64,000 nt of DNA from Thraustochytrium sp. TN22 (lineage: Eukaryota > Sar > Bigyra > Thraustochytrida > Thraustochytriidae), in NCBI GenBank assembly GCA_013306675.1, contig JABLUY010000059.1, forward strand, positions 70,568-134,567, given 5' to 3'. The translations under genes and the position numbers were made by a program. Below, in pieces: positions 1-64,000 of the stretch; the first letter of the stretch is position 1; each line of letters begins with the position of its first letter. The notes below the pieces were generated by a model. It saw only the letters and a program-made list of their open reading frames with translations, was not told the DNA's origin and did no database searches.

Positions 1-1236
1 GGCGCTCGCTCCGCTCTGGCCGACCTACCCGACTGCCGTTCGGTTCACCACACCAATGTGGAAACCTCCTCGCCATTTGCGCCCGCCGTTCAATCCTGGA
101 TAGAGTGGAATCGCGCACCGGCCTGGCAGTCAGAGGTCCCGCGTCGTCGTCGTCGTCGAAGTATCCGAGGCACGAAGAAAAGCCGCCAGCACAATCGCAC
201 GCTGAGGCGCATCTGGCAACCGGTCTGCACCAGCACCTCTCCGGGTGTCAAACTGGATGCCCGGCGGGCTCGGGGTCGGCACCCCTCAGCCATCCCGCAG
301 ACGGCCAGCCCGCCCCGAGCCACAGCTGCGACCGGGACAACCCTTTTAGAGCCCGCTTCTCTCGTGCAGCTGGGCGACTGCCTCCCGCATTCTGAGGGTG
401 CCTTGGAAGTGTGCTGGAGGATCGATTCTCCAGCACTCTATATGGCAAGGAGCGGCACAGCTCAATCCGCGTCCTGGGGGCGAGAACAAGGCAACCCACG
501 CCCGTGACGCAGCCTGCGCCATGTCGCCGTGGGCGATGCCTCAGATGCGTGCACGATCTTCCTTCCAGATGAGTAAGTTCGCCTCGACGATCCCGATCTG
601 GCAAGCCGCCGCTTCTACTTGTTTCTGCGCCACCTGAAGAGACAGAAAGTATAGATTTCTGTGACTTCATCACACTGTGACGTCGCCCTCACATTTCGCA
701 CCGAGGCTGCGTCGCATGCCAATTGCAGCCTGCAGACAGTCCTGAATTTCAACTGGTTGCAAGACAAAGTCTCTCCGTGCGCTGACAGTGAGCAAGCTCA
801 TCAATCAAGCAGATCACAAGTCACTTCGATTCGAACCCTTGCCGCTGGCGGTCGACCCCGGATCGCGGCGGCCGCAACGAAGTGACCTGCGTGCGTCACT
901 AGCTCGGACGCGAGCAACGCCGCCATCGCGCCGCTGCAGCACACCACCTCGCCTGCTACAAAGAGCGCTGCCCGGCTGCATCTTTTCACGCAGTCAACAC
1001 CGTGTGCCACGCCACGCCAAGGGATTGTAACAGTGTACAAAGTTGGCCCACGTCCAGTTTATCGGTTTTTAGGAGCTCTCAGAGAGACGCATCGTTCGCC
1101 TTTAGAGTCCGACTAATGAAGTTGCGCTGTGCACAGGTGGCCAGCTCATGCGCCTGGATGCCTCCCGTCCCCTGTGGCTGGCTAGATTGCGAACGCATGC
1201 AGCGCAGCGAACGATCCGCTCGCTCGTGTTCGTGTT
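1..1236. other. Intergenic stretch, no gene recognised
   Basis: Several short open frames occur on both strands, but none has recognisable domains or the strong third-position GC bias of the neighbouring genes. The stretch holds no evident RNA gene. It lies beyond the 3' end of the cytochrome b5 reductase gene. Confidence 0.5.
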
Positions 1237-1398
1237 GCGCCCAATTAGCTGGTGTCGCGCCCAACTTGCTCGTCTTGCGCCCAACTTGCACATGTCGAGC
1301 CCAACCTGCTCGTGTCGCGGCCACCCTGCTCATGTCGCGCCCAAATCGCTCGTCTCGCGCGCACCTCACTCGTGAGTCGCGCCCAGGTCGCTCCCGCC
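1237..1398. repeat. 20-bp minisatellite, about 8 copies
   Basis: The core gcgcccaacttgctcgtgtc recurs with starts at 1237, 1257, 1277, 1297, 1317, 1337 and 1357, and a diverged copy begins near 1379. The period of 20 is not a multiple of three, so the array is not a coding repeat. It sits about 60 bp past the stop codon of the reductase gene and is probably in its 3' UTR or terminator region. Confidence 0.8.
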
Positions 1399-1459
1399 AC
1401 GCCTTCTCTTCAGTTTGCGTCGCTCAGTCTGTAGGCAGCGTGCTCTTCCGTAGTTTGAA

Positions 1460-2473
1460 TTAGAACTTAAAGACCTGGTCCTTGGAGTAGCCGATCTTCT
1501 CGCAGAGGCCGCCGACAGGACCCTGCTCGGTCTTGGAGGCCTTGGGACCGGAAACGGACTCCATGAGGCCCTTGGGGCCGCAGACAAAGATCATGCAGTC
1601 CTCGCTGGGCGCGGGCAGCTGGTCGCGGATCATGTCCTCGGAGACGAAGCCGGTGCCGCCCTTCCACTTGGAGGGCGGCTTGTCGAGGGTGTAGTAGACC
1701 TTGAAGGTGGGGTAGAGGTATTCGAGGGCGTCGAGCTCGTCGCGCAGGAGGATATCGTCCTCGGTGACGTTGGCAAAGATAAGGCTGACCTCGGTGCGGT
1801 CGTCCGGGTTGCTGAGGATCTCGCGAATGACCTGGAGCATGGGGGTGATGCCCGTGCCGCCGGCCACCATGCCGATGCGCTTGACCATGTTCTTCTTGTA
1901 GGCAATCTTCTTGAACGGGCCCTTCATGTCGAGCGAGTCACCCGGCTTGAGCGAGTCAATGTGGCGCGACATGACGCCGCCCGGCTCCGGGTACACCTTG
2001 ACCATGAGGTCGAGGAAGCCTCGCTGGTGGTTGAGCGACACCGGCGTGTACGGGCGCATCACATCCTTGCCGTTGATCTTGGCACGCGCCATGAGCACGC
2101 TGGCCACGAAGAGGCCGGCCTCGTGGTCATCGCTCGGCAGCGCGAAACGCAGCAGCTTCGTGTTGTGCGAGACGTTCGTGACGGTCTTGAGCTTGAAGCT
2201 GCGGAACTCCGACGGCGACAGCGCCGCCTTGGCGCCGCCCTCTGTCTGCGGTGCCTCGGCCTGCGCGGCGCCGCCCGTCGCCGTCGCCGCCGCGGCGGCG
2301 CTCAGCACGCCCACCGCGCCCACCGCCGCCAGCCCGAGCCGCCGCCGCTGCTCCTGCTGCTGCTGCTGCTGCTGCGCCGAGGTCGACGCGAGCCGCCGCG
2401 CCGCCGTCCACCGCGCCACGCGCCCCGCCGCGACCCTGCCGGCCGCCTCGCTCGCCCGCGCCGCCAGCATCAT
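1460..2473 (-). CDS. NADH-cytochrome b5 reductase, mitochondrial (MCR1/CYB5R type)
   Basis: About 337 residues. This FAD enzyme passes electrons from NADH to cytochrome b5 or a related haem acceptor. The FAD-binding motif RPYTPVS, the loop GGVMSRHIDSLKPGD, the NAD-binding GGTGITPM and the late CGPKGLM are all visible in the expected order. The chosen start (MMLAARASEAAGR) gives an arginine/alanine-rich, acid-poor presequence, then a short glutamine run, a hydrophobic stretch (LGLAAVGAVGVLSAAAAA) and the catalytic domain. That arrangement matches yeast Mcr1, an intermembrane-space or outer-membrane enzyme. The frame stays open 34 codons further upstream, but that part looks like UTR. No introns are needed. 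Family certain; location inferred. Confidence 0.93.
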   Translation of the reverse strand: MMLAARASEAAGRVAAGRVARWTAARRLASTSAQQQQQQQEQRRRLGLAAVGAVGVLSAAAAATATGGAAQAEAPQTEGGAKAALSPSEFRSFKLKTVTNVSHNTKLLRFALPSDDHEAGLFVASVLMARAKINGKDVMRPYTPVSLNHQRGFLDLMVKVYPEPGGVMSRHIDSLKPGDSLDMKGPFKKIAYKKNMVKRIGMVAGGTGITPMLQVIREILSNPDDRTEVSLIFANVTEDDILLRDELDALEYLYPTFKVYYTLDKPPSKWKGGTGFVSEDMIRDQLPAPSEDCMIFVCGPKGLMESVSGPKASKTEQGPVGGLCEKIGYSKDQVFKF

Positions 2474-2575
2474 CCTGCCGCTCCGCCTGCTGCTGTCCTC
2501 GCTCGCTCGCTGCCGCGCTCCGAGTCTGCGTCGATGATTTGGATTTGCTGCTCGATCCTTCTCATTCGCTCTCAC

Positions 2576-4379
2576 GCAGCCTCATGATGACCTCACCTCA
2601 ATGCTCAGTCAAATCTCTCCCTGGTGACTTGAACGCCGGCAGCCTCAGTGGCACTGTCAGTGAGGCCGGGCTGCGGCTCACCACCAAGATCAGCTGCCCT
2701 CCGACTGAGGATCAGGCTGGCAGCCGCGCACGCTGCGAGTCAGGGCACGTCAATGTCAACGCCGCCGTGTTCGACAGCAAGGGCGGCACTGCTGGCTGGC
2801 ACTGGCAGACAGCAGACTCCTTTTGGGCTCGCGACGCCGCCGGTGACGCCCTCCGAGTCCGAGTCCGCGTAGGCGTAGTAGGGGCACCAGGAGTACCCAC
2901 CTTGCCACCACCACCAAGACCTGCGCCCCCGGCTGCTCGTGCTGTGCTTGTGCTGGTGGACTCTTGCTGGTGCTCTCCAAGACGCCGGACTCCGCGCAGC
3001 AAGACGCCAAACAACCATTATCGAATCGACCCGGTCGGCCTGCATTGAGCTCACGAGCGGCTCGCTCGCGCACGCGCGCTACGAGCTTGAGCGCTCCACC
3101 ACAGCGCAGGCAGGGCGCCTTTGCGCCGTTTGCGGGCGGCGCCAGGCCGGGCTGAGGGCTGGGCTGAGAGACACTGACAGCGAGACATGGGCGCTGAAGA
3201 CCCAGCGCTGACCGACTGAACGAACTCGGTTGCTACCCGGGTACTAGCTTCACATGGCATGGAGGAGGCCGGGACCGCGGCGCGCGACTGCTGCGCCGAG
3301 CTGAGCGCAGGGTAGTCAATCTGCCCATCAGCAGCGCAAGATGCATGACTTTTGAGGCGCTCGAGCCCGAGTGCTTGCACTGGTAGAGCAGGGGTGCCGC
3401 TTCTGCGTTCGACACGGAGGGACCAGACTGGCCTCAGCCTGCGTCGAGGCCACGGCGCGAGCTGCGGACCGGGATAAGGGCAGAGTATCCGCTCGCGTCA
3501 GCCGAAAGACCTGCTCGACTTGCTGCAAGAGATGCAAGCCCGGCCTGCATCGTTGTTGCCGTCATCCGTCGTCGCTCGCGCTCGCCATGGTGCTCCGCTT
3601 CGTGGCAAGCTCGCCCGGACGGTCGCCGTATGCATACCCCGTCGCTCGAGTTGGTCGAGGTTTCCTCCAAGTAGCGAGGTCATGGGTCGAAAGGCCCTCG
3701 CCACCGAACTGCCTGCCGATGCCGAGGTGAACTAAAGGCAAGGAGATGGCGCGCCGGGACCGGCGCCCTTGAGCCGCGCATGGACCACGGGACGGAAATG
3801 GCGGGGTCCAACGACCCATGAAGGAGAATACCCTCCTTGAGCTGGGCAACGTGCCAAGGCCGGTTTCGATCGGCATGAATGGGGTCAACTCTACGGTACC
3901 CGGTACTCCTCCCGTTCGTGCAAAGGCTTGGTCCGGAGAACGACCAGGCCCAGCTCCGGATACGTGAGAGTCACACGCGCATCCCGACGACAGCCAGGTC
4001 GAGCCGGTGCAGAAGATCGATCTCCACCAGTCCACAACGCGCGGCGCTTCAAGGAACACACGTTGGTGATTACCATGGCGGTCAATCCAAACGTTGCTGG
4101 ACCTGTCGAGTCTGTCCTGCTGTGCATGGCGCAGGATGAGTGCCGTGCCATGGTGACATCTAAAGTCTTCCCAGGACTTTTGCTGTATTCGCCCGAGTTC
4201 CTACGCAAGGACAGGCAGATGGAGTTCTCCGGTCTTCCTCACGGTTGCGACGGGTCCTTTGGCGAGGGGTGAGCTTGTGACGCACTCGGCGGTTATCAAC
4301 GACCCGTTGCACGCCGATTCAGTGCAGAAGTTTCGCTGAAAGCGCACTTTTCCTTTTGACATCGTCCATGCACGCAGGC
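2576..4379. other. Gene-poor stretch, nothing convincing
   Basis: This stretch separates the divergent reductase and cyclic-nucleotide-binding genes. Short open frames are present on both strands but carry no recognisable motif, and GC content is lower and more mixed than in the genes. GGTACC-type palindromes occur near 3236 and 3893. One frame around 4075-4270 begins MAVNPNVAGPVESVLLCMA and could be a small gene, but nothing supports it beyond being open. Confidence 0.4.
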
Positions 4380-4708
4380 CACGCGCGCTCGGCCGCGGCG
4401 TCCTGCGGCTCGGCGTGGTGCGCCAGAGCACCATGCGTTTCACCGACAGCGGCGGCGACGCCGGGATGCAGCTGGAGCTTGAGGCCAGCTTCGTGACGCA
4501 TTCGGTCTGTCCGTGTCACAGCGCGGTCCTCCGACGAGGCGCTCGCGGTCCCCTGGCGGCGCGGTCAGACCTCGTGGAGGCGGTCAAGCAAGCGCGAGGT
4601 CCAGCTGACTCTCACCGCGGAAGATCTCGACGCTTGGCTGCCCAGCTGGGCCGAGTGCCAGCACTGGCACCAGGGCCGCTCCAAGTCGCTCGTGACATGC
4701 TGCTAGCA
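4380..4708 (+). pseudogene. Possible decayed coding fragment
   Basis: One frame from about 4395 reads LRLGVVRQSTMRFTDSGGDA and continues with codon use like real genes here. A second frame from about 4598 reads REVQLTLTAEDLDAWLPSW and continues similarly to a stop near 4708. The two lie in different frames with no obvious intron between them, so this may be the remnant of a former host gene, or part of a gene whose splicing was not resolved. Family not recognised. Low confidence. Confidence 0.22.
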
Positions 4709-5167
4709 AAGTACCCCAGGGTACCTTGGAAATAACGCCGGTCCCGCTAAGATCCATCTGTTCCCTTGCCAAAATCTGCGACCTGTTCCTTTGCCAAAGC
4801 TCGCGAGCGTTGGATCCATACCCAGCGGGCTCGACAACCCTCGCCGGCAAGCCACGGAGCATGGTCTTGCGCTGCTTGGGCTCGCGTTCTGCATCGGTGC
4901 CGGTTCCGTTCCAGGAATCAAGGCGTTGAGAAAGGGAACTCCACATCGACTTCGTTTTTCTAAGCTAGCCTAATTGGAGCTCATGGTCAACTCGGAGCGG
5001 CTTGCTTGCTGCACCGTGACGGCCAGCTGCGCCGTGCATCCAAAGGTGCGGGCGCAGGGCGCGCGCGCGCGCGCGCGCACGCGAGCGAGCGAGCAAACCG
5101 GCCCGCCCGCCCGTCTGCACGCACGCAGGCAGGCTCGCAGGCACGCAGACACGCACGCTCGCTCGCG

Positions 5168-7120
5168 ATGGCTTTCGTTACGGACGCGACGCCGCTTGAG
5201 GAGCAAGCCTCGCAGCAGCAGGAGCAAAGTGAGGAGGACACGGAGCTTTCGATGCCAGCTGAGGCGCTGGCAGCTCACGAACATGCGCTGACGAGCACGG
5301 CAGAAGACGCCGCGCTCGCCGCACCACGACGGGATGTGGTGATGCGCGAGATCGAGACGCAAAAGGCCAAGGTGCGCGAGAAGTTCGCCTTGCTGCGGGC
5401 ACTGGACGACGGTAGCATGGAGGGCGGCGCGCAGAACGACCGGTCAGGAGACCTGACCCGACTGCGCAGCGCGCTGCAGGGGTCTGCCAAGAGCGAGTCC
5501 ATCTTCCCGCAGTGGCTCGCGCAGCGGGAGGACTTCCAGTGCGTCTTCCCGCGGTTCTCGTCCAAACCGATGCGCGTCGAGGACACCGTCCTCTTCGGCA
5601 TGGACAAGGAGGTAAAGCTGCGCACGACCGAGGACATCGACACGACCGTACGCTTCCTGCAGCAGTTCTCCGCGTTCAGGGACCTAGCTCCTGACCTTGG
5701 CCGGCAGCTGACCAAGATCATTCGAGTCGAGCGCCGAGCGCCCGGTGACCTCCTGTATCGTGCCAACGAGTCTGCCAACACGGTCTACTTTATTCTGCGC
5801 GGCGGCGTGGAGCTCCGCGGCAGGACAGGTACCGCGCCAGCGTGCCCGCCGCCCGTGCTGGCCGCCTCGCCCTCCTTTCTGGTGCTGCCCACGGTTGCTC
5901 AGCAGCCCGAGGAGGACGAGGAGAACAACAACAGCGCTGGCACTATGGTGGACGGAAAAGACGCCAGCGCCGAGACCGACTTGGGCCCGCGTGTACTGCA
6001 GGTCGGCGAGATGTGCGGCGCCGAAGCGCTCTCGGACGACCTGAACCGAATCAATCGCTGGGACGCACGCTGCTGCGCGCCGCGGAGCGGTGGTACCAGC
6101 GGCGGCGGCGGCGGCAGCGGTATCCTTAGCTCTGGCCCGGGTGAGAATGACACAGCCCTTGTTACGTGTGGCCCAGGCGTCGCCGCCGAGGACCTGAGCG
6201 GCGGCGACGCCGAGGTGGTCCTCCTCGCGCTGAGCGGGCAGGACTTTCGCGCCACCACCAAGGTCTATCTGCAGTCGCAGCATGCGCGTCTGAGCAAGTT
6301 CCTGCAGACGCAAGTGCCCCTCTTTCGCGGCTGGAGCAAGCACCGCGTGAACCAGGTGGCGCCCTTGCTCACGGAGCGGCGCTTCCGGCCCGGCGACGTG
6401 GTGCAGCGCACCGGGGATCCGGCTGGCGACCTGTACTTTGTATTGGAGGGCGTCTGCGACGCGGAGCGCGAGGTGTCCCGAGTACAGGCAAATCGCTGGC
6501 CCAAGGCGCTTGTACGCTCCGAATCGTCCTGCGTCTTGCAGCACGAGACCCGCGAGACACGCATGGTCAAGTCCGTGAAGCTCGCCGAGCTGCGGCCAGG
6601 CGCGTACTTTGGTGAGGAGTACCTCATTGGCTACCAAGAGCGCCGCACCACGGTCTCCGCGACGCGCATCACCACGCTTCTCTGTTTGGCCAAGCGGCAC
6701 CTGTCTGAGATGTTCTCCTCGCGCATGGTGCACGACATCAAGCTGCGTCACGACGCGCTCTTTACGAGCGACGAGGACATTCTCGCCGAGCATGAGCACG
6801 CGCGTCGCCTGCAGCGCGAGTATGAGGCGCTTAAGCGTGCCGCCTTTGGGCCGGGCTACGAGAGCCGCCGCTCCGGAGCTGCCGACGCCGACGCTGCGAG
6901 GTTGAACAAGCCAATGCGCACAAGCGGCGGCGGCGGCGGCGGCGGTGGTGTCACGCACGGCAGGACTCGCGACCATCGCCGCAGCCTGCGTCCTGCTCGC
7001 TCTCTTCCGCAGCTCGAGTCGGGCGGCGCCAGTGAGCGCTCGCGCCGCCTGGGGAGGCGTACTGGCAACAACACCAAGAGTGCCGCGACGCTCCCGGCGC
7101 TCCTGAACAAGCCTCGCTGA
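5168..7120 (+). CDS. Protein with two cyclic-nucleotide-binding domains
   Basis: About 650 residues, with start MAFVTDATPLEEQ chosen because the upstream frame is an arginine/alanine-rich UTR-like stretch with GC repeats. Two CRP/PKA-R type domains are visible. The first, around residues 165-320, runs VRFLQQFSAFRDLAPDLGRQ to VYFILRGGVELRGR and is interrupted by an insert. The second, around 385-530, has FLQTQVPLFRGWSKHR, the glycine motif GDLYFVLEG and the cassette-like GAYFGEEYLIGYQERRTT. In the second the usual RTA is RTT, so cAMP or cGMP binding is uncertain. No kinase domain, membrane segment or channel pore is present. The tail has an octaglycine run and a basic end. It resembles the stand-alone CNBD proteins common in flagellated protists. 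Function not determinable. Confidence 0.85.
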   Translation: MAFVTDATPLEEQASQQQEQSEEDTELSMPAEALAAHEHALTSTAEDAALAAPRRDVVMREIETQKAKVREKFALLRALDDGSMEGGAQNDRSGDLTRLRSALQGSAKSESIFPQWLAQREDFQCVFPRFSSKPMRVEDTVLFGMDKEVKLRTTEDIDTTVRFLQQFSAFRDLAPDLGRQLTKIIRVERRAPGDLLYRANESANTVYFILRGGVELRGRTGTAPACPPPVLAASPSFLVLPTVAQQPEEDEENNNSAGTMVDGKDASAETDLGPRVLQVGEMCGAEALSDDLNRINRWDARCCAPRSGGTSGGGGGSGILSSGPGENDTALVTCGPGVAAEDLSGGDAEVVLLALSGQDFRATTKVYLQSQHARLSKFLQTQVPLFRGWSKHRVNQVAPLLTERRFRPGDVVQRTGDPAGDLYFVLEGVCDAEREVSRVQANRWPKALVRSESSCVLQHETRETRMVKSVKLAELRPGAYFGEEYLIGYQERRTTVSATRITTLLCLAKRHLSEMFSSRMVHDIKLRHDALFTSDEDILAEHEHARRLQREYEALKRAAFGPGYESRRSGAADADAARLNKPMRTSGGGGGGGGVTHGRTRDHRRSLRPARSLPQLESGGASERSRRLGRRTGNNTKSAATLPALLNKPR

Positions 7121-7521
7121 CCAACACCAACCTGAAAAGTCGTACCATAATTAGTCAGAGCTCACGTTGACCTGGATCAAACCTTGCAAACATCGAGGGG
7201 TCGAGAGCGCGCCGCGCCGTGCGAGTCTGCGCGCGACGCAAGAGCGTGCCGGACCGCCCGAGCCCTCAGGCTCGCTCTAGCTAGCTAACCAGGTAGCTAG
7301 GAGACACATGCTACCCGTCTCAGAGTGAGTCAGATGACTGTTGCGTCGGGGCAGCGGCTGCCAGCCTGAGGTGCCCAGGCGGACTCGGCAGGTCGATTCG
7401 CTCGCCTCGCGTCGCCTGGCCTCGCCTGGCCTCGCGACCCTCTGGGGCGCGCGGGCAGGCACGGCCGTCGGCGGCAGACGGCTGCAGCAATCGCGGCGTG
7501 CAGTGCGGCCGCTCGCTCAGG
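7121..7521. other. Intergenic, putative promoter region
   Basis: About 400 bp between two co-oriented genes. It contains CTAGCTAGC-like palindromes near 7275-7290 and a repeated gcctcgcctggcctcg tract near 7405-7440. No gene seen. Confidence 0.4.
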
Positions 7522-8700
7522 ATGGCAGTCATCACGGCCGTGGAGGAGGAGAATGACCAGCAGCTGCAGCAAAAGGACCAGCAGCAAGAACCGGTCGCGG
7601 GCTCCTCTCTGCAGGCGCGACGCGCGGCTCTGCGCGAGGAGCGCGGGGCGCGCGAGGCGGCAGTGCCGCGGTGGCTGCCAGGGCGAGGCGTGCTGTTGCG
7701 CAACCTGAATGCGGTCGGGCGGAAACCGACGCCGAGCGCGGCGGTGAACGTGACCGTGGCCGCAGTGACATGCTTTGGTGTGCTCGTCATGCTGCTGCTG
7801 CGGTCTGTGTGGTACGGGATGCTAGTGCTCGTGCCGGTTGGCGCGTACGCGGTCCTGTGGATGCTGTACCCGATGGTGGAGCCCTCGGACGGGTCCGGGC
7901 GCGCCGTGGAGATTATGGACAAGCATCCGTACTTGCGACAGGCGCAGCTGGAAGGCTGCGACGTGCTCTTCAGCCGATCGCGCAGCAATTCCGCGCGCGT
8001 GCGCGAGACTGTCATCACGGACGGTGCAGTGGAGGTGCTGCTGGACGCCGGGCTGCGCTTCGAGACAGACGCGGCCGTGGTGAGCCGCGTCCTGGCGACC
8101 ATGGCCAACCTCGCCAAGCATCCAGAGCTGGCCGCAGAGCTGGTCCGCGACGACGTCGTCGAGCTCGTGCTGGCCTGGATGAAGGCACATTTGCAGCGCG
8201 AGGCGGTGCAGAAGCACGCGCTCGTCTTGTTGGCAACGCTGGCAGCCTCCCCGGAGGACACCAGCGTTCAGGCGGCGGTACGTGCGCGCGCACGTGCTGC
8301 CGAGGCGGTAGACCTCATCTGCGTCATCATGGACGCGCACGTTGGCGTGCACCGCGTGCAGCAGTGGAGCTGCGTTCTGCTCGCCAACCTGACGGCGGCC
8401 GAGGAGACCGCCAGCAGCGCCGAGCAGCTCCACCGTGCGGGCGCCGTGGCGCAAGTCACCAAGATGCTGCAGAACCACCCCTCCGATGAGGTTCTGCAGC
8501 AGATTGGCCTTGGGGTGTTGGCACAGTGCCTGACCAAGAATGCGCAGAATCCGGATTGGGAGCGTCGCGTCGCTGCGCTCAAGGCGTCCGGTGGGGCCAC
8601 CACGCTGGATGTGGTGCACGCGGCGCGCGAGCGCTTTCCCGAGTCGGCGGAAATTCAATCCTTTTCGCAGCGCATTTTGCAGGACTGCGCTCGCGCATGA
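7522..8700 (+). CDS. Membrane-anchored armadillo-repeat protein
   Basis: About 392 residues from MAVITAVEEENDQQ. An N-terminal, charged, arginine-rich region is followed around residues 75-115 by two closely spaced hydrophobic segments (AAVTCFGVLVMLLLRSV and MLVLVPVGAYAVLWMLY). The rest is an alpha-helical armadillo/HEAT-like array, for example LATMANLAKHPELAAELVRD and CVLLANLTAAEETASSAEQL. The build is a short membrane hairpin with a soluble helical-repeat domain. No orthologue was recognised by name. Cellular membrane and partner are unknown. Confidence 0.75.
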   Translation: MAVITAVEEENDQQLQQKDQQQEPVAGSSLQARRAALREERGAREAAVPRWLPGRGVLLRNLNAVGRKPTPSAAVNVTVAAVTCFGVLVMLLLRSVWYGMLVLVPVGAYAVLWMLYPMVEPSDGSGRAVEIMDKHPYLRQAQLEGCDVLFSRSRSNSARVRETVITDGAVEVLLDAGLRFETDAAVVSRVLATMANLAKHPELAAELVRDDVVELVLAWMKAHLQREAVQKHALVLLATLAASPEDTSVQAAVRARARAAEAVDLICVIMDAHVGVHRVQQWSCVLLANLTAAEETASSAEQLHRAGAVAQVTKMLQNHPSDEVLQQIGLGVLAQCLTKNAQNPDWERRVAALKASGGATTLDVVHAARERFPESAEIQSFSQRILQDCARA

Positions 8701-9476
8701 GTGAGCAGGGCCTCTCGTGTGACCGAAAAGGGTAGCCTTGGGTAGCTTTCATGCGTCACTGACTCTGATGAGATCAGTACCCGGGCCTGGGTACCAGGGT
8801 ACCACCAATTTTTTCTGGGTATGTGGTCCTCGGCGCTTTCAAACTTGAATTTCAGGCTGTGTTTGCTCTGCTCTGCTCTGCTCTGGTGGTGCATCGATCG
8901 TGGGGCATCACGCGGAGCCAGTCTCACCACACCTCACCACACGATGGGCAGGGTCGAGCACGTTCATCGTGCGAGCAGGAAAGCTGCATTGTCGTGAGGT
9001 GACGCGGTGTATACCTGCGCCCGTCTACACTCGCATGCTCTCTGTCCAGCAAGCAAGCATGCAAGCAAGCAAGTGCAAAGTGATAAAAGGGCAGCTCTGT
9101 TGTCTTCTTGGTTGTTCTCGTACTTCTTCGGAAAGAGCTCTCCTGCGGTCATCCTCATGGCCATCACACCGTCGCCGTGCGCAGCGGCGGCTCGCCCGCT
9201 TCTCCAAATACTCGCGCCCGCCCCCTTTTGGTCGTTGGTCGCACTCGGTGCGCATCATGACATCGATCAACACGGGGCACCACCAAATCCACCACCACCA
9301 CCCGCCGGCCGGCTGCGCACGCGCAAACGAGCAGGCGGCGGCGGGGCCGCAAAGAGGTGAGTTGACGGCATCGGCGACGGAGACGGCGTCCTTGCGTGTC
9401 GCTCTCTCCTCGGTCGTCTCGTCCTCCTTCTCATCTCTCATTAGGCATAGCAGGGCAGGCGCATGGCGCAAGCCGC
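8701..9476. other. Convergent intergenic stretch
   Basis: This lies between two genes pointing towards each other. It has a cluster of GGTACC palindromes at 8777-8805, a short ctctg repeat at 8868-8886 and an agcaagcatgcaagc repeat near 9050-9075. No gene recognised. Confidence 0.45.
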
Positions 9477-10043
9477 TTAGGCGCTCGGGGTCTGGGACGC
9501 GGCCTTGGCGGCCTTGGCCGCCTTGCGGTCGCGCACCGCCTGGGCCTTGGCCTTGCGGGCCTCGGCCTGCTCCTTGAGCTGCTGCTCCTTGGCCGTCTCG
9601 GCCTTGAGCACGAAGATGCTCTCCATGAGGTTGCGCTTCGTCTTGAACTTGTTACCCTTGGCCTGCATGTAAAGCTCGCGGTAGGTGAACTTGTCGATCT
9701 TCTTCTGCTCGCGGTACTTCTTGAGCAGGCGGCGCAGCACGCGCTGCCGGCGAATCCAGAGCACCTTGAAGGGCAGGCGCGCGTTGGCCGTACCCTTGCG
9801 GCGGCCGAAGCCGGTGTGGCGGCCCTTGCGCTTGGCCTCGAGGTACTCGCGCACGCGCGCGCGCGAGTGCACGGTCTCGGGCTTCTTGATCACGAGGCCA
9901 TCCTTGATGAGCTTGCTCACGGTCTTGCGCGAGTTCGCCGGCTGGATGTCCGCCAGCGCATTCGGGTCCAGCCACACCTTGCGCTTGCCGCACTTGAGCA
10001 CGGACGCCGCCAGCCGCTTCTGCAGCTTCAGACCCGCCGGCAT
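9477..10043 (-). CDS. RPL19: Large-subunit ribosomal protein eL19
   Basis: 188 residues, the normal length for eukaryotic L19. It is a cytosolic 60S protein with a basic globular N-terminus and a long C-terminal helix. Diagnostic segments are visible: [20 protein letters not shown] near the start, the loop [20 protein letters not shown] with [10 protein letters not shown], and [20 protein letters not shown]. The tail is the typical Ala/Lys-rich helix. The start is the first in-frame ATG and begins MPAGLKLQ. The gene is intronless here, unlike in most animals. Confidence 0.97.
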
Positions 10044-10785
10044 CTTGCCTGCGCTCTCGCTCCGCCCCGCCCCGACGCGCGCGCTCCGCTCTGCCGGCGC
10101 CGCGACCCTCTCTCTTCTGCTGCCCGCGCGCCGCCGCCCCTCCTCCCTCCCTCCCTTCCCCTTGTCCTCACGCCTTCAATGCAAGCCAACCACCCGCGCC
10201 AGCCCCGAGCCCCCTTACCCGCCGCCTTAACCACCCCGTACCCTAACCCCGTCTGCGCTCGCTCGACCGCCACCGACTTTTACGCGGACAGGCAGAGTCA
10301 CAGGCTGCTGATGATGACTCACTGGCGGCTGACGTGAGAGCGCGGCGGGCTGATCATTTGCAGAACGAGCGCTTCCACTGCGGTGCCACGCACTGGCATC
10401 TGCCAATGGTGGCGCGCTGGCACGCTGGCACCCGGGGAACTCGTTCGTGCATCAGCCACAGGCGGTGCTCCTGGCACCCATCATCACCTGGCACTCATGG
10501 CACCGTTGGCACTGTTGGCACCGCTGGCACCACTGGTACTGATGGAATATGTGGAGCTAATGGAACCGCTGGAACTGGTGGGCTCGGAGTTGGGGACGAC
10601 GACTAGCTAGGCGTGCGGCGCCGTGCGCTGGCGGCCGGGCCATGACCCTCTGCAGTGCGACTGCCGCGTTCGCGCTGGCCAGGCGGCCAAGTTGACGTCT
10701 CTGCAGCGTCCCTCCTCGCGTGCGTGCGTGCTGAGCGTGGTTTCCCGCGCCTCTCTCTCGCGTGGTCTTCCACGCGTCGCTCGCG
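10044..10785. other. Divergent intergenic region with a 9-bp repeat
   Basis: This is the shared upstream region of eL19 (minus) and the JMJD8-like gene (plus). Pyrimidine-rich DNA lies just upstream of eL19. From about 10489 to 10590 a 9-bp minisatellite of the form ggcaccgtt recurs. In one frame it would read Gly-Thr-X repeats, but no gene around it is convincing. Confidence 0.5.
10489..10590 (+). repeat. 9-bp minisatellite (GGCACYRNT-like)
   Basis: About eleven degenerate copies of a 9-bp unit such as ggcaccgtt/ggcactgtt/ggcaccgct. The period of nine keeps a frame reading Gly-Thr-X open, inside a possible 90-codon frame at 10334-10606. The flanks of that frame do not look coding, so it is recorded as a repeat. 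Confidence 0.7.
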
Positions 10786-11778
10786 ATGACCGCGAAGAGG
10801 GCAGGCGCGGTCGGTGCTGCCGTAGCGGCGCTTGCCGTGGCTGCGGCGTTGCTGCTGCCCTCGCTCCAGGAGGACGCGCTCACGTCGGTCACGTCGCTCA
10901 CGTCGGTCACGTCGCTCACGTCGCTCACTTCCTTCGGGTCGCTCTTGTCACTCATGTTGTTGCCCGCGTCAGAGACCCAGCTTCCCGAGTCGACCGATAT
11001 TCCTCTCGAGGGACCGTGCAGGATGCAGCGCGAAGACGCGGCCAGTCTTACGTGCGAGGCTTTCGTGAAGACATACCTGGGCAGAGAGCCCGTGGTGCTG
11101 CGCGGCTTGCTGGCAGACGAGAACCGTGACTTCTTCGCGCAGTCGGCGCCTGGCGTGCTTCGAAGAGAGCACGGAGGCTTGCCCGTCAAGCTGTCAACGG
11201 CCAACGCCTTCACGGGCCGCGAATGGTCCGAGACGGACCTGGCCACCTACATCGACTCAATGCTGGTGCCGCAGGACGAGAGTCGCGACGGTAACCAGAC
11301 GTTCTACCTCTTTGGCAGCCAGGAGGGTCCAGCGTGGGCCTCGTTTCTGGCAGCCTACCAGCGCCCCACGCTCCGCTACCCGAGCGAGTCCTTCTTGCTG
11401 CCAGGACTAGGCGCCCAGGCGCTCTGTGAGATGCTGGACGCGGACTCGGCGCGCCAGGAAGATCTCACGAGTCTCAGCTTCGGGCTCGCTGGCGCAGGCA
11501 CGGGCGTACCTTTTCACTTCCACGGGCCCGGCTTTTTGCACATGCTTCACGGCCGCAAGCGCTGGTTTCTTTACCCGCCCGGCGCGCGACCTCCCTTTGA
11601 CCCGAATGCAACCACCTTGCGGTGGCTGCGCGAGGTCTATACCTCCTTAGCGCCTGAGGATTTGCCAACGCACGAGTGCGTGCTGGAACCCGGCGATGCG
11701 CTCTACTTCCCCAGTGGCTGGATGCACGCGACGCTCAACATTGACGACTACACGGCCTTTGTCGCCACCTTTGCCTGA
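10786..11778 (+). CDS. JMJD8-like JmjC/cupin protein, probably secretory-pathway luminal
   Basis: 330 residues from MTAKRAGAVGAAVAALAVAA. The start gives a signal-anchor-like hydrophobic segment, then a low-complexity SVTSLTSVTSLTSLTSF tract encoded by 12-bp DNA repeats. The C-terminal cupin holds GVPFHFHGPGFLHML, GRKRWFLYPPG, then LEPGDALYFPSGWMHATLN. These closely follow human JMJD8, an ER-luminal JmjC protein, including the FxHGPG, GRKRWFLYPP and WxHATLN blocks. The iron-binding first motif is HFHG and not a clear HxD/E, so hydroxylase activity is unproven. Family assignment is firm; luminal location is inferred from the hydrophobic start. Confidence 0.85.
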   Translation: MTAKRAGAVGAAVAALAVAAALLLPSLQEDALTSVTSLTSVTSLTSLTSFGSLLSLMLLPASETQLPESTDIPLEGPCRMQREDAASLTCEAFVKTYLGREPVVLRGLLADENRDFFAQSAPGVLRREHGGLPVKLSTANAFTGREWSETDLATYIDSMLVPQDESRDGNQTFYLFGSQEGPAWASFLAAYQRPTLRYPSESFLLPGLGAQALCEMLDADSARQEDLTSLSFGLAGAGTGVPFHFHGPGFLHMLHGRKRWFLYPPGARPPFDPNATTLRWLREVYTSLAPEDLPTHECVLEPGDALYFPSGWMHATLNIDDYTAFVATFA

Positions 11779-12387
11779 CTCTGACTCGGAGCCTGGTTCA
11801 GAGCCTCTCTCCTCGTTGACGGACGGCAACCTGGCGACGCGCTTCACTGTTCCAAAGCACTGACGCTCAGCATGGGACGGGCCATTGTGTCGTCGCGTTT
11901 GCCTTTGGTGTCGCGTCGCTCTCTCAGACGCTCAAGCTTGACTGGTCTCCGTGTCGCCGCCACCTTTGCCTGTTTGACACTCAAGATTGACGGCATGTGT
12001 GTGTGTGTGTGTGTCGCTGTTTTCCCCTGACTCAGAGCCTCTTTCCTTTCATCTTTGCCAACTGGCCGCGCTTGGCGCGCGTCCCCTCGGTAGCTCTCTC
12101 TCTCAAGGCTCGTTTTGTATTTTGCTAGGTTGTATGTAAAGGGTACACGCACGGATGAATGAATGGCTTGCAAACTCCCAACGAGGCGCGGGCTCGGCCT
12201 GCGACGGCGATCATATCGCTCATTGACCGCTCAAGCAGGTCTTACTCTCACCGGGCGTACTTCTCTCTCGCCAGGCCAGGCGAGAGGAGTCAGTCTTCTC
12301 GCCGGGCTTACTCTGGCCGAGTCCACACGTGATAGTGTGATTTTCAGGTCGTTGTTGGACGCGAGCTCGCTTGCTTCTGCCTCCGCT
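11779..12387. other. Convergent intergenic stretch with a GT run
   Basis: This lies between the 3' ends of the JMJD8-like and SNARE genes. It contains a (GT)n microsatellite at about 11996-12014 and repeated gactcagagcctc-like phrases near 11780-11800 and 12028-12040. No gene seen. Confidence 0.5.
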
Positions 12388-13439
12388 TCACTGCAGGAGA
12401 GACATGATAATGCCAACGACGCCGAGCAGCAGGATGAAGCACATAAGGTTGATGCAGAAGCGCTCCATACCCATGCCACTGTCGTCGAGGTTCTTCTTGA
12501 GCGACTTGTTCAGGTTGTCCATCTTATCCTTGGCCTTCTCCAGGTTGCGATCGATCTCGTCCATGGTCTTGTCCTGCAGGTTGATCTCGTCGTGGATTAC
12601 CTTGGCCTTCTCGCCGGCCTGGTCGATGAGCAGGCCGATCTGGTCCAGGACCTCGTCGAACTCACGGTCGCGGCGCTCAATCTGCTCCAGGCTTTGCTGT
12701 TGCATCTCCGTGAGCTCCACGGACTTGGGCTGGCCGCTGGCGCCGCCCGCAGCGCCGCCTCCGCCCGCACCGCCAGTGCCCGGGCCCAGGTTCTTGAAGA
12801 AACTGGCCGTGTCGAAGCCGGAGCCGCCCACCTCTAGGTCGCGCTCGTCTACGCCGCCTTCGCCGCCCGTCACACTCGACGCCTTGCTCGACAGCCGCTT
12901 CATGCGCTCCAGCTGCACCTTGAACTCCTGCAGGAACTGCGTGCGCGTCTCCAGCTCCTCATCACTCATCTTGCGCCGCTTCTTGCGGATCTCCTTCGAG
13001 TGCAGCTTTTCCATGCGCTGGAACACCTCGTTCAGCTCCTTGAGTTGGTTGCGCACTTCGTGCGCCAACGCGATCTGGTCGCGCGACCGCGTCATGCCCC
13101 CCTTGGCGTCGTGCATGGCCCGCACTTTCTGCGCGCGCTCCAAGGTGCCCACCACGACTGTCAGTCACCCAGCCAACCAGCCTGCCAGCCAGCCAGCCTG
13201 CCTGCCTGCCAGCTGCAATGCGCGCCTCTGGGTCACCAGCCCAAACTTACGTCCTTCACGCTCGCCATGCCGGCCAGGAACTCCTTCTTGGCGTCCAAGA
13301 AGGGATCCGTCGACGACTTCTTCTTGGCGCCCTTGTCCTCCACCGGCATCTCCTTCTCAATCGCCCGCAGCCGCATCAGCAGGTCCTCGATCTCCGCCAC
13401 CCGCCGCGACTTGGGCGCCTGCTTCGACGAGGCCGCCAT
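12388..13439 (-). CDS. Qc-SNARE (SYP7/syntaxin-like), two exons
   Basis: A tail-anchored SNARE for vesicle fusion. Exon 1 runs 13439 to about 13247 and begins MAASSKQAPKSRRVAEIEDL. Exon 2 runs about 13157 to 12388. A GT at 13246 with the CAG ending at 13158 gives a 963-nt coding sequence (320 residues) in frame; the nearby GTAAGT at 13250 would break the frame. The N-terminal half is helical. A Gly-rich linker precedes the SNARE motif from QQQSLEQIERRDREFDEVLD, with the central glutamine in EINLQDKTMDEIDRN. A C-terminal anchor, CINLMCFILLLGVVGIIMSL, ends the protein. The MDEID segment and overall layout recall plant SYP7 proteins. It is divergent from GPN1. Confidence 0.85.
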
Positions 13440-13549
13440 CCTGCCTGCGTGCCTGCCCGCGCGCGTTAACCTGCCCAACCGCAGCGAGGAAGCGAGCGAG
13501 CAAGTTAGCCTACCTAGCTAGCCAGCTAGCTAGCCTGGCTCGCTCGCCG

Positions 13550-13632
13550 CCCCGCCGCCGCGCCGTTCCGCCGCGCCGCGCCGCGCCGCGCCGCGCCGCG
13601 CCGCGCCGCGCCGCGCCGCGCTGCGCGGCCCG
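13550..13632. repeat. CCGCG pentanucleotide repeat in a divergent promoter
   Basis: A run of (CCGCG)n covers roughly 13560-13625 in the 393-bp interval between the SNARE and GPN1 starts, flanked by CTAGCTAGC palindromes at 13514-13533. The period of five is not coding. Confidence 0.75.
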
Positions 13633-13832
13633 TCCGCCGCCACCGCCCGCGCGCGCCGCCGCCGCCCGCCGCCGCCGCCGTCGCTCGCCCGCCCAGGCCG
13701 TTTGAACGAGTTCTGGCCGACTGTCTCAGCTCGGAGCTGGGCAAGTCGCGCCCATGGCAGCTTGGAGAAGGAAGGCATCAGCTGGCCAGCCAGGGCACGG
13801 GCAGAGCGCGAACGCGAGCGCAGCGCGGCGCC

Positions 13833-13846
13833 ATGGACGCGGCCGA

Positions 13847-13878
<32 letters not shown>

Positions 13879-14972
13879 CAGGCGGCGCGGACGGCGCGGG
13901 CGGCGCGGACCGCGCTGGTGCTGGCGCGGGCGGCGCAGGCGGCGGCGCGGGCGAGCTGCAGCAGGCGGCGCAGGGCGAGGAGGGCCACCCGATGCCGGGC
14001 GAGGTGCCGCGGGCGCCGGCGCCGCCCGCGCCAGCGCCCGCGGCCGGCGAGAAGGCGACCAGCAAGGCGGCCGCGGTGATTTTCGTGGGCATGGCGGGGA
14101 GCGGCAAGACGACGGTGGCGCAGCGCATCGCGGCGGATCTGCATCAGCGCAATGCGCCGGCGTATGCCATGAACCTGGACCCGGCGGTGGCCAAGGTGCC
14201 CTTCGCGTGCAACATCGACATCCGGGACACGGTAAACTACAAGGGCGTGATGAAGCAGTACGGGCTGGGGCCCAACGGCGGCATCATGACGTGTTTGAAT
14301 TTGTTCGCCACCAAGTTCGACCAGGCCATGGAGCTCGTCGAGAAGCGCCTCCCGGAGCTCGACTATGTGCTGGTGGACACGCCGGGGCAGATTGAGGTAT
14401 TCACGTGGTCCGCCTCGGGAGCCATCATCACCGAGTCGCTGGCGTCCACCGTGCCCACGGTGCTCGCCTACGTCGTCGACACGCCGCGGACCACCAACCC
14501 GGTCACCTTCATGTCCAACATGCTTTATGCTTGCAGCATCATGTACAAGACCAAGCTGCCCATCATCATTGTCTTTAACAAGACCGACGTCGTCTCGCAT
14601 GAGTTTGCGCAGGAATGGATGACCGACTTTGACAGCTTCCGCGATGCGCTCGACCAGCACGGCCAGGCCGGCGGCGAAGCCTACATTGAGGACCTCACGC
14701 GCTCCATGAGTCTCGTGCTCGACCGCTTCTACGCCGGTATTCGCTCCTGCGGCCTCTCCGCCGCCACCGGTGACGGCGTTGACTCCTTTTACGCTGCCGT
14801 GGAAGCCGCGCGTCTGGAGTACGACGAGTTCTATCGTCCTGAAATGGAGCGCCGACGCGCCGACGCGCGTAAGCTCGAGGAGGAGCGCCGCCGGGTCGCC
14901 ATGGAGAAGCTCCGCAAGGATATGAAGATGGGCTCTAACATAAAGACCGACGCCAAGCCTGCAGCCCCGTGA
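13833..14972 (+). CDS. GPN1: GPN-loop GTPase 1 (XAB1/Npa3)
   Basis: 379 residues. This GTPase helps assemble and import RNA polymerase II. The Ala/Gly-rich N-terminal extension is unusual. The core has the P-loop [10 protein letters not shown] at about residue 84, the class-defining GPN loop GLGPNGGI, the G3 motif DTPGQIEVF and the G4 motif NKTD. The segment [20 protein letters not shown] is typical of GPN1, not GPN2 or GPN3. The basic, Glu/Arg-rich C-terminal helix with [19 protein letters not shown] also fits GPN1. The start is the first ATG in the frame after a GC-rich leader. Confidence 0.95.
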
Positions 14973-15183
14973 GGGTCGCAAGAAACCAACCCTGTACGAA
15001 AGAAGACGAAGAAGAACGAAGGTTGCCATGATGATGAGAGACACAAGTCAAACATAGCTGGAGCCCAGCTCTAGCTAGCTAAGTCAGCTACCGGTACTCT
15101 TAGCTCCTTACTTCATTGGAGGAAAGGAGAAGGCCTGATCGCAACAGTGCGACGCGTGCGGTGGTGTTTACGTGACATCTTTC
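14973..15183. other. Short convergent intergenic stretch
   Basis: It contains a CTAGCTAGCTAAG motif at about 15071-15083 and a GGTACT motif at 15093. No gene seen. Confidence 0.4.
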
Positions 15184-15445
15184 CATCAGACCTTGTGGCG
15201 GTGCAGCGCGAGCCATCAGACCTTGCTTGTGGCGGTGCAGCGCGAGCCATCAGCCTTGCTTGTGGCGGTGCAGCGCGAGCCATCAGACCTTGCTTGTGGC
15301 GGTGCAGCTCGAGCCATCAGACCTTGCTTGTGGCGGTGCAGCGCGAGCCATCAGACCTTGCTTGTGGCGATGCAGCGCGAGCCATCAGACCTTGCTCGGG
15401 CGGTGCAGCGCGAGCCATCAGACCTTGTGGCGGTGCAGCGCGAGC
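15184..15445. repeat. 30-34-bp minisatellite, 8 copies
   Basis: Units start at 15184, 15214, 15248, 15281, 15315, 15349, 15383 and 15416. The full unit begins catcagaccttgcttgtggc and is 34 bp. The first and last units lack four bases (30 bp), and two others are 33 bp. Copies are nearly identical. The last unit encodes the final residues and stop codon of the FNT gene on the minus strand. Confidence 0.95.
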
Positions 15446-16338
15446 GGGGCGAGCGAGACCGGCGGCACGCGCAGGTGCCACTGGCCGGCAAAGATGGCAG
15501 CGCCGACAAAGTTGCCGAGGAGGCAGGGCACGAGGTTGCGAACACAAATATCGAGCGCCGAGAGGGGCGCGCCAGCGAAACTTCCGGCCGGGAGGAAGAA
15601 CATGTTCGCCACCGAGTGCTCCAGCCCCATGATTACAAAGGCGGAGATGGGCGGCCACAGCATGGCCATCTTGCCAGGCATGGTCTCGGCCATGGAGGCC
15701 TGGAAGACCGCGAGGTTCACCAGCCAGTTTGCACCAATGGCCTTGATGAAAACCACGGAGGCCGACATGCTCGTCTTCTTGGCCGCGATGCGCATCACGT
15801 CCTCGCGGTCCACCACCTCACACGCCACCGCCGCATATGCCACCAGCACGCATGCAATCAGGTTGCCTACCATCGACACCGACACAAGGTGCACCAGATT
15901 GTGCCACTTCTCGCGCTTGCTCCGGCGCGCGTCCATGGAGACCAACGGCAGCAAGCCGTACAGCATGTTGCTCGTGAGCAGGTCCGACCCGCTCATGATC
16001 ACGAACGAAAGCCCAACGGGGAAGAGCAGCGCCGCCACCACATAGTTCAGGAGCCACACCGTGCGCACGTACACAACGCCGCCAAAGGCGATGTACGCGC
16101 CACCGTACAGCGCAGACCCCAGCAGCGCCGACAGCGGCCGCCGCCCGCGGTCCAGTCCGCGCTCGTTCAACGTCACGAAGGCGCGTGCCTGTGGCCCAAG
16201 CTTCGCGTTGGCAGCCGCGGCCGCCGCCGCCAGCGCCAGCGCCGCCTCGGAGTCGCTCGCGGGCCCGTCGCCGGCGACGCCCAGGCCGCCGCCGCCGCTG
16301 CCCAGGCCGCTGGAGCCGACGTCGCCTGCCGAGGCCAT
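15418..16338 (-). CDS. Formate/nitrite transporter (FNT) family channel
   Basis: 306 residues from MASAGDVGSSG. FNT proteins are pentameric channels that move formate, nitrite, lactate or related monocarboxylates. Six hydrophobic segments are visible, including LLGSALYGGAYIAFGGVVY, LLNYVVAALLFPVGLSFVIM, MVGNLIACVLVAYAAVA and CLLGNFVGAAIFAG. The motifs GSDLLTSNM, KAIGANWLVNLAVFQAS and GLEHSVANMFFLP are hallmarks of the family; the last holds the conserved central histidine. The first 55 residues are Gly/Ala-rich and probably cytosolic. The C-terminus LALHRHKV and the stop are encoded within the adjacent minisatellite. Substrate cannot be told from sequence. Confidence 0.93.
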   Translation of the reverse strand: MASAGDVGSSGLGSGGGGLGVAGDGPASDSEAALALAAAAAAANAKLGPQARAFVTLNERGLDRGRRPLSALLGSALYGGAYIAFGGVVYVRTVWLLNYVVAALLFPVGLSFVIMSGSDLLTSNMLYGLLPLVSMDARRSKREKWHNLVHLVSVSMVGNLIACVLVAYAAVACEVVDREDVMRIAAKKTSMSASVVFIKAIGANWLVNLAVFQASMAETMPGKMAMLWPPISAFVIMGLEHSVANMFFLPAGSFAGAPLSALDICVRNLVPCLLGNFVGAAIFAGQWHLRVPPVSLAPLALHRHKV

Positions 16339-16979
16339 CGTGGCGCCGCCCGCCGGCACCGCCCGCGCCCAGGCCGCCGCCGCCCCGTGCCGCCGCAGTC
16401 TCGGGCCTTCGCTTCAGGCTTTGCAGCCGCTGCGGCAGCGCCGGCCCTGCTCCGAGTCGAGGCCCGCCGCCGCGAGCAGGACCCTGACATCGCCCACTCT
16501 TCAGTGATGGCATCACCGGCTCGCGGGTCTCGCAGCACATCGAGCACATCGCCGCCGCGCATCGCGGCGCGGGCAAGACCTAGGGCCAGCTCGAACTGCA
16601 CTGGCTGGCAGGCAGGGGACGGCAAGTAGCTGCCCAAGGCCACGTGCGCGCCGGGTTGGCAAGGCAAGGCGAGGCGAGGCGTGCCGTGCCTTTTGCCTTG
16701 GTTGGTCTGCTTGCTCGAGGCTTGAGCGCCATGTTTGCGTGCCTGTGTCACTCTCTGCGTGGAGCGATTCAACAACGCTCCCAAGGCAGGCCGGTGCCAC
16801 GCTAGCCTCAGGTCTGACAGGTCAGTACGCTTGCGGCCTTTCCTCTCCGACGCGCAGTCCTGGGCTAGGGGGCGTCGCGCCGCTTCTGGCCGACCTCACC
16901 GTGCCCTCCTCATCCGCATCCTGCGCCGCCTGTGGCAGCGCAGGCAGTTCGGCAACGCGCGGAGGGCAGGAAAAACAGG

Positions 16980-18949
16980 ATGCGCGCGCCGCTGGTGGAG
17001 CTCGTGCGGGCCGCCGTGCGGCCCTTCCGCACGGCAGGAACCTCGCTGTACCTGGCGGGCCGCGCGGGCACCTCGGCAGGGGCGCAGGCCAGCGTGCAGA
17101 GGTCGCAAGCCAAGGCGCTGCTGCCCGGCACTTCGTGGGCCGTGAACGAGGGCGAGCACTGGCTCGTGGTCGGGCCCAACGGGTGCGGCAAGAGTAGGTT
17201 GGGAGCGCAGCTCGAGCTGGCCAGCTAGCCGGAGCAAGGAGCGTCGGGACTTGTCTTGAGGAGGTCGAATTGCTGACGTCGACTGCCGCGCATCACGCGT
17301 TGAGCTCCCTCCCCAGGCACGCTCGCCCTGGCGCTGCGCAACGGGGCGCAGATCCTCGGCGGCCACGTGCGCCACCGCGAGGACTGCACGCCGCGAGACA
17401 TCGCGTACGTCTCGCTGCGCACCAGCGACGTCAAGCTCGCCGAGACGGCGCGCAAGGTGCAGGAGGTGGGCTACTGGGACCGTCTCAAGCACGATGACCT
17501 GCACGTGGACCGCCTTGTGGACGCGACTGCCGTCGAAAAGCATGAGCAGCTGGCCGCGCTCGGCGTCGCCGACCTGCTCGACCGCCACGTGCTTGAGCTG
17601 TCCACAGGTCAGCTGCGAAAGATTTGCATCGCGCAGGAGCTGCTCAAGAAGCCGCGCATCTGCATCTTCGACGAGCCTTTTGATGGCCTCGACGAGGACT
17701 CGCGCCGCTCACTTGCGGCGCTCCTCGCGCAGCCGGGGCCCACGCAGACCATCCTCATCTCACACCGCCTCGCCGAGGTCGAACTTGTGCCCGGCATCAC
17801 GCACGTCATGCTGATCGGCGATGACAACCGCGTGCACCGCATGGGCCGCAAGGAGGACGTCCTCAGTCAGGACATGCTGCGTCACTTGGACCATGCCACC
17901 GCCGCCGCCGCGCCGGGGGCTTCCGCCGCCGCAGCGGGCGCGCCCACGGCGGATGCCGAGAGTGCCGAGCGGGTGTTGCGCGAGCGCGTCAATGCGCTGC
18001 TGGGCCGTGGCGCCGCAGGGGCGGAGGCCGCGGCCGCGGCCGCGGCTGCCTCACCGGACGCCCCCCCCATCGTGCACATGCAGGATGTCTCCGTCAAGTT
18101 CGGCGACAAGATCATCTTGCGCGACCTGACCTGGGACGTCAAGCCCGGCCAGCACTGGAGCGTGGAGGGGCCCAACGGGTGCGGTGTACGTTGCTCCAGC
18201 CTGCACAACTTTGCGAGCGAGCGAGCGAGCGAGCGAGCTCTTCTGATTTTCTCACACGTATTCTCGACGCAGAAATCCATGTTGCTCGGCCTAATCACGG
18301 GCGACGTGGCGCAGGTCTTCAACAACAAGATCGAGCTCTTTGGCTCGCCGCGTAGCAGCATGTCGCTCGAGGTTCTGCGCCGACGCATCGGTCTAGTGTC
18401 TGCCAAGATGCAGACTCAGTTCCAGCGCTCCCATCAGACTGTGCTGCGCGCCATCTGCACGGGCTACTTTAGCATCATCGGTGGCCCCTGCCCGCCTTGC
18501 ACGTAGGTTTGCTTGCCGGCTGAGCCCCCCCCCTTCCCCCAAATGTCCTCGCCCGCACACAGAGACACACAAGTGAACGGCTGGCCGACTAACTCAACTC
18601 CACTGTCCTATGCAGCGAGGAGCAGGAAGCACACGCTCGCGCATGGGCCGATTGCCTGGGTCTCTCGCCCTTGCTGGATCGACGCTTCACGTCGCTCTCG
18701 CAGGGCCAGCAGCGTCTGACACTCATCTGTCGCGCGCTGGCTGCTGGGCCGCCCGAGCTGCTGCTCCTGGACGAGCCCTTTCACGGCCTCGACGCCGCGG
18801 TGCGCAGTCGCATGCTTACCGTGCTTGACTGCGTCCGCCACCGGACCACCTTGGTGCTCGTCACGCACCACGCCGACGAGCGCCCGGCATTTGTGCGCAA
18901 CCGGATGCTACTTTCGCCGGGCGAAGCTCCCAAGCTCCTACAGGCATGA
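16980..18949 (+). CDS. Tandem ABC ATPase, ModF/PhrA-like, four exons
   Basis: Four exons (16980-17193, 17317-18185, 18273-18502, 18616-18949) join to 548 residues. All introns are GT-AG. It has two nucleotide-binding domains and no membrane segments. The first has Walker A GPNGCGKST (completed by splicing), signature LSTGQLRKICIAQELL and Walker B ICIFDEPFDGLD. The second has GPNGCGKSM, signature LSQGQQRLTLICRALAA and Walker B LLLLDEPFHGLD. Both H-loops appear (LISHR, LVTHH). This matches bacterial ModF/PhrA, whose job is poorly known. The basic N-terminus (MRAPLVELVRAAVRPFRTAG) could target an organelle. Each Walker A is split by an intron. Confidence 0.88.
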
Positions 18950-19066
18950 TGTGAGCCAAGAGAAGACATGTCACTCGTTGTGCGCAGCCGGATGCTACTT
19001 TCGCCGGACGAGGCTCCCAAGCTCCTACAGGCATGCGATGAGCCCGAGAGATGACATGCCACTCTC
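18893..19066. repeat. 87-bp tandem duplication of the ABC gene's 3' end
   Basis: The sequence from 18893 (gtgcgcaaccggatgctact) repeats at 18980 with about ten changes. Copy 1 holds the last 18 codons and the stop of the ABC ATPase plus UTR. Copy 2 lies downstream and is untranslated if the first stop is used. Confidence 0.85.
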
Positions 19067-19154
19067 GCCCCGTCTCCCTACCCTCACGTAAAGTTTCCTT
19101 AGTTGGATGGAATACCATCCACAGGGCACAGTCATTTCAATTTTGCTTTACATG

Positions 19155-22526
<3,372 letters not shown>

Positions 22527-23004
22527 CGTCGAGAGTTGTTGTTCTGCCCTGCCTGCCGGGCGCAGTGGCCGGCCAGAAAAGAGGCGAGCGACTCGCGGGT
22601 GAGGGCGAGACGGACAAAAAGATGACAAGGACGCAAGAACTTCACGGCGAAGCTGGCAGCCGCGCACTGCAGCCAGACCTTGAGCCGGTTGTGTATGCTA
22701 CCATGGTACAGCCAAAGATTGCTCCGATCTATTCGTCAATTGAACATCGCCATTTCTGAGCTTGGTGCAGGCCGTAATTGCAGAGACCGTCACACAGACC
22801 AAAACAAGATGCAGATGCACGCGTCTACTTCGGAACCCCACATGCGTAGCTCTCTGGCGCTCTCTGGCTTATGGAACAGCGTCATGGTGATCGTTACCAC
22901 AACCTCGGGTGCCTTGGAGAGACGAGGCCCGGACTCGAACGAGAACCGAGGAAAGGATCTACGCCGAGGCAGCCACAACATTGCGAAGCAGAACACAATG
23001 CAGA
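22527..23004. other. Intergenic stretch
   Basis: This lies between the TTI1 start and the 3' end of the small Rpp14-like gene. GC content is lower than in the genes. No gene or repeat recognised apart from a GCTACCATGGTAC-like palindrome near 22697. Confidence 0.45.
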
Positions 23005-23480
23005 TCACATGATAATGTCCAGCGAACGGTCTTGCGCCACAGCAGCAAAGTGCTCGTCGTCGCGAGCCGTCCAGCGACGAAGGCGGCAGGCCGCGCCCTG
23101 ATGGTACACGTAAAATGCGAGCGCCGTTTCAAGCTCAGCGACTCTGCGCAGGGTCGTGTCGTCAGCATCGCCTGCGTCGTCGACTGGCGCCAATGCAACC
23201 TACCTGGCCTTGTCCACGCGCACGGTGGCGACATTGTAGCGCATGTCCACCTCCTCCACGAAGCAGGGAAAGTTCGCGCTGCCCTTCTTCCCGTAAAAGG
23301 ACAGCAGCGCCGCGAGGATGACGGTGGTCACCACCTTGGCGTCCACCACCTCCTCGCGCGCCTCGCCGCCTTGCTGCTGCACTCGCCGCAGCTCCCTGTC
23401 GCGCTTGAGCGCCTCGTCAGCCTCCTCCGCCTCCTGGCCGCCGCCGCCGCCATCGCCGCCTCGGTCCCAGCACGCACAAC
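23005..23480 (-). CDS. Small spliced protein, possibly RNase P/MRP Rpp14/Pop5-like
   Basis: The exon ending at 23204 reads EEVVDAKVVTTVILAALLSF, then YGKKGSANFPCFVEEVD and MRYNVATVRVDKA. A 60-bp GT-AG intron (23203-23144, with a GCTGAC branch-like site) joins it in frame to VAELETALAFYVYHQGAACR and a tail ending SLDIIM at 23005. The pattern resembles the alpha-beta core of Rpp14/Pop5, RNA-binding subunits of RNase P and MRP. The start is unresolved. An ATG at about 23501 (MERLRLRLC) could join through a further 40-bp intron to EAEEADEALKRDRELRR. The segment is head-to-head with HEATR3. Coding status is likely; family is tentative. Confidence 0.5.
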
Positions 23481-23711
23481 CGCAGACGCAGGCGCTCCAT
23501 GGCGGCGCGAGGCAGCTGGGAGCTCCGCGCCGCCGCGAGCCCGCCCGCCCGCCCGCCCGCGCGCCCGCTGCCCGCGCGCCCGCTGCCCGCGCGCGGCGCC
23601 AGTGGGTTGGGGTCCTGCGCGCGCGCGCTTGGCGCCATGCAGGAGGGCGCGGCACGGGTGGCGCGCGGGGCCCGGCAGAGCAGAGCAGAACCGCTGGTCC
23701 TGCGCGCGCGC

Positions 23712-23742
<31 letters not shown>

Positions 23743-23743
23743 G

Positions 23744-25645
23744 ATGGGCAAGGCGCGGCGCACCAAGGGGCAGCGCAACGCGCGGCGGCGCGCGGCGGCC
23801 GCGGGCGCGGCGGGCGGCGGCGGCGCGGGCGGCGCGGGCGGCGCGGGCGAGGATGGCGCGGGCGGCGCGGCGGGGGCGCGGCGCGGCGGCGCAGGGCGCG
23901 CAGCGCGGCAGGAGGCCGTGGCCGTGGTCAAGTCGCTGCAGGCGGGCGACACGCAGCAGCGCGTGCAGGCGCTGATTGCGCTGGGCGGGATTTTTGAAGC
24001 CGGCCCGGACAAGGCGCAGGAGCAGAGCGAGGTCTTTGAGGTGCTGCACCGCGCCGGCGCGCTGCCGGCCTTCGTGGCACGGCTCACGGACAGCGACGTG
24101 TCGGTGCGGCATCTGACCAGCGGCGTGCTGTGCAACATGTGTCGCGCCGGCGGCAGCGAGGTGGCGGACCGCCTGGTCAAGGCTGGCATCCACACGGGCG
24201 CCATTGCGCTGGCGCGCCGCGCGCTGCCAGAGGACGCCGGCCCGCGCGAGGAGGCACTGCAGACGCGCATCCGCGCGCTCGACCTGCTCACGGAGCTCTG
24301 CGTATCGTCCGCCTCGGCGCTCGGCGCGCTGCAGGACCTCGACGGCACCACCTTCGCCTCGGTGGCGTCGCTGCTGCGGCTGCCGGCCGGCGAGGCACCG
24401 CCGCAGGTCGCGGCGGAGACCATCGAGGGCGCGGCGCGCCTGCTCAACGTGGCTCTTGAGGGCAACCCGGCGCTGGCTGGCTGCGTGGCCAGCAGCGCTG
24501 ACGCCAGCGGGGCACTCGCAGCGTTTTGCAGCGAGCCGGCCGCAGGTTCGGCCGTCGCCGAAGGCGGCGACACGGACCTGGCCAAGACGTGCGCGCTCTC
24601 GCACGCGCGCGCCTCCATGCACGCTGCGTCGGCGCTCCTGGCCGTGGCGGCCGCCGCTGGCGCGGCCAAGGGTGCGTCCGCAGAGGCGCAGCAGGCGCCG
24701 GCCAAGGCATTTGCACGGCTGCTGGACCTGGCGCGCGAGGTGCTCGACATGAACGAGGTGGACACCGAGACAGCCTCCCTGGTGCTCGAGGTGGTGACAA
24801 GCTGCTGCGCGCTGGACGCGGAGGAATCGGAGGCCAGCGGCGCGGGCGGCGCCCGCTGGAAGCACGAGCTGGCGCTGCGCCGCGCGTGCGCCGACGCCGT
24901 GACGCTCGACCCGATCGCGCAGCGCTGCGCGCTCATCATCAAGGGTAGCGCCGAGGCGCTCGACTCGGCCGTTGCCCAGGAGCTCGCGCCGCGCGCTTGC
25001 GGATTGTTGGACAATCTCGTGCAGAACGCGAGCTTGGACCGCGTCGCGGCGCTCGACCCGCAGGGCATGTGGGACGCCACGCACGCCGTGCTGCTCACGG
25101 CGCTGCGTGCCGCGCATGAGCAGGGCGACCAGCTCGCCTCGGCGCTCGAGGAGCTCACCTCCATGCTCACTGCCTTCCTCTGGTCGCTCGTGCGCCGCGT
25201 CAAGTCGTCTCACGAGGAGGCGCCCAAGCAGGCGCTTGCCTGGAAGCCCTCGCCCGCCCAGCTCGAGGAGATCATGCAGTTGCTGCAGACGGACCTCAAC
25301 GCTTCGGCGCGCACCAACCTGCTCGGCCTGCTCGGCGTCCTCGGCTCTGATGCCGCGGCGTGGGACGAGGCCACCCTTCACAAGTTTGGCGCCGCTCTCC
25401 TCGGCTCCGTCACGGATGCTTCCATACTGGCAGCGGTGCAGGCCATCGACTCTTCCATCGACATGTTTGCCGCAGACGAGCTCCACCCACTCTTTATGTC
25501 CTTGAACGGGCTCGAGGTCCTCCGCTCCGCCGTTCCGCGCCTCAAGGTCACGCTCATGGACAAGGACGCGCGCATCGACGCGCCGGCCGTGGCCCTGGTG
25601 CTTGGCAACCTGGAGGACTTTGTGCAGTACAAGATGGATGCGTAG
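23744..25645 (+). CDS. HEATR3/Syo1-like ribosomal-protein import chaperone
   Basis: 633 residues. The start MGKARRTKGQRNARRR gives the basic N-terminus typical of HEATR3 and fungal Syo1, which escort uL18 and uL5 into the nucleus for 5S RNP assembly. After a Gly/Ala-rich linker the rest is armadillo/HEAT repeats, beginning EAVAVVKSLQAGDTQQRVQA, then VRHLTSGVLCNMCRAGGSEV, LEVVTSCCALDAEES and LLGLLGVLGSDAAAWDE. The last stretch, LVLGNLEDFVQYK, resembles the end of the family. The frame is open 142 codons further upstream, but that part is antisense to the neighbouring gene and lacks coding character. Confidence 0.82.
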   Translation: MGKARRTKGQRNARRRAAAAGAAGGGGAGGAGGAGEDGAGGAAGARRGGAGRAARQEAVAVVKSLQAGDTQQRVQALIALGGIFEAGPDKAQEQSEVFEVLHRAGALPAFVARLTDSDVSVRHLTSGVLCNMCRAGGSEVADRLVKAGIHTGAIALARRALPEDAGPREEALQTRIRALDLLTELCVSSASALGALQDLDGTTFASVASLLRLPAGEAPPQVAAETIEGAARLLNVALEGNPALAGCVASSADASGALAAFCSEPAAGSAVAEGGDTDLAKTCALSHARASMHAASALLAVAAAAGAAKGASAEAQQAPAKAFARLLDLAREVLDMNEVDTETASLVLEVVTSCCALDAEESEASGAGGARWKHELALRRACADAVTLDPIAQRCALIIKGSAEALDSAVAQELAPRACGLLDNLVQNASLDRVAALDPQGMWDATHAVLLTALRAAHEQGDQLASALEELTSMLTAFLWSLVRRVKSSHEEAPKQALAWKPSPAQLEEIMQLLQTDLNASARTNLLGLLGVLGSDAAAWDEATLHKFGAALLGSVTDASILAAVQAIDSSIDMFAADELHPLFMSLNGLEVLRSAVPRLKVTLMDKDARIDAPAVALVLGNLEDFVQYKMDA

Positions 25646-25800
25646 TCGCATGTCCAATTCGAACTCGTAGATAACTAAGTTACACCGTGGAAAAGGCGAA
25701 AGACGATGCGTTATTTGAGTCAAAGCGAGTGAGAGGACAGAATGTTATGGAAGACAAAAAGGGTGGGGGTGGGGGGTGGGGGGTGATGCACGCAGCATCT

Positions 25801-28800
25801 TTACATGAGCGCACAGGCCTTGGAGCCGCCGTCAGCCTTGGCCTGAAAGGTGTGTGAAGCCTCGAGCGTTTTGTTCTTGCTAGTGAGGTCCTGGATGTCG
25901 TCCTCACGACGCGTGAGCTCCTTGGTGAGCTGAGACACCCGGTCCTCGAGCTCCTTGCGCGCCTGCTCGGCGGCCGACGTCTTGGATTCGGCCTCAAGGA
26001 GGCGGGCCTGCGTCTGCGCGAGCTGCGCCTCGAGGCGGACCAGGGCGCTTGTGCTGTCCTCGTCACCCGTGCCGGCTTCCTCACCTCCCGGGCCGGTAGC
26101 GCTCGGTTCGTGGCCGGAGCGGTCCTCCTGGCCGTCCTCACCACCGCCGATGCGGCGCACCGAGGAGGCGAAGGCGACGGACTTGCTGCCCGAGGCGTGT
26201 GGAGAGATGACCTCGTCCGTCGGGCTTGTAGGCGAGGCGAGGCCGGAGGGCGCAGCGGGCTCTGCGGCCAGTGTTCCCCAAACCTGGAACTCGAGAGGCT
26301 GGTTCTGAATGTAGGAGACAAAGGCATCGTCGACCCTGACGGAAAAGCGGTCCACGTGCTCGAAGCGTGGGTTGATGGTGTTCGACTCGCACGATGGCGT
26401 GCGGTGCGCCTCCAGGTTGAAAAACTTGTAGGAGACAGCGAGGTTGTTGCACAGTTTCTTTGGCAGGCCCTCGGCGGCGTGCACAGTGACGGCGACGCGG
26501 AGGTCGGTGCCTTGGATGTCGGCGAGCGTGGTCTCCTCCTCGGTGTCGAAGCGTTCGAGCGCTTCAATCTGCTTGTCGTCGAGCGACACGGACACGTGCA
26601 GCGCGCCGTCGGTCTTGCCCTGGAACTGAATCACCGGCGGCGTGTCGTCAATGTTGATGAAGAATCCGAGCGGCGCCAGCATGACATAGGCCTTGCCAAT
26701 GAGCTGCTCCTCGGGCGGGTCGTAGAATGGATCGTACTCCTGACCGTAAATCTCGTCCACCTCCGCCATGTCGCGGCCCGCGGCCACAAAATCCTCGTAC
26801 ATCTCACGCATGAGGAAGAGGCGGTTGACGAACTTCTCCAGAGACCAAACATTGGGAATGTCTTCGTCGCCAGTGCAGACGCGGATCCACACGGTGGTCT
26901 CCATGGCGTTGGCGATGGCGTCCGCGTCGGCAGAGTCGGCCGCCGCCGCGGCCTCGGCTGCCGTAGCGACGAGCTGCAGGCCAAAGGTCTTGCCTTTGCC
27001 GAGCTCGTCGGCAATGGCGTTCGCCTCCGAGACAAGCGGGAGAGTGGAGAGGATCTCCTTCTCGAGGACGGCGTTCTTGCGGCGCTCACTCTCGCGCTGC
27101 GCGTGAAGGCGCTGCGTCGTGTCAATCTGTTCCTGCAGCTTGGCCTGCAGAGCGCGCTGATCCGCCATCATGCGCTCACGCTCCGCGTCCGTGGCCGCGC
27201 GCGCCTCCTCCTCGGCGCGCCGGCGCTCCTCCGCCATTTGTGCCTCCAACGCGCGCACCTTGTCCTGCATGGCACGAGCCTCGCTCTCGGCGCGCTCGCG
27301 CGCCTCGCGCTCGCCCTCGGTGAGCGTCGTCATCTGCTGCTCGTTCAGCTCCAGCATGGCCCCGTCCCACGAGTGCTTGGCCAGGAGCGCCTCCTTGTCG
27401 GTCTGCGCATAGCCGCCCGGGCAGGCGGCAGGCACGACGCAGAGGAAGACGTAGTTGTTGCCGATCACGAGACGGTCTCCGTGCGCTAGCTTGACTGAGG
27501 TGGCCTGAGGCACCGGCTTACCGTTCACGAAGACCTTGGCTCCGGCGCAGGCCTCGAGCGTGAGGTCGTCGCCCATGCGTGCCACCGTGCAGTGCTCCTT
27601 CTGAATGCTCAGGCCGCTGAGCACGATGGTCTGCGGCGAGGGCGCGTCGGCGCGGCCCAGGCGCGCCAGGCCCTCCTCGAAGAAGTAGGTCAGCACGCCG
27701 GACATGAGCGGGTCTTGGTTCAAATTCATGATGTGTGGCGTGTGGCGCGCCTTGTCCTGATCTGTGCCCATGCCGAGCTTGGCCAACGCCGCGTCGCGCT
27801 GCTCCATGTGGTCGTGCGACTCCTTGAGGCGCTCCTCCCACGGTCGCTCCGACTCGCGCAGCAGGCGCTCGTTCTCTGTCATCTCCTCACGGATGCGGCG
27901 CACCTCGGCGGTACCAGGGCGGCTCGCCTCCTCGCCCGCCCCGCCGACCGTGCCCTGGGCAAGCATGCGCTTGAGCTCCTCGATCTCCTCCTTGAGGCCA
28001 CGGATCAGCTTCTGGTTTGGGTCCTCGTTTACGACGGCCTGGTTCTTGATCTGCTTGGCGCGGTCCGCGTACCGCAGCGTGCTGAGCGTCTCATCGTAGT
28101 TGACGCAGGACGGGCTGATGGCCGCGATCATCACGGTCTTGGCGTTTCCTCCCAGCGAGTTCTTGAGCAGGTGTGTCAGCACCGAGTCGCGGTACGGCAC
28201 CAGCACGTTCTTCTTCTTGGCGTTGGTGGCGCGCTCTGCGAGCGCCGAAATGACGTTGCCCAGCGCGGAGAGGCTCTGATTGATGGCGCAGCCCTCCTTG
28301 AGGCGGTCGCCGCTCGCGCCCGTGCGGTCGGCGCGCTCGCTGCCGGCCAAGTCGATCAGGCTGATCGTGGACACCTTGTCCATGGCCTTGCCGGCGTCCT
28401 TGTCCACGGTCGTTTGCGTCACGATCACCTGGAAGATGGTGTGCGCGCGCGAGGAGGTCGCATTCATGGCCGTGGCGGCTACCGTCCGTGCGCGCGTGCC
28501 GGCCTCCATCGCCTTGGAGATCTCCTCGTAGCTGCCCACGGCGCTCTTGGTGAGGTTCTGCACGTACGGCCCGGTTTTGGGGTGGTCGCGCACCTTGAGC
28601 CCCTTGGCATCGCCCTCGGTCGGGTTGAAAAGGTCGCGCACCTTCTCGTTGTAGATCTCCAGCATGCTCGCCTCCACCTTGAAGGTGGTGTCCGGGTTCC
28701 CGTTCTCCATGATGCGCTCGAAGATCTGTCTGCATGCGCGCGGCACGATGCCCTCGGCGCCCGGGTACCCAATCATCGAGTGCGACTTGCCGGCGCCCGT

Positions 28801-29094
28801 CTGGCCGTACGCGAACAGGCTCACGTTGAAGCCCTTCCACGCATTGTCCAGCACGTCTACGCCCAGGTCCTGCCACACCGTCTCTTGGGACGCGTGCTCC
28901 GGGTCATCTTCCGGCACGAACGAGTTGTACGAGAAGTCGAAGGTGTACGTCTTCTCCGTGCCCGTGTCTGGGTTCGTGATGAAGGTCTGCTGCGTCGCCC
29001 TGTCCATGCGAATGATGTTGCGCACGCCCTTGGCCTTCTCATACTCATGGATGAACGGCCGCACGCGAACCGCGACGCGCACCGCCTCCGCCAT
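25801..29094 (-). CDS. Kinesin-3 family motor with FHA domain and C-terminal CaaX box
   Basis: 1097 residues from MAEAVRVAVRVRPF. The N-terminal motor has the P-loop GQTGAGKSHSM, switch I NATSSRAH, switch II LIDLAGSERA and VPYRDSVLTHLLKNSLGG. The neck EDPNQKLIRGLKEEIEELKR is kinesin-3 type. An FHA domain follows (GLSIQKEHCTVARMGDDLTL ... LAHGDRLVIGNNYVF), then coiled coil and a KIF1-like C2 region (VAVTVHAAEGLPKKLCNNLA). A further coiled coil leads to the end KACALM. CALM fits a CaaX prenylation motif with methionine, favouring farnesylation. No PH domain is seen, although KIF1/Unc-104 relatives bind cargo membranes with one. A prenyl anchor could take that role (inference). Confidence 0.94.
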   Translation of the reverse strand: MAEAVRVAVRVRPFIHEYEKAKGVRNIIRMDRATQQTFITNPDTGTEKTYTFDFSYNSFVPEDDPEHASQETVWQDLGVDVLDNAWKGFNVSLFAYGQTGAGKSHSMIGYPGAEGIVPRACRQIFERIMENGNPDTTFKVEASMLEIYNEKVRDLFNPTEGDAKGLKVRDHPKTGPYVQNLTKSAVGSYEEISKAMEAGTRARTVAATAMNATSSRAHTIFQVIVTQTTVDKDAGKAMDKVSTISLIDLAGSERADRTGASGDRLKEGCAINQSLSALGNVISALAERATNAKKKNVLVPYRDSVLTHLLKNSLGGNAKTVMIAAISPSCVNYDETLSTLRYADRAKQIKNQAVVNEDPNQKLIRGLKEEIEELKRMLAQGTVGGAGEEASRPGTAEVRRIREEMTENERLLRESERPWEERLKESHDHMEQRDAALAKLGMGTDQDKARHTPHIMNLNQDPLMSGVLTYFFEEGLARLGRADAPSPQTIVLSGLSIQKEHCTVARMGDDLTLEACAGAKVFVNGKPVPQATSVKLAHGDRLVIGNNYVFLCVVPAACPGGYAQTDKEALLAKHSWDGAMLELNEQQMTTLTEGEREARERAESEARAMQDKVRALEAQMAEERRRAEEEARAATDAERERMMADQRALQAKLQEQIDTTQRLHAQRESERRKNAVLEKEILSTLPLVSEANAIADELGKGKTFGLQLVATAAEAAAAADSADADAIANAMETTVWIRVCTGDEDIPNVWSLEKFVNRLFLMREMYEDFVAAGRDMAEVDEIYGQEYDPFYDPPEEQLIGKAYVMLAPLGFFINIDDTPPVIQFQGKTDGALHVSVSLDDKQIEALERFDTEEETTLADIQGTDLRVAVTVHAAEGLPKKLCNNLAVSYKFFNLEAHRTPSCESNTINPRFEHVDRFSVRVDDAFVSYIQNQPLEFQVWGTLAAEPAAPSGLASPTSPTDEVISPHASGSKSVAFASSVRRIGGGEDGQEDRSGHEPSATGPGGEEAGTGDEDSTSALVRLEAQLAQTQARLLEAESKTSAAEQARKELEDRVSQLTKELTRREDDIQDLTSKNKTLEASHTFQAKADGGSKACALM

Positions 29095-29677
29095 CCTGTT
29101 GCTGGCCGGCCTCGACGCGGCTTGCGGACCGTCGTCGCGACGGACCTGCCGGCCGGCAGAGCCGAGCTCCACGAATGGATGCACGCCGCCCCTGCCTGAT
29201 GTGAGTGCGCGCGGCATCAATGCGCGCGCCGCACGGGCCGTAACGTGCATAAACCTAGAGAGGGGCACGTTACGCGCCGTGCCTTGCTGCTGCGTCGTTG
29301 CTTTCCACGCAGTGTCCGCCCCGTTGCCCCGGAAGAATCGCCCGGTGCTCCCCTAGACCGCCGTGGGAGGCAGCATGCGAGTCTAGGAGAGCCTTGACGT
29401 GTCCAGGTTCAGGTCGCGGCCGATGATTCGCTGCGCAAGGCCACGCACCCTGCCCCCCTCCCCGAGCCGCAGAACCCCTTCCAGTGATCCGGGTAACGCC
29501 TTCGGTCCCGGCCGAGCTCGGCGCGCGAATCGAGCTGGGGAGCCAGCCAGCCGGCGGCGCGCGGGAGAGCGGGCAGTCGGGCAACGCGGGGGTGGAGGCG
29601 GATAGAGCGCCGTAGAGGCGGGCGGGCATTCAGTCCCTTCTTCAAGTTCTTCTCGCGGCGCCGTGCCGCGCAGCGAG
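29095..29677. other. Divergent intergenic region, no gene seen
   Basis: About 580 bp between the kinesin start and a plus-strand gene. It is mostly GC-rich without evident repeats. No RNA gene recognised. Confidence 0.45.
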
Positions 29678-30793
29678 ATGGCCGCGCAAAGCGGCGCCAT
29701 GGTTGCGACGGCGGCGGCGGCGGCGGCGGCAGCGCAGCAGCAGCAGCAGCAGCAGCAGCGGCCGGTCTATGTGGTCGTGCAGCCGCAGGCTCCAGCGTCG
29801 CCACATGCCACTCTCGGCGAGCGGCTCGTGCAGTTGACAGGCCTCGCTGGGTACACGCTTGCCGGATATCGAACGTTCAAGCTCTTGCACGAGCGCAGGC
29901 TGCAACGCGTGCTGCTTCGGTGCTGGTGCTCGCTTGGCGTGCTGCACTATGCAGCGACCTGGGTGCCGCGGCTCCGGGTGATGGAGTCCCTCCTTGCGCT
30001 GCGGTTTGCGAGTTTTCTCTGCAGCCAGGAGCGCGAGGCGCCGGGCGCGGAGGCGACACGCGACGAAGAGGCGGACCGCGCCCTCGCGCCCGCGGTCTTT
30101 GACTACGTCTACGACATGATGGCGTCGCGCTGCTGCAAGCTCTTCGACCACCTCGTGATGCGCGTGCACAGCAAGCTCCTGGACGGGGCGCGCATCCTGC
30201 TCATTGGGGTCATTTCGAAGGTGCTCAACCTGCTCACAGCCAAGCAGTTGCACGACTTCAGACGCACGCTTACCGTCTCGCTCTCGCTACTCGAGCAGGA
30301 GCGCGCAGCGCGCAGGGGTCTTGGCGAGGAGGAGGACGTGGGGGAGCACGTGAGTCTGGCCAGCGGCGCCAGCATACCGACCGCGCGCCCTCTGCTCTGC
30401 ATGACCTTCGAGCACCACGAGCACCGCGAGCTGCAACTAGAAGGGAAGCATTACGAAGACCACGCAGGCGTCCGCGTGACCAAAATTCTCGACACCAGCA
30501 ACGTGTGTGAGGTCGATGACGAGGATGACGACGAATATCTCGATGATCATATATGCGAGATGAAGGAGGACGTCGACCCGGAGCTGTGCGCGTCGCGCAG
30601 GCCAGTCTTCGGCCGCCAAAAGTCCTTTCCCAGACAAAAGTTCGTCGAAGTCCCGCAGGATGATGATGATGAAGTGATGAGCGACCAGGGCGACAACCAG
30701 GAGAATCACGCGACTCAGGCAGCCTTTTACGCCGCCGTCTCTCAAGAGCAGGCCACCTACCTCGAGGAGGGCCAGATTTCCGGCATGCTCTGA
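29678..30793 (+). CDS. Unrecognised protein with poly-Ala/poly-Gln start
   Basis: 371 residues from MAAQSGAMVATAAAAAAAAQ, with alanine and glutamine runs. The folded-looking middle (about residues 45-210) includes LVQLTGLAGYTLAGYRTFKL, VLLRCWCSLGVLHYAATWV and ILLIGVISKVLNLLTAKQL, moderately hydrophobic segments that could be membrane helices. A faint likeness to REEP/DP1 or PEX11 hairpin proteins (TLAGYRTFKLLHERR) was considered, but it is too weak to name. The tail is acidic with Asp-rich tracts (VDDEDDDEYLDD, PQDDDDEVMSDQ). The frame is well supported by length and codon use. Confidence 0.65.
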   Translation: MAAQSGAMVATAAAAAAAAQQQQQQQQRPVYVVVQPQAPASPHATLGERLVQLTGLAGYTLAGYRTFKLLHERRLQRVLLRCWCSLGVLHYAATWVPRLRVMESLLALRFASFLCSQEREAPGAEATRDEEADRALAPAVFDYVYDMMASRCCKLFDHLVMRVHSKLLDGARILLIGVISKVLNLLTAKQLHDFRRTLTVSLSLLEQERAARRGLGEEEDVGEHVSLASGASIPTARPLLCMTFEHHEHRELQLEGKHYEDHAGVRVTKILDTSNVCEVDDEDDDEYLDDHICEMKEDVDPELCASRRPVFGRQKSFPRQKFVEVPQDDDDEVMSDQGDNQENHATQAAFYAAVSQEQATYLEEGQISGML

Positions 30794-31048
30794 GGTGTGA
30801 TTGAAAGCTGACGTGAAAAGTGATTTTGTGATTGAATGTGAGACGGACGAACGTGCAAGCTCTTGCCGCCACCGGCGAAGCAAGAGGCGCCATAAACCAA
30901 ATCAGAGTCAGCGCCAACATCCATGCATGCAACTAACAAGCTATCGCAGTGTGAAGAGTGTACAGCCAGCCAAAGACAGGAAATCAAAATCAGGGGTGGG
31001 TGGGTGGGTTGGGAGCAGAAGAAGAGGTTTGTCCCATCAGAAGCATCT

Positions 31049-32863
31049 TCAGGCGGCCTCGTCCGGGGCATCGGGCGGCCGGAGGATGGCAGCCTGGGGA
31101 TGCGCCTCCTTGCCATCCTTCTGCAGATCGCGAAACTTGGCCTGGGCCGCCCGCGAGGCCTCGTCGCGCTGGAGCTGCTCCTGCAAGAGGTCAGTGTAAT
31201 AGCCGAGGCCCTTGGCGCCAAGTCGAAAGAGCATGCCGGGCTTCGCGCCCTGAAAGGTCTCATAGGGACCGTCAAAGGCGCCCTTGTCAAGGTCCACGTG
31301 CGGCACGGAGGGGCCCTCAGCAACAGCAGTTGTGGCCGCGGCGAGCTCCTCATAGCCCTCCGTGCACATGTCGTTGAGGCCGAGGTCCTCATTGTCCTCG
31401 AAGGAGCGCTCGTAGAGCAACTCGGTGAGGCGCGGCTCGGGCTCGGGCGCCGTGGGGCTGTAGATGAAGGAGTTGGCGAGCGGGTCGCGGATGACGAGAG
31501 TGAAGTCCTCCTCGCCAGCGATCATACGCTCGAAGCGGTGCTCAAGCTCGGCGAAGCGGTCACGCGCGGCCTTGTCGGCCGAGTCGCCGGTCTGAAAGTC
31601 GGCGGCCTGACCCTCGAAGAGCGTCTCCTTGACGAGAGTCAGCAGACCCTCCACGGTGGTGTACATGCCGCCGAGAGAGCCCTGGGTCACCTCGATCTCC
31701 AGCTCCGGAAGCAGGACGCCGGCAGAGTTGCTCTTGACAACGTCGCGCTTCATGTCGTCCATCCACTCACGCGCGTCGCGGCTCTCGCGGGACGGCACAA
31801 AGAGCGAGAGCTCCTTGCCCTTGGCCGGGATCGCGCCGCCGCCCTTGACCTCGCTGGTGCGGTAGCCACACGAGTCGCTCGGGCAGTCGAACGCCATGAT
31901 AACGATCTCCTGGAAGAAGGGGATGTCAGTGATGCAGGTCTTCGAGGTGCCCTCCGTGCCGCAGTTGGGGCAGTTGGACGGGATCTGGAAAACCTCCTTG
32001 TCCATGATGCGCGCCAGCGCCGCGTCTGTCTCAACCGGCTCACGATGGATGGTGGAGCCCTTGGGCGTCTGGAAGGTCTTGGCGAGCTCGGCGCGGCGCA
32101 GCTCCAGCGTGGCCTCGGCCTCGAGCTCCGTCTCGGTCTTGGTGGCCCCCGCGGCGGCCTCGTCACCGCCGTTCTCCTCGTCATACTCATAAGTCTCGAG
32201 CTGCAGGCCGAGCGCCTCGTTCTGCTCCTTCGAACGCACATAGCGGGTCACCACGAGGTTCGGGTCAGCGTGCGGCGCCTTGGGGTTCTCCAAGTACGAG
32301 TTCCCCGTGGGGTCGTCCAGCACGACGTGGCACGGGAACGAAAGGCCGCTGAGCAGCATGGCGAGACGTGCCACGAACTCGTCCACCTGCGCGGCCGTCT
32401 CGGGCGCTACGCGGCGGCGGTCCTCCTGGCTGTCCTGCAGCTGCTCGAGCGCCGTGTGCAGCACGCCCTCGATCGTGGTGAAGACACCCTTACCCTTGGG
32501 CACCTCCAGCTCCAGCTCCTCCAGGGTCAGCGTCGCATTGTCGCCCTTGACCAGCTGCCGCTGCAGGTCCGCCGCCGACTCCAGCCGCAGCCGGTGCCGT
32601 GTGCCGCGGTCCTGCACGCGGGACCCGCTCTGGATCTCGTTGTTCTTCCACCCGCAGTGCGGGCACCGAAAGCTCATGAGGATGATCTCCCTGAAGAACG
32701 GGATGTCCGTGAACAGCAGCCGCGTCTTGCCCTGCTTGTGGCAGTTCATGCACAGGCTGTCCAGCTCCGTCGGCGCGTCCTTGTCCACGTGCACCACATC
32801 GCCAATCTTCGGGTACAGCTCCTCGTCCTGCGCCGCCTGCGCCGCCTCCTGCTGCTCCTGCTG

Positions 32864-32903
<40 letters not shown>

Positions 32904-32914
32904 TCTGCGCCCAT
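31049..32914 (-). CDS. ZPR1: Zinc-finger protein ZPR1
   Basis: 621 residues from MGAEEQQQQQ. ZPR1 is a chaperone for eEF1A folding and shuttles between cytosol and nucleus. It has two zinc ribbons followed by ZPR1 domains. The first is SLCMNCHKQGKTRLLFTDIP with FRCPHCGWKNNEI, and the second IPSNCPNCGTEGTSKTCITD with FDCPSDSCGYRTSEV. In the second finger an extra two residues lie between the last cysteines (CPSDSCG), a change from the usual CPxCG. Domain blocks FTTIEGVLHTALEQL/YTTVEGLLTLVKETL and LDDPTGNSYLENP/IRDPLANSFIY are duplicated as expected. It is longer than human ZPR1 (459) because of a glutamine run at the start and linkers. Confidence 0.95.
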
Positions 32915-33770
32915 CTTGCCGCCGCTCTCGCCGCCCTTTCTCTCTCTCTCCTCGCTCTTTCTCGCTCGCTCGCCCGCTTCGCGCGCGATCGGGTCTGCCC
33001 GCCCGCCCGCCCGCCCGCCCGCGCCGCCCGCCCGCGCCGAGAGCCTCCGGAACTCCTGCGCCACCCGTGGCCCGCGCCGCGCTCGGCGCCACTTGCGCTG
33101 CCCTCACGCGCCGCGCGGCCAAGTGCGCTTTCGCGAAGGCCCAAGTTTGCCAACCCCACGCGGCCACTGTCAGGGCAAGAACAAGCTCCGAGCCACGGCG
33201 CCGTCACGGCCCGGGTCCGTTTCAAACAGCGGCAGAACGGCTGAACGGATGTTCCGGGAACGCGTTCTCATCCCGTTCCGCGGCGCTACAGTTGGGCGGC
33301 GGCGCCGCGGTACGAGCGCCTCACGTCAAGCTGGCAGGCAGACAGGTTTTGAATTCGAAGCGGCTCGCCGCGCGGCGCGGCAGCAGCTGCGCGCGGCGCC
33401 GCGCGACGCCTGCTGCCTGGAGCGGCGCGGCGCGGCGCGGCGCGCGCGTAGTCCCGGGGCGCGCCTGGCGTTCGTCGTGCATCCATCCGGGCCGCCTGCG
33501 CAGCGAGCGCGGCAGAGGGAAAAAGCGGAGCAGAACGGCGCGGCGCGGCGCAGCGCGCGGCACCCGGCGCGCGCGTCGCGTGCATGCGCGCGGGCGCCGG
33601 GCGGAACGGCGAGGCGAGGCGAGGCGCAGCGGACGGCGGTCGCAACGCGGCGCGCGAGGCGCGCCGCGGGCCAGGAGGATCTGCGGGGCCACCGCACGGG
33701 GCCTCTCTCGACCGCGCGCGGCGGCGCTGCGTCTGCGGAGCGGCGGCGCGCGCGCTCGTGCGGGCGCGCC

Positions 33771-36700
33771 ATGGCGGACCCGCAGCTCGCACCAGCTGGC
33801 TCGCGCAGCCCGGACCTCATGGCCGGCCTTGACGAAGATCTCGACGCCGACCTGGACATGGATGAGGGGGAGGACGACGAAGAGGAGGAGGAGCTCGCGG
33901 AAGAGGACAAAGCCGAGGCTGCAAGCGGCAGCGCGGGCCGCGGCCGCAGCGCCGTCTCGCAGGAGGACTTGGAGTCCCTCAGCGATGACGACTGCCAGGC
34001 TGACGAAGGGCAGGATGCCCTCGGCTCCCCTGGTGCTGATGGTGGTTCTGGAGCTGAGGCCGGGGCCGGCTCTGGTGCTGGCACCGGCGCCGCTGGTGCA
34101 GGACCCGAGTCGCAAAGCGAGGTTGGCGAGACGCCTCGGCCCGTGCGCTTCAGGTATGACTTTGAGCTGAGCCAGGTCTCCTCGCAGTCGTCCGAGGAGC
34201 ATGTCGGTTCCAAGCGCGCTGCGCTTTCGCCGGGCGGCGGTCTCTTGGACGAGGAGGTCTCCTGCAAGCGTCTGGCCGCGGCCCCGCGCGAGCCGCTGCG
34301 CCCACTCTCTGTCAACATGGCCAGCGACGATGGGCCGCGCTCGTCGCCTGGGCCACGCATCGCGGCGCTCTTCGACGATCTCGCGGGTGAGGATGCGGAG
34401 AATCGCGATTCAGCGGAACACGACGCACCAATCTCGCGCTCGAAGCGAGCCTCGCCCCATCACGACGCCGCCTCGCACATGAACAAGCTCCCTCGTTCTA
34501 GTGTGCACGAAAGTTCGCCTCACGAGAGTGAGCGCGCAACCGTGAGCAACGATGGCGACCGCGACCACGCTGCTGTACAAGAAGATCTGCAGTCGATCGC
34601 CGATCTCGCGCAGCACAGAGTGCGCAAGCCTGCCCCCAATGACCCGCAAAGCAGCATTGACGCTGTACAGAGCCTCTTTTCGACGAGTGGCGGCAAAGTT
34701 GTGAGCACCAAACGAGACGCTCTCCACAGGGCGGAAGCGTCCCTAGGCGGCGCAGGTAATCCGGGCACAGTGCAGAGCTTGTTTTCCACAGGTAGTGGCA
34801 AGGCGGTGAACATTGGCCGAGATGCGCTCGCCGCGGCTCGCCGCTCTCTCAAAAGCGACGCTGGACAGGTCGTCAACAGCGGAGCTGGCGAGTTGGAAAG
34901 CAATGCACGAATCGAGGTCGAGACGAAAGCCAAACGTGACTCCGAAGGTAAGACGCCAAGCAATCTCACAAGGAAAGAGCCAAGCGGTCTCAGAAGAAAC
35001 GCACCAACGGTTAACAGCAGCGGGAACCACAACCCTGTGCCAAGCCTTTTCTCAACTGGCGGAGGCAAAACCGTACACGTCGACCGGGCCGCTCTCGATG
35101 CGGCGCATACCGCGTTGGGCGACAGCGAGTCGGCCAAGTCTGTGCCAAGCCTCTTTTCCACTGGCAGTGGCAAAACGGTAAACGTCAACCAGGCTGCTCT
35201 CGCTGCGGCGCAGGGCGTGCTCGACGGCACCACACGTGTCAGCGGGGCTACGTCGAGGACTGGCACCGACACGGATGGCTCCGTGGCGAGTCTATTCTCT
35301 ACGGGCGGTGGCAAGGCGGTAAACATTAGCAGGGCTGCGCTCACTGCGGCGCAGCGCTCTCTAGGCGCTAGCGGTACGTCCGGTGGGACAAAGGACGGCA
35401 CCGTGCCGAGCCTTCTCTCCACAGAAGGCGAAAGGGCTGTGGCGAGCAGCAGCGAGGAGGCTCTGGGAGCAGCACAGAGCTCTGTTGACGACACGGCCGC
35501 GCCGAGCTTGTTCTCGACTGGCGGCGGCAAGACGGTCAACATCAGCAAGACCGCTCTCGCCGCTGCGCAGAGCGCCCTCAACGATGAAGTTCCCGGCGGC
35601 GCGTCCATGTCGGGTGGCGGTTCTGCCCCAAGCCTGTTCTCGACCGGCGGCGGCAAGGCGGTCAACATTAGCAAGACCGCTCTCGCCGCTGCGCAGAGCG
35701 CCCTCAACGATGAAGTTCCCGGCGGCGCGTCCACGTCGGGTGGCGGTTCTGCCCCAAGCCTGTTCTCGACTGGCGGCGGCAAGACGGTCCACATCAGCAA
35801 GGCCGCTCTCGCCGCTGCGCAGAGCGCCCTCAACGATGACGTTCCCGGCGGCGCGTCCACGTCAGGTGGCGGTTCTGCCCCAAGCCTGTTCTCGACTGGC
35901 GGCGGCAAGGCTGTCAACATCAGCAAGGCCGCTCTCGCCGCTGCGCAGAGCGCCCTCAACGATGGCGTTCCCGGCGGCGCGTCCACGTCAGGTGGCGGTT
36001 CTGCCCCAAGCCTGTTCTCGACCGGCGGCGGCAAGGCGGTCAACATCAGCAAGACCGCTCTCGCCGCTGCGCAAAGCGCCCTCAACGATGACGTTCCCGG
36101 CGGCGCGTCCACGTCGAGTGGTGCGCCTGCCCCAAGCCTGTTCTCGACCGGCGGCGGCAAAGAGGTCAACATCAGCAAGACGGCCCTCGCCGCAGCGCAG
36201 CGAAGCCTGCACGCCGACAGCAACACAGCCAGCAATGCCAGTGCGCCGAGCTTGTTTTCTACAGGCGGCGGCAAGACGGTGAGCGTCAGCAGGGACGCGC
36301 TCGCTGCGGCGCAGGCGGCGCTGCACAGCGGGCCGAAAAGTGCGGCGCCGTGTTTAAACAGGGAGGCGCTCGCGACCGCGGCAGCGAGCAAGCCACAAGC
36401 GGGCGGCGGCGCGCGAACGCCTGCTCGAGCCTTGGCACCTCAGCTGCGTGCCAAGGCGAAGCCGCAGAGTGAGGTAAGGAGAACGAGGCCTCGCGGGTTC
36501 ACGACTCCGTACAAGAAGGGCGCAGCCCCCGCGCTTGCAGCAGCTGCGAGCGCGCCGGCCAAGTTGCGTAGCGCCAAAATCCTGAAGGGGTCGCTGGAGG
36601 TGGTCTCGGCCGTGCGAGGCGCCCGGCGGCAGAAGCTGGATGAGATGGCTGGCTGCATCATGCGACGACGACCCACGGCTGCAGAATTGAGGGAGATCGC

Positions 36701-39080
36701 GGTGGAGCTCGGGACGCCCTCATGGCTGCTGGCGGTCACGAGCAGCTCGGCGTCGTGTGTCAAATTCGACGAGGCGTCGGGTGAGCCGGTGGCACTTGCG
36801 CCAGCAGCATGGAGCGAAGGCACGTCGGACGTGGCTCGGCGGCTGTTGCTGGCGCAATATGAGGGCGTGGATGAGCGGCAGGCGAGCGCCGCGTGGGTAG
36901 CCAACCACTACCGCTGGATTGTGTGGAAGTTGACGGCCTATCAGCGTGTGCTGGGCGGGGCTTCGTCGCAGCTGGCGCGCGCCTGCTCTCTGAGCGAAGT
37001 GGTGGTACGGCTCAAGTACCGGTACGAGCGCGAGTTTGTGCTGGCGGAGCGGTCGGCGCTGCGCAAGGTGCTGGAAAAGGACGCCGCTGCGGCCGCGCAC
37101 ATGGTCCTATGTGTTGCGTCGGTGGCGCCGCCGGGTCGTCCATATCATCTTGTGCTCACGGACGGCTGGTACGCCATGCAGGCGGTGGTGGACCCGGCAA
37201 TGGCGCAGCTGATTGCGAGGGGCCGCGTGGCGGAGGGCGTCAAGCTGCACGTGTGTGGGGCCTCTATGGTTGACAATGAGGACGGCGTGAGCCCTCTGGA
37301 GGTGGCGACAAACCAAGTGCTGGACAGCAGCAGCTGCAGCAGCGGCGGCGGCGCGCCTCGTGTCCAGCGGGCGGAGCCGAAGCTGCGCATCTCGCAGAAT
37401 TGCACCTTCCCGGCAAGTTGGGACGCTACCCTCGGTTTCCAGCGTAGCCGTGCGCCGCTTTGCAAACAGCTGGACAGGGTGCAGGAGTCGGGCGGCACCT
37501 TGGTCCCGGCGGTTCGTGTTGTGGTGGTGCGGCATTTTCGAATGCTCTTCTCGGAGCGCGAGCCGGGGTCTGGGCGGTGGGTGACGCGGTCGGCCGAGGA
37601 GGAGGAGGCGGCGCGGCGGCAGCACGACGAGGAGACTTGCCGCGCGCGCGAGGCCATCATCAGTGAGCACGAGCGTAGCTGGGAGGACCTCTCGCAAGGA
37701 TCTTCGTCCTCGTCCTCGCAGCCGCACCATCGAAAGCAGGACTGGCGCGACACAGTGGCGCGCGCGTTGGAGACCGACCCGCGTATCCCGCCGCGGCGAG
37801 AGGTCAAGACCAAGATGCGCGTGCTCCTGCAGCAGCCGGGTGGCGAGCGCTTCGCGGAGCTGACGGTGTGGACCCCGCACCCAGACTTTGTGCGCGATTT
37901 CCCTGAAGGCGCGCTGCTGGAGATTAGCGCACTCACAGTTATGGCGCGGCCGTCCTCGGGCCAGATTTCGCTGCGGTCCACGCTCGCGCTGGCGACCGGC
38001 AAGGAGACGCGCTTCAAGCTGCTGGACCGCCAGTACCGTGGCGAGGATGCCGTCAATCTCCGCTGCATTGCGCCCATCGCCGACCTCTGCGACCAGCGCA
38101 CGCCCTTTGTCGACTTTGCCGGCGTCCTCGTGCACAGAACTTCCCGCCACGCCTTCTTTTGCGGCGGCGACGGCGAGGGCGACATCGTCTCGGTTTTGCT
38201 CGCGCCCACGACTGCGCTGCCGGCCGATGCCGAGCCGGGCACGGTGGTGTGCGTGCGCGATGCGGCCGTTCAGGCGCGCGATCCGGCCTCGCAGTTTTTC
38301 GCATGCGCAGAGACCTTCCACACGGAGATGAGCGCCGGAGCGACCCACACCGACCCCCGCTGGCGCGCCTTTGAGGATCGGGCCGCCGATGTTTCGTCCA
38401 TTGCTTGGCAGGACGCGCGCTGCCGAGTAGAGGCCGTCCTGTCCACTGCAGTGACGCCCAACGTGGCCAAAAGGAGCCCTCCTACTCCCTCGCCGCGCGG
38501 GAGCTTGTCCGCTCCCTCGCCTCGCGCGGCAAGCCTCCGTCCTCAGCCGTCCCCGGCTCCCTCGCCGCAGCCGCAGCTCGCGACCGCCCTCACGGACGCG
38601 GAAGCGGCTCGCCAAGAGCGCATCCGCCTCTCGCGCGAGAAGCAGGCGCAGTGGCGGGAGAAGAATCGCGACCGTCTTGCTGCCCGCGCAGCTGCGGCCG
38701 CCGCCGCGCGCGGTCCTGGCCGCGAGCCCAAACTCGAGCTCTTCATTCGCGGCGCCGACATCACCGACATCATGGTGGGCCGCAAGCTGATTGACGTGCG
38801 CAGAGCCACGGAGCGCATCCAAGCGCTGCGCATGAACGACCTCATCCTCTACCGCGCCGGCTCGTACGAGCAGATCGTGCGTGTCAAGGCTGCCATCCCG
38901 TACAAGTGCGTCGCCAAAGCGCTCGAGCATGAGCCCCTCGCCAAACTGTTCCCACGTCTTGAGTCCGTGGACCAAGCCGCGGAGATCCTCGGTCAGCACA
39001 TCGACCCGAGCACAGCGGTGTATTCCGTCCACTTTGAGGTCCCCGACAAGGTCACGCTGCCCGCCTGGGCGAAGAAGTAA
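33771..39080 (+). CDS. BRCA2: BRCA2 orthologue with about 13 BRC repeats and C-terminal ASCH-like domain
   Basis: 1769 residues from MADPQLAPAGSRS. BRCA2 loads RAD51 at DNA breaks and stalled forks. An acidic N-terminus is followed at about residues 298-851 by BRC repeats such as PSLFSTGGGKAVNISKTALA (consensus FxTAxGK). From about residue 1000 comes the DNA-binding region: helical-domain motif WIVWKLTAYQRVL, then OB1 with LTDGWYAMQAVVDPAM, a short Glu/Arg-rich tower-like helix, and OB2-OB3. A charged linker (about 1600-1650) leads to a final 115 residues with the ASCH-like signature GRKLIDVRR (GxKxxExR with D for E) and LILYRAGSYEQIVRVKA. The ASCH-like domain is not part of animal, plant or fungal BRCA2. 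The frame is open upstream only through a GC-rich leader. Confidence 0.93.
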   Translation: MADPQLAPAGSRSPDLMAGLDEDLDADLDMDEGEDDEEEEELAEEDKAEAASGSAGRGRSAVSQEDLESLSDDDCQADEGQDALGSPGADGGSGAEAGAGSGAGTGAAGAGPESQSEVGETPRPVRFRYDFELSQVSSQSSEEHVGSKRAALSPGGGLLDEEVSCKRLAAAPREPLRPLSVNMASDDGPRSSPGPRIAALFDDLAGEDAENRDSAEHDAPISRSKRASPHHDAASHMNKLPRSSVHESSPHESERATVSNDGDRDHAAVQEDLQSIADLAQHRVRKPAPNDPQSSIDAVQSLFSTSGGKVVSTKRDALHRAEASLGGAGNPGTVQSLFSTGSGKAVNIGRDALAAARRSLKSDAGQVVNSGAGELESNARIEVETKAKRDSEGKTPSNLTRKEPSGLRRNAPTVNSSGNHNPVPSLFSTGGGKTVHVDRAALDAAHTALGDSESAKSVPSLFSTGSGKTVNVNQAALAAAQGVLDGTTRVSGATSRTGTDTDGSVASLFSTGGGKAVNISRAALTAAQRSLGASGTSGGTKDGTVPSLLSTEGERAVASSSEEALGAAQSSVDDTAAPSLFSTGGGKTVNISKTALAAAQSALNDEVPGGASMSGGGSAPSLFSTGGGKAVNISKTALAAAQSALNDEVPGGASTSGGGSAPSLFSTGGGKTVHISKAALAAAQSALNDDVPGGASTSGGGSAPSLFSTGGGKAVNISKAALAAAQSALNDGVPGGASTSGGGSAPSLFSTGGGKAVNISKTALAAAQSALNDDVPGGASTSSGAPAPSLFSTGGGKEVNISKTALAAAQRSLHADSNTASNASAPSLFSTGGGKTVSVSRDALAAAQAALHSGPKSAAPCLNREALATAAASKPQAGGGARTPARALAPQLRAKAKPQSEVRRTRPRGFTTPYKKGAAPALAAAASAPAKLRSAKILKGSLEVVSAVRGARRQKLDEMAGCIMRRRPTAAELREIAVELGTPSWLLAVTSSSASCVKFDEASGEPVALAPAAWSEGTSDVARRLLLAQYEGVDERQASAAWVANHYRWIVWKLTAYQRVLGGASSQLARACSLSEVVVRLKYRYEREFVLAERSALRKVLEKDAAAAAHMVLCVASVAPPGRPYHLVLTDGWYAMQAVVDPAMAQLIARGRVAEGVKLHVCGASMVDNEDGVSPLEVATNQVLDSSSCSSGGGAPRVQRAEPKLRISQNCTFPASWDATLGFQRSRAPLCKQLDRVQESGGTLVPAVRVVVVRHFRMLFSEREPGSGRWVTRSAEEEEAARRQHDEETCRAREAIISEHERSWEDLSQGSSSSSSQPHHRKQDWRDTVARALETDPRIPPRREVKTKMRVLLQQPGGERFAELTVWTPHPDFVRDFPEGALLEISALTVMARPSSGQISLRSTLALATGKETRFKLLDRQYRGEDAVNLRCIAPIADLCDQRTPFVDFAGVLVHRTSRHAFFCGGDGEGDIVSVLLAPTTALPADAEPGTVVCVRDAAVQARDPASQFFACAETFHTEMSAGATHTDPRWRAFEDRAADVSSIAWQDARCRVEAVLSTAVTPNVAKRSPPTPSPRGSLSAPSPRAASLRPQPSPAPSPQPQLATALTDAEAARQERIRLSREKQAQWREKNRDRLAARAAAAAAARGPGREPKLELFIRGADITDIMVGRKLIDVRRATERIQALRMNDLILYRAGSYEQIVRVKAAIPYKCVAKALEHEPLAKLFPRLESVDQAAEILGQHIDPSTAVYSVHFEVPDKVTLPAWAKK
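34664..36324 (+). repeat. BRC repeat array, including six 126-bp tandem copies
   Basis: Thirteen BRC-like units are counted, one degenerate (VPSLLSTEGERAVASSSEEA). Units beginning at 35499, 35625, 35751, 35877, 36003 and 36129 are spaced exactly 126 bp and are nearly identical in DNA. The earlier five differ in spacing and sequence, so the homogeneous block is recent. Confidence 0.9.
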
Positions 39081-39130
39081 GTATGTGACCACCCTTTTGA
39101 AGGATGCACACAAACAAACACAATGTCAGA

Positions 39131-40465
39131 TTACTCCGCTGCGATGGCCGAGCCGCCGCGCGCATAGCGCTCGACGATCTGCCGAGATGCGCGGGCGTCC
39201 TCGTCATCTTCGTCGCTATCCACGTCAGCCAAGAAGGCCTCGAGCGAGGTCTTGTCTTGTGACAAGGGAGTGTCGAAGAAGGCGTCGTCCGGCGAAGCAG
39301 ACGATGACGACGACGCTGCAGCCGGAGGGGGAGCCCATTTCGCGGGTTTCTCCCGCTCCGAATCCTGATGCACGAGCTTGAGCGTGGTCTCTCGTGGCGG
39401 ACTAGGTGCTTGCATGGATGAATCTCGTGCGGCGGCTGGAGAAGGGGCAGCTGGTGCAACAACAGCCGGGGCGGGAACTGCGACAGGGCCAGACACATCG
39501 GGCAAGGCAGCAGGAAGCGACGAGAGACCATGGACCATGGCAGGCTGACCCGATCCCGCTCGGCTGTGTGCGCGCCTGCGCGAGGACTCTGACAGACTCG
39601 CGCGGCCAGCGTGCAAGGAACGCTCGGTGAGCTGCGCCTGCTCAAGCAGCGCGCGATGCCGGCGGCCCAGAAACGCGAGGTTGAAGAAGGTGTGCAAAAG
39701 GTCGAGACCGCCGCCGTCCTTCATGGAGCAAGGGAAGTGAAAGAGTGCGTCGCGCGGGCGGCCTGATGCACGACAGAGCTCCTCAAGCGCCTCGTCGACG
39801 ACATCGACCGGCACCAGGTCCTCCTTGGTGCCCTCGAGGTCCGCGAAGTTGCGCAGCACGGCGCAGACGAGGTCTGGTGGCGCGTCGCGCAGAATTTCGT
39901 GCGCCTCTTCCCATGTGCGCTGCTTCCACGGGCTATAAAGCACGACGAGGCCGTCCGCGTCGCGGTAGACGTCGACCTGGCGCGCGTCGAGCGGCGCGAG
40001 ACGGTGCGCCCCTGCGGCGGGCCTTGAGCGGGGCGCGGTGAGGGGCAGGGGCGCAAGGCCGGCGGGCGCGTCCTCGTCGAGGTCGGCGGCCCGCTCTCGC
40101 GCGATTCGTTCGAGCTCATCGGCCGCGGCCGCCGCGTCCGTGAGGGCGACGTCCACGACATCCCAGGCCTCGAGCTTGGCCACTTCGTCGGACGCGCGAT
40201 TGCGCCAGTGCACATGGCTGACGGCGATCTCCGGCGTCGGCACGTAGGCACCAAGCTCTCGCGGCGCCCTGCCGCGCAGCCGCGCCAGCAGCGTGCTCTT
40301 ACCGGCGCCGCGCGCCCCGCGCAGCAGCACCTTGACGTTGCAGTTCACGCCCTGGCGCAGCCGCGCCTGCAGCCGCGGGTCGAGACGCTCCACGCCCGCC
40401 GCCGCCGCCACGCCGTCGCCCGCCGCCGCTGCCGCCGCCGCCGACGAAGACGAGGCCACGCCCAT
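39131..40465 (-). CDS. RABL6: Rab-like GTPase RABL6 (Parf/C9orf86 type)
   Basis: 444 residues from MGVASSSSAAAAA. A Ras-like domain follows a Gly/Ala-rich start: NCNVKVLLRGARGAGKSTLL (P-loop), IAVSHVHWRNRASDEVAKLE, AWDVVD in place of the usual DTAGQ, VLYSPWKQRTWEEAHEIL, and LRNFADLEGT at the G4 position. Then SMKDGGGLDLLHTFFNLAFL matches human RABL6 closely. The C-terminus FLADVDSDEDDED also matches. The non-canonical G3 and G4 are family features and suggest atypical GTP handling. MGVASS fits an N-myristoylation signal (G2, S6). It is divergent from the glycosyltransferase gene, 130 bp away. Confidence 0.88.
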   Translation of the reverse strand: MGVASSSSAAAAAAAGDGVAAAAGVERLDPRLQARLRQGVNCNVKVLLRGARGAGKSTLLARLRGRAPRELGAYVPTPEIAVSHVHWRNRASDEVAKLEAWDVVDVALTDAAAAADELERIARERAADLDEDAPAGLAPLPLTAPRSRPAAGAHRLAPLDARQVDVYRDADGLVVLYSPWKQRTWEEAHEILRDAPPDLVCAVLRNFADLEGTKEDLVPVDVVDEALEELCRASGRPRDALFHFPCSMKDGGGLDLLHTFFNLAFLGRRHRALLEQAQLTERSLHAGRASLSESSRRRAHSRAGSGQPAMVHGLSSLPAALPDVSGPVAVPAPAVVAPAAPSPAAARDSSMQAPSPPRETTLKLVHQDSEREKPAKWAPPPAAASSSSSASPDDAFFDTPLSQDKTSLEAFLADVDSDEDDEDARASRQIVERYARGGSAIAAE

Positions 40466-40595
40466 GCTGGCTGGCGGCGCGTGCGCGTCTTGGGCGGGCT
40501 CTGGCTTGGGTCTGTGACGGCGGCGGCGCGGCGCGGCCCAGTCCTCCAAGAGCTCGCTCGGCCTCGACCATACGACCCGGGTCAGCCCACTCGTC

Positions 40596-41531
40596 ATGCT
40601 GCGCCGGGCCGCGCTGGCGGCGCCCGTGGCGGCGGCGGCCGTCTACGTGGCGCCCTTCTTGCCCGCGCCCGACTGCTGGCCCGCGGCGGCGCGCGCGGCG
40701 GTCCGCGGCGCGCAGCGGCGGCCAGACGGCCTGGACCGCGACCGCGACCACGGCGACCCGGCGCAGCTGCTCAGCGTCGTGGTGCCCGTGTACAACGAGG
40801 GCGGCGCCGGCGTGCAGCAGCTGGCCCGCGAGCTGCAGCAAAAGGCGCGGAGGCCGGACCGCGTCGAAGTGATCTTCGTGGACGCGGGCTGCCGCGACGA
40901 CTCCTTCCACGGCGGGCGCGACGTCCTGCGGGCCTGCGCTGCGCGCCTGCACGACGTCCGCCTCGCGCACTCGACCTCAGGTAGGGGCCAGGCGCTGCGC
41001 CAGGGCGCGAGCGGCGCGGACGGGGACCGCCTGCTCTTTGTGCACTCCGACTGCGCGCTGCCTGATGGCTACGACGACGCCGTGCACAGGGCGCTCGACG
41101 ATCCAGAGGTGGTCATGTCTGCCTTTGAGTTCCGCATCGACTCGGGCCGCCTCCGCCAGGACATGCCGCACGTGCCTAGCCCCGCCAGCCTGGACCGCCT
41201 CGCGAAGGGCACCAACGTGCGTTCACACGTTCTGTGGCTGCCCTACGGCGACCAGGCGCTGGCCATGCGCCGCGCCGACTACGACCGCCTCGGCGGCTTC
41301 CAGCCCATGCGCATGATGGAGGACTTCGCCCTGGTCACGCAGGCCAGACGCGATGCGCTCCAAACCGGCAAACGACTGCACATCATCCCGCAGCCCGTGC
41401 TCTGCTCCCCGCGTAGGTGGCAGCAGCAGGGCTTGCTCGCCAACACTGCTCGCAACTGGGCCTTTGTCGCGGCCTACACTCTGCTCGGCGTCTCCCCGGA
41501 CACCATTTTCTCCTGGTATTACGTCAAATGA
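40596..41531 (+). CDS. Family 2 glycosyltransferase (TIGR04283-like)
   Basis: 311 residues from MLRRAALAAPVAAAAVYVAP, which could be a signal peptide, membrane anchor or organelle presequence. The GT-A fold shows LLSVVVPVYNEG at about residue 60, EVIFVDAGCRDDSF, the Asp-containing LLFVHSDCALPDGYDDAV, and LPYGDQALAMRRADYDRLGG with MMEDFALVTQAR near the catalytic centre. The order and the ending (RRWQQQGLLANTARNWAFVA) match the bacterial TIGR04283 transferases, found mainly in cyanobacteria and proteobacteria. The acceptor is unknown. No intron is needed. It may have been acquired from bacteria or a plastid-derived source (inference). Confidence 0.85.
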   Translation: MLRRAALAAPVAAAAVYVAPFLPAPDCWPAAARAAVRGAQRRPDGLDRDRDHGDPAQLLSVVVPVYNEGGAGVQQLARELQQKARRPDRVEVIFVDAGCRDDSFHGGRDVLRACAARLHDVRLAHSTSGRGQALRQGASGADGDRLLFVHSDCALPDGYDDAVHRALDDPEVVMSAFEFRIDSGRLRQDMPHVPSPASLDRLAKGTNVRSHVLWLPYGDQALAMRRADYDRLGGFQPMRMMEDFALVTQARRDALQTGKRLHIIPQPVLCSPRRWQQQGLLANTARNWAFVAAYTLLGVSPDTIFSWYYVK

Positions 41532-41940
41532 CGGAGGACATGTGTGTGCGGATGATGATGCCTTCATCCGTTGTTTGATACGAGATTGAGGACAACGTGC
41601 GACGAACGAATTCGCGATGATAGAACTCACAGGGACTCTGAGCTCGCAGGGACGATTTCGCAAGGATGGACTTGCAGGAGCAGGAGTTTGCTCTCTGCGC
41701 TCACCCTGCGGCCTTTTCCGCGGCCCACCGTCACCCGCGCTGCTGCCCCGGGCCCCGCGGCCGCTGTCGTCAGGACTCCCTCCCTCCTTCCCTCCAAGCG
41801 GCGGCGGTTCCCTGGCATCCAGCCAGAGGAAAAAAAAGATCTGCTGACGCCGGAATGGAAGGCGTGCAATGCTGTTTTCATTCGCACCAGTTAGCTTCAG
41901 GCCCGGTCTAAGCACTGGGGGTGGTGCGGTCTATTACGTA
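41532..41940. other. Intergenic stretch
   Basis: This lies between the glycosyltransferase stop and the 3' end of the tRNA-like gene. No gene recognised. No run of four or more T on the minus strand directly follows the tRNA 3' end, so a standard Pol III terminator is not seen there. Confidence 0.4.
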
Positions 41941-42088
41941 CCGGGCATCGGGGTTCGAACCCGAGAGAACATACGTTCAGGCGATCTTAAGTCGCACTCT
42001 GCAACAGCGACTTTTTAGTTAGCATAGTGGACAAAGGGCGCTTCGCGCGAGAAAATAAACGCACCCTTAGCCACTCGGACATACCCGC
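41941..42088 (-). tRNA. tRNA-Leu(UAA)-like gene interrupted by a 66-bp insertion
   Basis: On the minus strand the sequence has GCGGGTA (acceptor), a D-arm beginning TGTCCGAGTGGCTAAGG, an anticodon loop CTTAAGA (anticodon TAA), a long variable arm GAAC-GTAT-GTTC and a perfect T-arm TCGGG-TTCGAAC-CCCGA, then TGCCCGG. Between D-stem base 24 and base 25 lies an insertion, 42064-41999. Removing it restores D-stem pair 10-25 (T-A) and standard numbering. The insertion starts GTGCGT, contains TGCTAAC and ends TTGCAG, like a spliceosomal intron. Oddities: 1-72 is G-G, discriminator is T not A, pair 27-43 is T-C, and TTTT lies inside the insertion. It may be a pseudogene or an unusually processed gene. 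Confidence 0.6.
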
Positions 42089-42754
42089 GGCGTCCAGCAA
42101 GCGATGCGCGCGCTACGGCAAACGGTAGCAGTCGCGCGGCCGGAGCAGGGCATTGCGCGAGGCGGATCTGAAAGGGGATTCATAAGCAAGCCGCGCAGCG
42201 CGGTAACGTCGGGAACGCCTGAGCTGAGCAGAGCAGAGCAGAGCTGAGCTGAAGCGACCGCGGCCGCGACTCGGACTGCAGGAGAGGGGAGGGAGGCACT
42301 GCGGGCTGGCGCGGGTCACCGTCGCGGAGCTGCTGTACCGCGAAAAGCTGCGTTAATAACAGCGGACGATGGCTCTGTGTGGCCAGACCGTTTCTGTGCG
42401 GTCACACGAATTCATTCGAGGCCAGAATGAATGCTGTTGCTTGCGCTGCTCCTCGTGGCAGAGCTACTGAGCTGCTTTGATATCGAGGTCGTCCACAAGG
42501 CAGCTCCGACGCGACGCAAAGGGTCTGGAGCCTGGGCGAACTTGCTGCTCACGCGAGGTGTTCAAGCCGCCGGAAGGGCGCTCTCAGCTGCTCGTCAGAA
42601 AATGGGACTCAAGCGCGCTCTGCGTGGCCGCTGGCAAAACCTCTACCACCTCTAGCGCTCTAGCTGGCTCGCTTAGAAGCAAGTAGCAAGCATCGAATTC
42701 GAACCCAAGTGTTCATAATGATGAAGATAGACCCTGAGCCTACGGGTCAGAGGG
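42089..42754. other. Intergenic stretch upstream of the tRNA-like gene
   Basis: It contains a gagcagagcagagc run near 42222-42250. No gene recognised. It also borders the 3' end of the 2461-residue gene. Confidence 0.4.
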
Positions 42755-45700
42755 TCAGAGCTCATGCGTGGCGAGATAAACCTGCACGGCGACGCGGACA
42801 ATGGCTCGATCCTTGTCCTGCTCATCCTGAGGCAGGTCTGCGTAGGCGCGGCGCTGGACGTCGGTGACCCAGTCGTGGTGCCCGTTTCGCTTGAGCCAGT
42901 AGTCGTGCTGCTCCGCGCTGGCCTTCTCAATGAAGCTGGTGCTGGCGAGGGTCTTGCGGAAGGCGTCTGCGTTGTTGGGCACGAGCATCTGGTTCCAGCA
43001 CCTGCGGATGGACTCGCAGGCTGCATGCGCGGCGAGGAGGTTCTCGACCTTAAAGTACTCGGGGAGTTGGTTGAACTCGAGGTTGGCGATGTCGTACTCG
43101 TGGCCGGCGATGACCTTGATGCGCGGCTCGAAAGTGCCGTCCGGCAGGCGCTTCCTGGTGTGGCGCCACATCTCGTGGAGCTGAGTCGCAGTGGAGATCT
43201 CAAAGGTCTGCAGCTCGCTGGCGGTGGCTTGCGCATCAATGTCAATCTCTTCCGGCTCCATAAGCAGGTCGTCGCTTCCGTCGACGTCCTGCGCCTCGCC
43301 GTCTGCGTCCGTGTCCGCATCGTCGCCCTGCTCCTCCTCCTCCTCCTCCCCCAGGTCGGCGGCTTGCGGGTCGGCTTGCTCCTCGCCCTGGCCGGCCGTC
43401 CCGAACCCTTGCTTGGCCTGAACCGAAGTGCGCCTCCGCTTCTTGCTGGCCCAGAAGGAGAGCTCGGCCTCGCGGCGCTCGTGGATGGAGTTGCGTGAGT
43501 TGAGCAGCTCGAGGAAGAGCGCGAGCTTCTCAGCGAGCGGCCGCGTGTCCTGCTCAGCGATCTCGTCCTTGTCGGAGGCCCATATGCGGAGTCGAGTCTG
43601 CGCGTCAGTGGAGCTGCGGTCGAGCGCGCCCCAGAGGTTGGTGCGCTCCATGAGTGCGTAGAACTCCACAATGTTCTCCACGCCGAAAAAGCGTAGTTGG
43701 GCCTCCGTCGGCACGGTGATGAGCTCCGCGACGCGACCGAGCGCCTCAAGGAAGTCCGGGTAGCTGAGTGCGATCATGGGCTCCCAGTCCTGCACCCAGT
43801 TGACCACGTTGGTGGTGGAGAGCACAAAGGCGAAGGTGGACTCACGGATGGTGAAGTTCGTCGTGTAAAGACCGAGCTGGCGCAGGCCCTGGTTCCACTC
43901 CTGAATGGCAAGGCGCTCCTTGGCCAAGCCGCCCCAGCGGGTGGTGCGCTGCGTGGTGCCGGCGAGCTCCATAAACCACTGCTGGAGCATGGCGCGGTGC
44001 ACGCCAAAGGTTTTGGACACCTCCTCTGTGTACAGGCGGCGCACGCGCCAGCTGTCAAAGTCCAAGACAGTCTCCATGCCGAGGTAGCGCACCACGTGCC
44101 GCTGCAAAAGCTCGTCAAACGCCTCGGCGAGAGAGCCATCCTTCGGGTCGTAGTACTTGGCATGTGCGATGCGCAGCATCACGTCCAGAAACTCGTGGCG
44201 CATCAAGCGCCGACATTTCTTCAGGCCGAGGGGGTCGCACTTCTCGTTGAGGCGCCGCACATGCGCGTCCGTATGTGCAGGCAACATGCTGGCGACGCGT
44301 ATAAAGAGGTTCATCACCATGTGTTTGAAGGTCGAGTCCCGCTTGGTGAGAATCTTGACGTCCGTCAGCAGCCGCAAAAAAGTTGGCGGCAGCATCGCGA
44401 ACGGGTTCTGCGGCGTCAAAGCGCAGTAGAACCTGTACACAGACAGAAGCAGCGGCGCCGCGTCAATCGTTAGCTCACGCACCATCTCGACATCTTCCTC
44501 GGAGAACTGTCCGAGGAACTCGCGGAAGCCAGCCTTGCCCATGTTGAGGTCCCAGTCCGCGTGAGCGCACGCCTTGCTGATCGGGTTCTCGTCCAGGTAC
44601 GCTCGGCGCCCGTCGAAGGCATCCGTGCACAACTGCTGCGCATCGCCGTCCTCCTGGTCCTCGTCACCCCCCTCGAGAATGCGCAGCACTCGCCCGGGCG
44701 CGCGAACTGCCAGGTTGAGCACCTCGTCCAGCACGACGCCCGCCGGCGTCCACCGGACGCCGGTGCCGGCCTGACCGCGCTCCACGCGCGACAGGGCGTC
44801 GTACGACTCGCCCAGGCAGGGCTCCACAAGCGGGTTGCCGTCCTCGTGATTCTGGCTGTATGCAGGCGGTGCCTCCGGCTGGCGCACCGCAACGGAGACG
44901 CGCGGCGCCAGCACGTGCACCATCTCGGCGCCCTTGTAGACCGTCTGCATTACGCGTGCGAGGCCCGGCATCGCTTCGAGCACGTCGCGCTTCGAGAGCT
45001 CCTCCTCGTCCTGCTCCTTGTTGGCCCTGCCCAGCGCCGCGAGCGACCTCGGATCCGTCGGCGCGCCGAGTTGGTCCAGGTCCAAGAATTTGTCGATCAG
45101 ATTGCGTGGCCCATTGTAAAACACGTAACCAACGCGGCCCTTGGGCGCTTCATGCAGCGGCAACTCCGCGTGCACGCGCGCCCCTGGCACGTGGCCAAAG
45201 AGCGCCATCTTCTCCCGCTTGAGGCGCTGTTGTTGTTTGCTCTTGATCATGGGCGCCATACGCTCCAGGTAGGCTTGCGGCGTCATGGCCGATGCCGTGG
45301 CGGAGGGGTCGGAGGCGTCTGTGAACACGAAGGCCTCGCGCTCCACGGCCACGCGCCCAGGGGTCACACGCTTGATGTACGGGTTCCATGGGTCCGTCTG
45401 CGGACTGCCGTCGGATGGCGGCCATAGCGCCTTGCTCGCGCCGCGCAGTCGCTGCTGGAAGCCCTTGTTTGCCTCCGCGACTTGCGCCTCGCTGAAGGTC
45501 GAGTGCGCCGCGTGGCGATTCGACGCCGGGTCGCAGGGCGCCAACGTGGGTTCCGCCAGCTCGCGCGCCACTTTGCGCGGCGAGGACCTGCGCGGCGAGC
45601 GGAGCTTCTCGGGTCGGTGCGGCCGCGGCGCCTCCTTATTGGTGATGGCCCATGCCAACTTTTTGGCCGCCTCGAGCTGCTCGTCAAGATCCATTGTCGC

Positions 45701-48700
45701 AACGAGCTGTCCCTCGTCCTCCGCACGCACGTGCACGAGGCGCGTGTCACTCTCGCTGCCTCCTGTGCTGGGTCCCACGCTGTCATCGTTGTTCGCTTCG
45801 CCCTTGGCGGCGCGCTTGACCTCGTCCCGCGGCGGCTCGCTCACTCGCGCGACGAGCCCGCGAAAGGGCCAGAGCATCGACTGGTCGGGGGACTTGATCC
45901 GGTCGAAGCTCACGTGGCGAAGCGCCACGCGATGCGCCCGAAAGCACGCCATGGCCTTGCTCAGGTCGCGCATCTCTTCCGTCGCACGTATCGACTTGCA
46001 CGCCGCAGCAGGCGAAGCCGAAGCCGAAGTCGAGGCCGAGAGCGCTGTCGCGCGAGTGCGTCGCGAGGCCACGCCCGACCGCGTGCTCGAGGCCGCCTGC
46101 ACGAGTTCCTCGTCGAGATTGCGGAGCCACTGCTCGAACAGGGCGCGTGGGTCGTCCCTTCCCAGATGCTGCTCCTTCTCTTGCTGCTCCCGCGCCTGCT
46201 GTTCCTTCATCGCGCAGCGCTGCACGCAGCGCTGCCACTCGATGTCGCTCAACGGCGCCCAGCCCACCATTTCTTTGGCGCGTAGCTCGGCTTGGTAGAT
46301 TTTGGTGCGATTGTCCGGGCTCTCGGCGAGAAGTTGCAGCAGCCCGGAGAGCAAGTCCTGCATCTCCTCCTGCTCCTGATCTGCCGCCACCCAGCACGAC
46401 ACGAGCAGGCGGTAGAAGCCGTGGCGCGCAATCTGGGCCTGGCCCACACGTGACTCGCCGAAACGCAGGAGCGCCAGCAACGAGGCCCGGCGCTCGGGCG
46501 CCGAGCCCTCCGTGGCGAGGTCTAGCAGTCGCAGCGCCTGGTTACTGGCCCGGAACTTCTCGTGCTGCGCAGGGCCCATGGGCAGGCGCGCGAGCAGATT
46601 TGCGCCGGTGGCACGCAAAGCGGCGCAGCTCCCGTCGACCAGGTGCATGCCGAGGTCCTGCAGCGGATTTACGTGCAGCTCACGCCGCAGCACGAGCGCA
46701 AGGTCGGCGCGTCCGTCCTCGCGCACGCGATGTGCCAGATGTGCGAGCAGGTTTGTGCTTCGCTCCCGCGCCTCGACGCACAGGCTGCGCGCATAGCTGC
46801 AAGCGTAGAGCGTCTCGAGCATCCATGCGTTCTCCTTCTTTGCGACGGCCGCTAGGAGCGCCGGATTGGCGTCCACTACGGTCCACATCACATTGAGCGC
46901 CAGCACCGCAACTCGTTGGCCGGCCGGAAGCGCCTTGACACGAGTCAGGATCCGGGCGGTGCAATGCAGCGCGCGGTGCAGCAGGCAGGCCTGCACGAAG
47001 GCCGTTTGCGTGGTGCCGTCGACTCCCAGCCGTGTTGCCTGCGCGCCCAGCACCCACAGCGCCGCGAGCGCCGCCTCAATGCCGTCCAGGCTCACGGGTT
47101 GCGGCTGCTGCAAGATGCGCATCAACGCACGCACCGTACGCGTATCTGCCACGAGCATCGCGGCATTGGCCTCGTCCCGGCCCAGGCTCCACACGGTCAT
47201 GGCCAGGCACGCAGTGCTGGCTGCAGGTCCGGCCGCCTCCACCTCCTCTAGACGCTGCACGAGAAGGCGAAGCGTGGCTGGTGCGATGCGAGCGACCGCG
47301 CGCGGCGGACTGCGCACCTGCGCGAAGTCTACTACATCCGCGTCCGCGCTGGCGCCCGCAGCAACAGGCCCCAAGGTGAACATGAGCACAGCGCTCGACA
47401 GCAGCTTGTGCGTCTCGGGAGCACGCGCGTACCTCCAGGTCGGCCGGTTCGTATGTGCGTTCTCCAGCAGCATGTGAAGGCCGCCTCGGGCCGCCACGAG
47501 CGCATGCCCGCGCTCCGTCTTGCAGAGCGCGTTCAAAAGGCCCCGCGCGAGGCACACCTCCGCCGCGGCGCTCGGGCACCTACGCACATCCATGGCACAG
47601 AATTCAGGACATGCGGTCCAATCCCACGCTTCCTGCTCCTCGGCATGCGAAGGGTCGACCGCAGCGAGGTCGTCCTTGGGACGCTGTGCACAGCGGTTGC
47701 GTGGCAGAGCTGCTGATGGTGGTGCCTTGGAACCGTATCCGCGCAAGGCAAAATCATCCCGCACGCCGACGTCGCGCGGCCGTATCGGTCTCTGGAGCAC
47801 CATCTCGTCACCGGCGTTTGGGATTGCTTTGCGCAAGAGGCGATGCGCGAGTTGCGGGATGCAAAGAAGGCGCTCTGTGGCGAGCGCCGCAAGCCGCACC
47901 GCGGCGTCGACGCGAGCCGGGTCGACAATATGCTGCAGGCGAGCCTGCGCAATAAATGCAGCGAGCCAGCCTTCCTGTGCGAAGCCGAGCACATGCGCCA
48001 GGAAGCCGTAGACAGCGTCCACGTCGCGGTCCTGAGTTGTGCGGTATCGAACGTAAACGTGGTCGCCCGCCACAGCCTGCAGGTGTACTGCGACAGCCCA
48101 GGCAAAGCACACGTTGATGGCGTGCAGGAGCGTCTCAATGGCGAAGGCTTCAATGCGCAGGGGCAGTTTGGCATTCTGCGCGCCATGCCACTGCACATCG
48201 ATGAGCTTGCCCAGCTCGTTGCCCTGAGCGCGCGCCGCGGCAAGGTACCCCCTGCGCGACGGATCATCGGTCTCGTCCTCAAGGTCGTCGTCTGCAGTCT
48301 GCTGGTGCTGGTGCTGCTGGTGCTGAGTATGGTCCAAGAGACGCCGCAGGCGGGCCAGGCCGGGCGGCGCGTGGATGAAGCTGCGCCTGACCAGCGTTCC
48401 AGCGACGCATGCCAGCGCCCAGCGGCCGAGCATTGTCGTTGACGTACACACGAGCTTGGGCGAGCTGAGCAGGAGCTGCCGGTACGGGTGCAGGATGGGT
48501 GGGTGGTCCACGTCCGTGGGCGCCCGCAGCTGCAAGCGGCCGGCGCACGTTGGAGCGCATCGCGTGTCCTGCGTCTCCGCGAGGTGCGCAACCTGCGCGA
48601 CGAGCAGTGTCGCCGATAGCTTCACCGTGACGTCGCTAGTCTGGGCGGCACGGCTTAGCGCCTCGCGCAGAAAGTCTCCCAGCACCGCCGCGTTCGTGCG

Positions 48701-50140
48701 ACAGGTGCCTACCATCATACCGCGCATCGTGCTGCGCCGCACACGACTGCGTCTAGTCTGGCGGAGACCAGACACGTCGCGCTCGAGGTCATGGTACATG
48801 TAGGCAGCCAGCTCACACGTTGGCTTCTCCTCCACTGGCCGAAGGCTTTCCGTGCTGCAAGTGCCGCTATCGCTGCTGTTGCTGCTGGTCGTGCTGCTGG
48901 TCGTGCTGCTGGTCGTGCTGCTGGCGAGGCTGCTGTCGCTTGCATTCACGGCGTGATGCCCAGTGGGCACCGCCTCGGTCTCTGGCATCAGCACGCGCGA
49001 CTCTAAGGCGCGCAGATAAACGACAAAAATGGCGGCGCAGACGGGCGGCGCGGCGCCGGACTGCAAGCAGGCGGCGAAGAAGCCGAGATTGTTCATCGCC
49101 GCCGCGAGACAGTCCGGCTCCTGCGCATAGACGGCGAGCAAGCGCAGCAGTAGAAGTGCGCTCTTGGGTGGTGGGTCGACCACCAGATTGCCAATGCCGC
49201 TGTGGATGACCTGAAAGGCGCGCGCTGGAACCTGAAGGCGCCTCAGCGCGTCGCGGCCTGTGTCGGCCGACAGGCAGAGCGCCTGCAGCGCGCCTGCCGC
49301 CAGATCTTGTACACGGCTGTAGCGCTCAGCACGCTCCAGCAGTCCCATGGCTTGCTCCAGCACCTCCTCACCGATGTACGCGTGGTTGTCCGCACAGAGG
49401 GCCAGCTCCCATAGCTCGAACAAGCCCTGCGCCTGCTGCACGCGCTGGTCGGCCTGCGAACCGGGCACAGGCAGGTCAATATTGGCCTCGGCAGTGAGGT
49501 CCACGAGTCGCTCCACGGGAAAGGGCAGCTCCGCCTCGCCGGCGAAGGCTGTCTGGATCTGCCGCACCGCCGCGCGTATACGCGCCGCGCGCCGCTGCGC
49601 CGCCGAGGCCGCCCAACGCTCCAGCAAGGATTGCAGCACCTCGTTGGAGATGATGGGATACCATATGGCGCCGCCCAGGCGCAGTCGCACGTCCCGCAGT
49701 TTGGCCTCGTGCTCCTTGAGCCTGAGCAGGTTCAGCACCTGCTGCGGGCCCATGCCGAGGCGTTCGGTGTTCACGAAGACGTCCACCTTGCCGGCGTCTG
49801 GCAGCGTCGTACCGGGGCAGCTGAGCGCCACGTACTTGAGTAAGCCTTCGACCGTGGAGAATCTGAGCACCGTGGCCGCGCCTTCTGCCACGGGCTCCCG
49901 CTGGAGCAGCACCTGATCCCTGCCAATCGGCCCCAGAGCGCCCTCCTCGTCCACGAAGATCACGCTCACGCATGGCGCCTGCAGCGCGACCAGCTCCTCT
50001 TGCGCCTCCTCCTCATTCACCTCGTCCGTCGTGGCGTGCCTCAGCAGCCCGGTTCGTGCGCGCGACATCATACGCGCGCGCAGCAGTCGGCTGCTCGTCG
50101 TGGACGACGGGTTGCTGCCTCGCCCCGACCGGAACGACAT
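42755..50140 (-). CDS. Very large armadillo-type protein, unnamed
   Basis: 2461 residues in one open frame from MSFRSGRGSNPSS. Near residue 195 an IQ-like helix appears (IRAAVRQIQTAF). Long stretches are armadillo/HEAT-like helices, for example DLAAGALQALCLSADTGRDA and CLARGLLNALCKTERGHALV. A low-complexity Ser/Thr-rich insert (SSLASSTTSSTTSSTTSSNS) sits near residue 400. The C-terminal third (about 1500-2461) holds helical blocks such as LMRHEFLDVMLRIAHAKYYD and an acidic linker DLGEEEEEEQGDDADTDADG, then a final helical region with HEMWRHTRKRLPDGTF. The build recalls giant scaffold proteins of flagellated protists, but no family name can be given. Frame is solid; function unknown. Confidence 0.8.
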   Translation of the reverse strand: MSFRSGRGSNPSSTTSSRLLRARMMSRARTGLLRHATTDEVNEEEAQEELVALQAPCVSVIFVDEEGALGPIGRDQVLLQREPVAEGAATVLRFSTVEGLLKYVALSCPGTTLPDAGKVDVFVNTERLGMGPQQVLNLLRLKEHEAKLRDVRLRLGGAIWYPIISNEVLQSLLERWAASAAQRRAARIRAAVRQIQTAFAGEAELPFPVERLVDLTAEANIDLPVPGSQADQRVQQAQGLFELWELALCADNHAYIGEEVLEQAMGLLERAERYSRVQDLAAGALQALCLSADTGRDALRRLQVPARAFQVIHSGIGNLVVDPPPKSALLLLRLLAVYAQEPDCLAAAMNNLGFFAACLQSGAAPPVCAAIFVVYLRALESRVLMPETEAVPTGHHAVNASDSSLASSTTSSTTSSTTSSNSSDSGTCSTESLRPVEEKPTCELAAYMYHDLERDVSGLRQTRRSRVRRSTMRGMMVGTCRTNAAVLGDFLREALSRAAQTSDVTVKLSATLLVAQVAHLAETQDTRCAPTCAGRLQLRAPTDVDHPPILHPYRQLLLSSPKLVCTSTTMLGRWALACVAGTLVRRSFIHAPPGLARLRRLLDHTQHQQHQHQQTADDDLEDETDDPSRRGYLAAARAQGNELGKLIDVQWHGAQNAKLPLRIEAFAIETLLHAINVCFAWAVAVHLQAVAGDHVYVRYRTTQDRDVDAVYGFLAHVLGFAQEGWLAAFIAQARLQHIVDPARVDAAVRLAALATERLLCIPQLAHRLLRKAIPNAGDEMVLQRPIRPRDVGVRDDFALRGYGSKAPPSAALPRNRCAQRPKDDLAAVDPSHAEEQEAWDWTACPEFCAMDVRRCPSAAAEVCLARGLLNALCKTERGHALVAARGGLHMLLENAHTNRPTWRYARAPETHKLLSSAVLMFTLGPVAAGASADADVVDFAQVRSPPRAVARIAPATLRLLVQRLEEVEAAGPAASTACLAMTVWSLGRDEANAAMLVADTRTVRALMRILQQPQPVSLDGIEAALAALWVLGAQATRLGVDGTTQTAFVQACLLHRALHCTARILTRVKALPAGQRVAVLALNVMWTVVDANPALLAAVAKKENAWMLETLYACSYARSLCVEARERSTNLLAHLAHRVREDGRADLALVLRRELHVNPLQDLGMHLVDGSCAALRATGANLLARLPMGPAQHEKFRASNQALRLLDLATEGSAPERRASLLALLRFGESRVGQAQIARHGFYRLLVSCWVAADQEQEEMQDLLSGLLQLLAESPDNRTKIYQAELRAKEMVGWAPLSDIEWQRCVQRCAMKEQQAREQQEKEQHLGRDDPRALFEQWLRNLDEELVQAASSTRSGVASRRTRATALSASTSASASPAAACKSIRATEEMRDLSKAMACFRAHRVALRHVSFDRIKSPDQSMLWPFRGLVARVSEPPRDEVKRAAKGEANNDDSVGPSTGGSESDTRLVHVRAEDEGQLVATMDLDEQLEAAKKLAWAITNKEAPRPHRPEKLRSPRRSSPRKVARELAEPTLAPCDPASNRHAAHSTFSEAQVAEANKGFQQRLRGASKALWPPSDGSPQTDPWNPYIKRVTPGRVAVEREAFVFTDASDPSATASAMTPQAYLERMAPMIKSKQQQRLKREKMALFGHVPGARVHAELPLHEAPKGRVGYVFYNGPRNLIDKFLDLDQLGAPTDPRSLAALGRANKEQDEEELSKRDVLEAMPGLARVMQTVYKGAEMVHVLAPRVSVAVRQPEAPPAYSQNHEDGNPLVEPCLGESYDALSRVERGQAGTGVRWTPAGVVLDEVLNLAVRAPGRVLRILEGGDEDQEDGDAQQLCTDAFDGRRAYLDENPISKACAHADWDLNMGKAGFREFLGQFSEEDVEMVRELTIDAAPLLLSVYRFYCALTPQNPFAMLPPTFLRLLTDVKILTKRDSTFKHMVMNLFIRVASMLPAHTDAHVRRLNEKCDPLGLKKCRRLMRHEFLDVMLRIAHAKYYDPKDGSLAEAFDELLQRHVVRYLGMETVLDFDSWRVRRLYTEEVSKTFGVHRAMLQQWFMELAGTTQRTTRWGGLAKERLAIQEWNQGLRQLGLYTTNFTIRESTFAFVLSTTNVVNWVQDWEPMIALSYPDFLEALGRVAELITVPTEAQLRFFGVENIVEFYALMERTNLWGALDRSSTDAQTRLRIWASDKDEIAEQDTRPLAEKLALFLELLNSRNSIHERREAELSFWASKKRRRTSVQAKQGFGTAGQGEEQADPQAADLGEEEEEEQGDDADTDADGEAQDVDGSDDLLMEPEEIDIDAQATASELQTFEISTATQLHEMWRHTRKRLPDGTFEPRIKVIAGHEYDIANLEFNQLPEYFKVENLLAAHAACESIRRCWNQMLVPNNADAFRKTLASTSFIEKASAEQHDYWLKRNGHHDWVTDVQRRAYADLPQDEQDKDRAIVRVAVQVYLATHEL

Positions 50141-50843
50141 CCTCCCTGCGCATCCCCGCCCGCGCGCGCGCGCGGGGCCGGCCTCGCCAATCCAAACTGC
50201 TGGCCGCTTGCGCTGCTGGCGCCCGCTTCAGGCTCGCTTTCTAAAAAGAGAGCACGAGAACCAAGAAGCACCAAGAACCAAGAACCAGACCATCCTTTTT
50301 CCCTTCACCCCACCACCACCACACCAGAACGACACTCCGGCGTCCGCGAACGTCTACCCGGTGTGCCCCAGCGTTCCCGCGGCGGTTTCCCCGGCCCCAC
50401 CCATCTCCGCCGCCTCAGCGCCCCAGCCTCACTGTCCCGCAGCCGCCCCCCTCGCCGTCCGCCTCCTCCCCCTCCTCCCTTTAGCCGCCACTGGGCATCA
50501 ATGTCCCAGTGGTTCCCCACCATCCGATCACCCTGCTGCGGGCTCGTGTCGCCCAGTGGACTAAGGTGGTGCACTGCGGGGCGTCCGGTCCCGGAGAAGC
50601 CGCGCGGAAGCGGCCTTCCTCCCTAAAATTGGGGGAGGGCACGCGCAGTGAGGTCAGGGGCCGCAGAGTCCAGCACGGCGCCCGCAGCCCCACCCAGGGC
50701 GCGGTCCCGCAGCCTCCCGCAGCCGCGCGGCGCCGAGCGGCGTGAGGCAAACCCCGAAGCGCGACAGGCGAGTCCGCGCGAGGCAAGTGATTGCCGATTG
50801 ATTGGTGCATCGCGGAGGCGGCGGCGGCGCACGCGCAGGCAGG
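50141..50843. other. Divergent intergenic region
   Basis: About 700 bp between the giant armadillo gene and the DUF1664 gene. It includes an accaagaa repeat near 50258-50288, a pyrimidine-rich stretch with a run of cacc, and CpG-rich DNA near the DUF1664 start. No gene seen. Confidence 0.45.
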
Positions 50844-51920
50844 ATGTCGGGCGCGGCGGTGTCGATCAGCCGCGGCGCGCTGATGGCGCTGTCGGCGGGC
50901 GCCGGCAGCCTGTACATGTACACGAACGGCGCCTCGCCCTTCGGCATGTCGGCGCAGGACCTGGCGCGCGTGGCCGCGCAGATGTCAGCGCGCAACGGCG
51001 GCTACGAGGTGCAGGGTGAGCAGGTGCCCGCGTACCTGAAGCCGCTCGCGGACCAGATGAGCGAGCTCTCGTCGGAGGTCGCGCGCATGCGTATCCACGG
51101 CCAGTACGGCCACGGCTTTGCGTACTCGCAGGGCTGGGGCCTGAGCTGGACCACCATTGCCACGGCGGGCGGCGTCGGCGTGCTCGTGCTCTATCTCAAG
51201 GGCTACTCGTGGGCCGATTTCATGTACGTAACCAAGAAGGCGCTTCAGGTGGCCGTGGAGGCCCTTGAGGAGGGCATCGAGAACCTCGGCGTCGCGCTCG
51301 AGGCCGCCAAGCGCGAGCTCACCTACAAGCTCGGCCTCGTCGAGGATAAGGTCGACGCCACGCGGGAGGCCCTCGAGGAGAAGATCACCAGCGAGGTCGG
51401 CGACGTCAAGCGCGAGCTCGAGGTCGTCGGCAACGACGTCAAGGGCATTTCGCGTTCCCAGGACCAGGTCCACGGCCTCGTGCAGAGCATCGAGACGCAG
51501 ATCGACGCCATCGAGTCCCGCATGCACGGTGTCGGCGCGCAGCTGCAGACCGCCAACCGCGGTATCTACCTGCTCTGCAACGTCGTCGCCGAGAACATGG
51601 GCGTCGCCGGTAAGGGCGGCCGCAGCAACAACGGCCCTTCCCGCGCCGCCACGCTCTATGAGGAGCTCCTCTCCTACACTCGCGGCGCCATGGCCGGCTT
51701 CACCACCTCCTCGTCCGAGCCCACCCCGCGCGGCAACCGCGACAGCGAGACCTCTATTCTTGCGCCCGCGCTCCCGCCCTCGGCTGGCCCTAGTTCCGCG
51801 CTCGACGTCGTTCCCTCCTTCCGCGAGATGCTCTCGTCCAGCTCCTTCCACCTTCCCTCTGACCGCGCTCTTTCCTCGCGCTCGCTCGACGTCTCTGACG
51901 TCAGCAACAACGACGCCTGA
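50844..51920 (+). CDS. DUF1664 family membrane coiled-coil protein
   Basis: 358 residues from MSGAAVSISRGALMALSAGA. Two hydrophobic segments are visible, the N-terminal one and TTIATAGGVGVLVLYLKGYS, followed by the hallmark WADFMYVTKKALQVAVEALE. In plant DUF1664 proteins the matching stretch is a membrane segment then W-S-F-x-D-L-M-Y-V-T-K. A long coiled coil (about residues 140-250) follows, with VGDVKRELEVVGNDVKGISR. The Ser/Pro-rich tail is disordered. The family is predicted to be mitochondrial or plastid in plants. Its job is unknown. The assignment rests on the W..DxMYVTK block and domain order. Confidence 0.85.
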   Translation: MSGAAVSISRGALMALSAGAGSLYMYTNGASPFGMSAQDLARVAAQMSARNGGYEVQGEQVPAYLKPLADQMSELSSEVARMRIHGQYGHGFAYSQGWGLSWTTIATAGGVGVLVLYLKGYSWADFMYVTKKALQVAVEALEEGIENLGVALEAAKRELTYKLGLVEDKVDATREALEEKITSEVGDVKRELEVVGNDVKGISRSQDQVHGLVQSIETQIDAIESRMHGVGAQLQTANRGIYLLCNVVAENMGVAGKGGRSNNGPSRAATLYEELLSYTRGAMAGFTTSSSEPTPRGNRDSETSILAPALPPSAGPSSALDVVPSFREMLSSSSFHLPSDRALSSRSLDVSDVSNNDA

Positions 51921-54784
51921 AGAGGGCTGCTCGACTCCAAGCACCACGCTTTGGCGGCTAGCTACGAGGCCTGGGCCTTCGCTGTCCTGGCCAGCCATCG
52001 CCAGAGCCTGGCAACCCGAGCTGAGACGGTCCTGTGTAGTAGAGAGTACAAAACCGAATTCACTTCTGATTGAAGGTAATGCGGCAAGTTCTTTTGCAGC
52101 CAGCCAGGCACGCGGTAAGTTCTTGGGTGCGTGCAGAGGGCGCGCCGCTCGTACCACCAACTTGAGGCAGGCGGCACTTGTGGCTGCCGCTACTGAACTA
52201 GCCAGCCAGGCTGTTTCCGCACTTGAGAGGCCGGAGAAAAGCGTTCCTTTCCCTTGGTCTGTGCCTCTTCGCTAGCTTCACATTCATGAGTCTTTGCCCA
52301 CTGACGAAATCGCTGCCTTGCCATGCTTGCTTCTTGCATGTTCTGTAGCTGGCTGCACGACGCGCCACGCTGCGACTCCTGCGAGTGCGTTGACTTGCCT
52401 CGGTGGCTTGCTTTGTGATTTCGCCGGCCGGCGAGAAGTGACCCCTGCACCGGACGACGCGGCGCGGTAGCCGACTGGCACACCGCCGCTCGTGGCAAAA
52501 AAAACTCTGAGACAACCTTGCGCAAGCTGCGCGCCGCGGCCCAGGCGCAGGGCAGCCCGCACGCGCGGACAAGGGCCGCGGCCGCAGCGCTCCTCCCTGC
52601 TGGTCCGGCCCGCGCACCGTCGCAGCTCAGGGCGTGCGATGGAGCCGAGCTCACATGAACGAGTCATGCGGAGGTATCTACTAAGCTACGCTCGACTCAC
52701 CGCCGTCCCACGATACGGCCCAGGATGTGCGGGCGAACGCCGTGGTCAAGCTCCACCAGCTCTTGTGCGCGCAGGTACGCTGCGGCTGCGAGCAGGAGTG
52801 TCCGCACAAGTCCGGAGCCTCTTCTCTCTCATCACCAGGGACGGGAGGCCGCCTCACTGGCCCTCGCCGTCTTGAACAACGCGACACACCCGCGCCGGAG
52901 AGCATGCCAAAGCTGTCCGGGCTCGCGTCTTCCTCGCTCGCTGCACGACCCTTCGGTGCATTTCAAATTGTGTCGGTCACCACGCCTCGCTCGCACACGG
53001 CAAGCTGCACGCCGGCCCCTTCCTCACGGCCGCCTGCCTCCCTGATGATGAGCGCAGGCATCGTGGCGTCGCAGTCTCGCCTGGCCCCTCCATTGTCGAG
53101 GCCGCCACCGCAAGCCTAGCCACGGCCCCGAACGTCCTCTCCTGCTCGATCACTCGCACACGAGCTTCTCCACCTCGACGGGCACCGCCACTCGAGCTGA
53201 TCTCGAGGTCCACACGCAGCGCCACGCTCTGCCGCGCGACGAGCTTTGATCGACGGCCACATCCGCGCCGGCATGGATGTAAGCTCGCGGGCCCCAGCCG
53301 CGCCTCGACGCCGTCCGTCGCACCGCGGCGCCTCGCGACCCCACCTGCGCCGCGTCGCACCTGCGCGACGCCGGCCGCGGACACGCCGCCGCTCGCGCTC
53401 TGCGCCGCCCCCGCGCGCGCTCGCGCGACGCTCGTCCATGCGCGCGGACATCCCGGGGTCAGTTGGCCAGCTGGAGAGCGCCGTCGCCGCGGCAGGCGAG
53501 GTGAACGTCCTCGCGGCCTCGCGCTCGCCTCGCCCGCCGCCGCTTCGCGCGGCGAGGCCCTCGCGCGCGCGAGGGCGGGCCCGCGCCGCGGCCGTGGTCC
53601 GCGCGGAGGCCCGTGTCGACGGCGTGGCCCACGTCGCCAGGCCCGCGCTGGCTGAGGCCCTCGGCCGCGACGACGGGCAGCTGGGACGCGTGGGACGCGT
53701 GGATAACGACGGCACAGGCTTCGTCGAGCCATCGACCTCGCGCGGCGAGGGTCGGCGGGGCGGCGCTGTGGAGACCGCCGCCGCGATGCAGCTGCTGCGA
53801 CGGCGCGACGCCCGGGGCGTGCGGGGCGTGCCGAGCTTTGTGATCAGCACGGCGGGCGACGGCAATCGGCTCGAGCGGGAATGGGCGACGGCAGGCCGGG
53901 CCTGGACGAGGCCAAGGCGCGGCTTGGGCGGCGGCTCGCGCTAAGGCTTGAGCTATGGCAACGGCGGGACGGCGACGGCTTGAGGGCTGAGACGGCGACG
54001 GCCTGAGGGCGAGATGGCGAGAGAGAGGAGGGGCTCGAGGGCGACGACGACGGTCCGAGGCGAGGCCCGGGATGAGGAGACGGCGAGGGCGACGGCAATG
54101 CAGCGCGACTGCGATGGCGGCGCCGCCTCTGGCGAATGGTCCGGGGTCGGGGCACGGTCTACAATGCGGCCGGCTGAGGCGCTTGAGGTGAGGCGCCTCG
54201 GGGCAGGGCGTCTTGGCGCTGGAGTAGGCAGGGCGAGGGTCGTTGGCTCGCCGGACGCTCTGCGGATGAGGCCTTGCGAGGCGGGGTGCAGAGCGCGGGT
54301 GAGGAAGTGAGGGAGTCGGACGCTTGGGCATGTGTTGCGAAGGGGTTGGCAAGGGCTCTGCAACCGCTTTGCGAGGCTTTCGCGAGGGTTTGAATGGGGC
54401 AACATCAGCTGGCGGATTCTCAGCAAGGGCTTTCGTGAGGCGTCCGGTGTATCCGCCACTGCCTGAAGTCCGCCTGTGCGCTGCGAGCCCACGCGGGGCG
54501 TAGCAAAGCGACGAAGAGCTGTTCGAGGCGCGCCTGCGTGTAGCGACGGCGCGGCGGCGAGCAGCAGCAGCGGCCGGGGCGGCGGCGGAGACGGCGGCGG
54601 CGACAGCGAGTGGCGAGGGCGCCCGCAGCAGCAGCAGCAGCAGCAGTGACGGCGGCGGCGGCGGCGGCGGCGACGGCGGCGACGGCGGCGGCAACGACGA
54701 CTCACGTGGCTTAGCTCTGCTGCTCTTCGCGACTGTGCTCCTCCTCTTCGCGCAGCCCGCGCGTGCGCGCCTGGACATTGCGTG
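51921..54784. other. 2.9-kb GC-rich stretch without a convincing gene
   Basis: Long open frames exist on both strands (for example across 53459-55186 on the minus strand) but translate to Arg/Ala/Pro/Ser-rich sequence without motifs. The minus-strand one is partly antisense to the next gene. A gcgacggc-rich tract (53940-54120) and a (GGC)n run at about 54650-54690 are present. A stretch near 52195-52640 is AT-richer and likewise silent. No RNA gene seen. Confidence 0.5.
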
Positions 54785-56202
54785 ATGTGGTACTTCTCCT
54801 ATGTCTGGACGACCTTCGCGGCCTTCGCGCAGCTTATGGTCCAGTCCATGGCCCCCGTGGAAAAGATCCTGCTGATCATCTCTTACGTGGAGACGGCCTA
54901 CTCTGTCTACGTGCATTCCGTCTTCCCCGTCATGATCATGATTTGCAGTGTCGTTTGCGTCCTCCTCTCCACCTGGACGGCCTGTAAGGCCTTGGCGCGG
55001 CATTTTGTGGGCCCCGACGGCAGCACTTGCCACGTGATGTTTCTCAGAGCCAGGCTCGACAAGTTTGGGAAGATCCTCTTCCATCCCGCCAGCGTGGCTT
55101 GCAGGTTTTTCTGGAAGCTTGCCAACTTGCCTTGGGCACTTCACGAACTTTACCTCATGCGGTGTGACCTGCTGCAGATGGAGCACGAGTACGAGACAAG
55201 AATGGAAGGACTTCGCCGCGCGTATCGCAAGATCAGGCGCGCACAGCAGTGCAGGTCCATTCGCATCCGCAATGGTGCATCAGTGCGCCTCAACGAACGC
55301 CGCGCTCGCCAATCATTTCGATGCCGCCAGGTGAGGGACGTCCTCGACACGTTGGTCATGAAAGCCAAGACCCTCCTGAGCGCCTCGGTCCGAATCGCCA
55401 CTGCAAGCAACGTACGCCTTGTGCCGGCCTCCTTGGCGGCTGCGGTCGAGCGCTGGGAGGCCGAGCGCAACAGGCAAACGCAGCTCATGAGGCTCCACTT
55501 GGGTCGCAACCAAGGGCCGGGAATCTTGTATGCGCGCACGCCTTTGCAATTTGGGCAGTCGTCTTCAGAGCATACTTTGCACCAGCTCTCGCATCGTCTT
55601 TTCGAGCTGGATCCTTCTCAAGGCAATGATGTGCCCGCCCTGGCCCAGGCGAACGTGGAGCTCGCATCATTTCGACAGCATCTTCAAACCAACACGCAGC
55701 AGCAGCAACAACTTGTAAGCCAGCAGCTGCGGTTTGTTAGCCAGCAGTGGGAGCCATTCGAGCCGAGCCAGACTCAGACTTTCGAGCACAATTCGTCTTT
55801 GGAAATCGTACAGCCGCAGCAGGTGCAAAAGGGCGAGCAGCTGACACCACCACAACAGTTTTCCGAGCTGGACCAGCCTCAGGATGCCGCCGAGCAGGCC
55901 CGGGCTCTGGAGAATGATGATGCTGTCCCATCGCAACAGCCTTGTAATACTGAAATGCAGCAGCAGCAGCAGCCTGCAAGCCAGCAGCTTGCTAACCGGC
56001 AGCGACCGCCTTCCGAGCCGAGCCAGACTCAGACCTTCGAGCAGGCCCAGACTCTGGACTCCGTGCAGTCGCAGCAGGCGCAAGAGCGGCAGCAGGTGCA
56101 GGCGCAGCAGCAGCAGCAGCAGCAGCAGCAGTCCGAGCTGGACCAGCCTCAAGATGATGCCGAGCAGGTCCAGGCTCAGGAGAATGAAAGGCCATGTCCT
56201 TC

Positions 56203-56236
<34 letters not shown>

Positions 56237-57669
56237 GGCCAGGACGAGGAGCCGCAGGTGCATCTCCATGTCATTAATTTCTTCCCGCAAGCGTCCGTGA
56301 TCAACCACATCATGCCCCAAGGCGCATTTCGAATTGCCTTCGCCGAGGCCGCCTCGCGTACCGCGAATGGCAGCACCGAGCAGCCGCACCAGCCGCACCA
56401 GCCAGGTGCCGACCCGGTGGGAAGTGTTGCTTCGCCCGTGCAGGCCCCTGAGGCCGAGCTCCGAGCAGAAGACAAAAGACTGTCGCAGGAGCTGCACGGT
56501 GCTGGCCCGTCCAGCGAGACCAGCTCGAATCTTCACAAAATGCAGGCTGAGCCACGCCAGGATCCTCAGCAGCCGGAGAATGCTGGCACACCCGTAGTAG
56601 TAGGCGACTCGCGTGCCTCGGAGGATGAGACTGCGGCTTCACAGCACATCGGCGACCCCGCCCCCCTTGGCGAAGAAATCACGCGCCCTGAGGGGGCGCA
56701 GACCGAGCCTCTCACTTCGGAAGATGATCATGCGCTGCTCGAGGTGCCACGGCAGCAGAGCGATGCTGGTGAGGCCGCCGAAGCCGACTTGCGCGCCCTG
56801 GCCGTGGACGCCGAGGCTCCACAGCAGTTGGATGCGCAGGTCCATGGCGCACTGGCCGAGGTCATGTCCAATGTTGCTGATATGCGGCGACAGCAGCAGC
56901 AGCATCAACAACAGCAGCGACAGTTCCTGCAGGACAGACTTGACAGATTTCTGCGGCTGGTGCAGCTGCAGCAGTTCTTGCAGCTGTACCTGCTCGTACA
57001 CCAATGCGGGCGTCCAGCTCTCGTCTCGGCCGGTCCCGCAAGGCAGGAAGGGGCCAACATGGCTGCCACGACTGGGCCTCTTGTCGGAGATGGCTGCGCC
57101 AAGCAGACCTCGCAGCAAGACGAAAAGGAGACGGGCGCACCTTCGCAGCAGGCCACGACCGCGGATTTCAGGGCCAAGTCCGAGGAAGTATCGCAACAAC
57201 AGGGGAGCGGCGAGATGATCAACTTGAACGAGGCAACCGAGCAGTCCATTTTGAGCGAGGATACAACGCTGCCGCAGCGAGACCGGCCGCCGACGGGCGA
57301 CTGCGATGGCGTTGCCAGCAGGGACCAGCGAGCTGCCAAGGAGGCCAGCAGTGTACAAAACAACGAGCGGCAAGAGCAGACTGCCCAAACGGACTTGCCT
57401 GTCGAGTCCAAGGACGCTCTGCGCACGGAATCTGAGGCCGGCGCGACGCCGCAAAAGCAGCGGGACAAGGCTCTGGGGGTGCACAAGGCCGTTTTGCTCA
57501 CGCAAAAGGATCAATCCAAACGCCCTTCCACCCCTCCCGGCCAGGCGACTGGACCGTCGCTGCAGCAGCAGCGAAATCACGCGGATACGTCCCCAGAGGC
57601 CGGTGTCTTTGCGCAGGTCGAATACAGTGCGCAAGATTGTAGAGACGAGGAACGTGGACAAGCACCACC

Positions 57670-57749
<80 letters not shown>

Positions 57750-60508
57750 TGAACCGTGGCAACTTGGCGTCGCCCGCCTCTGGTGAACCGCAACCGTGGC
57801 GGGAGCTGGACACTAACAACAAGTCGCAGAAACCGACTGAGCAGCCGCCCAATGAGCTGGACAGCCATGTCAACGAGTCGCACAACCCGACCGAGCAGCC
57901 GCAGCCGCCGAACGAGCTAAACAGTGCGGTGCCGGACGAGCCATGCACCTCTGACAAGGTCTCCTCTGTCTCTGAGGGGCCACAGCCGCGGCAAGAGCGC
58001 GACACCTCGATCCCGGCAAGCGAAGCCGCCGAGCCGAAGCCGGCTGCGGCGCTCGAGCCGACCGAACAGCCGCAAGCGCCGTGCGACGCGGTTTCGGCCC
58101 GCGCGGCCATCGCGTCGAAGCCGACGGAAGCGCGCGAACCGACCGCTCAGCCTCCACTGCGGCAAGTCGTGGGCGACGCGATCCCGGCCAGCGAGGCCGT
58201 CGCGTCGAAGGCAGCTGCGGCGCTCAAGCCGGACGATGCGCCGACGCCGGCCGAAGCTCGCAATTCAATCAGGCAGCCACAAGAGCGGCACGTGCTGGGC
58301 AACACGGTCCCGGCCACCGCGGCCGTCGCGCCGAAGCCAGCTGCGGCGCTCAAGTCGGACGATGCGCCGAAGCCGGCCGAAACTTGCAATCCGATCAGGC
58401 AGCCGCAAGAGCGGCACGTGCTGGGCAACGCGGTCCCGGCCATCGCGGCCGTCGCGCCGAAGCCAGCTGCCGCGCTCAAGCCGGACGTTGCGCCCAACAC
58501 AACTGCGCTCCCCAGGCAGACTGAACAACACCAAGAGCAAGCGCGTCAGGCGCGAGACAACGCGGTCACGGGCAGCGCCGCCGTCGCGTCGAAGCCGACC
58601 GAAGCGCGCAATTCGACCGGACAGTCGCAACAATGGCACGTGCTGAGCAAGGTGGCTCCGGCTGTGGCAAACGCGCAGGGCGTCCAGAATGTGGCGCTTT
58701 CCGTACGTGGTGCAGGCAATCGGGGCAATGCTAACGTGGAGAACGTGGCGCCTTTTCTTGCGGGTCCGAACAGCTTGAAACCCATCATTGTCAGAGCCAT
58801 GCCTGCTGGGGCGACATTTCGTCTCACACGTGTCGAAGCAGCCCTCGGTGACACGGCGAGATCTCTCTTGGTTCTTCGACCTGTGTTGCGTGCACTGCTC
58901 GAGATCAAGGACTCCGTCCAAAGGTATTATAGCTCCCGGCTCGCTGGCATCGTCTGTGCGGGGAGGGCGGCCAACGTGGAGGGCCGCGCGGCGATCGATG
59001 TGGAGCCCGATCGCTTTCGGGAGGAAATCTCGAAGCTCCTGGCCGCGACGGAGAAAACGGCTCAAGAGGTTCTGAAGGGGGAGCTTTGGAACATGTGCGT
59101 GGAGAGGTTGGCGGAGGACCCCGTGTTGGAAGGCGTGGTCCTTGCGGATGCGCGGCTCAGCCACGAGCTCAGAGAGGGGTTCACCGCCCTGTTCGCTAAA
59201 GTGAGCTACCTTCCGGCGAAGGAAAGGAGAATCCTTGAAGAAGATCTTCGCCTGCGCATGGCCCCGCGCGCGGCAAAGATTGTGGACGGGCTCAGGAAGA
59301 AGGCCTTCAGCCATCCAAGGCCTGGGGCGAGCCGCACGACGCAGCGAGCGGCCTCGGAGCGCCAGCAGGGCACAGTCGACGAGCTTACTGTAATATGCGA
59401 GCGGATCCATCTCTGCGTGTCGAGCGCATACATGCCGAATCCCGCTTCGCACGACCGCACTCGTGATGAGCGGGATTCTTGGTTGCGCCGCGGGACTGAC
59501 GGGCGGCTCCATGACGCATTTGGTTTCTCGGAAGAGATGGAAGTGGACGAGCAGGCGATTGACAGGCGGGAGGCCGGGAACGACGATGAGGATGTGCACC
59601 GCACTCGTGATGAGCGGGATTCTTGGTTGCGCCGCGGGACCGACGGGCGGCTCCATGACGCATTTGGTTTCTCGGAAGAGATGGAAGTGGACGAGCAGGC
59701 GATTGACAGGCGGGAGGCCGGGAACGACGATGAGGATGTGCACATGTCCGCCGTGGACGACGAAGAGCGCCAGAACATCCCGGACAATGCGCGTTCGGGT
59801 CACCTCGCGCAGTGCAGGCTTCAAATGGGTCTGCCCGCCTTGGTTATTGAACCTCGCAGATTTGAGTTTGAGCAAAGCACACCGAGATCCGGTTTGTCGC
59901 CGCGGCTTCAGGAAAACCAGCAGATGCTTTCCCCCACGACTGGTGACAGCCTCTTCTCGTCGTCGCCGCCGCAGACGCCGGAGGACTCGGGCCACAGGCA
60001 AGAGCAAGGCCATGGCGGAGGCGGTGGTGGTGCCTCGTTCTTCGCTGACCTGCCTAACCCGGGTGCGCCGAAGCGCAAGAACGATGATGCCGACTTGGGA
60101 CCTGTGAAGCGACGCAAGGTGGATGGTCTGATCCCCAAGGTGGAAGGAATGCCCGGCAGCAGCAAGGTGTGCTGGGTGCGAACGCGGCGGGGGTACACGA
60201 TGCGGACGAAGCGCACATGGCTTGGGAGGGATTGCGACCAGCCTGGCCGCATCATGCGTATGTTCGCATGTGGCCGGGCGAGGCTGGCGGAGCGCAACAA
60301 ACGGCACAAGCAGAACTGGTGGGCCGAGAAGTTTTACATGCCGTTGCTCGAGCCAGGCAGGTATGGCCAGTTTTATCGGCCGGAAGAGTTCTGGTTGAAG
60401 AAGCGCCCGAGGGCTTTGGTGGAGCTTGTTCTTCCACTCCGCGCACGGCTCGGGTCTGCGGCCAAGCGGCGCAGGCTCAAGGCAGGGGTGAAGAAAGGGC
60501 AGCGGTAG
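54785..60508 (+). CDS. Q-rich protein with N-terminal membrane segments and basic tail
   Basis: 1907 residues from MWYFSYVWTTFAAFAQLMVQ. Two or three hydrophobic segments lie in the first 70 residues, including EKILLIISYVETAY and VFPVMIMICSVVCVLLSTW. A basic helix follows (MEGLRRAYRKIRRAQQCRSI). Residues about 300-950 are Gln-rich with several CAG runs, including 26 pure CAG at 57671-57748. A Pro/Ala-rich block (about 1120-1300) repeats a unit of roughly 40 residues (KPAAALKPDDAPTPAEA, QERHVLGNTVPATAAVAPK). A helical domain follows, then a 48-residue tandem duplication (about 1558-1655), and a basic C-terminus with KRRKVDGL and RTRRGYTMRTKRTWLG. No family was recognised. The membrane segments plus a nuclear-signal-like tail are odd. 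Confidence 0.7.
57671..57748 (+). repeat. (CAG)26 trinucleotide repeat
   Basis: Twenty-six uninterrupted CAG codons encode glutamine within the Q-rich region of the 1907-residue protein. Shorter CAG runs lie at about 56100-56130 and 56203-56235. Confidence 0.95.
59457..59743 (+). repeat. 144-bp in-frame tandem duplication
   Basis: The segment beginning cgcactcgtgatgagcggga repeats after 144 bp (near 59457 and 59601) with almost no change, giving two copies of a 48-residue unit that starts RTRDERDSWLRRGTDGR and ends DDEDVH. The near-identity implies a recent event. Confidence 0.9.
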
Positions 60509-61148
60509 GTTGTCTGAGCGTGTGTTGCAGGCGCTGCCTGAGAGAGGCACGCAAAGTCTCCTTTGCGAACGGAGATGCCTCTCTCTCTCTTCAGGGATGC
60601 GCTCTCTCCCTCTCCCCCCCCCCCCCCTCTGTCTCTTGTACCTTTGCAGTGTTGGCGGTATGTAAATGCAGGGATCGCTTGACTGCGACTGCAAAGCGAG
60701 CGAGAGGCAGGCTTGAATGATGTGTCCATCCAATCCGTCTGTTCGTCCGCGCACAGGCTCCGTAGTGCGCAGAAGCTGCGCAAAACTGACTGAGTAGGCA
60801 AAGCGCGCCATCGGGGTCGTCCTTGCGAGGATCGGCGGCAGTCTCGAGAATTTGACTCTGGTCGCCCAAACGAGATCGCTCGATCACAAATGCACGCGCA
60901 AGCCATTTCGATACGATAAAGTTGGGCGAGATGGCGCGCGGAAGCTAGCTAGCTAGCTTTCAGGTTGTCCTTGCGAGTCCAACGGTCTTACACGTACGAT
61001 GGGTCTTGGCCTTGACTCGAAGTGGCCAACGCGAATGCCGGACCTGACTGCGAGAGCAAGCGGGCGAGCGCGCAAGCCAAGTAGCCTCTTTCGCTAAGCT
61101 TAGATGGTCGATGGTGCATTGATGAAGATGTCACATGGTGCGCAGAAG
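60509..61148. other. Convergent intergenic stretch
   Basis: It contains a ctctctctc run near 60580, a C-homopolymer at about 60615-60627 and an AGCTAGCTAGCTAGC palindrome at about 60945-60959. No gene recognised. Confidence 0.5.
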
Positions 61149-61961
61149 CTAGCAGCAAGAGTTGTTGGGGTTGGGACCGTTGGGGTTGTCCTTGCGAATG
61201 TCGACAGTCTCGCCTTCGAGCTTGACCTCGCCGTCGTCGCCAGCGCGATTGTCAGACTCGAGCGCGCGCACGCGCGTGACGTGGTGCTCGAAGACCTGCT
61301 CGACGAGGCTCTCAAAGGCGAAGCTGACGGCGTCGCCCTTGAGCGCGGAAGCCTCGACAAAGTACAGGTTGTGCTGCTCAGCGAAGGCGCGGCCCTCGTC
61401 GCGTGAGACGGCGCGCGCGTCCTCCATGTCGCTCTTGTTACCGACGACCATGAGCTTGATATCGCGGTCGGCGTGCGACTGCACCTCGGAGAGCCAGCGC
61501 TTGAGGTTCGTGAAGGTCTCGCGGTCCGTGATGTCGTACACGAGCAGGGCGGCCACCGCGCCTCGGTAGTACGCCTTGGTAATAGCGCGGTACCGCTCCT
61601 GGCCGGCCGTGTCCCAGATCTGGCACTTGATCGTCTTACCCTGGACCTGGAGCTCCTTTGTTGCGAACTCCACGCCGATCGTGTGCTTGGTATCGTAGTT
61701 GAACTCGCCGCGTCGGTATTGGCTGAGCAAGCAAGTCTTGCCTACGCCGCTGTCACCCACCAGCACCAGCTGCGCGCCGACCGCGTGGGCTCCTTTTTGT
61801 CAGTTTCAAGCTGCGCCACGCCTGCGCCCTAGGAGGGCCTGCCTGCCTGCCTGCCTGCCTTGGCCTGCCAGCGTGCTCGGTTGCGCCGGGCCTCCGCTGC
61901 CGCGTGCACGTACCTTGAAGAGATAGTCATAGTCGCGCTTCACGGCGTTCTGGATCGCCAT
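61149..61961 (-). CDS. RAB11: Rab11-type small GTPase, two exons
   Basis: Exon 1 (61961-61914) encodes [17 protein letters not shown] 144-bp GT-AG intron (61913-61770) follows. Exon 2 (61769-61149) starts [20 protein letters not shown]. The total is 222 residues. Rab11 acts in recycling-endosome and post-Golgi traffic. Motifs: DYDYLFK entry, P-loop GDSGVGKT, effector loop [12 protein letters not shown]3 [21 protein letters not shown]4 VGNKSD, and G5 ASAL (usually SAL). It ends NSCC, a double-cysteine geranylgeranylation site. The RYRAITxAYYRGAV signature and short YDYLFK start fit Rab11 better than Rab2 or Rab8. Confidence 0.92.
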
Positions 61962-63436
61962 GCTGCCGGTCTTGAGCGCCGCGCGACTGTCGCGGGTCGG
62001 CTCGAGCTTCTTCTGCCCTGTTCTGCTCTGCTGCTCGCTCGCTTGTACGAGCAAATCGCGCGGGCCGGGCTCCTGCGCCGCTGCCGCCGCCGGGGCCTGC
62101 GCCGCTGGACCAGCTGTCCTCGCCGCCGCCGCCGCCGCTGCCGCCGCCGCCGCCGCTGCCACCGCCGCCGCCGACTGCCGCGGGCGAGCCTCGGGATGCC
62201 GCTCTGCGTGGCGGCCGCGATGACGACGCTGACGAAGAAGGACATCGATGATAGGGGGCGGTGATTCGGTCACCTCTTGGGCCGTTTTCTTCTTCTTCTG
62301 GCCTGACGACCGTCTCTGCACTGCACGCCTCGCAACCGGCTTTGCTTTTGGTTGGCATGCTTGTGAGCTGGCTGGCCGTTCTCGTCAGCATGACTCAGCA
62401 GCCAGCCAGAGCAGACCATGGAACGAGGCGGAGCAACGCGAGATGAAGAAGTGCTTCAAGTGATGAGTCGGGCCTGTGCGTGGAGAACTCCAAAATGCCA
62501 TGCAGCATTACAGCTGCAGCGGACACGGAGGATCCTGCACGCACGTGCAGTTCAACGCAAGTTGCTGCTTGAAGCGAGCTGCCAAGCATCACGAAGGCGA
62601 GCGGAACTTGGTTCCTCAACCTGTGAAGACGTCGTGGTCACGACGGCGCCGACGTACACTACCCGCCTCTCTCTCTTCTCTCTCTCGCACACTGATCTGA
62701 GTCAGGCTCTCTCCAACAAAAATGACATTTCGCATTCGTGCCCGCGGCCCATTTCTCCACGTTCTGCGTCCAGCTCAGGCTCGCCGCCGCTCGCTCGCTC
62801 GCTCGCTCGCTAGCTAGAGATCCCAGTCAAGCTCGTGCCGGGCTACTAATAACCCGACCATGGTGGCGACGGGCAGCCTCCGACGTCGGCCCGGACGCGG
62901 CGGCCAAGGCCAGAGCTAGCTAGCCTTGCGGGCACGAGAGACGGCATGAAGACCATCGTGCGCTGCGTGCAGCGGTCTGGCCTGGCCTGGCCTGGCGTTG
63001 CATTGCGTTGCATTGCGTTGCATCGCGTTGATTGCAGCGCTGCGCCTTGCCTCCCAGAGGACTCGGAGTCCATGCGAAGCGGCCCAAGCGGCGGCCTAAC
63101 GCGGTTGGCGCTGCGGGCTTGTGCGCCTCTCCGCCTCTTCTCGCGCGGCGCGGCGCGGCGGCCTGCGCGGGCGCGTGCGCGCGGCAGACCGGAAGGCGGC
63201 TCGCGCGGCGGCAGGGCAGGCGACGGCGGCGGCGGCGGCGGAGCACGGCGCGGCGGCGCGAGCAGGCGGCGCCGGCAGGGCTGTGTCGCGGCGGGGCGCG
63301 GCGCGGCGCGGCGCGGCGCGCAGCGCGGATCGCGGGATCGCGGCGACGCCGTGGTCGGCGAGGGCGACGGGCAGAGGCGCGGGCAGGAAAAGGCGGCGGC
63401 GCGGCAGCAGCGGAGCGGCGGTGAGAGAGAGGCAAG
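61962..63436. other. 1.5-kb divergent intergenic region
   Basis: This holds the leaders of Rab11 and TIM17. It contains a GCC-rich tract at 62080-62170, a (GCTC)n run ending in a CTAGCTAG motif at 62785-62816, a gcctggcctggc/gcgttgcattgcg run at about 62980-63035, and (GGCGC)n near 63297-63320. No gene recognised, though short open frames exist. Confidence 0.45.
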
Positions 63437-64000
63437 ATGGAGCACGGCAGGGACCCGTGCCCGTACCGCATCCTGGATGACGTCGGCGGCGCGTTCGCCA
63501 TCGGCGCGGGCGGCGGCTCAATATGGTTCGCGATCAAGGGCCTGCGGAACTCGCCGCGCGGCGAGCGCCTGGCCGGCATGATGACCTCGGTGAAGACGCG
63601 CGCGCCCGTCATGGGCGGCAGCTTCGCGGTCTGGGGCCTGCTGTTCGCCTCGTTCGACTGCACGCTTGCCGCGGTCCGGAAACGCGAGGATCCGTACAAC
63701 TCCATCCTGGCCGGCGCCGCCACGGGCGGTGTGCTGGCGGCGCGCATGGGCCCGCGCGCCATGGCGCAGCACGCCTTTATCGGCGGCGCTCTGCTCGCCG
63801 CCATTGAGGGCATGTCCATCTGGCTCACGCAGACGCTCACCCAGACCACGCAGGCGGCCGCCGGCCCCATTGAGCGTGCCAAGCCGCCCCCTGTCACCGC
63901 CACGCTCGGCGGCACGGGCTACCTTGACACGAGCTCGCTCGTGGACACCACGGGCCAGGCGTCCTTTGACATCAACGAGGCCGCGGCCGACATTTACTCG
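63437..64000 (+). CDS. TIM17: Mitochondrial inner-membrane translocase TIM17 (partial, runs off the end)
   Basis: The first 188 codons are present; the stop lies beyond the window. TIM17 is the central subunit of the TIM23 presequence translocase. [20 protein letters not shown] matches the conserved start. [40 protein letters not shown] with [20 protein letters not shown], and [20 protein letters not shown] give the four short helices with GxxxG-like faces. The length already passes the usual core (about 150), so the tail ([16 protein letters not shown] onward) is the family's variable end. The start is the first ATG in frame. Confidence 0.95.

What the first reader, a model, noticed from the sequence alone, without database searches (positions are those of the whole stretch)
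38620..39080. BRCA2 fused to a C-terminal ASCH-like domain
The BRCA2 frame continues without a break past OB3 through a charged linker into about 115 residues with an ASCH signature (GRKLIDVRR, close to GxKxxExR) and a following LILYRAG...IVRVKA core and the helix LAKLFPRLESVDQAAEIL. ASCH/PUA-like domains are known for nucleic-acid binding (for example in TRIP4/ASC-1). I know of no BRCA2 with one. It could add RNA or modified-nucleic-acid recognition to recombination, for instance at R-loops. The frame continuity is direct observation; the function is inference.
Basis: partly seen in the sequence, partly recalled or inferred. Interest (0 to 1): 0.78.

Follow-up and report, generated by a model that had tools for sequence, protein, structure and literature searches.

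The report
BRCA2 carrying a C-terminal ASCH domain
In this single-celled eukaryote the gene for the DNA-repair protein BRCA2 runs on, without a stop, into an extra small domain of the ASCH type, a fold that grips DNA or RNA in some other proteins; it may give BRCA2 an additional hold on DNA, but that has not been tested.

The parts
33771..39080 (+). BRCA2-ASCH reading frame, 1769 codons plus stop; the choice of start codon is uncertain
   Evidence: Pfam BRCA2 repeats 2.4e-35, OB1 3.2e-29, helical 1.6e-10
34671..36338 (+). BRC repeats: 9 Pfam stretches, 13 by a hand-made pattern (one degenerate); contains a 126-bp tandem array
36855..37034 (+). BRCA2 helical domain, C-terminal part
   Evidence: residues 1029-1088
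37053..37445 (+). BRCA2 OB1
   Evidence: residues 1095-1225, whole profile 1-123
37446..38018 (+). OB2 region with its tower insertion (about 37662-37814), which looks roughly 50 residues shorter than in the solved BRCA2 chain 1miu
   Evidence: phmmer alignment to 1miu, whole-chain E 4.1e-35: first, significant stretch ends at query 298/chain 421; second stretch, from 332/506, has only 1.0 bit and is not significant by itself. Domain borders are recalled.
38019..38441 (+). OB3-sized stretch in the place of OB3; not recognised by sequence searches
   Evidence: colinearity with 1miu; no OB3 hit
38442..38726 (+). linker: Pro/Ser-rich with seven S/T-P sites, then a basic stretch; no ATG on the forward strand and no GTRRGT donor
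38727..39053 (+). ASCH domain (PH0355/PF0455/PF0469-like)
38778..38801 (+). ASCH signature GRKLIDVR (GxKxxxxR)
   Evidence: G, K and R shared by 16 of 16 aligned relatives; Asp replaces their Glu

Best explanation
It is a BRCA2 gene, found once in the assembly, whose protein ends in an ASCH domain tethered by a flexible, basic, S/T-P-rich linker of about 95 residues. Shown here: the open frame, the ASCH homology and a fold model. Inferred: the domain acts as an extra nucleic-acid grip next to the OB folds, raising the affinity of BRCA2 for resected DNA or its single/double-strand junction during Rad51 loading. This would work like the C-terminal TRIP4 region with its ASCH domain, which is needed for TRIP4 to raise the DNA affinity of the ASCC3 helicase. 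It is unlikely to be a YqfB-type amidohydrolase, because the position of the nucleophile is Asp.
Confidence: 0.6

Rival explanations
1. Two genes read as one: BRCA2 ends earlier and the ASCH domain is a separate protein whose first exon or start is hidden.
For: The genome has short introns: a DMC1-like gene on C99 is split, and by eye its two introns fit donors GTAGGT. The linker has a coding-score dip. In GC-rich sequence an open linker is not very rare by chance (inference, not computed).
Against: No forward ATG starts from 38390 to 38771; the next in-frame ATG, 38772, lies inside the domain at the end of its first helix; no in-frame stop before 39078; no GTRRGT donor between 37577 and 39077.
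Confidence: 0.08
2. The ASCH domain is mainly a protein-protein or docking module, or a passive remnant, and does not touch nucleic acid.
For: The TRIP4 ASCH domain also packs on ASCC3 over about 1321 A2 (PMC10076317, passage). About half of the conserved ASCH columns are changed and the domain's net charge is small.
Against: G, K and R of the cavity motif are kept, and frame and codon scores are intact over the domain, which a decaying remnant would not be expected to show.
Confidence: 0.2
3. The domain is a reader or eraser of a modified base, or an RNA-binding or RNA-cleaving module, bringing BRCA2 to RNA-containing structures such as R-loops.
For: ASCH relatives include the ac4C amidohydrolase YqfB and the ribonuclease ZmASCH (PMC6972931, PMC5615036, passages), and both are structural neighbours of the model. 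One weak PHROGs hit is named RNA-binding protein, E 0.0082.
Against: YqfB's essential Thr24 falls, by motif spacing, on Asp; nothing else in the locus points to RNA.
Confidence: 0.12

Closest known systems
PH0355 / PF0455 / PF0469, stand-alone ASCH proteins of Thermococcales (PDB 2z0t, 1s04, 1xne)
   Different: They are free proteins of about 110 residues with Glu in the motif; here the domain is fused to BRCA2 with Asp. Identity to the 16 relatives of A3 is 11-25%.
TRIP4/ASC-1 C-terminal ASCH domain
   Same: ASCH domain at the C-terminus of a eukaryotic protein that serves a DNA-handling machine; DNA binding reported (PDB titles).
BRCA2 (1miu, 1mje, 1iyj)
   Same: BRC repeats; helical domain, OB1 and the start of OB2 in the same order.
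   Different: Added ASCH domain; apparently shorter tower insertion; OB3 not recognised by sequence.
YqfB ac4C amidohydrolase and ZmASCH ribonuclease
   Different: Catalytic Thr24 of YqfB is Asp here; ZmASCH residues were not mapped.

Membership tests
ASCH superfamily | GxKxxxxR motif (wording of PMC5615036, passage) | tested here: met
   GRKLIDVR at 38778-38801; G, K, R as in 16 of 16 relatives. The Glu of the narrower GxKxxExR form (PMC6803910, passages) is Asp here; YqfB has Thr24 there, so Glu is not universal in the superfamily.
[quoted passage not shown]
ASCH superfamily | Sequence homology to known ASCH proteins | tested here: met
   Direct Pfam PF04266 match of the query: none.
YqfB-type ac4C amidohydrolase | Thr-Lys-Glu triad with oxyanion-hole Arg | tested here: not met
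   K and R kept, Thr position is Asp; the Glu74 equivalent was not mapped.
BRCA2 | BRC repeats | tested here: met
   PF00634 2.4e-35, 9 stretches
BRCA2 | Helical domain and OB1 | tested here: met
   PF09169 1.6e-10 and PF09103 3.2e-29
BRCA2 | OB2 with tower | tested here: inconclusive
   The significant 1miu alignment reaches query residue 298, into OB2 and the tower base; the following stretch has 1.0 bit only
BRCA2 | OB3 | tested here: inconclusive
   An OB3-sized stretch follows, but no Pfam or PDB sequence match
BRCA2 | Rad51 partner in the same genome | tested here: met
   PF08423: 9 matches, some of them pieces of one gene, best 2.0e-121
BRCA2 | Mediates Rad51 loading on RPA-coated ssDNA | not testable with these tools
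   needs biochemistry

The most novel reading that the evidence does not exclude
The fused ASCH domain stands in for a reduced BRCA2 tower: this BRCA2 lost much of the tower insertion, whose tip was proposed to contact duplex DNA (recalled), and gained a C-terminal fold that binds duplex DNA in TRIP4, so that junction recognition for Rad51 loading has moved to a different domain.
Probability: 0.12. Interest if true: 0.75.

Novelty: new variant of a known kind. Interest (0 to 1): 0.52.

Why it matters
How BRCA2 recognises the place where Rad51 should be loaded is, to my knowledge, not fully settled. A natural fusion to a small DNA- or RNA-gripping domain is a ready-made test: deleting it, or moving it onto another BRCA2, asks directly whether an extra grip at the C-terminus changes loading. 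It would also link the ASCH fold to homologous recombination; no paper holding both 'BRCA2' and 'ASCH domain' was found in the library searched.

Tried and rejected
Searches that gave nothing: viral contigs for the domain, with the query alone, alignment A1 and alignment A2; phage records by tblastn, E up to 1. Alignment A5 of four bacterial relatives gave two viral loci that were not pursued. Own-genome Pfam ASCH PF04266 found nothing, not even the BRCA2 domain, so it is not evidence that other ASCH proteins are missing. TRIP4 zinc finger PF06221 had no match, but only 1 of 14 control genomes rang and none over the cut-off, so this is inconclusive. NCBIfam gave one irrelevant weak hit, E 0.072; PHROGs one weak hit named RNA-binding protein, E 0.0082.

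A single-sequence fold failed, pLDDT 34.9. One search compared the query with an alignment that contained it, so it is circular and not used; one search replaces it. Searches are circular in the same way for the three archaeal PDB rows. One search added only 3iuw (E 0.014) and 1wlm (E 0.65).

Two short 18S patterns had no exact match in the assembly, so the ribosomal DNA may simply not be held.

Considered and rejected: an antisense origin (the 668-codon antisense frame 37107-39113 was not searched for homology; the forward frame scores best of six in the windows from 38520 to 39059; the codon table was trained on ZPR1, the rest of this frame and a 2461-codon frame without Pfam hits); an in-frame intron in the linker (no GTRRGT donor), which would in any case leave the fusion.

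Literature: no paper with BRCA2 plus 'ASCH domain', none with BRCA2 plus labyrinthulomycete, four with 'ASCH domain' plus 'homologous recombination', none on BRCA2 by title or abstract start, none with TRIP4, 'ASCH domain' and 'double-stranded DNA' from 2018 on; the other listings showed no such fusion in titles or abstract starts. Only titles and abstract starts of listed papers were seen, apart from passages of PMC6972931, PMC5615036, PMC10076317, PMC7641849, PMC6803910 and PMC8394001.

Full report
What is there. The forward frame that starts at ATG 33771 stays open to the TAA at 39078-39080, 1769 codons. Pfam finds BRC repeats (2.4e-35, nine stretches), the helical domain (1.6e-10) and OB1 (3.2e-29). 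A significant alignment to solved BRCA2 (1miu, E 4.1e-35) carries on from there into OB2 and the base of its tower; the rest of OB2 aligns with 1.0 bit only. The stretch after it has about the length of OB3 but is not recognised by Pfam or by a PDB sequence search, so 'past OB3' is colinearity, not a hit. The OB1 family and the C-terminal domain were each found once in the 37.9 Mb assembly, and Rad51 relatives are present (nine matches, some of them pieces of one gene, best 2.0e-121).

Is the tail an ASCH domain? Pfam on the tail alone gives no family, so the claim needs indirect routes. A plain PDB sequence search with 123 residues returned exactly three entries at E up to 10: 2z0t (0.00027), 1xne (0.0018), 1s04 (0.0029), all small archaeal proteins. 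Their relatives were collected from bacterial and archaeal genomes: 42 loci, translated. In alignment A3, 16 of 17 members, all but the query, hit Pfam ASCH at E up to 0.1. A profile of 41 of the 42 gives the query 35.1 bits; the best of 5000 shuffles had 9.3. Among 581 open segments of the window the BRCA2 frame is first with E 3.9e-8 and the next has 2.6. Sub-profiles agree in direction: 26.4 bits (19 PH0355-like), 29.1 (18 PF0469-like) and 14.9 (4 bacterial) against shuffle maxima of 9.2, 11.4 and 8.7; in the whole-window scan the bacterial profile alone was not significant, E 0.048. Profile alignment without the query gives 95.6% probability; the reversed query 0.1%. The reverse search is the cleanest: a Thermococcus protein against the whole genome finds one place at E up to 10 (one candidate passed the first look), this tail, E 0.0046, 29% identity.

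Motif. GxKxxxxR is kept as GRKLIDVR. G, K and R are invariant in the 16 relatives; Asp replaces their Glu. Of 21 columns where at least 13 of 16 relatives agree, the query keeps 11. In YqfB the equivalent position is Thr24, which is proposed to act as the nucleophile, and Thr24Ala was inactive (PMC6972931, passages). By motif spacing the query has Asp there, so YqfB chemistry is unlikely.

Is it one protein? In-frame ATGs after residue 1400 lie at 38328 (inside the OB3-sized stretch), 38772 and 38832 (inside the ASCH domain); no forward-strand ATG in any frame starts from 38390 to 38771. The other two forward frames have five stops each over 38300-39080. The coding score for the frame is 0.25-0.53, best of six frames, in the windows covering 38520-39059, but dips to -0.14 over 38400-38579, the Pro/Ser-rich part. 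The genome does have short introns: a DMC1-like gene on C99 is split, and by eye its two introns fit donors GTAGGT. No GTRRGT donor lies between 37577 and 39077; three weaker GTRNGT sites lie at 38249, 38877 and 38906. A fusion is the simplest reading, but it is not proven without RNA.

How it may work. In the ASCC3-TRIP4 helicase complex, TRIP4 lowered the EC50 for T48 DNA from 551 to 53 nM, and a TRIP4 fragment lacking the lasso peptide and ASCH domain did not (468 nM) (PMC10076317, passages). PDB titles report TRIP4 or its ASCH domain with duplex DNA. An ASCH domain on a flexible basic linker beside the BRCA2 OB folds could act likewise as a second grip on DNA. That step is inference. The tower insertion of OB2 looks about 50 residues shorter than in 1miu, a comparison that leans on the 1.0-bit stretch; the tower tip was proposed to touch duplex DNA (recalled, not looked up). 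The bold reading is that the ASCH domain takes over that contact. The linker carries seven S/T-P sites, so control by cell-cycle kinases, as at S3291 of human BRCA2 (PMC8394001, passages), is possible but untested.

Limits. No eukaryotic sequence collection was available, so conservation in other species is unknown. The organism group is unconfirmed. The literature searches showed no BRCA2-ASCH fusion in the titles and abstract starts listed, but the library holds only openly licensed papers.

Verdict. A real ASCH domain and very probably a real fusion: a new variant of BRCA2. The RNA or R-loop role is not supported by anything specific found here.

Noticed in passing
35505-36200: 126-bp tandem array, 5.5 copies at 94% match, made of BRC repeats: a recent expansion of BRC units, reminiscent of the expansion named in the title of the Trypanosoma brucei BRCA2 paper PMC2408642 (search listing only).
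   Followed up: partly
39077-39082: A GTAAGT donor-like hexamer overlaps the stop codon; splicing there would extend the protein past the ASCH domain, antisense to the convergent gene. Probably chance.
   Followed up: partly
37662-37814: The BRCA2 tower insertion looks about 50 residues shorter than in 1miu, with a Ser-rich stretch in it (leans on a 1.0-bit stretch).
   Followed up: partly
39131-40597: Convergent gene on the minus strand with a P-loop-like region, only weak Pfam hits below their cut-offs, ending about 50 bp from the BRCA2 stop.
   Followed up: no
31049-33064: ZPR1 gene on the minus strand, head to head with BRCA2.
   Followed up: no
19155-29268: A TTI1 gene and a kinesin with an FHA domain, each in a single long open frame, and a SYO1-like repeat protein.
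   Followed up: no
L046 (G000:C99:118700-119900): The DMC1-like gene is split by two short introns, and a short stretch of its C-terminal coding sequence appears twice.
   Followed up: no
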